From: a virus | IMG/VR virus record: IMGVR_UViG_3300021961_000434 | Location: 1-29,744 of that record | Length of the DNA stretch: 29,744 nt | Direction: 5' to 3' (one strand) | In this document: positions 1 through 29,744 of the stretch, piece after piece | Numbering within the stretch: position 1 is the first letter of the stretch | Layout of the letters: every line of letters starts with the position of its first letter | Notes under the pieces: model-generated | The model's database searches: none | Seen by the model: the letters and a program-made list of their open reading frames with translations, nothing else | What the model was told of the DNA's origin: nothing | Translations under genes and position numbers: made by a program

Positions 1-1983
1 AGGGCGTCCAACAGGGATAGACGCATAAGAGGGCGTCTCAACGATCGGGCTACGAGGCGGGCTGGGAGGCGCGTAGCCAAAGTCAAGGCCCCCAGGGAAT
101 TGACTTGGGTTGTCCCGAATGTAGTCGTCGCCAGTGTAGTCGCGGTTAAAAACCGGGTTCTGGTTGGCCGGCTCTCCTTTTGTCCCGCCAAAAGCAGCCA
201 CCGTACCATAGGTGGCCAATGCCAGAGGACCATACTTCGTCAGAAGGCCAGCATCTTTCGGCAGGCCGGGGCGGTCTGGGGAAAGGTACTCGTTGTAGAG
301 GTTTTTGGCCCCTGTGGTCATCCGGTCAAGGAATCCAGGCTCAGAGCCCGCTACAGTCATACCAGGCTCTGGGGCGGCTCCAGGAGGCAACTGCAAAGGT
401 GAGAAAGCGTCGGGACCCGCGGACGAAGTGTTGTAAAAGGGCCCTCTTGGAGAGAAGGAACCTCCTGGTTCCGCAGGCGCGCCGCCGCCTCCGCCCGTGG
501 GACCGGATTCCAAAGGCGGTAGGTTAACCAACTTGCTCATTGGATCGGAGGTTGGCATTGAGAAAGACCTGGCACCCCCGCCTATGTCGTAGCTGTACTG
601 GCCCGTGATCCTATCGCCGAATGTTTCTCGCAAAGCTGCAAGGCGACCCATGTCCCCTTGTTGTGCCGCTTGATACGCCATGACTTGAGGATAGTTGGAT
701 ATCCCTTCAGGGGTAGAAGGTATAAATTTGGCCGCCTGAGCAGTACCTGTGACTTCTACTGGAGATACGAGCTCTGAAGCGGTTCCGATGGGCCCTGGGG
801 CGCCCGTTGGAGCGGCGTTTTGGGCCATGATTTCGCTGCGCCGGAAGTCCTCCAAGGCTCTCTGACGGATGTCGTCCTGGGTCACTCTTCCTTCAGCAAT
901 CAGGCCCGTGTTCCGCGCTCCTTGCATGGCACCCGCCGACAAGCCTGACGTCAGGCCCATCTTCAGGGCATCTTGCGTGCTCATGCCGCCCAGTTTTCCA
1001 ATGCCAGCGCCAATGATGCCAGTGGACAGGCCAGTGTTCAAGGCGCTTCCTGCAAGGCCTGGCAGGTATTTCCCGACCGCTGTCAGGGGATTGGTGCCCA
1101 TGATGGTGCCGCCGCCGCCAATGTAGCCCATGGCGCCGGAGACCAGGGCGTCTTTGAGTGAGCCGCCGCTGGCAAGGGTTACAGTACCAGAGGCTAGCGC
1201 AGCCGTGCCAGCACTGCCCAGGGTCGCGCCAATGGCTGTCGGCCCGAGGACCGTGGCCAATGCAATGGTGCCCAAGATGCGCCCGACAGGGCTTTTTAGC
1301 ACCTGCTTGGTGACGTTGACCACCGATTTAACGACGCTCTTGACGGCATTAACGACTGCCCCAATTGGCCCGCCTTTAAACTCAGGCAAGCCCGTAGCAG
1401 GGTTGATCGTTCCGGCGCCGCCCCGGCTCTTGAGCATGGCCGCTTCTTCGGGGGTGATGTGGGCAAGAATGGAGTCGCCACCGCGGCCTTTACTGGCCAA
1501 ATACGAGGCCACGTCCGCCAGGCCGCCTTCAGCCATGCCAATGGGCTGCAGGCCTTCGACAACCGGGGACATGTCCAAGGGCTCCATGGCTCCCTGGCCC
1601 TGCATCTGCCGCATCTCCTGCAGCACGGCCAGCATCGTGCCAATGAATTCGGGGTCATATTCCTCGGGCATGTCGCCCTCGTCCAATGCCCCCTCTTCAA
1701 CCATTTTTTGGACCAGGTTTTGATAGTCGCCAGGGTTCTGGCTGACGTACTCAAAAACCTGAATCAGGACATCAAGCTGATCTGAAGTAAGCTGGAGGTC
1801 CTGGATATTTTCGCGAATCGCCTCTTTTACAGCGGCTTGACCCTGAGGGTCAACCATGCCAAGGGCGGTCTGAGCAGCGTCGTAAGAATCAGCGCTGGAG
1901 ACGGAGATCGGCTGCTGGTTTTGGGCCTCTTCGGCCGGCATGTCCATGCCGCCAGGCAGGGCCATGATTCCTTCATTTGCCAT
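1..1983 (-). CDS. Putative internal virion / ejection protein, C-terminus cut by window edge
   Basis: The frame is open from an ATG at 1983 to the left edge: 661 codons without a stop, so the C-terminus lies outside the window. A GAAAGGA ribosome site precedes the ATG. The first ~140 residues are acidic and helical. Residues 150-154 read MAEGG, and residues 191-205 (GTINPATGLPEFKGG) match a module of the 1680-residue protein encoded at 22470-27512. About residues 205-360 form a long Gly/Ala/Val-rich hydrophobic stretch that could associate with membranes. After about residue 430 the protein is rich in Pro and Gly. I recognise no catalytic domain. The late position, size, hydrophobic core and shared module suggest a virion-internal protein released with the DNA; this role is inferred. 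A tail structural protein is the main alternative. Confidence 0.75.
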   Translation of the reverse strand, partial: MANEGIMALPGGMDMPAEEAQNQQPISVSSADSYDAAQTALGMVDPQGQAAVKEAIRENIQDLQLTSDQLDVLIQVFEYVSQNPGDYQNLVQKMVEEGALDEGDMPEEYDPEFIGTMLAVLQEMRQMQGQGAMEPLDMSPVVEGLQPIGMAEGGLADVASYLASKGRGGDSILAHITPEEAAMLKSRGGAGTINPATGLPEFKGGPIGAVVNAVKSVVKSVVNVTKQVLKSPVGRILGTIALATVLGPTAIGATLGSAGTAALASGTVTLASGGSLKDALVSGAMGYIGGGGTIMGTNPLTAVGKYLPGLAGSALNTGLSTGIIGAGIGKLGGMSTQDALKMGLTSGLSAGAMQGARNTGLIAEGRVTQDDIRQRALEDFRRSEIMAQNAAPTGAPGPIGTASELVSPVEVTGTAQAAKFIPSTPEGISNYPQVMAYQAAQQGDMGRLAALRETFGDRITGQYSYDIGGGARSFSMPTSDPMSKLVNLPPLESGPTGGGGGAPAEPGGSFSPRGPFYNTSSAGPDAFSPLQLPPGAAPEPGMTVAGSEPGFLDRMTTGAKNLYNEYLSPDRPGLPKDAGLLTKYGPLALATYGTVAAFGGTKGEPANQNPVFNRDYTGDDYIRDNPSQFPGGLDFGYAPPSPPRSPIVETPSYASIPVGRP

Positions 1984-2088
1984 GGTAGTCCTTTCCGATT
2001 TGTGCCAAAGGCCTCAAGGGCCGCGCGCCGGGAAAGGACGCGATGATGGCTGAAATTATCCAACAAGAGGAGGCGTTTTGTCCACTCA

Positions 2089-2421
2089 TTACGTGCGATC
2101 CATCTCAAGGTAGGACAGGTAGAAGTCGACTGTGGCCTGGCTTGACGTGACCTTGATCACGTCCGTCGCCTCAAGCACACAGGGCACCCCGCTCAAGATG
2201 TCCATTGTCTGGTTCGTGGGCAGCGCATAGGCCTTCAGCAGGTGGTAACCGGTGCCCCCGCCAAGCGGATAAACCACTACAGTCAGTGCTGCGGTGGATG
2301 CATTTCGGTTAGTGACCCGCAAAGACGACAGGACCGTTGAGTTGGCTGCGGGAACCGTATAGATCGCGGTTTCTGTTGCGGCCGACGGGGTGAGATACTT
2401 GCGAAAGTACTTGTTTGCCAT
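2089..2421 (-). CDS. Small conserved phage structural protein (110 aa), function unknown
   Basis: This 110-residue protein starts MANKYFRKYLTPSAATETAI. It is rich in Thr, Val and Ser in alternating patterns typical of a small beta-sandwich, with no membrane segment or catalytic motif. It begins one base after the stop of the upstream 236-residue gene (TGA-C-ATG), so translation is probably coupled; I see no good separate ribosome site. Its place between a tail protein and a putative internal protein suggests a minor virion component, but no function is recognised. Confidence 0.75.
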   Translation of the reverse strand: MANKYFRKYLTPSAATETAIYTVPAANSTVLSSLRVTNRNASTAALTVVVYPLGGGTGYHLLKAYALPTNQTMDILSGVPCVLEATDVIKVTSSQATVDFYLSYLEMDRT

Positions 2422-2422
2422 G

Positions 2423-3133
2423 TCACATCGCCGAAATAAAGTTGATGGTCAAGATCACCGATGGAATCTCTGGCCGAGTGGGGGACGCCCCAGCAGCGTA
2501 GTGTTCCAGATAGACATCAAGACTGTCCGACCACCACGCAACCTCCAAATACTGGTTGATTGGGTCATTGACCGTAAAAATGCCGGTGATGGCAGGGACT
2601 ACGTGGGCCCAGATCGTGGAACTTTTGCGGCTGGGAACGTCAAAGCGTGTGTTGGACAGGGGGTAGTTCACCCCCGTGTCCTTGGCCCAAATCTCAAACT
2701 CAGCCGCCGTATTGCCCCGGTTGGTCACCTGCAAGGTAAAAGTCACCAGGTACTGTCCGCCGCAGGGCACCCTAATCCGTGAGCCGCTTTCCACGGTAAT
2801 GCCGTTAGAGAATGCGGGCGCGAATGTCAGTAGGTTCTCGCCAGTGATGCTGGCATTAGCCTGGTCCTGATCAGAGATCATCATCGCGTTGGGCAAGAGA
2901 ATGCCGTTGCTGTTCTGGAATCCGCGAACCCCACCGGCAAACCCGCCGCCCGCGCCGCTGCCCGCGGACATCCAAGTGGCGGCCCCCAACTTGTCCTCGC
3001 TCGTGACAGGCGTATACGTGGCGTTAAGCTGCAGTATCACCTGCTCAAGGGAGCGTATGAGCTGGTTGAACTGGGCCGGGTCGTAGCCCCCTACGGCCGC
3101 ATTGGGCAGTCGTACGTTGTTTATCTTGCTCAT
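2423..3133 (-). CDS. Putative virion protein with C-terminal jelly-roll-like domain (236 aa)
   Basis: The N-terminal ~45 residues contain a short helical segment (QFNQLIRSLEQVILQLN), which could trimerise or anchor the protein. A Gly/Ala-rich linker follows at about residues 55-70. The rest alternates beta-strand-like segments, including GGQYLVTFTLQVTNRGNTAA, as expected of a C1q/TNF-like or other jelly-roll head domain. The start ATG overlaps the stop of the 616-residue tail gene by four bases (ATGA). A small tail spike or decoration protein would fit helix plus linker plus beta domain. That role is inferred from composition and position; I do not recognise a named family. Confidence 0.8.
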   Translation of the reverse strand: MSKINNVRLPNAAVGGYDPAQFNQLIRSLEQVILQLNATYTPVTSEDKLGAATWMSAGSGAGGGFAGGVRGFQNSNGILLPNAMMISDQDQANASITGENLLTFAPAFSNGITVESGSRIRVPCGGQYLVTFTLQVTNRGNTAAEFEIWAKDTGVNYPLSNTRFDVPSRKSSTIWAHVVPAITGIFTVNDPINQYLEVAWWSDSLDVYLEHYAAGASPTRPEIPSVILTINFISAM

Positions 3134-4980
3134 CGCAGGCCGTCCGGCTGGATGTCAATTCGCATCGTTCCAAACCGCCAGAAGGTGTCCAGATCGGTGC
3201 TTTCAATGCGCAACTGCACCTGTCTTCCGCGAGCGCGAGTGCTCACAAATTCAGTGTTGGGTGCAATCACGTACGGATCAAGCGAACTGGGTGCCGCGGT
3301 GGCTTGCGGATAGGGACGCAGAAGCAGCCGCACAGTGAGGTTGCCCTCCTGCCGCTTAAAGTCGGGCAGGAACTTTTGCATGAGCAGCATCTGGTCGCCG
3401 TCACCAATGTCAAAGTACCCAGAGTAGACGTAAGCGTTGATCGGGAGCCCATTTCCATTGATGCCGCGCTCCTGGCTAAACAGTTGGCTGCGCCCCGGAG
3501 TGAGCCCATAAATGGGGGTCAGCGTGGCCTGTGTCCCCGTGTTGTCGTAATCTGAGGCCAGCGGGTTAGCAAAAACTCCAGCATCTGTCCATGCCGTACG
3601 CGCCATGCTTCCGATAGACCAGACATTCTCCAGGTAGTTGTATGTGACAAATCGGTTGATGTAGTCACTGTCCGCCGTTGCGTAGAACCATGTCACCTCG
3701 TTGAACTGGGTGTTGATGCCGGCGTTCACTGCCGGACTCTGCACTCTATTGAGGTCTTGGAAAACGTAGTCTTGAACAGTGCAGGCCAGCTTTTTGACCG
3801 AGCCGTCAAAGACAAAAAACGCATCACGGCTCATCCAATAGGCGACGCCGTTGACGTCCACCGCGGCATGGGGACCGATGGCCCCACAGTTGGCCCCAAG
3901 CTGTTGGAACCCGAAAGTGTAGGGAGGGCCAACAAACGCCTGCCCGTGCAAAGCAGTGTCTGTCCAAATAAGAATTTGACCGCGTGAGCGGGTGGCAGAA
4001 ACGATCTCATTGCCGTCCGTGAGCCGTTGTCCGCCAGCCGTGTTTGTTGCAGTGGCCACAAAGTCGCCGATGTTTTCCTGGCTTGAAAAACGGACAAACA
4101 TGGGGTCCTGAGTTGCCGGATTCCCCAGGGTGCCCTCTGTTCCAAAACACACCAAGTGTCTGTCTGGAGTAGAGATAAGGGCAAAATTGCTTCTGGTTGG
4201 GGCCCCTACAAGGGCTGTGGCACGTGTTGAAAGACTCGTGCTTGGGTCCCATTCGTATATGCCCCCGTTTATCTTCTGTAGGATGAGGTTTTGGCCGTAA
4301 TTGTCAAACGTCCAAATGCCCGCCTCCAGAGAAAGCGCAGAAGATGGCGATCGTGCAGTGCCCCAAGCGGCGGCTCCCCAGCCTCCAGTGCCCCAGCCAA
4401 AATCCGCAAAGCTGATGTCTGTGCCGACATTGATTTGATAGGCGGCATCAGCCGTGCCCGCCGCCAACACGGTCGAGGTTGCTTGAACGGGGGAGACAAT
4501 GGTGTACTCATTGGCATTGACAATGGTCTGAATCTCAAACTCGTTTTCCAGACTGGCATTTGGGATGCCACCAGGATTGCCTGTGACATTGTCAAAAGTG
4601 ACGAAGTCGCCCGCTATCGCACCATGTGCGGTGTCGTTGACCGTAACAGTGGTCAGCCCGTTGGTCGTGTCAAATGTCACGGTGCCTGTGGCACGGATCG
4701 GGGTGATGTCGGCCCACTCCCCTCCCTTGAAGGCATAGACTTTCCGGTTGGTCCCTAGGGCAGCGAAGGGGACGCCTTGCAGTGAGTTCCAGGTGAAGAT
4801 GTCACTGATGCTGCCCACAAAATAATAGTTGCTGTCTTCAAAGAGCGTCCAGCCGCCTATTTTTTCTGGTAAGCCATAGCGGAATCGCACGTAGTCTGAG
4901 TCTACCCAACCGCCTTCGGCGCCGTACTCGGTGTTTTGTTTGTCAACACCGGGCTTCAAAAAAAGTCGCAGAAGTGGCAT
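3130..4980 (-). CDS. Tail protein resembling P22 gp10-type tail hub / DNA stabilisation proteins
   Basis: This 616-residue protein begins MPLLRLFLKPGVDKQNTEYG. The early segment GGWVDSDYVRFRYGLPEKIG recurs in aquatic phage tail proteins. The body shows repeated strand-turn units (NLILQKINGGIYEWDPS, GVAYWMSRDAFFVFDGSVKK) compatible with a beta-propeller-like fold. The C-terminal part contains YNYLENVWSIGSMARTAW, which resembles the corresponding part of P22 gp10, the tail accessory protein that closes the portal channel after packaging. A beta-rich end follows with FGTMRIDIQPDGLR. It lies downstream of the lysis genes and is translationally coupled to the next gene. Assignment to the gp10 family is by motif resemblance only; a general tail hub protein is the alternative. 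Confidence 0.75.
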   Translation of the reverse strand: MPLLRLFLKPGVDKQNTEYGAEGGWVDSDYVRFRYGLPEKIGGWTLFEDSNYYFVGSISDIFTWNSLQGVPFAALGTNRKVYAFKGGEWADITPIRATGTVTFDTTNGLTTVTVNDTAHGAIAGDFVTFDNVTGNPGGIPNASLENEFEIQTIVNANEYTIVSPVQATSTVLAAGTADAAYQINVGTDISFADFGWGTGGWGAAAWGTARSPSSALSLEAGIWTFDNYGQNLILQKINGGIYEWDPSTSLSTRATALVGAPTRSNFALISTPDRHLVCFGTEGTLGNPATQDPMFVRFSSQENIGDFVATATNTAGGQRLTDGNEIVSATRSRGQILIWTDTALHGQAFVGPPYTFGFQQLGANCGAIGPHAAVDVNGVAYWMSRDAFFVFDGSVKKLACTVQDYVFQDLNRVQSPAVNAGINTQFNEVTWFYATADSDYINRFVTYNYLENVWSIGSMARTAWTDAGVFANPLASDYDNTGTQATLTPIYGLTPGRSQLFSQERGINGNGLPINAYVYSGYFDIGDGDQMLLMQKFLPDFKRQEGNLTVRLLLRPYPQATAAPSSLDPYVIAPNTEFVSTRARGRQVQLRIESTDLDTFWRFGTMRIDIQPDGLR

Positions 4981-4989
4981 GTGCTTCCC

Positions 4990-5430
4990 TTATCGAATTG
5001 GACCACCCACGAGCCACGCATCGCAAGTGCGGTCACCAGCACACTTGAAGTGGAAGAGTTCGCAGTAGCCCAAATTGGCCGCTCCAATGACGTCATCGGC
5101 GTAGCTTTTGTGCTCTCCCGCATCTTCCTTTTCAATGCCCTGAGCCATCCACTTGAGCATCTCAGGGGTCTGAATGAAAGCCCCACAATTGCCGCAGCGG
5201 GCCTTCTTGGCCTCTCGCACGGTGGTGTCCCACATCTGGGCCTTCTTGTCCCAGAACACCCGAGACTCTGACTCCGGATTCAAAGGCCCATAGCCATAGT
5301 CTTTGATGGCGTGGTTGCGGTTCTTGAGGTTGACGTGAATGTCCAAAACGGCCTCGGGAGCGCCTTTTGTGCCCCGCTCATAAGCCTGGCGGATGCCCTG
5401 TGCGATTGCGTCCTTTTTGACCGTGGCCAT
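4990..5430 (-). CDS. Cysteine-containing conserved phage protein, putative metal or Fe-S binder (146 aa)
   Basis: The basic N-terminus (about residues 1-45) precedes a segment with five cysteines: C79-x2-C82, then C123, C130 and C136, in the context ARCGNCGAF ... GYCELFHFKCAGDRTCDAW. Related small phage proteins with this cysteine layout are often described as HiPIP-like, and four of the cysteines could bind zinc or an iron-sulfur cluster. The final VGGPIR is also typical of that group. It follows a 53-residue basic protein by two bases and precedes the gp10-like tail gene. Whether it sits in the particle is unknown. Metal binding is inferred from cysteine spacing. Confidence 0.75.
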   Translation of the reverse strand: MATVKKDAIAQGIRQAYERGTKGAPEAVLDIHVNLKNRNHAIKDYGYGPLNPESESRVFWDKKAQMWDTTVREAKKARCGNCGAFIQTPEMLKWMAQGIEKEDAGEHKSYADDVIGAANLGYCELFHFKCAGDRTCDAWLVGGPIR

Positions 5431-5432
5431 GA

Positions 5433-5594
5433 TCAGCCCTTACGCGCCGCGCGCATGTTGTCGACCAGGTTCGGATAGGGGCGTCCAGCCTTCTTGGCTG
5501 CGGCCTTGGCTGCGGCCTTCTTGGCGGGGGTCAGGGCCCTTGGTTTGCCTAGGCCCTTTGGCCGTTTCTTGTCCCAGACGGGGGTGCTTTTCAT
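5433..5594 (-). CDS. Small Lys/Ala-rich basic protein (53 aa)
   Basis: I chose the ATG at 5594 because AGGAG lies seven bases upstream. The product begins MKSTPVWDKKRPKG and includes TPAKKAAAKAAAKKAGRPYP, an Ala/Lys helix like those of DNA-binding histone-like tails, and ends NLVDNMRAARKG. An in-frame ATG at 5615 would add seven residues and overlap the endolysin stop as ATGA, but has no ribosome site. Strong positive charge suggests nucleic-acid binding or DNA compaction; nothing more specific can be said. Confidence 0.65.
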   Translation of the reverse strand: MKSTPVWDKKRPKGLGKPRALTPAKKAAAKAAAKKAGRPYPNLVDNMRAARKG

Positions 5595-5611
5595 GGGTCG
5601 GTCTCCTGTGG

Positions 5612-6130
5612 TCATGAAGATAGGAACAGGGCGCGCTCTTCCTTGCGGCGGCGCTCCAGGCCCGGCAACACTTTGCCACCACCCTTGTTCCAGAGCAAGA
5701 AGGCATCCGCCGCACCCTCCCATTCTCCGCGATTTGCTTTGATACGGATAGAGCTGCGTTGGAGGTTGCCTAGCCCAAAATTGAAGGAAATGCTGACCAG
5801 AGCGTCAAAGCGGCCTTGACGGCCAGCACTGCCGGGAACAAGTCGAAGAACACCGCGTTCAAAACTTGCGACATCCTGCGCGAATAGTTCGTCGATTTCC
5901 TGCTTTGTCCAGACACGGTTGTCCTCCGGCTTGAGCGGCATCTCACTGCGAATCATCGGGATGTCGGCCCGGGTCTTGCCCTCTGGCCGCATCATAGGGA
6001 ACCTAATCTGCTCTTGGTACAGCACATGGCCATACCCAATGGTCCAGATGTGCGCCGGGCACAAGTACGGGCGGGTTCTGTACCCCTCGTACTTGTGCAT
6101 CAGATCAGCGCCTGCCTTGCTCAATTTCAC
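5612..6130 (-). CDS. Endolysin: GH24 (T4/P22-type) lysozyme
   Basis: This enzyme should cleave the N-acetylmuramic acid to N-acetylglucosamine bond in peptidoglycan. From the GTG at 6130 it has 172 residues: KLSKAGADLMHKYEGYR, then PYLCPAHIWTIGYGH. The GH24 active-site spacing E-x8-D-x5-T is present as E15-x8-C24-x5-T30, with Cys in the usual Asp position. Later helices include FDALVSISFNFGLGNLQRSS, typical of the C-terminal lobe. The GTG overlaps the holin stop (GTGA) and has GGAGC upstream. An ATG at 6160 in the same frame would overlap the holin by 34 bases and is less likely. There is no signal peptide, so release depends on the adjacent holin. An insertion of about 30 residues lies between the active-site lobe and the C-terminal lobe. 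Confidence 0.92.
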   Translation of the reverse strand: MKLSKAGADLMHKYEGYRTRPYLCPAHIWTIGYGHVLYQEQIRFPMMRPEGKTRADIPMIRSEMPLKPEDNRVWTKQEIDELFAQDVASFERGVLRLVPGSAGRQGRFDALVSISFNFGLGNLQRSSIRIKANRGEWEGAADAFLLWNKGGGKVLPGLERRRKEERALFLSS

Positions 6131-6630
6131 TTCTTGCTCCACTGCCGCGAGCCAAACCAAAAGCCAATGATCCCGCCCAGCATGGCCATCTCGTCACTGG
6201 AGAAGATCAAGCTGGAGTACTTGACGACATCGTCGATGTTGGTGATCAAGGTGGGGTGGTTCCACAGGTATACCGCCATGAATGCGTTGATGAGCACCAG
6301 CTCCAGAACAAAGATGTACGTCACCGTGGGGCGCACCGTGCCGACGTAGTTTGCCACCCACTGGCTGGCCCTCTCCAGCACCTTCTCGTCATGCTTGAGC
6401 GCAGCTTCCGTCATCTGCGCCTCAGTCTGCATCATGACTTGATCGGTGCGGATTTCTTCAATCTTTTGCTGGGCAGCGTAGCCCTGAGCGGCTAAAGCCA
6501 GCTCTCGCTCGTTCTGCATCCGAGCCAGAGCCAGCTCGTGCTTTTGGTCAGCCTTGTTCTGGAAATACTCTAGCAGTTTGGGCAGGCCGCTGATCAGCAA
6601 GCCGCCAAGGGTGGAGATGAGTGACAGCAT
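6127..6630 (-). CDS. Holin, similar to the three-TM holin family of gene transfer agents
   Basis: This 167-residue protein should form the inner-membrane lesion that lets the endolysin out. It has a hydrophobic N-terminal segment (residues 1-20, LISTLGGLLISGLPKLL), a charged Glu/Gln-rich coiled coil (22-90), a membrane segment after VRP (101-123, including VTYIFVLELVLINAFMAVYL), and a final hydrophobic segment (146-162) with LGGIIGFWFGSRQW. This layout, especially the RP before the central TM and the FGSR near the end, is that of the GTA_holin_3TM family. It starts in a one-base TAATG overlap with the upstream membrane protein and ends in a GTGA overlap with the endolysin, giving a compact lysis cassette. 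Confidence 0.87.
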   Translation of the reverse strand: MLSLISTLGGLLISGLPKLLEYFQNKADQKHELALARMQNERELALAAQGYAAQQKIEEIRTDQVMMQTEAQMTEAALKHDEKVLERASQWVANYVGTVRPTVTYIFVLELVLINAFMAVYLWNHPTLITNIDDVVKYSSLIFSSDEMAMLGGIIGFWFGSRQWSKK

Positions 6631-6905
6631 TACTTTGCTCCTTTCAAGAGACGTTCGCGCTCTTCAAGCAGGCGCACCTTGACCTGAAGCTCGTTGATGT
6701 GAGTCATAAGCTGTTCCTTCTGAATCGCTCTACGCTCCGCGCTGATCGGGCTGTCGGTTGGCACACCCTCCTTGGTGATCAAGGCAGGCATCTGCCCCTC
6801 AATTTTTGTAAGGCGCTCGGAGAAGGATGCAACCTGACCCAACAGCCAAGCTAGCGCGGCCACGACGATTGGGATGACCGCTTTGAGTACGTCAGACCAT
6901 GCCAT
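6630..6905 (-). CDS. Small membrane-anchored coiled-coil protein of the lysis cassette (91 aa)
   Basis: Residues 7-28 form one N-terminal transmembrane segment (LKAVIPIVVAALAWLLGQVA). A helical, charged tail follows, with a likely coiled coil at about residues 57-90 (HINELQVKVRLLEERERLLK). A single N-terminal anchor plus coiled coil, directly before the holin, is what an Rz-type inner-membrane spanin or a holin regulator would look like. No outer-membrane Rz1 lipoprotein partner was found nested in it, so the spanin assignment is weak. The stop and the holin start overlap as TAATG. Confidence 0.75.
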   Translation of the reverse strand: MAWSDVLKAVIPIVVAALAWLLGQVASFSERLTKIEGQMPALITKEGVPTDSPISAERRAIQKEQLMTHINELQVKVRLLEERERLLKGAK

Positions 6906-6915
6906 GTTTTACCCG

Positions 6916-9609
6916 TTAAATGAACATCAGTAACATATTGCCGCCAGCCGCAGAAAAAACCCAACCCGTGTTGTTTCCTGCATCGACGTTACCATTTGAT
7001 GTGAATGCGTTCCACACCGCGCCGCCCGTTGCAACACTGTCTTGAATCGACAGGTACTGGGCGTCGACTGTGCCGGAAGCCTTTGACAACGTGAACTGAA
7101 ACCCGGCAGCCTCACTGCTTATAGTGATTAGATTTCCGGCCGTGCCCGATAGGCCAAAGTTGGACACGGTTTGGGTCAAGCCGCTTTCAAAAATCACCGT
7201 AGCAGGTTGGACGCTGTTGGTGATGTTGTTAAAAGTGTTTGTCCCATAAATATAGAAGTCACCTGTTCCTCCTACATTGACGTTGTAGTATGTCCTGTTA
7301 CCGGCAAAAAACTCTTTGACACCAACATAAGTCAGGTTGATGGTTGATGTGCCTGCGTTGAAAGTCAAACTTGCGTTTGTTGCAACCCAACTGGTAGTCG
7401 CGTCCCCGCCGGTTATTGTCCAAGTGCTTGACCCCAAACTCAAAGAACAAGCACTGCCTGAGTTTGATAAAAAATTAAATGCCGTTACATTATAATTTGA
7501 GGGGTTTGCCAGCGTTCCTTGTGAGAGAACCAAAGCGCCGCTAGACACAAGCGCATCAGCAAGCGTTACAGTAATTGCAGCGCCGTTGATTGTTAAGGCA
7601 TTAATCGTCTGGCCACTGCTTGTGATGGTTCCAGATGCAAGAAATGTGGGCGCAACAAGTCCGTAGGAGCCTCCTGACGCAAGTGTCAAATTCCCCGCTA
7701 TCTTTATATTGACTAAGGCTACTAGGGCCGTGACAGCGCAGGAGCTACCGGTAAAATCAAGGTTCTTAAAAATACTTACATCGCTAAAAGTCAGCGTCGA
7801 AGAGCCAGCGTTGACTGTCAAATTTGGGGCGTTTGAAGTTGTGCCTCCCGAAGTCCCAAAAACCATTGAGGCGGTTGCTGCCATGTTTCTGGTAAAGCCG
7901 CCCGTTCCTGTCCAAGTAAAGCCAATAGCGTTTAACATCGACAGCACAGCCGTATTGGCGGTGGCACTGGTCAACGCAATGTTGCCAGAGCCAAAAGAAA
8001 TTGCGCGAGTGTTACTGTTATTGGAGGAAAAACTCCCGGTGCTTAAATTAAATCCTGCAAGGTTAATTGTGCCCGCCGAAAGGGTAAACGTATTTGTTGT
8101 GCCCAACGTCATTGCATCGGCAAGGGTTACAGTATTGGACGCTGCGTTGATCGTTACATTGCCAATTGTTTTGCCTGCACTTGTGACAGTTCCAGATGCG
8201 CGGAAGCTCGGAGCAACGCCTGTATATGTTCCACCTGATGCAAGGGTCAAGTTGCCAGCAGCATTGTAGGTTGCATTAACTAAACAAGTGCTTCCAGTAA
8301 GGTCAACATTTTTTAAATAACTGTTGGTTGTAATAGTCAAATCTGACGCGCCGCCGTTGACAGTCAAATTAGGGGCATTTGAAACAGTGCCGCCAGTAGT
8401 GCCAAACGTAACAGTAGCGGTTGCTGCCATATTTCTGGTAAATCCACCGGTTCCTGTCCAAGTAAAGTTTGTGGCGGTTGGCATCGCCAATATAGTTGAT
8501 GCTGGAACTGTAATAGTCAGCGCAATGTTGCCTGAACCAAATGAAATTGCCCGCGTATTTGTATTACTAGAGGAAAAAATACCTGTGCTTAATGTGTTGT
8601 TGTTTAAATTAAGTGTTCCTTGGGTAAGCGTAAATGTGCTGTTTACAGTTAACGCATCCCCTAGGGTAACTGTAATTCCAGAACCACTAACGCCACAATT
8701 ACTTAAAGCTTTTCCTAAACTAGTAAAAGTTGTTGAAGCAACAAATGTTGGCCCAAAACTTGTATATGTACCAGTTGTTGAAAGAGTTAAATCTCCAGCA
8801 ATATTTGCAGTTGGGCTTCCACCAGAAACAGAACAAGAACTTCCAGTAAAGTTTAAATTTTTAAACCAACTAGTGGCAGTAATTGTCAACAAAGACGATC
8901 CACCGTTTACCGTTAGATTGGGGGCGTTTGACGAGGTGCCGCCCGTAGTTCCAAATACAATTGTGGCGGTTGCCGCCATGTTGCGCGTGAACCCGCCTGT
9001 CCCCGTCCAAGAAAAGTTGGTAACGGTTGCCATCGACAACACGGTCGTTGCGGCTGTAGTGCTTGTCAGCGCAATGTTGCCAGAGCCAAAGGTAATGGCG
9101 CGAGTGGATGACCCTGAAGAACTAAAAATCCCAGTGCTTAAAGTGAAATTGGCAAGCGCAAGAGTACCGGCAGTTAGAGTTGTGGTACATATGGATGACA
9201 CAGTTAGCGCATCTGCAAGCGTGACGGTAATACCCGCACCATTAACGGTAATGCCGCATAGCGTTTTTCCTGCGCTCGTCAGCGTTGCAGTGGCGATAAA
9301 TATAATGGCGGGGCTAATACCGGTTGTAGTAAACGTCATCCCCGAGGAGAAAGTTGCGCTCCCAGAAAGAGTAAGATTGGCAGAACTGCTTATGTCAAGA
9401 GTGCCTATGTATCCGGTACAGTCGATTGATTTTGCAACGCGGGATGCATTAACGGTAACCGTGCCTCCACCCGAGCTTAAGTTAAAAAATACATCATCAG
9501 CGGCAGTGGGGACAGAAGCGCCACCAACTCCCCCTGAAGTAGCTGACCAGTTGGCGGTATTTGCGCCAGACCAACTTCCTGAGCCACCAATCCAATACCT
9601 ATTAGCCAT
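6916..9609 (-). CDS. Large repeat-rich surface/fibre protein (897 aa), three ~183-residue repeats
   Basis: The N-terminus MANRYWIGGSGSWSGANTAN is a conserved cap found on several phage surface proteins. The body is low in charge and rich in Thr, Ser, Gly, Asn and Val, as in a beta-helix. Three related units of about 183 residues start near residues 160, 344 and 527; each contains TRAI(S/T)FGSGNIALT, then WTGTGGFTRNMAATA and SNAPNLTVN. The C-terminal ~190 residues differ and probably form a distal domain. A strong CAGGAG lies before the ATG. The middle unit (about 8560-8890) is much richer in A+T than the rest of the gene. A role in adsorption or decoration is inferred; no receptor-binding or enzymatic domain is visible. 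Confidence 0.85.
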   Translation of the reverse strand: MANRYWIGGSGSWSGANTANWSATSGGVGGASVPTAADDVFFNLSSGGGTVTVNASRVAKSIDCTGYIGTLDISSSANLTLSGSATFSSGMTFTTTGISPAIIFIATATLTSAGKTLCGITVNGAGITVTLADALTVSSICTTTLTAGTLALANFTLSTGIFSSSGSSTRAITFGSGNIALTSTTAATTVLSMATVTNFSWTGTGGFTRNMAATATIVFGTTGGTSSNAPNLTVNGGSSLLTITATSWFKNLNFTGSSCSVSGGSPTANIAGDLTLSTTGTYTSFGPTFVASTTFTSLGKALSNCGVSGSGITVTLGDALTVNSTFTLTQGTLNLNNNTLSTGIFSSSNTNTRAISFGSGNIALTITVPASTILAMPTATNFTWTGTGGFTRNMAATATVTFGTTGGTVSNAPNLTVNGGASDLTITTNSYLKNVDLTGSTCLVNATYNAAGNLTLASGGTYTGVAPSFRASGTVTSAGKTIGNVTINAASNTVTLADAMTLGTTNTFTLSAGTINLAGFNLSTGSFSSNNSNTRAISFGSGNIALTSATANTAVLSMLNAIGFTWTGTGGFTRNMAATASMVFGTSGGTTSNAPNLTVNAGSSTLTFSDVSIFKNLDFTGSSCAVTALVALVNIKIAGNLTLASGGSYGLVAPTFLASGTITSSGQTINALTINGAAITVTLADALVSSGALVLSQGTLANPSNYNVTAFNFLSNSGSACSLSLGSSTWTITGGDATTSWVATNASLTFNAGTSTINLTYVGVKEFFAGNRTYYNVNVGGTGDFYIYGTNTFNNITNSVQPATVIFESGLTQTVSNFGLSGTAGNLITISSEAAGFQFTLSKASGTVDAQYLSIQDSVATGGAVWNAFTSNGNVDAGNNTGWVFSAAGGNMLLMFI
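7700..9110 (-). repeat. Three direct repeats, ~546-552 bp period, inside the fibre gene
   Basis: The segments around 7870-7920, 8416-8466 and 8966-9013 encode the same WTGTGGFTRNMAATA stretch and are clearly related in DNA as well as protein. The spacings are about 546 and 552 bases. The flanking SFGSGNIALT and APNLTVN segments recur with the same spacing. The copies have diverged, mostly at third codon positions. This is internal duplication of a structural module rather than a separate element. Confidence 0.8.
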
Positions 9610-9612
9610 GCT

Positions 9613-9780
9613 TTACTCCTGCGGAGCTTCGATGACAGGATTAACCACGGCAAGCCAGTTGGTCAAGCGCTCTTGCTTCATGACCTCCAGTTGCTCATCA
9701 GTCAGGCCGTGGTCATCAGGCAGGTTCAGTGCGTCACAAAACGAGCCAAACGGAGTATCGAATTTGAAGATGATTTGCAT
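9613..9780 (-). CDS. Small conserved phage protein between fibre genes (55 aa)
   Basis: A 55-codon frame runs from the ATG at 9780 to TAA at 9613-9615. It reads MQIIFKFDTPFGSFCDALNL, then PDDHGLTDEQLEVMKQERLT, NWLAVVNPVIEAPQE. It fills an otherwise empty gap between two fibre-like genes, and its last codons carry the CAGGAG ribosome site of the 897-residue gene. Similar short proteins (an FKFDTPFG-like start, a DALxLPDD segment, then MKQxRxxNW) occur beside tail-fibre genes in other phages as I recall them, but no function is known. A small tail chaperone or regulator is possible. Confidence 0.75.
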   Translation of the reverse strand: MQIIFKFDTPFGSFCDALNLPDDHGLTDEQLEVMKQERLTNWLAVVNPVIEAPQE

Positions 9781-9789
9781 GATGCGTCC

Positions 9790-10881
9790 TTATGCTTGCG
9801 TGGTGACTGCGATGACATCCCAACGGGTGTTTGCGGCGTTGTAGATGCACCCAACGTAGGTCATCTTGTTTGCTATGGTTGTGGTGGGAAGCGTCGTTCC
9901 TATGACCGTGTATGTGCCACTCCAAGAGATCGTTTGGGGTGTTCCGTTGTCAAGAATGCGAAAGATCAGCTTGTTCCCATCAACTGCCGTTCCAATCGGC
10001 GCGTTAATGGTCAGGGCAACTGCCTGTGCCGTGAAAGCGTATTGATCAAAGGACGCAATGTCAGGCGTCACCGAAGCAGTCGAAGTCGTGCTGGACGCAC
10101 GGGGATCAATTCGTTTGTTTGTGAGCGTGGCGACCCCGTCAATCGTTGCAAATCCACCCGCAGAGTTGGTGTTGTTGCCGAGAGCAGTCACTACCCCCGT
10201 GCCGGTCGTGGTGGTTGCGGGAGCCGCTCCCGCGCCTCCCCCCACAACCAGTGCGCTTGCGGCCAAGGCAGCCGAGCTGGCAATAGTGTTGGTGGCGGAA
10301 AAGTATGGAACACCCCCGGAGGTCCCTGCAGCAATTCCTGTGCCGCCATTGCCAACAGCCAACGTGCCGCTCACGCCAGTTGACAGAGGGAGGCCTGTGC
10401 AACTGCCCAAATTGCCTGAGGACGGGGTGCCAAGCACTGGAGTTACAAAAGCGGGGCTCACAAAATAGTCCACCATCTGCACGACGTTGGTGCCGTCAAC
10501 GTAGACATGCATCTTCCGGCCATTGGGCACCGTCACACCTGTGCCGGCGGAGGTCTTGACTGTAATGCTTTGAGACCCTGACGTGTTGTTTTGGACGATG
10601 TACTGCTTCTGAATCGTCGGTACAACCAGTTCCCGCGTGAGCGTTAAGCTGACAGACGAGGTCACGTTCAATACCAGTGCTCGCGCCGCCTGGGCAGCAT
10701 TGCTGTCCGTCAACGTGATGGTCAGGTTTGCGTCGGAGCTGTAGTTTGGATTGCCGTATCCGACAATGGCCTGCTCCAGTGCAGTGCCAAGGTTGGTGTT
10801 GGTGACGGTGCCCCAAGTGCCCGAGTTATCACCCGTGGCCATCAGTTCAACTTTAAGGTTGGTGGAGAAGGTACTTGGCAT
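9790..10881 (-). CDS. Tail fibre-like protein (363 aa)
   Basis: The N-terminal region contains STNLKVELMATGDNSGTWGT and NTNLGTALEQAIVGY, a recurrent head segment of phage tail fibres and short spike proteins. A beta-rich segment (residues ~50-145) is followed by the typical fibre-shaft phrase FVTPVLGTPSSGNLGSCTGLP and LAVGNGGTG, then Ala/Thr/Gly-rich sequence. The C-terminal ~90 residues (from about SFDQYAFTAQAVALTINAPIG) look like a compact beta domain ending NTRWDVIAVTTQA. AAAGGA precedes the start. It lies between two other surface-protein genes. A receptor-contacting role is probable by family resemblance; the ligand is unknown. Confidence 0.85.
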   Translation of the reverse strand: MPSTFSTNLKVELMATGDNSGTWGTVTNTNLGTALEQAIVGYGNPNYSSDANLTITLTDSNAAQAARALVLNVTSSVSLTLTRELVVPTIQKQYIVQNNTSGSQSITVKTSAGTGVTVPNGRKMHVYVDGTNVVQMVDYFVSPAFVTPVLGTPSSGNLGSCTGLPLSTGVSGTLAVGNGGTGIAAGTSGGVPYFSATNTIASSAALAASALVVGGGAGAAPATTTTGTGVVTALGNNTNSAGGFATIDGVATLTNKRIDPRASSTTSTASVTPDIASFDQYAFTAQAVALTINAPIGTAVDGNKLIFRILDNGTPQTISWSGTYTVIGTTLPTTTIANKMTYVGCIYNAANTRWDVIAVTTQA

Positions 10882-10890
10882 TTTTTTCCT

Positions 10891-11994
10891 TTACGTCAGG
10901 ACTTGAGTCCAAACTACAGTGTTTCCGTCGTTGACAACAACCCAGGCCCCTGACTGTGCATCGTTTACATTTTGCCAGTTGGGCGTCTGGTTGTCATCAA
11001 TGACTCCCCACACAAGTGGCGGCCCGATCTGCCCCTGTGCTTGAACGCCGGTAACAAAGACAGAGACCCCGGCTTGAGTGGTGATGCTGCCAACCCGGCC
11101 GATGGCTTGTGTTCCGGTGACCGCGGCTCCCGCACCCCCGTCGGCAGACGCCTGGCCTACGCTTGCCGCCCCCAAAACACCCGTCACAGCGACATTGGCG
11201 TCCGCTTGGAAGTCAACGGCGCCTGTTTCTCCGATCGCCTCTACGCCAGCGGCAAACACATCGGCATTGGCGGCTACAGAAACGTCGCCCAAGGCCACCG
11301 TGCCTTCGACACCAACAACCAAAACATCGGTTGCAATTGAAACTGTAACCTGGCCCACAAAGCCGGCAGCTTGCACCCCTGTAGGTGAGACAGCTACGTC
11401 AACCTGAACAGCTACGCTGCCCGAGGTCGCCGTTGCGCTGACCCCGGTCAAAGGGACATTGGCCCCAGCTTGGGCAACGACTGTGCCCACCGCGCCTGAG
11501 GCCTGTAGGCCAACAAGAGAGACCTGGGCCGTCCCTGTGGCTGAGACGCTCCCTACTGCCGAAACAGCAGCTACGCCGGTGACGTTTGCGTCCGCTCCGG
11601 CGGCGGCATTGGCCTGACCCACCTGGCCCGTGGCGGAGACCCCGGTTATGGGGACGTTGGCACTTCCTGTGATCGTAACAGCCCCAACCGCGCCCGAGGC
11701 CTGGACACCAACAAGGGTAACATCAGCCGCTCCGGTGACTGAAACGCCGCTTATGGCCCCTGAGGCGGACACGCCCGCAGGGGAGACTTGCGCAGTTCCT
11801 GTGACAGCAACCTGGCCGGCCGACCCGCTGGCCGAAACCCCTGTAAGCGTGACGCTTACATCAGAAGTTATTGCAACAGACCCAACCGCGCCCACCCCGG
11901 TGGGCAAGTCGGCAAGACTTTCCCCCCAGGGGTCTTGGCCCCAGCCTACACCAGAGGCATTCCAACCCTGGAAGGCAACGGTTGCATCTGCCAC
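10891..11994 (-). CDS. Thirteen-repeat 22-residue beta-solenoid-like surface protein (367 aa)
   Basis: The start is GTG at 11994, six bases after AGAGG. Residues 1-39 are a unique N-terminus with GWGQDPWGESLADL. Residues 40-325 comprise 13 consecutive units of exactly 22 residues with the pattern V-x-V-x-(G/A)-x-A-x-V-x-(L/V)-(T/V)-G-V-x-A-x-G-x-(V/A)-G-x. Residues 326-367 form a Trp-rich end (PNWQNVNDAQSGAWVVVNDG). The unit length and alternating Val/Gly suggest one turn or hairpin per repeat in a solenoid or fibre shaft. There are almost no Lys or Arg residues. It belongs to the tail-fibre cluster, so a virion surface role is likely; a binding partner cannot be deduced. Confidence 0.85.
   Translation of the reverse strand: MADATVAFQGWNASGVGWGQDPWGESLADLPTGVGAVGSVAITSDVSVTLTGVSASGSAGQVAVTGTAQVSPAGVSASGAISGVSVTGAADVTLVGVQASGAVGAVTITGSANVPITGVSATGQVGQANAAAGADANVTGVAAVSAVGSVSATGTAQVSLVGLQASGAVGTVVAQAGANVPLTGVSATATSGSVAVQVDVAVSPTGVQAAGFVGQVTVSIATDVLVVGVEGTVALGDVSVAANADVFAAGVEAIGETGAVDFQADANVAVTGVLGAASVGQASADGGAGAAVTGTQAIGRVGSITTQAGVSVFVTGVQAQGQIGPPLVWGVIDDNQTPNWQNVNDAQSGAWVVVNDGNTVVWTQVLT
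11020..11877 (-). repeat. 13 tandem 66-bp coding repeats
   Basis: Residues 40-325 of the 367-residue protein form 13 in-register 22-residue units, so the DNA has a 66-base period over 858 bases. A partial unit (TGVGAVGS, residues 32-39) precedes them. The units diverge in DNA but keep the same length without a single indel, which implies selection on register. Confidence 0.85.
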
Positions 11995-12004
11995 TTACCG
12001 CCTC

Positions 12005-12442
12005 TTAGGCGATGCGGATGATTGCGCTCGTTGCGTCGGCGGTCGGGAAGATGATGGTGAAAGTGCCCGTAGTGGACGTTTTTGCACCGCCAAAATCCAA
12101 AATGCAGACCGAGGGATTGCCCGCCGCCGAGTCGTTGTAGATCATCGCGCCATAGGCCGTGATGGTCGCGCCTGTGAACGACAAGTCCGCAAAGTCCGTA
12201 AATGCTGTGGTGCTGGTCGAAGTAGGCGTGACGTTGGTGAGCGCCCCACCCCCGGCCGAATACGTGCCTGATGCTCCAACCTCATCAGTCGCGGTATACG
12301 CCGTGGTCGCCGCAGTAAAGGAGGCGTTGTTGTTATACAAAGCCAGCTTGAAGGTGCTGCCGGTGCCAGTTGTGAAATTGTGTACCGCTTGCATCAGCTC
12401 CACCTTAAAGCTGGTGCACATGTAATTGCCTGAAAATGCCAT
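12005..12442 (-). CDS. Conserved phage virion protein (145 aa)
   Basis: The protein starts MAFSGNYMCTSFKVELMQAV and continues HNFTTGTGSTFKLALYNNNA. This start is shared by small structural proteins in many phages as I recall them. The rest is a Thr/Ser/Ala-rich beta protein with AYGAMIYNDSAAGNPS. TAGGAGATT precedes the ATG, one of the strongest ribosome sites in the window, implying high expression. It lies between the adaptor and surface-fibre genes and may be a tail or fibre-attachment component. No catalytic motif is present and its precise role is unknown. Confidence 0.8.
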   Translation of the reverse strand: MAFSGNYMCTSFKVELMQAVHNFTTGTGSTFKLALYNNNASFTAATTAYTATDEVGASGTYSAGGGALTNVTPTSTSTTAFTDFADLSFTGATITAYGAMIYNDSAAGNPSVCILDFGGAKTSTTGTFTIIFPTADATSAIIRIA

Positions 12443-12444
12443 TT

Positions 12445-12732
12445 TTAATCTCCTAACAAATGAACCAAGTCGGGATGTCCTGCCTCTCGCAAGCGCATGG
12501 CGATTGTCGCTCGGTCCTGTTCAACCGCCTCTTTCAAGTAAAACGCCACCACCTGTCGAACGCTGTCCTTGAACGCCCTTGCCTGTGCCTGGATTGCAGG
12601 ATGGGACTGATCCCCCACATGGATGATTTTGTCAGCCGCGCGTTGCGCCAGCTCTTCAACATTCCAGCCACGCATGTGCGTGGTCTCGACAAAAACGCTT
12701 CCGACGTTGACAGGTAGAGGAGCTGTGATCAT
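12445..12732 (-). CDS. Conserved phage hypothetical protein (95 aa)
   Basis: After a short extended N-terminus the protein is mostly helical: NVEELAQRAADKIIHVGDQS, HPAIQAQARAFKDSVRQVVA, then ATIAMRLREAGHPDLVHLL. The pattern, with RG(W/H)xxEEvAxxxxDKI followed by QARAF and GHPdL, recurs in other phage morphogenesis regions as I recall them, without known function. The start overlaps the adaptor gene stop (ATGA). A helical assembly factor or connector subunit would fit the location. Confidence 0.75.
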   Translation of the reverse strand: MITAPLPVNVGSVFVETTHMRGWNVEELAQRAADKIIHVGDQSHPAIQAQARAFKDSVRQVVAFYLKEAVEQDRATIAMRLREAGHPDLVHLLGD

Positions 12733-13388
12733 GGTCCAGGTGAATCCGATTTAAGTGGAATACGAAGCATCCCGTCACGGTACTCATCGCGACGACGACG
12801 GCCTTGCTGCTCAGTGCCCAGACCCTGAATTGCCTCTTTGTACGCGCCTCGAAAGTACTGCATCATTTCGGCAGGGCCCTTGGTGTAGCTGTACGCTTGG
12901 ATCAAGCAGGCGTACAGCAGCGCTTCCGGTGCGTTATTGCTGACCCAGGTCGTTGGCGTGGCCGAGGAAAGCTGTGGAGGGCGATAAATGTACCCGAGCT
13001 CTACGCTGTAGCTTTGACTGGGCGTGGGGGCGATGTAGAAGGTGTTTTGGTCCCACACCGAATAGTACTTGGGAGTGCCCTGCGTGGCACCGTTGGGCCA
13101 GTACTCCTTCATAAACGAGGTGTCTCTGAAGTCCAAAAACAGTTGGGCCCCGCTGGCCGGCGTCAAGATCATGTACCGGTGCGTCAAGAGGTCTGAAGGC
13201 GCCGTCAAAAAGCGGTTGCCCTGGGTCATGCTGCCCGTGACCTCAAGTTTGAACACGTCCAGGTCAATGTCACGAAGAATCTGGTTCTCCGCCATGGTGA
13301 TGAACGTGTTGATCACCGCCGGGGTGAACACGTTGCTGTTCACCTCGGTGTAATTTCGAATGTTGGTGACAAGTTCGTCGTAGGTCAT
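12729..13388 (-). CDS. Head-tail adaptor, SU10 / phage-adaptor-like (219 aa)
   Basis: The N-terminus is MTYDELVTNIRNYTEVNSNV, then FTPAVINTFITMAENQILRDIDLDVF; a helical bundle like this opens the SU10-type adaptor family. A beta-rich middle (SMTQGNRFLTAPSDLLTHRY) follows, and then helices with APEALLYACLIQAYSYTKGP. Adaptors of this type form a ring under the portal and receive the tail. It overlaps its upstream and downstream neighbours by four bases each and lies close to the gp4-like gene, which fits a connector set. Family assignment is by pattern. Confidence 0.8.
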   Translation of the reverse strand: MTYDELVTNIRNYTEVNSNVFTPAVINTFITMAENQILRDIDLDVFKLEVTGSMTQGNRFLTAPSDLLTHRYMILTPASGAQLFLDFRDTSFMKEYWPNGATQGTPKYYSVWDQNTFYIAPTPSQSYSVELGYIYRPPQLSSATPTTWVSNNAPEALLYACLIQAYSYTKGPAEMMQYFRGAYKEAIQGLGTEQQGRRRRDEYRDGMLRIPLKSDSPGP

Positions 13389-13735
13389 GATATGTTCACC
13401 GTCACTGATCCAACAACGCCTTGCGCAATGAGCGCCTGGTCCTGTATGTACGGCTGCATGTTAGTGCCGCCACGGACGCTTCCAAAGCTCTGGAAGGCCG
13501 TAAAGCCCGGTGCCCCCACAAAGACAGACACGGGCTCAATACGGTCCGGCCTGGGCTCTTGCAAGGCAATCGCGTCGCCACGGTAGCGCAAGGGCTCCAA
13601 CTGCGGCTCCTTAGGCTCGTAGTCGTCCGGGCAAACCTTGAAGCCGCGCCAGTTCTTGCGCAGGACGTTGTACTCATACCGCTGTCCGCAGTAGTCGCAC
13701 AGGCCATACGAGAACTTGCCGCTTGCGTAGGCCAT
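13385..13735 (-). CDS. Small zinc-knuckle-like phage protein with one Cys replaced (116 aa)
   Basis: Residues 10-40 form a rubredoxin/zinc-ribbon-like knuckle, YGLCDYCGQRYEYNVL followed by NWRGFKVCPDDYEPKEPQ. The first pair is C13-x2-C16. The second pair, normally C-x2-C in related phage proteins, is here C35-P-D-D38, so the fourth ligand is missing or replaced by Asp. A Pro/Arg-rich middle and SVFVGAPGFTAF follow. It sits between two connector genes. A structural role or assembly factor is inferred; zinc binding is uncertain because of the replaced residue. Confidence 0.75.
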   Translation of the reverse strand: MAYASGKFSYGLCDYCGQRYEYNVLRKNWRGFKVCPDDYEPKEPQLEPLRYRGDAIALQEPRPDRIEPVSVFVGAPGFTAFQSFGSVRGGTNMQPYIQDQALIAQGVVGSVTVNIS

Positions 13736-13736
13736 G

Positions 13737-14402
13737 TCATACCCCTAGGTCCGGCACAAACTGCACGCTGGCAGTGTCTCGATCTTCCATCGCAGCGCGT
13801 TGGAAGTCCTCGTCGTAGATTGCCTTGAGCGCAGAAGCGCGGTCAGCGGCAAACTTGAGGGACAGGTAGTAGGCCAGGCCTGATGCCAGGCATGGGAGAA
13901 ACCGGAAATTAACGTCGGCAGTGTTGGTGTAGTCGCCAGCATCCTGGATGCGGCGGATGCGGTAGTACACGAAGGTGTAGTTGCGGTCCGCTGCAGGATA
14001 GAAAAACACCTTGGGAATGTTGGTGCGCTGCACGTAAAACTGCGCAGGACGCGCCTGCGTGGTCTTGTCAGGCACATTGAGCCAGTCCTCGCGGCTGATT
14101 CGCTCAATGTAGATGTCCGTCGATGGACTGGTGCTCGGATCACGGATCACGGCCTCCAAGACGTTGACCACAGAAGCGTCCAACGCAATCTCGTTGGTGC
14201 CCTGTGTCAGCGAATAGGTGGCTTGCTCGATCGTCCACAGGTTGAGCCCCCGATTGGCCCAGTCAAGGAAGAGGAGGTTGAGCGAGCGGCGCGCGGACGA
14301 GAGCTGATAACCGCTCGTCGCGCGCATCCCGCAGCGCTCAAACGCCTCTTCGACCAAGTCGTCAATTGACAGGTCAAACGTGGTTGTGCCCGAAGTGGCC
14401 AT
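13737..14402 (-). CDS. Head-tail connector resembling P22 gp4-type tail accessory factor (221 aa)
   Basis: After a short N-terminus the protein reads FDLSIDDLVEEAFERCGMRA, then SSARRSLNLLFLDWANRGLN and LWTIEQATYSLTQGTNEI. A helical domain with ARRSLNLL-x3-WANRG-NLW is characteristic of gp4-like proteins, which bind beneath the portal. A beta-rich region with IYIERISREDWLNVPDK follows, then a helical end containing CLASGLAYYLSLKFA. The ATG directly abuts the stop of the preceding small gene. With the SU10-like adaptor it would complete the portal-to-tail passage. The assignment rests on motif resemblance. Confidence 0.82.
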   Translation of the reverse strand: MATSGTTTFDLSIDDLVEEAFERCGMRATSGYQLSSARRSLNLLFLDWANRGLNLWTIEQATYSLTQGTNEIALDASVVNVLEAVIRDPSTSPSTDIYIERISREDWLNVPDKTTQARPAQFYVQRTNIPKVFFYPAADRNYTFVYYRIRRIQDAGDYTNTADVNFRFLPCLASGLAYYLSLKFAADRASALKAIYDEDFQRAAMEDRDTASVQFVPDLGV

Positions 14403-14642
14403 TTAGCAGGCTGCTCCGCCTTTTTTGTAACCTTTGGCCATCATACCGCCGCCCATCTTGCCAATGGGCTTACCCATGGCCATGCGCTTGTGCTCGTTCA
14501 TGCCACCTTTGTTGGCCGAGCCGCCTTTTTTCATCATGATAGGACCAGTGGTTTTGCTGGTCTCCGAGATCATGCGGTTTTTCCCGCCGCTCTCGACCGC
14601 TCCGCCGCCACGTGTGGCGCAACCCATACCTCTTCCAGCCAT
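14403..14642 (-). CDS. Met/Gly/Lys-rich 'KKGG' small protein (79 aa)
   Basis: The start has AAGGAG upstream. The protein is low in complexity: MAGRGMGCATRGGGAVESGG, then MMKKGGSANKGG, ending GYKKGGAAC. It contains two copies of a short (M/Y)KKGG motif also found in the neighbouring 81-residue protein and, as AEGG or AKGG, in larger proteins of this window. About a third of residues are Gly or Met and the net charge is strongly positive. No domain is recognisable. It may be a DNA-associated minor virion component; this is inferred from charge and location only. Confidence 0.7.
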   Translation of the reverse strand: MAGRGMGCATRGGGAVESGGKNRMISETSKTTGPIMMKKGGSANKGGMNEHKRMAMGKPIGKMGGGMMAKGYKKGGAAC

Positions 14643-14644
14643 GA

Positions 14645-14890
14645 TCAGGCTCCTTTCTTCATTGCACGGCCCTTGACGTCGGCCGTTTTACGTTTGACAG
14701 CACGGCCCATCTGGTCGGCCATGTCGGAATCTTTCATCATCTTGCCGTCGGGCATCTTGTGCATGCCAACGGCACCACCTTTTTTCATTTTTCCCACGCC
14801 ATCGGCCGCAAAAGCAGGCACTTTTTTGCCTCCCTTTTTGACCATCGCCATCTTTGCTTTCATATCCTTACCCAGCCCTTCTGATTTCAT
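14645..14890 (-). CDS. Lys/Met-rich 'KKGG' small protein (81 aa)
   Basis: The likely start is ATG at 14890, with GAGG nine bases upstream, giving MKSEGLGKDMKAKMAMVKKG. Alternatives in the same frame are 14926 (adds 12 residues) and 14863. The sequence includes MVKKGGKKVPAF, KMKKGGAVGMHKMPDGKMMK and DMADQMGRAVKRKTADV. It is a basic, probably disordered protein similar in composition to the next gene downstream, suggesting distant paralogy. Its 5' end overlaps the membrane-protein gene by 23 bases. Function unknown. Confidence 0.68.
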   Translation of the reverse strand: MKSEGLGKDMKAKMAMVKKGGKKVPAFAADGVGKMKKGGAVGMHKMPDGKMMKDSDMADQMGRAVKRKTADVKGRAMKKGA

Positions 14891-15113
14891 CAAGTTTGAC
14901 CTCAAGCCGGTTGAATCTTTGATCAACGTGGCTCACGAACTTATCAAAACGGTCGTCGACCTCTTTGCGAGTGACATGCTCCCTGGCAACCTCCTCGCGA
15001 GTCTTGTTCAACAAGATGCCCAGCCGGCCGATTTCGTCGAACTTGCTTTTGAGTAGAAATCCCATGACTGCCACAATCGCGGTTAGAACCACGTTCCATA
15101 TCATCATTTCCAC
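14868..15113 (-). CDS. Membrane-anchored coiled-coil protein (81 aa)
   Basis: The start is GTG at 15113 with GGAGG about ten bases upstream; ATG codons lie at 15107 and 15104. Residues 4-21 form a single TM segment (MIWNVVLTAIVAVMGFLL). A charged helical tail follows with REEVAREHVTRKEVDDRFDK and DQRFNRLEVKLDEIRRA, a good coiled-coil candidate. It resembles in layout the 91-residue protein of the lysis cassette but sits in the head/connector cluster. It could act in the infected cell envelope or in the virion; the sequence does not decide. Confidence 0.7.
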   Translation of the reverse strand: MEMMIWNVVLTAIVAVMGFLLKSKFDEIGRLGILLNKTREEVAREHVTRKEVDDRFDKFVSHVDQRFNRLEVKLDEIRRAG

Positions 15114-15116
15114 GGC

Positions 15117-15401
15117 TCAGCACCTCCAACGCTTTCGCGCCTGGCGTAGCCGGCTGTTGGGGTCTTTGGCAGCATCTGGAAACTGCTTCATCTGCCCCTC
15201 AGAACGAGCACAGTACGAGGCCCGCCGCTTTGCCTCTGCTGGTGACGGGTTTTTGGTCGTCACCGCAGTTTTGAGCTTGCTGCCTGGATTGGCTTTGCGA
15301 AAGGCCTTAACACCCTTTTCGGTCATGCCCGCGCCGGACTTGGTGGCCCGGAAGTTACCGGACTTCACTGAAGTCTTGATGCCCATGCCTTTGGATGCCA
15401 T
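15117..15401 (-). CDS. Conserved basic phage protein (94 aa), possibly DUF6321-like
   Basis: The protein contains AGMTEKGVKAFRKANPGSKL, then AEAKRRASYCARSEGQMKQF and PDAAKDPNSRLRQARKRWRC. These blocks are strongly conserved among phages as I recall them, and I tentatively associate the family with DUF6321. Two Cys (one C-terminal) and many Arg/Lys suggest nucleic-acid or metal binding. The start overlaps the stop of the preceding gene by one base (TAATG). No experimental role is known to me; the domain number is from memory and uncertain. Confidence 0.78.
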   Translation of the reverse strand: MASKGMGIKTSVKSGNFRATKSGAGMTEKGVKAFRKANPGSKLKTAVTTKNPSPAEAKRRASYCARSEGQMKQFPDAAKDPNSRLRQARKRWRC

Positions 15402-15703
15402 TACTGTGCCGCTCCACCGTAGAAAAGAAGAGTGACACTGGTCACCTGGACATCGTTCACATCAATGAAGACCCCGTCCGAAAACACAATGCCCAGGTCG
15501 GGGAGGATGATGTCGTACGCGCCAGCAGCAGCCGGCGTGTTGATCGTGACCAGGGCCGGTGCGCCCACAACAGAGCCGTTCCTAAGTGTGAACGACGACG
15601 CCGTGCCAGTGCAGGTGTAGTAGATGCCCGCAACGCGGGTTCGACCCCCAATTGCGTGAGCATCAGCAGTCTTTGTGACTGCCTGGATGTTACTGGCGCT
15701 CAT
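15401..15703 (-). CDS. Small beta-rich virion protein (100 aa)
   Basis: A perfect AGGAGG lies before the ATG. The protein (MSASNIQAVTKTADAHAIGG, then TRVAGIYYTCTGTASSFTLR) alternates Val/Thr/Gly strands and ends VTLLFYGGAAQ. No membrane segment or catalytic motif is visible. It immediately follows the 110-residue protein downstream of the capsid terminator, so a small head- or tail-associated structural role is likely. Family unknown. Confidence 0.75.
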   Translation of the reverse strand: MSASNIQAVTKTADAHAIGGRTRVAGIYYTCTGTASSFTLRNGSVVGAPALVTINTPAAAGAYDIILPDLGIVFSDGVFIDVNDVQVTSVTLLFYGGAAQ

Positions 15704-15715
15704 GTGAGCCTCCTA

Positions 15716-16048
15716 TCAGGCAGCAATGACAATGACGCCGTATGTGGCAGCGGCAGGGTCAACAGGGGATGCAGTGATGTTGGACGCACGAATTGTCACA
15801 GTGTCGGCAGCCGAGACAAATGCGTTGAAGACGATGCCGGCTGCAGGAGCAGCGGGCAATGCCATGATGACCTCGTCGCCAACGGCAGCGCCAGTGACAG
15901 TGATTGTCAGATCAGCCTGAGAGACAGCGCTGATGGAGCCAAAGTTCAGGGAGGCGGAGCCCGACAGTACTTTGGTGATGGTGTTGCCGTTGCCAGCAAT
16001 GAAGCCATTCAGCGAGCGTACTGGGCCAGAGAAGGTGGTCAAAGCCAT
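15716..16048 (-). CDS. Small virion protein (110 aa), first gene after the capsid terminator
   Basis: The protein begins MALTTFSGPVRSLNGFIAGN, a start I associate with small capsid-associated proteins of aquatic phages. The remainder is Ala/Val/Thr-rich with VGDEVIMALPAAPAAG and AADTVTIRASNITASP, suggesting a compact beta sandwich. GAGGAA lies nine bases before the ATG. It is the first gene downstream of the terminator at 16163-16188, so it needs readthrough or its own promoter. Head decoration is plausible but not demonstrated by sequence. Confidence 0.75.
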   Translation of the reverse strand: MALTTFSGPVRSLNGFIAGNGNTITKVLSGSASLNFGSISAVSQADLTITVTGAAVGDEVIMALPAAPAAGIVFNAFVSAADTVTIRASNITASPVDPAAATYGVIVIAA

Positions 16049-16062
16049 GATTGATTCCTCAT

Positions 16063-16160
16063 GCGGTTAAGGTGTACCTGTCTGCATGACGTCAGCCCCG
16101 GGGCTGTCAGATACACCGGATAAATCCGGGATGGGCACAATATAACCCATTTGCGGAAAA
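16063..16160 (-). promoter_or_regulatory. Possible regulatory region with inverted repeats and a -10-like box
   Basis: Between the capsid terminator and the next gene lie a perfect 14-bp palindrome CAGCCCCGGGGCTG (16093-16106), an inverted repeat CCGGAT-AA-ATCCGG (16116-16129) and, on the minus strand, TATATT (about 16139-16144), which differs from the -10 consensus at one base. No convincing -35 box is present at 16-18 bases. This could be a phage-specific promoter, an operator, or a transcript-processing site allowing separate control of the genes after the capsid. Confidence 0.3.
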
Positions 16161-16162
16161 AG

Positions 16163-16188
16163 AAAAAGGGGCCCGAAGGCCCCTTTTT
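16163..16188 (-). terminator. Rho-independent terminator after the major capsid gene
   Basis: An 11-bp perfect stem (16163-16173 with 16178-16188) closes a four-base loop that reads TTCG on the minus strand. The stem is GC-rich in its upper half with A:T pairs at its base, and a further T-rich tract (CTTTTT) follows on the minus strand. It lies 20 bases after the capsid stop. The symmetry would also let it work on the plus strand. Confidence 0.9.
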
Positions 16189-16207
16189 CATCGCTGCTGG
16201 ACAGCTA

Positions 16208-17116
16208 TCAAGCCGCACCAGGCGAGCCAAAGATGCCGCGCGGATCGCTGAAGCCGAAGCTGTAGCGCTCGCGAGCCTTGTAGCGCACGTTGCCGGTGTC
16301 GAAGTCACCTTCGAAGCCGGTCTTCATGGACACGCGCTCAAACATCTTCATGCCGTTGGGGGCGTCGGTCTTGATGAACCAGGCGTCCGGATCGGTCAGG
16401 AAGTGGTTGACCACGTAGCCTTGCGGCACCATGCCCATGTTGCGGACAGCGTTGATGTCGTTGTCAGCAGTGCCAACCCGCAAAGTGGACTTCAGAATAC
16501 GGTCGCCCGTGAACTGCAGTTCCTTCGGCAGAATCAGCTTCAGGCCCTGAACGGCGATCTTCAGGCCACGCTCATCGGTGAACGCAGCAATGTCGATCAG
16601 CGCCTGCTCCAGAGAGGTCTCGGACAGGTCGGCGGCCGTAGCCAGGGTGTTGGCCAGGTTGGGGCCGGTCAGGGTGGGGTGGTTAAGTGCGCAAAGAGCA
16701 ACGCCGTCGCCACCGATAGAGGTGGTGAAAGCGCCATTCAGCACAGCCGCAGCCTTGATCTGCTTGGTCTGAGCCATCGAGCGGGCCAGGGCCTTGGTGT
16801 AGCGGGCCGACAGGCGGTCGTAGAGGTTGTCCTCCACGGCTTCTTCGGTCAGCGAGAACGCCAGGGCGATGGTCTCGTGGGTGTAGCGAGCGGTGTAGAC
16901 CTCTTGCGCCTGGTCGTAAGCGACGCCAGCGCCCTCGGTCTTAACCGGAGCTTCCGCAAAGCCCGACTCCATCACCTCTTCTTCGAATGCACGATCCGAG
17001 GATTCGACGGAATAGATTTGCGTGTGCTCATTCTCGTAGTTCTTGTACTCCAGGCCGAACAGAGCATTGAGACCAGGCTCAAGCTCTTTCACCAGTTGTG
17101 CGCGTGAAATTGCCAT
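16208..17116 (-). CDS. Major capsid protein (HK97-type / Mu gpT-like head subunit)
   Basis: This 302-residue protein starts MAISRAQLVKELEPGLNALF and contains YSVESSDRAFEEEVMESGF, TARYTHETIALAFSLTEEAV, LSARYTKALARSMAQTKQIK and GTADNDINAVRNMGMVPQGY, ending RERYSFGFSDPRGIFGSPG. This series of blocks is that of major head subunits related to the Mu gpT family. AAGGAGAT directly before the ATG is the strongest ribosome site in the window, and the gene is followed by a strong terminator, as expected for the most abundant virion protein. Order scaffold, decoration, capsid supports the call. No separate protease gene is seen and the N-terminus shows no obvious long delta domain. Confidence 0.93.
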   Translation of the reverse strand: MAISRAQLVKELEPGLNALFGLEYKNYENEHTQIYSVESSDRAFEEEVMESGFAEAPVKTEGAGVAYDQAQEVYTARYTHETIALAFSLTEEAVEDNLYDRLSARYTKALARSMAQTKQIKAAAVLNGAFTTSIGGDGVALCALNHPTLTGPNLANTLATAADLSETSLEQALIDIAAFTDERGLKIAVQGLKLILPKELQFTGDRILKSTLRVGTADNDINAVRNMGMVPQGYVVNHFLTDPDAWFIKTDAPNGMKMFERVSMKTGFEGDFDTGNVRYKARERYSFGFSDPRGIFGSPGAA

Positions 17117-17127
17117 TTTTGATCTCC

Positions 17128-17709
17128 TTAGGTGCTAAAGCCCGGCGTGCCAACGCTGCCGTACATGTGCTCATTGATCTTCACAACGAGAACGGCGTAT
17201 TGGCCCATCTCATTGCCCGGTACGTTCCACAGGCCCACTGCCTTCAGGTTCGCGGTAGCAGCCTCGGTGAAAGTGCCGCTCATGGTCATGTTGGACATGC
17301 CCGTGGTGGTGCTTCCGGTGGTGCTGGCGGTAATATCAGCATTGGTGCCGATATTGGCCTGGGTGGGAGTGCCGGCGTTCTGGATGATGAACAACTGATT
17401 GGGATCGTCGATCACGTCAGCCACGATCTGGCCAGCGGTGATGTTGACGGAGCCGGGATAGTAGTTCTTCCAGGTCGGCTTGCCGGTGGTGGGATCAATG
17501 TAGTTGCAGCCGTTGAAAACGCCTACTGCCACAGTGTGATCCGTGTTGTTGAACTTGACCAAGTAACCATTGTCAATGGTCACCAGATCGCCTTGAAAAA
17601 TCGCCCCGGACTGGTTATCAGCAATCAGGTAGCCGTACTGCTTTTGAGCGCCGGTAGCTGACAGATTGCCGAGAGGACGCAGACCAAAGGGCTTATTCAC
17701 GTTTGCCAT
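17128..17709 (-). CDS. Putative capsid decoration / stabilising protein (193 aa)
   Basis: The protein starts MANVNKPFGLRPLGNLSATG and contains YLIADNQSGAIFQGDLVTID, then NNTDHTVAVGVFNGCNYIDP. This 'MAN-x-N-x-P-GLRP' opening with GD-V followed by GVF-GC-Y typifies small proteins encoded immediately before major capsid genes. It is Thr/Gly/Asn-rich and beta-like. The gene ends 11 bases before the capsid ATG. It would bind the outer capsid surface or stabilise it at symmetry axes; this is by gene order and family resemblance. Confidence 0.82.
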   Translation of the reverse strand: MANVNKPFGLRPLGNLSATGAQKQYGYLIADNQSGAIFQGDLVTIDNGYLVKFNNTDHTVAVGVFNGCNYIDPTTGKPTWKNYYPGSVNITAGQIVADVIDDPNQLFIIQNAGTPTQANIGTNADITASTTGSTTTGMSNMTMSGTFTEAATANLKAVGLWNVPGNEMGQYAVLVVKINEHMYGSVGTPGFST

Positions 17710-17735
17710 TTGATGTTTCCTTCAAAAAGTTGATT

Positions 17736-18215
17736 TCACTGGCCGCGAGAGCCACCGAATGAAACGCGGGACTGGCGGGTGGGCCGCTGAATGGTCATGC
17801 TGTTGTGTGCATTGGCCTTCATCAGCTCATTGTCGACAGCCTGCAATTGGTCGTTTGCACGTGAGTTGTAATACGCATTGCGCTCTTGAACCGTTTCCTT
17901 GGGGATGCGTGCTAGAAGCAAACCTCCCACGCTGATCACGCCAGCATGTCGGCCATCTTCTACTGTTGGAACCTGATAGTCGGGGTGCTCATCCCCACGA
18001 ACCAGCTCATACCCCTCGCGGAGCTTGCCAGAGATGTTCGTGCGGTCTTCTACCCCGCCTGCTTCGGCCCGAATCCAACGGTGCTCGTATCCCGGAGGCG
18101 CGGGAGGCGCATCCAGTCGAGAAGGTGGTGCCCATGGTTTGCGTCGCGCATCTTTTTCACGCGATTCGGCCGCGCGAGAAGTGCGATTGAGAACTGGAAT
18201 TTTGACGTCAGACAT
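17736..18215 (-). CDS. Conserved phage head-region protein (159 aa)
   Basis: The N-terminal ~40 residues are basic and Pro-rich (KPWAPPSRLDAPPAPPGYEH), followed by RWIRAEAGGVEDRTNISGKL, REGYELVRGDEHPDYQVPTV and GGLLLARIPKETVQERNAYY. Blocks PPGYxxRWIR, REGYExV and a helical C-terminus recur in this gene position in aquatic phages as I recall them. It lies between scaffold and decoration genes with AAGGAG before the start. A head assembly or minor capsid role fits; no enzymatic motif is seen. Confidence 0.78.
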   Translation of the reverse strand: MSDVKIPVLNRTSRAAESREKDARRKPWAPPSRLDAPPAPPGYEHRWIRAEAGGVEDRTNISGKLREGYELVRGDEHPDYQVPTVEDGRHAGVISVGGLLLARIPKETVQERNAYYNSRANDQLQAVDNELMKANAHNSMTIQRPTRQSRVSFGGSRGQ

Positions 18216-18218
18216 GGC

Positions 18219-19115
18219 TTACTCCTTCACGTACTTGGCGTATTCCTCAAGCGGAACGCCCAGCTTTTTGGCAATTGCAACTTGACTTGGGGTCAACTTG
18301 ACAGTGCGGCGTGCGTTGTTGATACCCGATGATCGGGATGCAGGTGCCACCGTTTGCACGGATCGGGCGGCCCTGTTAGTTTGCGCTTGCTGCTGGCCCC
18401 CACCCAATTTCTGGGGGAAGGTCTGCCTCAAACGGTTGTCAAGCTCATCATAGTACGCTTCGGTGTTGGGGTCAAACCCCTCAACCTGAATCAACTGGCG
18501 ATGGATGCCCCAAGCTGCGTGAGTCATGGCGGTGTCGCGGCCATACCACGGGTTACGCTCAGCCCAGTCCTCGACCCGCGGATCGACTTCCTGCTGGACC
18601 TGCACCTGTGGCTGCATGGCGGCCTGCTGGGCAGCGACCTGCTGCTGGTAGTTCCATTGCGCCTGGGCCTGTTCTCGCTGCTGAGCGGCCGCGGCGATCT
18701 GGCTCTGCTCCATAGTCATGGCGGCCAGGCGCTGCTGGGCTTCCGTTTCGGTGTCGATGTCACCTTCTTCACGGGCTTTGCGGATGATCTGCTTGAGGGC
18801 CACGACCTGCGTTTGGACGCGGCTGCTGGCCTCACCAAGGCGCTCGTTGTCGACCGACATGTACTGCTGCTCAAGCTGCGTGGCGCGAGCCTGCACGTTC
18901 TTGGCATATTCCAAGGCGGCCTGCTCGCGGCGCTGCGTCTCGCGCAGGCGGGCGGTCAGTTTGTCGATGCGCTTCTTGACGCCCTCGCTGTACTGGTCCA
19001 GCTCGCTGCCACTTTGCTCCGGTTTGGAAACAACCTGCGCAGTACCATCTTCCGATACCGCAACGGTAGCCGGACTCTCGTCTTCGCCTACCTTAAATTC
19101 CAATTCTTCGTTCAT
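18219..19115 (-). CDS. Scaffolding protein (298 aa)
   Basis: The acidic N-terminus (MNEELEFKVGEDESPATVAV) precedes a long helical, Gln/Glu/Arg-rich coiled coil (about residues 40-175), as expected of a capsid scaffold. A Gln-rich segment follows, then AERNPWYGRDTAMTHAAWGI and EGFDPNTEAYYDELDNRLRQ, and a basic C-terminus with RRTVKLTPSQVAIAKKLGVP, LEEYAKYVKE. A basic helical C-terminus is where scaffolds typically contact the coat protein. AAAGGAG precedes the ATG. Position between portal and capsid genes supports the call. Confidence 0.87.
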   Translation of the reverse strand: MNEELEFKVGEDESPATVAVSEDGTAQVVSKPEQSGSELDQYSEGVKKRIDKLTARLRETQRREQAALEYAKNVQARATQLEQQYMSVDNERLGEASSRVQTQVVALKQIIRKAREEGDIDTETEAQQRLAAMTMEQSQIAAAAQQREQAQAQWNYQQQVAAQQAAMQPQVQVQQEVDPRVEDWAERNPWYGRDTAMTHAAWGIHRQLIQVEGFDPNTEAYYDELDNRLRQTFPQKLGGGQQQAQTNRAARSVQTVAPASRSSGINNARRTVKLTPSQVAIAKKLGVPLEEYAKYVKE

Positions 19116-19127
19116 AGAAATGCTCCT

Positions 19128-19601
19128 TTACATGTGCAGAACGTCTTCAGGACTGTTGACCACGGCCAGTACCTCATCGTCGTTCAACAGCCGGATTTCC
19201 CCGCCGTCGATCGGTATGCGGGCGCCAGCATACCGGCCGAAGATGATCCAATCGCCTTCCTTGCACCACGCGCCGGCAGGGAACTTGCCCTCGTCCGCGT
19301 ATGCCAGGTCACCCATCTTCAAAACGTAGCCGCACACGGTGGCCAACTGCGTTTTGCGCTGCGTCTCCTCGGCCAGGACGATGCCGCCCTTGGTCTTCTC
19401 GGCGCCGCGATAGGGCAGGATGGCAATGCGCCACCCGGTAGGCTTGGGGATGGTGTTGATGACCGCCTGATCGAGCTTTTCGGGGTCAAACCCGAGCTCG
19501 GTGTAGGCGTCCTCCAAGGCAGGAGGTTTGCTGGCAGCCTCTTCGGCCCATTTGCGTTCCAGCGCGGTCATTTGTGGTGCAGAAACTTCAGCGGTCTCCA
19601 T
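19128..19601 (-). CDS. Phage-encoded GroES-like co-chaperonin (157 aa)
   Basis: Residues 51-150 match the Cpn10 fold: PKPTGWRIAILPYRGAEKTK, then GGIVL (72-76), CGYVLKMGDLAYADEGKFPA, EGDWIIFGRYAGARIPIDGG and EIRLLNDDEVLAVV. The GGIVL segment with charged flanks corresponds to the GroES mobile loop that docks onto GroEL. A ~50-residue helical N-terminal extension is not part of the usual ~97-residue GroES. Like T4 gp31, it may adapt the host GroEL to fold the capsid protein; this is inferred from fold and position beside the scaffold and capsid genes. GAAAGGA precedes the ATG. Confidence 0.85.
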   Translation of the reverse strand: METAEVSAPQMTALERKWAEEAASKPPALEDAYTELGFDPEKLDQAVINTIPKPTGWRIAILPYRGAEKTKGGIVLAEETQRKTQLATVCGYVLKMGDLAYADEGKFPAGAWCKEGDWIIFGRYAGARIPIDGGEIRLLNDDEVLAVVNSPEDVLHM

Positions 19602-19611
19602 TGGCGTCCTT

Positions 19612-19812
19612 TCAGTTGATGAGGTCTTCGTCTTCCGAAACCTTCTTGAGAAGGTCTTTCACGGAATCCTCTACCATCCTCAATCCTTCAAGGCGACCCA
19701 TCATGAAACGATAACGCTCCATGTCTGTAATGGTCCCGTTCAGAACAATCTGCTTCGATTGCTCTTGAAGTTTCCTGATTTCCTTCAGAACTGCTTCTGC
19801 AAATTCAAGCAT
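19612..19812 (-). CDS. Small helical conserved phage protein (66 aa)
   Basis: I chose ATG at 19812 (GGAA five bases upstream); a GTG at 19848 would add 12 residues of poor quality. The protein reads MLEFAEAVLKEIRKLQEQSK, then QIVLNGTITDMERYRFMMGR and LEGLRMVEDSVKDLLKKVSE. The block NG-x-I-x-D-x4-Y-R-x3-G-x-LEGL recurs in phage head regions as I recall them. It is likely two helices joined by a turn. Function unknown. Confidence 0.72.
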   Translation of the reverse strand: MLEFAEAVLKEIRKLQEQSKQIVLNGTITDMERYRFMMGRLEGLRMVEDSVKDLLKKVSEDEDLIN

Positions 19813-19870
19813 GGGGATTCCATGAAAAGCAGGTGGTTTATGCCCCACCCGTTGGCACGGTTGACAGTGT

Positions 19871-20122
19871 TCAGTATATCTTAACTGGACGATTTCCGTC
19901 CTTTTTCTTCACGATCATGGCCGGGCCTTGCACGCCGCCGCCCTTGGCCATCTTTCTGGTCTTGCCGGCCTTGTCATAGGCGATCGCGGCAGCCTGTTTG
20001 ATGGCCGCGGCTTTGCTCTTTGGCTTGCTGGTGCCAATCATCCCGTCTTGCTTGTAGTCGCGCACGATCTCGCCGATGTTGCGGCTGATGGTCTTCTGGC
20101 TGGAGCCTTTTTTAAGCGGCAT
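19871..20122 (-). CDS. DUF6496-like small basic protein (83 aa)
   Basis: From ATG at 20122 (GGGAG six bases upstream) the product reads MPLKKGSSQKTISRNIGEIV, ... AAAIKQAAAIAYDKAGKTRK, MAKGGGVQGPAM, ending DGNRPVKIY. The MPLKKGxSxKTISxNI opening and AIAYDKAG are the hallmarks of DUF6496, a short family found beside portal genes in phages. It overlaps the end of the portal gene by 11 bases in another frame. The MAKGG motif matches a motif found in several proteins here. The role is unknown; basic charge suggests DNA contact. Confidence 0.82.
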   Translation of the reverse strand: MPLKKGSSQKTISRNIGEIVRDYKQDGMIGTSKPKSKAAAIKQAAAIAYDKAGKTRKMAKGGGVQGPAMIVKKKDGNRPVKIY

Positions 20123-22460
20123 TTTGAACTCCCATTGGTGGTTGGCCGACTTTGGCGCCTTGAAGCGCCAGTTTCTGCTGGTTGAACATTTTGTTGTCCT
20201 GCAACTTTTGCTGGTCCAGAGCCAGGCGCTGCTGATCGAGCTGGTTCTTGGCCTGGTCGTTCTGCGCACGCTGCTGCAGCTCTGTCTCCTTGAGCTTGAT
20301 CAAGGGGTCTGGACCCTCTTCGCCCTCGCCAGAAAGCTCCTGCTGCATGTCCCGGACCTCCTTCATGCCCAGGGCGATCTTGAGCGCAACCATGCCCTCT
20401 TTCTGGATGGCCGAAACCATGCGATCGGGGTCGGTTCCATAGGTCTTGAACAACTCTGCTTCCACGTCTTCCTCGGCTTTCAAGCGCACGTGGTCAAGAA
20501 TGTGCTTCTGCAGCTCTGCCGCTGATAGGGGGTTGGACTGCAGGATGGGGGACATGCCCATCATCAGGTGACTTGCGATGTGCGCGTCGTGCTGCTGGCC
20601 AGCAAAGGCTTTGAGTTTCATGCCGTTGAGCACGTCGCTGTTCTCGGAGGCCGGATCACGCGGTGTGCTGGTGTTCTGTGGCAGCAAGATGCCATCAATA
20701 TCGCGGATATTGAGCGCCGCGTACATGCGGTAGAAGGCCTCGTACATGTTGTGCATGTTCGGGGCGCTCTGAGCGAGCTGCAATTGCATCTGGGCGAGCT
20801 GGATGCGCTGCGCAGAGCTGAAGATGTTGGGGTCGGCCACCGGCTGCACGCCCACCATCGAGTTAAAGTCCGACTTCTTGACCTTGCGGCTCGCGCCAGG
20901 CACGTCATAGGGGTACTCGTCGGGCAGGTATTGGCCAAAGCCTTCGAACAGCAACCGGAACTCCAGCGTCTGCGCGTAATGCAGTCGCTTGTGGATGCTG
21001 GACATGACCATAGAGCCGCGCTCCAGCAGCGCCAAGGTCGTTCCGACCTGCGCGTACTGGTTGCCATCGCCAACTTGCATGTCGGCGGTGCTGGACAGGC
21101 GTTTGCCGGCGTCTACGAGGAAGCCCAGGAGCGCAAACAGCACCTGGCTGGGCTCTTTGTAGGGCAGAGGCATCAAAGAGGCCGAAAGCTCGGCTCCGCC
21201 AGCGTCAATGTCGCGCCATTCGCCCGGCTGGATGGGATCAGAGTCGTCCGCGATGCGCGCGCCCTTGGCTTTGAAGCCCGCAGGCAGGTTTGCAAGCGTT
21301 CCGGCGTCGATCAACTGCCGCAGGGCGCTCGTTGCGGCCTTTCCAAGGCCCCCAATGAGGTGCACAAAGCCCAAACCGTACGCGCCAGGGCCCTCGACGA
21401 GCACGTAGTGGACGTAGTAGTTGCGGCGGCGCTTCTTTTCGTCGTTTTCCTTCCAATTCCGACGAATTCCGACAACCTTGAGGCTGTCTTCGGCCAGTGT
21501 GACAACGTAGGGCAGCTTGATTCCGGTCGGTTCGCCGTTTTCGTCCTTGTCTTCGAAGCCTGGGATGTCCAAATCGACCAGTTGCTCCAGCAAAAACACC
21601 TCGCCGACGTCATCGGTGGGCTGAATGCCCGTCACTTTGTCCACCGCGGCCTTGATTTGGCTCGGATCGGAGGGCGCGGCGTAAGTTTCAACGGGGATGT
21701 CGATGTATTCGCCGGCCAAAGAGCGCTTTTTGTACTCGTTGGCGTCCATCGGAATGCGGTTCGTGAGCCGCGGGCACTGCGAAACGACGCTGGAACCGTT
21801 GTAAGGGATGTAGACGTCGTCTGCCAGGCACAGTTTTGACACCATCCGGCCCAGTTGATAGTCGTAATAGACCTTTTTGAAGGTCGAACCGCCATATCCG
21901 GTGTAAAAAAGCTGTTGATCAAACTCCGGTGTGTATTCCTCCATCACCGTGGTGAGCTGGTAGTTCATGAAATCCTGCACGCGACCGGCCTGTTGGAACT
22001 TTTCGACCGTCTCTTTGCCCATAATCTGCGTGCGAACAGGGCCGCCAGCGGGCATCAGCTCCTTCAGGGCCTGCGCCTGGAATTGGATGATGGCTTCGGT
22101 GATCATCGGATGCACCGCACCGGCCGCGCCGCGGAAGGGTTTGGTGCGTTCTTCGATGCGCAAGCCCAGCAGATCAAGGCCCTTGGCGTACATCTGCTCC
22201 CAATCGGAGCGTGAAGCCTTGTCGGCCTCGTACATGGCGGCCACATCAATGGAGATGCGCGACAAGGCGTCCGGGTCAATGACGTCGACCAGGTTGTCGT
22301 AGAAGTCAACCGACTGCGCCTCGTCCTCGCCCATCTCAATGGTGGCGCCACCGTCGTCGTCAATGACCACTTCAATGTCCATTGAGGGCTCAGGAATGCC
22401 GCCGCCCCCTACGATGACTTCCAAGGCCGGGGCTCGGTTGAGTGCTTTGTCGATTGGCAT
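20112..22460 (-). CDS. Portal protein (782 aa)
   Basis: The portal forms the ring at one capsid vertex through which DNA enters. Blocks recognised are MYEADKASRSDWEQMYAKGL, KPFRGAAGAVHPMITEAIIQ, FQAQALKELMPAGGPVRTQI, MNYQLTTVMEEYTPEFDQQL, FYTGYGGSTFKKVYYDYQLG, SSTADMQVGDGNQYAQVGTT and a long Gln-rich helical C-terminus (QRLALDQQKLQDNKMFNQQK). The last ~80 residues are a coiled coil that could form an internal barrel. The N-terminal ~45 residues are acidic and variable. Size and blocks fit portals of podovirus-like aquatic phages. AAGGA precedes the ATG. Confidence 0.92.
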   Translation of the reverse strand: MPIDKALNRAPALEVIVGGGGIPEPSMDIEVVIDDDGGATIEMGEDEAQSVDFYDNLVDVIDPDALSRISIDVAAMYEADKASRSDWEQMYAKGLDLLGLRIEERTKPFRGAAGAVHPMITEAIIQFQAQALKELMPAGGPVRTQIMGKETVEKFQQAGRVQDFMNYQLTTVMEEYTPEFDQQLFYTGYGGSTFKKVYYDYQLGRMVSKLCLADDVYIPYNGSSVVSQCPRLTNRIPMDANEYKKRSLAGEYIDIPVETYAAPSDPSQIKAAVDKVTGIQPTDDVGEVFLLEQLVDLDIPGFEDKDENGEPTGIKLPYVVTLAEDSLKVVGIRRNWKENDEKKRRRNYYVHYVLVEGPGAYGLGFVHLIGGLGKAATSALRQLIDAGTLANLPAGFKAKGARIADDSDPIQPGEWRDIDAGGAELSASLMPLPYKEPSQVLFALLGFLVDAGKRLSSTADMQVGDGNQYAQVGTTLALLERGSMVMSSIHKRLHYAQTLEFRLLFEGFGQYLPDEYPYDVPGASRKVKKSDFNSMVGVQPVADPNIFSSAQRIQLAQMQLQLAQSAPNMHNMYEAFYRMYAALNIRDIDGILLPQNTSTPRDPASENSDVLNGMKLKAFAGQQHDAHIASHLMMGMSPILQSNPLSAAELQKHILDHVRLKAEEDVEAELFKTYGTDPDRMVSAIQKEGMVALKIALGMKEVRDMQQELSGEGEEGPDPLIKLKETELQQRAQNDQAKNQLDQQRLALDQQKLQDNKMFNQQKLALQGAKVGQPPMGVQNAA

Positions 22461-22469
22461 GTGTGGTCC

Positions 22470-25400
22470 TTACGGCGCAGGAGCGTTTTTAAGTTGATTT
22501 CTGTAGGATGTTAACAGCGGAGTCAGGTAAGCGTCGCTTTCAACAATCTTCACCGGCTTAAGGTAGTTCTGCAGGAAGTCCAACACGCCAATTTCGTACG
22601 AAGAAGGGGCGGTGTTTCCGGTAGCGCGGCCGTTGCCCTTGATCTGGGTGACCACAGGGCCCGCAGCTTCCATCCGCACCTCAATCGTATTGACTGGGCG
22701 GTTGCGGTTGTCGCGCAGGGTGTACACCCGCATGGTTCCGTCATTGAACTGCTTGTGTTTCTCCGGACCGTACGCGCCGCCCTTTGCGTAGCCCCCAACA
22801 GAGTGCCCAACGTAGGCGCCCTCGGGCACTGTGGCCTCTGCATTTTCAATGCGCTTCCAGGCAAACCCTGAAAGCGGGCCTTCACCAAACTGCAGCAAGG
22901 GACCGCTGACACCTTCGCTGAAAAACTTGTCCGGCACTCGCTTGCCCGCACGAATGTCCGCGGCCAACGTCTCGCGCTCCAGTCGCTTGGCGGAGATTTT
23001 TGCCGCGCCCCTGACCGCATCCTCAAAGCGAATGTTTTTGAGCTCTCGCTCGGGAATGCTGGCAAGGAACTCGTTGATGCTGCTCGCGTCAAAAAGTTGC
23101 CGCAGCGGTGCATTGGGGCCGCCGGTGCCGTACATGATTTCCCCTTTGTCAAACGCCGTGCGCAGGTTCTGCGGCAGCGCATCGGGCTGCGGCACCCCCT
23201 GAAAGTTCGGATCGCCCAGGCGCGTGCCCGTAGCGGCTTCGTAGTCCGTCAAGATAGACTTGGCGCTGTGGGGCCCGAGTATTGTGTCTGGAACTTTAGC
23301 CGAACGGGTTAAAAACTCTAATGTGGGTTGAGCCTGCGTCACCGGCGTGCCCTGCGCAATCATCCGGTCAATCTCTTGATTGCGCAGCGCTTCCATAAAA
23401 TTCTCGCCCTGACGCGAGGGGCTGTACGTGAAATTTGGGTCCATGACGCTTGCAGGATCGCGAACAGGCACCGAACCACGAATTTGCGTGAGATCGTCGT
23501 AACGCTTGCGCAAGTCGTCAAATGCTTCTGGGTACGCGGGGAAGAACCTGGTTTGGCCCGTCTCTTCATTAACCCGGGTTTTGCCCAATTTCAATGAATC
23601 CAAGGCGTATTTTCTAAAGTCCTTGTTCAGCACCGGCGACTTAATGGTCTGGTCGCGGATGCCGCGATACACCGGGTCGCTTTCAGTGCCAAACTGCTTG
23701 GAAAAATAATTGGCCGCCTTGCTGTTCCAAAAGTTTTCCATGAGCGCCGCGCGGTCCGTGGTGTGCGTCATGTTGGCCAACTGGTCGCGTGCATCGCGCA
23801 CGCCGTTGTCCAGGTACGTCCCTATCCAGTCAGAATTTTGATCGCGACGGATCGCAAGGTTAGAGCCCTCTGGCCGGACCGCATACGATGCACTTGGCAC
23901 GGACAACTGGCGGTTGTACTGTTGGAAGTCTTTGGCCAGATCAGAGGCCGCTTGGCCCGCACGCTGCGCGGTCATGACGCCACTGCGAACGACCCCTGCA
24001 GGGTTGGTCAGGTTGGACAGCAGTTGCCCGGCCGTGTAGAAGCCCTTGTCGGTGGCATCCTTTGGCGGCTCAGGGCGCACCTTGGCCGCCGTCATCTTCT
24101 CCTTGATCCAGTCGCTGCCCATCACGGGCTTGTCGACGTCGTAACCGAGTGGGCGCAGCGCCATGGTGGCAATGTCCACCGGTGCGCCAGCGATGTCGTA
24201 GGGCAGCTCGGTGACGCCCTTGGCCATGTTCACATACGCCTCGCCAGTGTTCAGCGCGCGGCTAATCGGGCCCTCCTTGCGGCCCTTGCCAGACTTGGGC
24301 GTGACAAAGGCCGGGCGGCTGGCCGCGTCCAGTTCTGCGTGGCTGACTTCGCCCTCCTTGGGGCTGCCTTCGGCGCGCTTGACAGCGGGTTTGGAGTTGC
24401 GTTTGGCAAGGTCTAAAAGAATCATGAATTCGGTTGCCGCCGTTGCGTCCACATGTGGTGGGGCATCATCTGCCGTGGTTGGCCCCGCGTACTTTCCTAT
24501 GCCATGGGCAGCAATCTCGTATGGGGTGGCTCGGTAGTCCCTGTTCGCCGCGGCCCACTCCGGGTGGTATTTACGGGCCAGGTCTGCGCGTCTCCTGCCC
24601 TCCCGCATGCCCCCACTGCCTACCAACTTCTTGTAGGCATCAGTGAAAGCATTGCCCTTGCTGAAAATACCAGTCTGCTCACCGGCCTGCTCTTCAAACT
24701 GCCGGTCTACTGCATGCGCCATTTCATGCGCTAGAGTTGATGGCCCAATGGTTTTCTTGTAATCAGAGTCAATGATGTCCTTATTGATCTTGATGGTGCC
24801 TCGGCCTACCCCTCCAACAAACGGCAACTTCATTGAGCTAAACACTGCGTCAATGTGAGAGGGCATTCTTCCGGTTTCCACGTCAGGCACCGCGTCCCTT
24901 GACTTCAGATATTCCAACATAGCGCGGTAGTCTTCATTCTGCTCCGCCTTGGATTTCGTGCGCTCGATGAAGTCGTTGTCACTGCCCTTAAAAAGTCTGC
25001 TAAAAAAGCCGGGCTCTTCAGCCTTTTTAGCGTCGGACTTTTTTACCTCACCACCCTTCTCAAAGCGCTTCTTGGCCAAGCTGTTCTTGGTCAAAGCGGG
25101 CTTCTCCAAGGTCGGTGCGCCCAGGGTGTTGCGCATCAGGCCGCGGGCCGCGTTTGAGGCTTCCTGCGCCTTGAGCTTGTAGGCAAGAGCCAGCGCTTCC
25201 ATCTGCGATCGCGCGCTGTCCTCGCCCTTGAGCTCCGGGACCTGTGCCTTGGCCGACATGAGCGACTCAATGCCCATGGTCATTTCCTTGCCGGACTTGG
25301 CGCCGCCAGAGGACTTGGCCACGCGCTTGACGCTGACCTCGTTGGGCGATGCCTTCTTGCTGCCCATCAGGTCGGCCATCATTTTCTGCGCCGAGCCCAA

Positions 25401-27512
25401 CGGGTCGGTGTTGATGTAGTCTTCCTCGCTGGCCTCGCCGCCTTCTGCATAGCGTTTGGGCTCGTAACTGCTGTACCAGTCGGCCTGAGGCATCTTGTCC
25501 TGCAACTGCTTGGAGTACTCTTGGCTGTAGTAGAACTTGCGCTTGGCGGCTTCTTCCTGTTGAGCCCTTTGCGCGTCCCTGGTTCTTTTGAAGAACGCCA
25601 ATTCCCCCGACGAAGTTGCTGGCGGCTCCGGCTCGGGCTCTGGTAAGACCGAGGTACTGCCCCCGAACAACTTAGCAAACGGGCCGGGCTTGGTCGGCGC
25701 TGGCGCGGCCGGTGCCGGTTGGGCAAAGTTTTCCATCCGCTTCTGGAAGACGCTGAAGCGGTTTTTTGCGCTGTTGGGGTCCGCCACCTCGCCGCCTTCT
25801 GCAAACAACATTGGCGCAGCCGGTGCATAAATGCGGTTGCCCAAGCGGTCAGTGATGAAACCCGCGTTATCCTGGCCGCCCAGCATCGTCGGCGACAGGT
25901 TCTTGTTTGCCCCAATCGCGCCCATGGTGATCTTGCCAGGCTCCAACGGCATGTCCGGCGAGCCAATAGCTCGCGTGCCAGGGCTGATGCCCTGGCTGGG
26001 GGCAGGAGGTGCCATGCCAAAGAAGTTGCCAGGGCTTGTTGCTGGGCTGCCCCCAAAGGTGGGCATTGTTGGCACCGAAATACCGCCGGTGGGGATGCTA
26101 GGCTGGGCAGGCGTCGCTGCCTTTGGCGGCTGCATCGTGTAGTCCTTTACCCCCGCTTCCCTCGCAGCGCGGGGGCTGCTGTACATCTTGCCGTCCGGAC
26201 CATAAACAACGACCTGTATGTCAATGATGCCGTCGTCTACGCGAGACGGTGGGGAAATGCCCCCTGGCCCGGGGACCGCGGGCCGCGGTGCGGGAGCCGG
26301 GGTTCTTGCGCTCGGGGGCACCGGGGTCGGTGTCAAACCCGGTTTGGTGGTACGGTCCAGAGGGGGCAGCCCCACAATCTGCCGCATGATGTCCTCGGCA
26401 CTTTGCTTGTCGCCTACCTTGAGCTTTGCGATTGCATCAGAGAGCTCCGGCGCCTTTGGCTTTGGAAGAGCCTCCAATTGGTCTTTGGCCGTGCTTATGG
26501 CCGGAGCAGGAGCAGGGGTTAGAACCGGAGCCGGAGCTGGCGCTGCCATGACAGGGGCGGAGACCTTTTCTGCAACAGGAATTGGTGCAGGGGCGGGGGC
26601 TGGCGCTGGTGCAGGAGCTGGTGCGGGAGCGGAGCGGCCGCGGCCAAAAATCCTGCCCAAAATCCCACTTTTAAACTCCGGCAATCCCGTTGAAGGGTTG
26701 ATGGTGCCAGAGCCGCCCATCTGCTTGAGCAGCGCTACCGACTCAGGCGACAGATAAGCCAGCAGCTCATCGCCACCGCGCCCGGCTGCCGCTACGCGGT
26801 CCACGGCCTCCATGACCTGCTCTCGACTCATCCGGCTGTTGGTGCCGAGCTCCTGAAGGATGCCGTCCAATGTCTCGTTGTCATCACGTTCCACTGGACC
26901 CCCTTCCGCCATGAACCTGCCGGCCACGGACATTGAACCAAAATTAAACCGATCGGGGTTGCTGGCCACATCAATGGCCACTGCCCTGCTTGCTGCGTCC
27001 TTTTGCGCCCGCTGGGCAGCAGCCTGCTGATAGGCCTTGACGTCTTCTTCTTTGAAAGGCACCTTAGGCGCCTCCATAGTAAACGCCCCAGGCTCAGTGG
27101 GAGCGCTCATCCCAAACGCCTTGAGTGTGGGCTCTGATGGTCCGGCATAGTCCTCGGTCCGCGGTCCGGCATTCCAGGTCTCCACCGCCTTGACGTATGC
27201 GTTGTACTCGTTCTGGTACGGGTTGTAGACTTCTTCGTTGTATTTCTGCGCAGCCGTGTTGTAGGCTTCTACCTGGCCCTTGTACGGGTTGTAGACTTCT
27301 TCGTTGTACTTGGTCAAGGCGTCGTTGTAGGCCTGACGCTGGGCCTCATACGCATCCAGCTCTTTCTGGCGCTGTTCCAGGTAGGCCTTGTCAGAGCCAC
27401 GGAGAAAGGCCCGCTGACCGGGAAGAGCAATGCCGCCGATGGCAAAGTTTTGGACAGGCTCCGGCTCGTAGCCCTCGCTCATCTGGTTTGGAGACAGATA
27501 TTGTTCGTCCAT
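22470..27512 (-). CDS. 1680-residue multidomain protein with HEMAH metallopeptidase motif and PcfJ-like end
   Basis: Recognisable parts in order: two Tyr/Asn-rich repeats (68-111); a GTINPSTGLPEFKSG module (269-283) shared with the 661-codon protein at the left edge; an Ala-Pro tract (about 295-312); a disordered Pro/Gly-rich region; several AEGG/EKGG motifs; a zincin-like segment with H929-E-M-A-H933 in LAHEMAHAVDRQF and a possible third ligand E999 in TPYEIAAHG; and a C-terminal segment (about 1550-1660) with GHSVGGYAKGG, MRVYTLRDNRNRPVNTIEV and TQIKGNG, resembling the PcfJ-like part of phage polyvalent proteins. A virion-delivered, multifunctional protein is likely: size, position between terminase and portal, and peptidase motif fit an ejected protein or internal protease. 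Processing into pieces is possible. Start has GGAG nine bases upstream. Confidence 0.85.
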   Translation of the reverse strand: MDEQYLSPNQMSEGYEPEPVQNFAIGGIALPGQRAFLRGSDKAYLEQRQKELDAYEAQRQAYNDALTKYNEEVYNPYKGQVEAYNTAAQKYNEEVYNPYQNEYNAYVKAVETWNAGPRTEDYAGPSEPTLKAFGMSAPTEPGAFTMEAPKVPFKEEDVKAYQQAAAQRAQKDAASRAVAIDVASNPDRFNFGSMSVAGRFMAEGGPVERDDNETLDGILQELGTNSRMSREQVMEAVDRVAAAGRGGDELLAYLSPESVALLKQMGGSGTINPSTGLPEFKSGILGRIFGRGRSAPAPAPAPAPAPAPAPIPVAEKVSAPVMAAPAPAPVLTPAPAPAISTAKDQLEALPKPKAPELSDAIAKLKVGDKQSAEDIMRQIVGLPPLDRTTKPGLTPTPVPPSARTPAPAPRPAVPGPGGISPPSRVDDGIIDIQVVVYGPDGKMYSSPRAAREAGVKDYTMQPPKAATPAQPSIPTGGISVPTMPTFGGSPATSPGNFFGMAPPAPSQGISPGTRAIGSPDMPLEPGKITMGAIGANKNLSPTMLGGQDNAGFITDRLGNRIYAPAAPMLFAEGGEVADPNSAKNRFSVFQKRMENFAQPAPAAPAPTKPGPFAKLFGGSTSVLPEPEPEPPATSSGELAFFKRTRDAQRAQQEEAAKRKFYYSQEYSKQLQDKMPQADWYSSYEPKRYAEGGEASEEDYINTDPLGSAQKMMADLMGSKKASPNEVSVKRVAKSSGGAKSGKEMTMGIESLMSAKAQVPELKGEDSARSQMEALALAYKLKAQEASNAARGLMRNTLGAPTLEKPALTKNSLAKKRFEKGGEVKKSDAKKAEEPGFFSRLFKGSDNDFIERTKSKAEQNEDYRAMLEYLKSRDAVPDVETGRMPSHIDAVFSSMKLPFVGGVGRGTIKINKDIIDSDYKKTIGPSTLAHEMAHAVDRQFEEQAGEQTGIFSKGNAFTDAYKKLVGSGGMREGRRRADLARKYHPEWAAANRDYRATPYEIAAHGIGKYAGPTTADDAPPHVDATAATEFMILLDLAKRNSKPAVKRAEGSPKEGEVSHAELDAASRPAFVTPKSGKGRKEGPISRALNTGEAYVNMAKGVTELPYDIAGAPVDIATMALRPLGYDVDKPVMGSDWIKEKMTAAKVRPEPPKDATDKGFYTAGQLLSNLTNPAGVVRSGVMTAQRAGQAASDLAKDFQQYNRQLSVPSASYAVRPEGSNLAIRRDQNSDWIGTYLDNGVRDARDQLANMTHTTDRAALMENFWNSKAANYFSKQFGTESDPVYRGIRDQTIKSPVLNKDFRKYALDSLKLGKTRVNEETGQTRFFPAYPEAFDDLRKRYDDLTQIRGSVPVRDPASVMDPNFTYSPSRQGENFMEALRNQEIDRMIAQGTPVTQAQPTLEFLTRSAKVPDTILGPHSAKSILTDYEAATGTRLGDPNFQGVPQPDALPQNLRTAFDKGEIMYGTGGPNAPLRQLFDASSINEFLASIPERELKNIRFEDAVRGAAKISAKRLERETLAADIRAGKRVPDKFFSEGVSGPLLQFGEGPLSGFAWKRIENAEATVPEGAYVGHSVGGYAKGGAYGPEKHKQFNDGTMRVYTLRDNRNRPVNTIEVRMEAAGPVVTQIKGNGRATGNTAPSSYEIGVLDFLQNYLKPVKIVESDAYLTPLLTSYRNQLKNAPAP
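27180..27311 (-). repeat. Two in-frame 66-bp coding repeats
   Basis: Residues 68-89 and 90-111 of the 1680-residue protein both begin KYNEEVYNPY and are each 22 residues. The DNA copies (about 27246-27311 and 27180-27245) share long identical stretches, so the duplication is recent compared with other repeats here. Confidence 0.85.
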
Positions 27513-27553
27513 ATGCGACGGCTCCGTGGAAACAGTTCAGGCCATTTTAAGCC

Positions 27554-29011
27554 TCAATAGTACTCCGGCACAAGCTCGCCCTTGTCCTGCGGCTCGTTGT
27601 CGTCAGACTCCAAGCTGATAAAGTTGCCCTGGCGAAAACGCATCATCGCCATGGTGGTGCTATCGACCATGTCGTCGTTGTCCCCGTTTGGAAAGGCCGC
27701 GCATTCCTCAACAAGCTCCTCGGCCCAGTCCGTGTCAGGGGCCCAGACCATCCCGGCCTCAAAGATCGGCGCCACCGCATTGGCCCGCGAAACCTTGTCG
27801 GTGCCGCTCCTGCGCCCGCCAGGTGAATACATGGTCACCGGAATGCTCATCCGGCGCAGCTCCTGCTGAAGCGACGTGCCCGTGGCCTTGGCCTCGATCA
27901 GCACGTTGTCAGGCTGCCAGTGATCGTACTGGTCCTTGGCCACGCGCTTGAGCTCCGGGAAGTCCCAGCGCCCACGCTTGACGTCGAGCAAGATGATTGA
28001 CGCCCCAGAGTCCTCGTTCAGGTAGAACACGCCCCAGGTGGTGATCACCGAATAGTCAGCCGTCTCCTTCTTGGAGTACGCCGTGTCCAACGATTGGATG
28101 ATGTAGTTCACCACCGGCGGATCGTCCTTTGGCCAGACCTTCCACCACTCGCGCTTCAAGATCGCGCCCTCGTCGTTGGTGGGCTGCTGCTGGTACATCG
28201 CGTTCCACTTCTGCACCGACAACGTGGCCTTGACCCCCTCCAGCTCCTCAATCTTCCAAAAGCCCGGCCATAAGGGTTTACCACTAGGCAAGCTGGCCGG
28301 AAACTCAATGACCTCCCACTGGTCCGCGTTGCGCGATCTCTGCGCCTTGAGCAGCCTCGCCGTCAGGTCCTTCGTGCCCCAGCGCGTCATCACGATCACG
28401 ATCGCGCCGCCTGGCTGCAGACGAGTCCTCGGGCCAGAGATGTACCAGTCCCAGGCATTGTCCAAAGCAAGGTCGCTCATCGCGTCCTGCTCCGAGTGCG
28501 GGTCGTCAATGATCAGAACGTCAGCGCCACGGCCAGTCATGGCACCGCCCACGCCAACGGCAAAGTACTCCCCGCCTTTGTTCGTGTCCCACCGGCCAGC
28601 AGCCTTGGAGTCCTGCTTGAGCGCAACATTGGGGAAGATTTCCTTGTAGGTGTCCATGTCCATCAGGTCACGGACCTTCCTGCCAAAGCGGACGGCGAGC
28701 TCGCTGTTGTGGGTCGCTTCAATGGCCTTGGTCCGCGGCTCTCTTCCCATGAGGTAGGCGGGCAGGAGATAGGACGCAAATTCAGACTTCGTGTGCCGCG
28801 GGGGCATGTTGATGATCAGGCGCTTCAAAGTGCCGTTGGCAATGCGGTCAAAGGCGTTGGCCATCTTCTGATGGTGCTCGCCAAGGATTGCCTCCGGCCA
28901 GACGTAGCGCACGAAATCGATGAAGTGAGCACGCGCTTTGTCTTGAGTTTCAAGCTGCGCGAGCCGGTACTCCAGCTTGAGCCGTTCCGATTCAATTTCG
29001 TCAGGGATCAT
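27554..29011 (-). CDS. Terminase large subunit (485 aa)
   Basis: The motor ATPase and nuclease that packages DNA. Residues 67-77 hold the Walker A-like motif (NMPPRHTKSEF), with Thr in place of the Gly before Lys. Walker B with catalytic acid is ADVLIIDDPHSE (163-174); the coupling motif is IVMTRW (206-211). The RNase H-like nuclease has likely metal ligands D309 (QSLDTAY), E373 (NVLIEAKATG) and D447 or D450 (NDDMVDSTT). The length is typical. It is the first gene of the transcription unit. No small terminase subunit is visible in the window. The ribosome site is weak (GGACC). Confidence 0.95.
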   Translation of the reverse strand: MIPDEIESERLKLEYRLAQLETQDKARAHFIDFVRYVWPEAILGEHHQKMANAFDRIANGTLKRLIINMPPRHTKSEFASYLLPAYLMGREPRTKAIEATHNSELAVRFGRKVRDLMDMDTYKEIFPNVALKQDSKAAGRWDTNKGGEYFAVGVGGAMTGRGADVLIIDDPHSEQDAMSDLALDNAWDWYISGPRTRLQPGGAIVIVMTRWGTKDLTARLLKAQRSRNADQWEVIEFPASLPSGKPLWPGFWKIEELEGVKATLSVQKWNAMYQQQPTNDEGAILKREWWKVWPKDDPPVVNYIIQSLDTAYSKKETADYSVITTWGVFYLNEDSGASIILLDVKRGRWDFPELKRVAKDQYDHWQPDNVLIEAKATGTSLQQELRRMSIPVTMYSPGGRRSGTDKVSRANAVAPIFEAGMVWAPDTDWAEELVEECAAFPNGDNDDMVDSTTMAMMRFRQGNFISLESDDNEPQDKGELVPEYY

Positions 29012-29043
29012 TCAAGGGTCCGTTTCGTTTTGGATTTGCAAAT

Positions 29044-29072
29044 ATTTTGACACGAGTTGAGTTGGTTGACAA
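29044..29072 (-). promoter_or_regulatory. Candidate sigma-70-like promoter for the late operon
   Basis: On the minus strand TTGTCA (29067-29072, five of six matches to the -35 consensus) and CAAAAT (29044-29049, four of six to the -10) are 17 bases apart, 33 bases ahead of the terminase ATG. It is the only reasonable promoter-like pair ahead of the long minus-strand gene array. Match quality is moderate. Confidence 0.45.
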
Positions 29073-29104
29073 AGGGGGCCCTTTTTCAAAATGGGGGCCA
29101 AAAC

Positions 29105-29120
29105 TGTTTCACGTGAAACC
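29105..29120. promoter_or_regulatory. parS-like centromere site (ParB-binding palindrome)
   Basis: TGTTTCACGTGAAACC matches the bacterial parS consensus TGTTNCACGTGAAACA at every specified base except the last. GTTTCACGTGAAAC (29106-29119) is a perfect 14-bp palindrome. parS is the binding and CTP-loading site of chromosomal ParB. No ParB gene is in this window. The site lies between the GC-rich repeat region and the candidate promoter of the terminase operon, in non-coding DNA. Confidence 0.8.
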
Positions 29121-29201
29121 TAGCGTGTGAAATCGGGCTAAAGCCTGCGCAGCTTGCACCCGGCCCGTTTTTTTGGGCCCCGGGGATACGGGGCATGTGA
29201 G

Positions 29202-29223
29202 CTGGCGCCTACTTCGGCGCCAG
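29202..29223. repeat. Perfect 8-bp stem hairpin
   Basis: CTGGCGCC (29202-29209) and GGCGCCAG (29216-29223) form an inverted repeat with the six-base loop TACTTC. No T-tract follows, so a terminator is not indicated. Confidence 0.7.
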
Positions 29224-29290
29224 GGCCCGCGGGCCGCGGCCCGGGCCACCAGGTCGGCGGGCCACCGCACCAGGTCGGCGGCCACCAGGT

Positions 29291-29355
29291 CGGGCGCCTG
29301 GTCGGCGGCCACCTGGTCGGGCGCCTGGTCGGCGGCCACCTGGTCGGGCGCCTGG
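29291..29355. repeat. 27-bp tandem repeat, about 2.4 copies
   Basis: 29291-29317 and 29318-29344 are identical 27-base units starting CGGGCGCCTGGTCGG, and a third partial unit of 11 bases follows (29345-29355). Flanking sequence on the left contains inverted versions (CACCAGGT versus ACCTGGT). Confidence 0.85.
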
Positions 29356-29414
29356 CCACCAGGTACGCGGCCCGCGGGCCACCGCACCAGGTCGGCGGTG
29401 TTTGCGTCCTGGTT

Positions 29415-29460
29415 CACAAACACGGGCCACCAGGACATGCATACACAAACACGGGCCACC
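29415..29460. repeat. 17-bp direct repeat, 29-bp period
   Basis: CACAAACACGGGCCACC occurs at 29415-29431 and 29444-29460. Confidence 0.85.
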
Positions 29461-29491
29461 GCACCAGGCCGGCGGGCCACCAGGTCGAACA

Positions 29492-29604
29492 ATAGGCCGG
29501 GGCTATCGGGGCCCGGCCCGCGGGCCGGGAAACGGGGCCGGAGCTGGCCGGCTCGGGCGCCTGGCGGTGGCCACCAGGCCGGCGGGCCATAGGCCGGGGC
29601 TATC
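29492..29604. repeat. 16-bp direct repeat
   Basis: ATAGGCCGGGGCTATC occurs at 29492-29507 and 29589-29604. Each copy has partial dyad symmetry (ATAG...CTAT). Confidence 0.8.
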
Positions 29605-29611
29605 CTGGCCG

Positions 29612-29631
29612 GTTTGCATGTACATGCAAAC
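29612..29631. repeat. 20-bp perfect palindrome
   Basis: GTTTGCATGTACATGCAAAC is a perfect palindrome of 20 bases and one of the few A/T-containing islands in this GC-rich region. Related CACAAACAC and CATGCA words lie at 29432-29452. It looks like an operator or other dimer-protein site. Confidence 0.8.
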
Positions 29632-29744
29632 ACGGCCCGCGGGCCACGATACCGCGGGCACGGCCCGGGGCGCCTGGTCGACCGACCAGGGGGCAGGCAT
29701 GGCCGGCCGGCGGCCTGGCGGGTTTCGACCACATAGGCGGCAGC

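Follow-up and report, generated by a model that had tools for sequence, protein, structure and literature searches.

A widespread, undescribed module in two otherwise unrelated late proteins of an uncultured tailed phage, and its possible role as a docking element of injected proteins

The selection of proteins for injection from the virion is well known for few phages, namely T4, P22 and T7. The capsid targeting sequence (CTS) of T4 is an N-terminal peptide of about 10 residues that is cleaved by the prohead protease. The internal proteins of T4 are described as diverse cargo with one conserved targeting sequence (PMC3012670). In P22, incorporation of the ejection proteins gp7 and gp20 is attributed to their N-terminal portions, acting through the scaffold (PMC8402733), and for this reason P22 serves here as a model for the module described below. 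Ejection proteins and the so-called polyvalent proteins, which unite different enzymatic (zincin, ART or transglycosylase) and LPD domains in a single chain, diverge so fast in sequence that they are difficult to recognise.

The DNA analysed here (the window) is a stretch of 29,744 nucleotides from IMG/VR record IMGVR_UViG_3300021961_000434 and represents the late region of a tailed phage on the minus strand, to which all window coordinates below refer. Its genes are arranged in the order terminase large subunit (TerL, 27554..29011), P0002 (1,680 residues, 22470..27512), portal protein (20112..22460; phrog_1216, E 9e-37), GroES-like protein, capsid protein, SU10-type adaptor, fibre-like proteins, stabilization protein (616 residues, 3130..4980) and P0001 (1..1983). 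The capsid-protein gene matches major head proteins and, weakly, phrog_133 'head maturation protease' (E 1e-4). The GroES co-chaperonin homologue (phrog_3188, 19128..19601) lies beside the head genes, as it does in pelagiphage HTVC027P and roseophage CRP-901. P0001 is open at the left edge of the window, with 661 residues seen and the C terminus beyond. It is complete (773 residues, L001:9551–11869) in a 48,158-bp contig, to part of which the window is nearly identical.

P0001 and P0002 lie at opposite ends of the late operon and are otherwise unrelated, as the initial annotation had proposed. Joining them is a single block, in which P0001 residues 145–211 (1351..1551) align with P0002 residues 219–289 (26646..26858), with 33 of 71 positions identical and 48 positive (BLASTP, 68.2 bits, E 2e-15). 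Both copies are also detected by HMM, and among the 16 window proteins compared this is the only inter-protein similarity at E<0.01. Within the block is the near-identical GTINPxTGLPEFKxG segment that had first drawn attention, correctly located at P0001 residues 191–205 (GTINPATGLPEFKGG, 1369..1413) and P0002 residues 269–283 (GTINPSTGLPEFKSG, 26664..26708). Homology had been expected over about 45 residues and extends over about 65, starting in P0001 near MAEGG at residue 150. With the low-complexity filter on, the score is 67.4 bits; shuffling of the P0002 sequence gave at best 37.4 bits (1,000 full shuffles) and 43.9 bits (1,000 local, 20-residue shuffles), against 71.6 bits observed at the same settings. 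The seg-filtered BLAST and the 2,000 shuffles rule out a chance or low-complexity origin of the block. Directly after the P0002 copy is a long Pro-Ala repeat (about 26493–26630), suggestive of an extended linker.

Judged by sequence comparison, the block is a widespread, undescribed module that occurs in hundreds of uncultured-phage proteins. Viral contigs were searched with the P0001 block (best 80 of 550 relatives), the P0002 block (best 80 of 87 relatives) and a degenerate DNA pattern for INPxTG.PE (at least 120 matches), and the results were pooled with the window and two copies of the window's own stretches to give 279 sequences. An HMM found the module in all 279, in 284 ORFs among the matches listed, which is expected because these sequences were fetched by the module itself. 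Some of the pooled loci share one contig, and a later, enlarged set holds 252 distinct module ORFs. When the module is masked, the 284 ORFs (among the matches listed) separate into 34 single-linkage groups without detectable mutual similarity, with links requiring bits>60 and E<1e-8; these are the P0001 type (191 ORFs), the P0002 type (50) and 32 small groups totalling 43 ORFs. The module starts at residue 2–30 in many small groups, at about residue 150 in P0001 and at about residue 220 in P0002.

The module comes in a short form of about 45 residues and in a long form, in which a stretch of about 30 residues (GExVVP...GLDPxxYxVG) is inserted; the two belong to one family (hhalign 99.9%, E 9e-34). 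Residues G, D, N, T and G are invariant over 51 diverse module rows. Searches with these 51 representatives gave no convincing family match in Pfam (lowest E 0.018) or in PHROG (lowest E 0.0014), a PDB search with the module returned chance-level matches only, and listings and abstracts of the open-access literature contain no description of it, which does not prove its absence elsewhere. Among 50,697 phage records, tblastn detected the module at E≤0.01 in four: DSL-LC04, where the carrier is annotated as tail tape measure protein, the isolate Methylophilales phage Venkman, where it is gp46, and two Manatee Spring genomes; a long-form query had no match in this collection. The tail of Venkman is reported to have looked short in TEM (PMC8163748). 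Of 355 stretches matching the pattern in bacterial and archaeal species genomes, 16 could be confirmed, and every one of these belongs to a metagenome-assembled genome (MAG).

Among 46 long records, picked for carrying the module, 42 have one strong copy and four have two, with the second copy always inside a protein of 1.4–1.8 kaa (4 of 4). Neighbouring module proteins in tandem were seen at several loci, as if the cassette expands by duplication: three on a Marinimicrobia-MAG contig (L339: 8022–9113, 9914–10807 and 11511–12413, plus strand) and two each in L331, L174 and L169. A degenerate module-like N terminus (HMLSYINPEEEAMLQKMRGG...GVPAF) was noted in a LysM-domain protein, gp72 of Roseobacter phage CRP-901 (L350:7688–10261), encoded a few genes downstream of the head-to-tail connecting (portal) protein; this match has E 9e-5 with one model and is absent with another.

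Opening the P0001 module is MAEGG (residues 150–154, 1522..1536), an instance of a companion motif, [FYM]AxGG, that recurs in P0002 as FAIGG (residue 23, 27432..27446), MAEGG (residue 201, just upstream of the module, 26898..26912), FAEGG (residue 570, 25791..25805), YAEGG (residue 688, 25437..25451) and YAKGG (residue 1575, 22776..22790). The motif occurs 2.0 and 2.5 times per 1,000 residues in the two main families, against 0.16 in 2,383 control ORFs. Its frequency is 1.4 in the ej690 cassette family (L001:14916–16985; 48 of 60 ORFs) and about 0–0.04 in portal, TerL, stabilization, adaptor and DNA-transfer proteins. This motif may be a more general signal than the module.

A cassette similar to those of ejection proteins starts with the P0001 gene. 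Like the podovirus ejection proteins (T7 gp14/15/16 and P22 gp7/20/16), P0001 stands in such a cassette, ahead of a homologue of a 'DNA transfer protein', and in the 48,158-bp contig it is followed by proteins of 661, 343, 690 and more than 1,085 residues. Its slot, after the stabilization protein (60.8% identical to the DSL-LC04 protein so annotated) and before the DNA-transfer-protein homologue, is the same in DSL-LC04. Where upstream sequence extends to 5 kb or more, 55 of 56 distinct P0001-type ORFs are preceded by a stabilization homologue; where 6 kb or more lie downstream, 20 of 34 are followed by an ej690 or DNA-transfer homologue. The stabilization protein precedes 7 of 19 small-group ORFs with room, and 4 of 15 newly added ORFs. 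Stabilization homologues are present in 140 phage records, as compared with four for the module (E≤0.01). P0001 was not assigned as a gp14 protein, because a sequence match is missing and its transmembrane segments are too few: it has 773 residues as opposed to about 200 in T7 gp14, and by hydropathy one strong transmembrane-like segment as opposed to four or five.

Orthologues of P0001 share a layout in which an N-terminal part predicted with confidence to be helical is followed by the module, a hydrophobic segment and a C-terminal motif, GPGTGTSDSIPAMLSxGEFV, of the kind found in tape-measure proteins; in an alignment of 63 of them, most invariant residues fall in the module and in this motif. 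Against Pfam and PHROG, P0001 has no match at E≤0.001, to families of gp14 or P22 gp7 included. AlphaFold2 models of the module and of P0001 had low confidence: pLDDT is 62 for the module alone (144 sequences) and about 43–59 across the module in full-length P0001 (63 sequences). A low-confidence hairpin at TI..EF with flanking helices was not used as evidence, and Foldseek with the low-confidence P0001 model listed 40 matches at E≤10, none of them at E≤0.001.

The hydrophobic, transmembrane-like segment of P0001 (residues 236–254, 1222..1278; Kyte–Doolittle 1.62, helical in the AlphaFold2 model) bears on the idea that the module acts in the host, either in outer-membrane insertion together with the following amphipathic or hydrophobic helix or by binding an envelope component, as part of a delivery channel. 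A hydrophobic segment is present within 150 residues after the module in 144 of 191 P0001-type ORFs, but in none of the 50 P0002-type and in 5 of the 43 small-group carriers. Amphipathic stretches resembling FLKKxFKxVKKVVKKV come after long forms. The 16 loci from the genome collection all lie in MAGs whose bacterial groups we take to be diderm, although assigning hosts to phage contigs through MAGs is unsafe. T7 gp14-like proteins, for their part, are reported to carry predicted transmembrane helices (PMC8954989). On balance, a host-side function of the module seems distinctly unlikely.

The tape-measure-type motif at the end of P0001 (GPINGPGTGTSDDIPAMLSDGEFVFTAKAV in the complete copy) offers another origin for the module. 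A strict regular expression finds this motif in 109 of 191 P0001 orthologues; 37 others are 3′-truncated and 45 are without it. The C terminus of the complete P0001 matches 17 PHROG families at E≤0.1, 12 of which are annotated tail length tape measure protein, and the motif also matches chains of PDB 8zdo and 8rk3. At one locus, two ORFs (L021:2513–3154 and 3158–4780) together make up a P0001-type gene that is interrupted immediately behind the module, and the second of them contains the tape-measure motif; this could be a frameshift, a sequencing error or a real split. The module could be a duplicate of this C-terminal motif (GxGTxxSDxIPAxLSxGEFV), serving as a tail hub or assembly contact, with the P0002 copy arising by duplication and no link to injection. 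The long form aligns with it in register (GD..AHVs.GE.VVP with SDxIPAMLSDGEFVMTA), scoring 20.7 in hhalign where the highest of 150 column shuffles scored 14.2. [FYM]AxGG precedes both the module and the tape-measure motif in many proteins, the two co-occur in the same proteins, and in L333 the module is directly behind a sub-threshold lambda tape-measure C domain. The register similarity is nevertheless weak (pairwise E 0.004, probability 8%), with a larger short-form profile the observed score was reached by 4 of 150 shuffles, and the NPxTGLPEF half of the module has no counterpart in the C-terminal motif. Each also occurs without the other: the module alone is present in Venkman, MW202753 and MW202825, and the tape-measure motif alone in HTVC027P, HTVC023P, 023Pt_psg01, MinM2 and MW202675. 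Descent of the module from the tape-measure motif is suggestive only, and we consider the corresponding explanation of its function unlikely.

At the other end of the operon, P0002 lies between TerL and portal, and thus among virion and packaging genes as polyvalent proteins do. TerL is upstream in seven of seven P0002-type ORFs. As with polyvalent proteins, the members of its family are giant proteins that adjoin packaging genes and swap enzymatic domains. The module-bearing relative L087 contains LPD23 (E 9e-22), and the module-less C-terminal relatives L323 and L324 contain an SLT transglycosylase (E 9e-13 and 4e-9). P0002 itself has no above-threshold Pfam domain and offers only the zincin-like metallopeptidase motif HEMAH (residues 929–933, 24714..24728) with a sub-threshold Peptidase_M91 match (E 0.025). 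In L150, L164 and L268, module proteins are located exactly between TerL and portal; beyond the module, BLAST finds no similarity (E<0.01) between them and the P0002 type. Besides the module, the L150 protein contains SLT (E 4e-25) and a sub-threshold ART-PolyVal domain, and one of its PHROG matches is phrog_342 'internal virion protein with endolysin domain' (E 4e-23); that of L333 has sub-threshold lambda-type tape-measure domains near the module, and the large carriers L158, L167, L164 and L268 have no recognisable domain. Large proteins that are unrelated to one another recur in the TerL–portal gap of L150, L164, L268 and the window, and the gap has the look of a site at which payload genes are exchanged.

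The HEMAH motif in P0002, together with HELQH-type motifs in homologues, raises the possibility that a protease for the maturation or self-processing of large internal proteins recognises or cleaves the module. Such sites usually need fewer conserved residues than the approximately 40 over which the module is conserved, and of the 50 module proteins of the P0002 type only 3 match a HExxH expression, two of these being the window sequence and its copy in the contig. The paper on polyvalent proteins (PMC5512222) proposes that zincin-like domains process multidomain proteins; the terms 'tape measure' and 'LPD23' are absent from its main text. A role in proteolytic processing is in our view improbable.

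For the relationship between the two window copies, the initial annotation had left open ancient duplication or domain exchange. The DNA at the end of the block can still be aligned between the copies (62 of 81 positions, 77% identical), as might be expected from recent domain exchange or gene conversion within the phage lineage. The two families are nevertheless separated by fixed residues, with Tyr, Ser/Ala and mostly Glu in P0002-type modules as against His, Glu and Thr/Ser in the P0001 type. The identity of the window pair (0.67) ranks 8 of 25 among P0002-type modules (median 0.67) and 15 of 94 among P0001-type modules (median 0.64), and that of a second same-genome pair, L042/L085 (0.64), ranks 6 of 25 and 6 of 94 (medians 0.64 and 0.61), not clearly closer than cross-genome pairs; these ranks use a fixed-length pattern, and a third same-genome pair is outside it. 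Given these fixed family residues, and since pairs taken across genomes are as close as the window pair, the sequences are better explained by a duplication long ago and separate descent thereafter; recent exchange is unsupported and very improbable.

Over a longer time scale, modular gain or loss is clear. Mean pairwise identity in P0002-type modules is 0.83, against 0.30 and 0.21 in the 60-residue flanks (34 distinct sequences), a contrast that is exaggerated where indels occur because the flanks were compared without gaps. In L320 and L312, the P0002 flanks can be aligned and the module is absent. Among 14 C-terminal P0002 relatives (L311–L324), the module is found in five and not in nine; seven of these nine (L312, L314, L315, L320, L321, L323 and L324) are homologues without it, and the other two, L317 and L322, are 5′-truncated and cannot be classified. 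At the P0001 position, two cultured Pelagibacter phages, HTVC027P and HTVC023P, encode slot-equivalent proteins that contain the tape-measure motif but in which no module is detected at E≤10. The module is thus optional in both the P0001 and the P0002 settings.

We favour, at about even confidence, the reading that this promiscuous accessory module is a docking element on proteins that would be stored in the virion and delivered via the tail into the host envelope. The distribution of the module fits a shared docking or tagging role in internal, injected proteins (docking to the portal or inner core had been suggested for the window pair): homologous copies are widely distributed, they occur on unrelated carriers in two gene slots, they are conserved inside variable linkers, and carriers include proteins with tape-measure, transglycosylase or polyvalent domains. 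The docking element would consist, in order, of [FYM]AxGG, GRxGDxxLAHIxPxExxxLK and the GTINPxTGLPEF turn, and would bind a common assembly partner such as the scaffold, the portal barrel or a tail hub. Binding would load the carrier into the particle, line it up for ejection, or both. In the window, P0001 would carry the resident copy, and the old, diverged copy in P0002 would help to place this polyvalent-type protein.

By analogy, the T4 internal proteins are probably the closest parallel to the module. Like the T4 CTS, the module is a short conserved element on otherwise diverse proteins, which in the case of the module are presumed to be internal. Unlike the CTS, it spans 40–80 residues and is often internal to its carrier. 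It was not placed in the T4 targeting family owing to its position, at about residue 150 in P0001 and about 220 in P0002 rather than at the extreme N terminus.

More tentatively, and with considerable doubt, the module may be a plug-in address tag for injected proteins across much of the uncultured aquatic virosphere, such that a protein acquiring the tag in one of the slots becomes cargo. A tagged protein in either slot would be loaded with, and ejected by, the resident tape-measure or ejection machinery. If the tag turns its carrier into cargo, a phage could therefore swap polyvalent effector payloads by exchanging tag fusions. The loading step would become directly testable through one segment of about 45 residues, and a conserved, searchable module of this kind would allow injected proteins to be picked from metagenomes.

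Follow-up and report, generated by a model that had tools for sequence, protein, structure and literature searches.

A conserved cluster of sites upstream of the terminase gene in freshwater HTVC023P-type phages: a probable late-operon control region

Introduction

Well-known packaging sites of phages include the pac sites of P22 and SPP1 and the cosQ-cosN-cosB region of lambda, all of which lie next to terminase genes, and the OL/OR arrangement of lambda is a phage control region with an operator array. Bacterial chromosomes carry parS sites with the consensus TGTTNCACGTGAAACA. Here, we describe a noncoding, repeat-rich stretch in a virus record of 29,744 bases that has no end repeats (the window, i.e., the whole stretch of DNA that was analyzed), in which features recalling all three of these systems lie next to the gene for the terminase large subunit (TerL).

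The window derives from a freshwater (lake) phage of the HTVC023P type, and the nearest named phage is DSL-LC04. An intergenic region at the same place in DSL-LC04 (OR003939; 14329-15029) shares a short conserved core with the window (87.5% identity over 48 bp), a GC-rich spacer with short repeats and a GTTTGTAA..TTACAAAC pair, while it differs in its repeat words and in the absence of parS. The intergenic region is not mentioned in the consulted passages of the DSL-LC04 paper (PMC10611076). In the open-access literature, we found no description of this region or arrangement, nor of a parS site without ParB in a lytic phage, and the arrangement is apparently undescribed there.

Results

The TerL gene (27554..29011, minus strand; match to Pfam Terminase_6C, E-value 1e-12) is the first gene of the packaging/structural operon. 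Its product shared 77% identity with TerL of DSL-LC04 and 56 to 60% with those of HTVC023P-type pelagiphages. The repeat-rich stretch lies upstream of this gene and reaches the contig end. For comparison, we used 80 IMG/VR relatives, DSL-LC04 and three marine relatives, as well as seven freshwater contigs or genomes of 61 to 63 kb and 80 loci located from the opposite side of the region. The order of GC-rich block, core and TerL was constant in approximately 70 loci, and in the relatives the terminator of the upstream gene precedes the repeat spacer. Several small accessory genes upstream of TerL in G002, G006, G007 and DSL-LC04 seemed cassette-like, each with a separate promoter, hairpin leader and terminator.

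The repeat block had a GC content of 74%, compared to approximately 57 to 60% in the surroundings. Most of it is a hypervariable spacer with short interspersed and tandem repeats (29224..29744), containing four copies of GGCCCGCGGGCC (29224-29235, 29369-29380, 29515-29526, and 29634-29645), a 27-bp tandem array of 3.1 copies (29273-29355), two copies each of the 17-bp direct repeat CACAAACACGGGCCACC and the 16-bp direct repeat ATAGGCCGGGGCTATC, and a 20-bp perfect palindrome, GTTTGCATGTACATGCAAAC (29612-29631). The palindrome was identical in five relatives and represents a second site of a GTTTG/CAAAC operator-like family (see below). An adjacent hairpin with an 8-bp stem, CTGGCGCC-TACTTC-GGCGCCAG (29202-29223), was lineage-specific, and relatives often carried a GTGAGT..ACTCAC element at this position instead.

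When compared with 300 dinucleotide shuffles, the number of palindromes of at least 12 bp (6, shuffle mean 0.6), the longest direct repeat (41, 10.8 in the shuffles) and the GGCC count (34, 15 in the shuffles) were not reached in any shuffle, and GGCCCGCGGGCC, found four times here, had a count of 0 in the shuffles; the longest palindrome (20 bp), taken alone, was a milder excess, with 3/300 shuffles reaching it. The repeats, palindrome and hairpin that a preliminary description of this DNA had listed were thus present at their claimed places and above the shuffled background. The coordinates given there for the block (29121 to 29744) need two corrections: the block probably extends beyond the contig end, and two conserved elements, a parS-like site (29105-29120) and the core (29124-29186), sit at and just outside the left edge. 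Enrichment of GGCC, together with CCWGG, was also seen in most genomes in an upstream island of approximately 4 kb, coding sequence included. In G006, both motifs were several times denser in this island, approximately 4 kb upstream of TerL, and CCWGG was almost missing outside it; the island was similarly dense in G002, G007 and G010.

Open frames of 113 to 211 amino acids can be drawn mechanically in the stretch, and contigs often terminate in this region, as would be expected if it were coding sequence or an assembly artefact. However, searches of these frames against PHROGs gave nothing informative (a single weak match, E-value 4.6e-4, of unknown function), and in the relatives stop codons favored no frame and no frame was consistently open across the region. 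The coding reading was rejected on these grounds, and the earlier statement that the stretch holds no gene stands. An artefact, also named as a possibility in that description, was excluded because the same block was found in L008 (IMG/VR 3300021963), a contig assembled independently from a near-identical phage. Taken together, we find either of these readings scarcely credible.

The preliminary description had proposed aligning the locus in relatives. This showed a GC-rich block at the same place in almost all of the approximately 70 relatives, together with conservation of the fixed sites, while the repeat words varied by lineage, with CCTGGTGGCCGCCGA in some relatives and GGCCGTGGCCATGG in others. 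One relative (L038) had a shorter, lower-GC block with the words TTCGCGG and CATGGTG, and two loci ended in arrays that repeat a 15-bp unit 11 and 17 times in tandem. Among six genomes tested, all displayed an excess of direct repeats (the longest repeat being only marginal in DSL-LC04), and an excess of palindromes was observed in the window and G010 and not in G004, G006, G007 or DSL-LC04. Between the window and L008, the core-to-TerL stretch was identical, and the 27-bp array in L008 had one unit fewer. From these comparisons, the GC-rich block behaves as a fast-evolving, slippage-prone spacer and not as a conserved binding array. The initial emphasis on palindromes and GC-rich repeats had therefore fallen on the nonconserved part of the locus, in which words are lineage-specific and copy number changes even between near-identical phages.

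It could be hypothesized that the repeats are a functionless spacer, neutral or slightly deleterious, and that the flanking sites alone matter. The lineage-specific words, the turnover in copy number, the 15-bp arrays and the reduced block of L038 are what this would predict, although it accounts poorly for the GC-richness retained by nearly all relatives and for the conserved GTTTG sites embedded in the block. We consider this a serious contender that falls somewhat short of an even chance.

Next to the hairpin lies a conserved core of approximately 65 bp (29124..29186, minus strand), consisting of GC-rich arms flanking an A run, GCTGCGCAGGC, a GGC-TTTA-GCC dyad and GATTTCACACG. The consensus from an alignment of 53 loci had GC-rich arms around A6-7, GCTGCGCRGGC, a GGC-NNNN-GCC dyad and GATTTCACACG. 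The core adjoins the terminase gene as a conserved single copy; it was matched by local alignment in 65/71 relatives, and a strict core pattern was found in 21 IMG/VR contigs, with TerL 131 to 461 bp downstream in every one of them (21/21). A weak candidate for a core homologue, at the right place in the marine phage HTVC027P, was rejected, as similar scores arise elsewhere by chance. In phage 023Pt_psg01, a 63% GC patch with two copies of GGGCCCACCCACCCC lies in a 37% GC stretch approximately 100 to 200 bp upstream of TerL and resembles the sequence that precedes the core in freshwater relatives. The core was also seen beside phage genes in a contig from a bacterial bin, which ends 12 nt past it.

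An RNA element was rejected as an explanation of the core. Rfam searches gave nothing near the gathering score, the consensus fold had only 3 invariant pairs, and no covariation was detected in the stem of the A loop (5.1 pairs for its own arms versus 5.0 for swapped arms). One inner pair of the dyad varied on both sides (T-A, C-G, and A-T) and was paired in 33/36 cases, a pattern compatible with either a DNA dyad or a tetraloop. Since both the core and the parS-like site are located upstream of the promoter motif described below, they most likely act as DNA rather than as leader RNA.

The parS-like site, TGTTTCACGTGAAACC (29105..29120, no strand assigned), is present in a single copy per genome. 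In 61/73 loci, a site with CACGTG and matches at 6 or more of the 8 arm positions lay no more than 105 bp from TerL, and no site of that quality was found elsewhere in 480 kb of sequence from freshwater relatives. It occupies three alternative positions, at about -98, -50, and -11 to -20. The last of these was observed in a subgroup with an HNH/zinc-ribbon ORF, where the site lies 11 to 20 bp before TerL. Because it shifts in this way, the site looks more like a position-independent loading site than like a promoter operator. In eight relatives of the subgroup, the HNH/zinc-ribbon-like ORF was inserted between the core and TerL. One record (L049) had its sole GTTTCACGTGAAAC at 30169-30182, approximately 3.4 kb downstream of the terminase start and not upstream of it, and the sequence around the parS-like site of HTVC027P reads as coding, so that this site may be accidental. 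At least 120 stretches of viral contigs from IMG/VR carried the exact 16-bp parS, TGTTTCACGTGAAACA, some of them with up to five copies (L236 and L263).

A partition region was among the functions suggested initially. The suggestion agrees with the parS-like site and not with the gene content, as parA and parB were not found: the N-terminal domain of ParB (PF02195) was detected neither in the window nor in any of 17 related records (0/17), with control genomes positive, and a ParA-type ATPase (PF13614, AAA_31) in 0/10 records. Of the components of a ParABS locus, we thus found the parS palindrome and neither ParB nor the ParA-type ATPase, and a plasmid comparison gave no match. Despite the conserved site, a self-contained, plasmid-like partition locus is therefore highly improbable, with the ParB domain absent from 18 records and the AAA_31 ParA from 10. 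The site may be a loading site for the ParB of the host.

A sigma-70-like promoter aimed at the terminase gene, TTGTCA-17-CAAAAT with a TG before the second hexamer, was identified at 29044..29072 (minus strand). More than 30 relatives carried the hexamers TTGTCA/CAAAAT near position -60, and the promoter scan was passed by 57/73 loci compared to 23/400 control windows. The distance from the core to this promoter varies from approximately 65 to more than 100 bp, unlike what would be expected of a classical activator site.

Within the GC-rich spacer, we identified an operator-like GTTTG/CAAAC array (29400..29450), spaced as in the relatives and with a degenerate second copy. In 33 distinct examples of the array, most copies were 23/24 and 29/30 bp apart, with the unit pattern GTTTG..CAAAC at a strict spacing of 6 + 23/24 bp. 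Inverted copies were separated by 20, 22 to 23, or 30 to 31 bp, i.e., in steps of about one helical turn. The array lies approximately 250 to 620 bp upstream of TerL, and no recognizable promoter was found on it in the spacer. The same inverted repeat overlies TTGAC..TAGAAT/CATAAT-like sequence in front of accessory genes 2 to 5 kb away, which points to the operator of a regulator. A strict scan (16 to 18 bp) detected no overlapping promoter at three such promoter-associated sites, as the spacing at these sites is closer to 19.

Repeats, palindromes and an intergenic position are also properties of a replication origin with a binding-site array, another of the functions suggested initially. 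However, no DnaA box was found in the window with strict or relaxed patterns, and the detrended cumulative GC skew, a check that the preliminary description had proposed, had no common extreme at the locus in seven long genomes. The repeat words were lineage-specific, leaving the GTTTG sites as the only conserved ones, and the region is GC-rich, with an AT-richer composition only in a short stretch at the terminase gene. The origin claim thus found no support, and we regard an origin at this position as very improbable.

A packaging site had likewise been suggested initially, and we considered whether the core could be a packaging initiation site (pac or cos), with the GTTTG array providing small-terminase sites. 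The core is a single copy with an obligatory linkage to TerL, it is conserved at the DNA level upstream of the promoter, and the density of contig ends in the 600 bp upstream of TerL was several times that of most downstream bins, all of which would be in line with packaging. Conversely, these ends were spread over 1 to 1031 bp, several of them starting inside tandem arrays, as repeat-broken assemblies would, and three relatives represented by circular contigs with a terminal overlap of 116 to 127 bp had their ends elsewhere, arguing against a fixed cos end. GTTTG sites also occur at other promoters, and the small terminase gene is approximately 5 kb away. The pattern of contig ends fits circularly permuted or circular maps plus repeat-broken assemblies; it disfavors a simple one-point cos end and leaves a pac-type start possible. 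Overall, we regard the packaging reading as doubtful, if clearly less so than an origin.

Discussion

The preliminary description had proposed a composite cis-acting locus beside the parS-like site, where the packaging operon starts, and conservation in approximately 70 relatives backs this proposal. Our favored reading, which we hold to be probable, is that the region is a composite late-operon control region of a freshwater HTVC023P-type phage, located between the accessory/middle island and the late operon. It possibly includes the packaging start site and carries a parS site for host ParB. As the sites persist while the repeats change by lineage, the working parts are likely the promoter, the parS-like site, the core and the GTTTG array, some of them outside the coordinates first given for the block, with the repeats as variable filler.

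This late-control reading builds on the anatomy, conservation, linkage and single copy of the sites, on repeat turnover and on the undetected ParB and ParA genes; we infer the binder of each site and the effect of binding. Along the direction of transcription, the order would be terminator, GC-rich spacer with the GTTTG array, core, parS-like site, promoter and terminase gene, and the sites would work as double-stranded DNA. A phage regulator may bind the GTTTG array and perhaps also the nearby accessory promoters, and the core could be a terminase-linked landing site for late activation or the start of packaging. Host ParB would load at parS and coat the neighborhood, and the GC-rich repeats would serve as a spacer that expands and contracts by slippage and recombination. 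More speculatively, and in our view rather unlikely, this lytic phage family may recruit host ParB, perhaps with SMC, through one host-type parS beside the terminase gene, with ParB spreading to organize or position the DNA at the core for late transcription or packaging and the repeats acting as a tunable spacer.

Should these sites act in the proposed way, a widespread phage lineage that is mostly uncultured would possess a defined locus for late control, and possibly for packaging, with parts accessible to testing, and if the recruitment of ParB is true, lytic phages would exploit the bacterial chromosome-segregation machinery in trans. The locus also holds a lesson for repeat-rich regions, in that the quiet core and parS deserve testing over the eye-catching palindromes.

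Compared with phage pac/cos regions, the region differs in giving no evidence of a cut, in its distant small terminase gene, in having GTTTG sites elsewhere as well and in its hypervariable, GC-rich spacer, while it resembles them in adjoining the terminase gene and in combining a short conserved core with an array of repeated sites. The phage parS-like site differs from bacterial parS in being a single copy adjoining the terminase gene, in a phage in which neither parB nor parA was detected, and yet it is identical at 14 to 16 bp, with T/C variation at the variable inner position (GTTTCACGTGAAAC and GTTCCACGTGGAAC). Finally, the array lacks a promoter and lies approximately 250 to 620 bp upstream of TerL, unlike the operator arrays of phage control regions such as lambda OL/OR, with which the locus shares inverted and direct operator-like sites, a terminator before them and a promoter after them.
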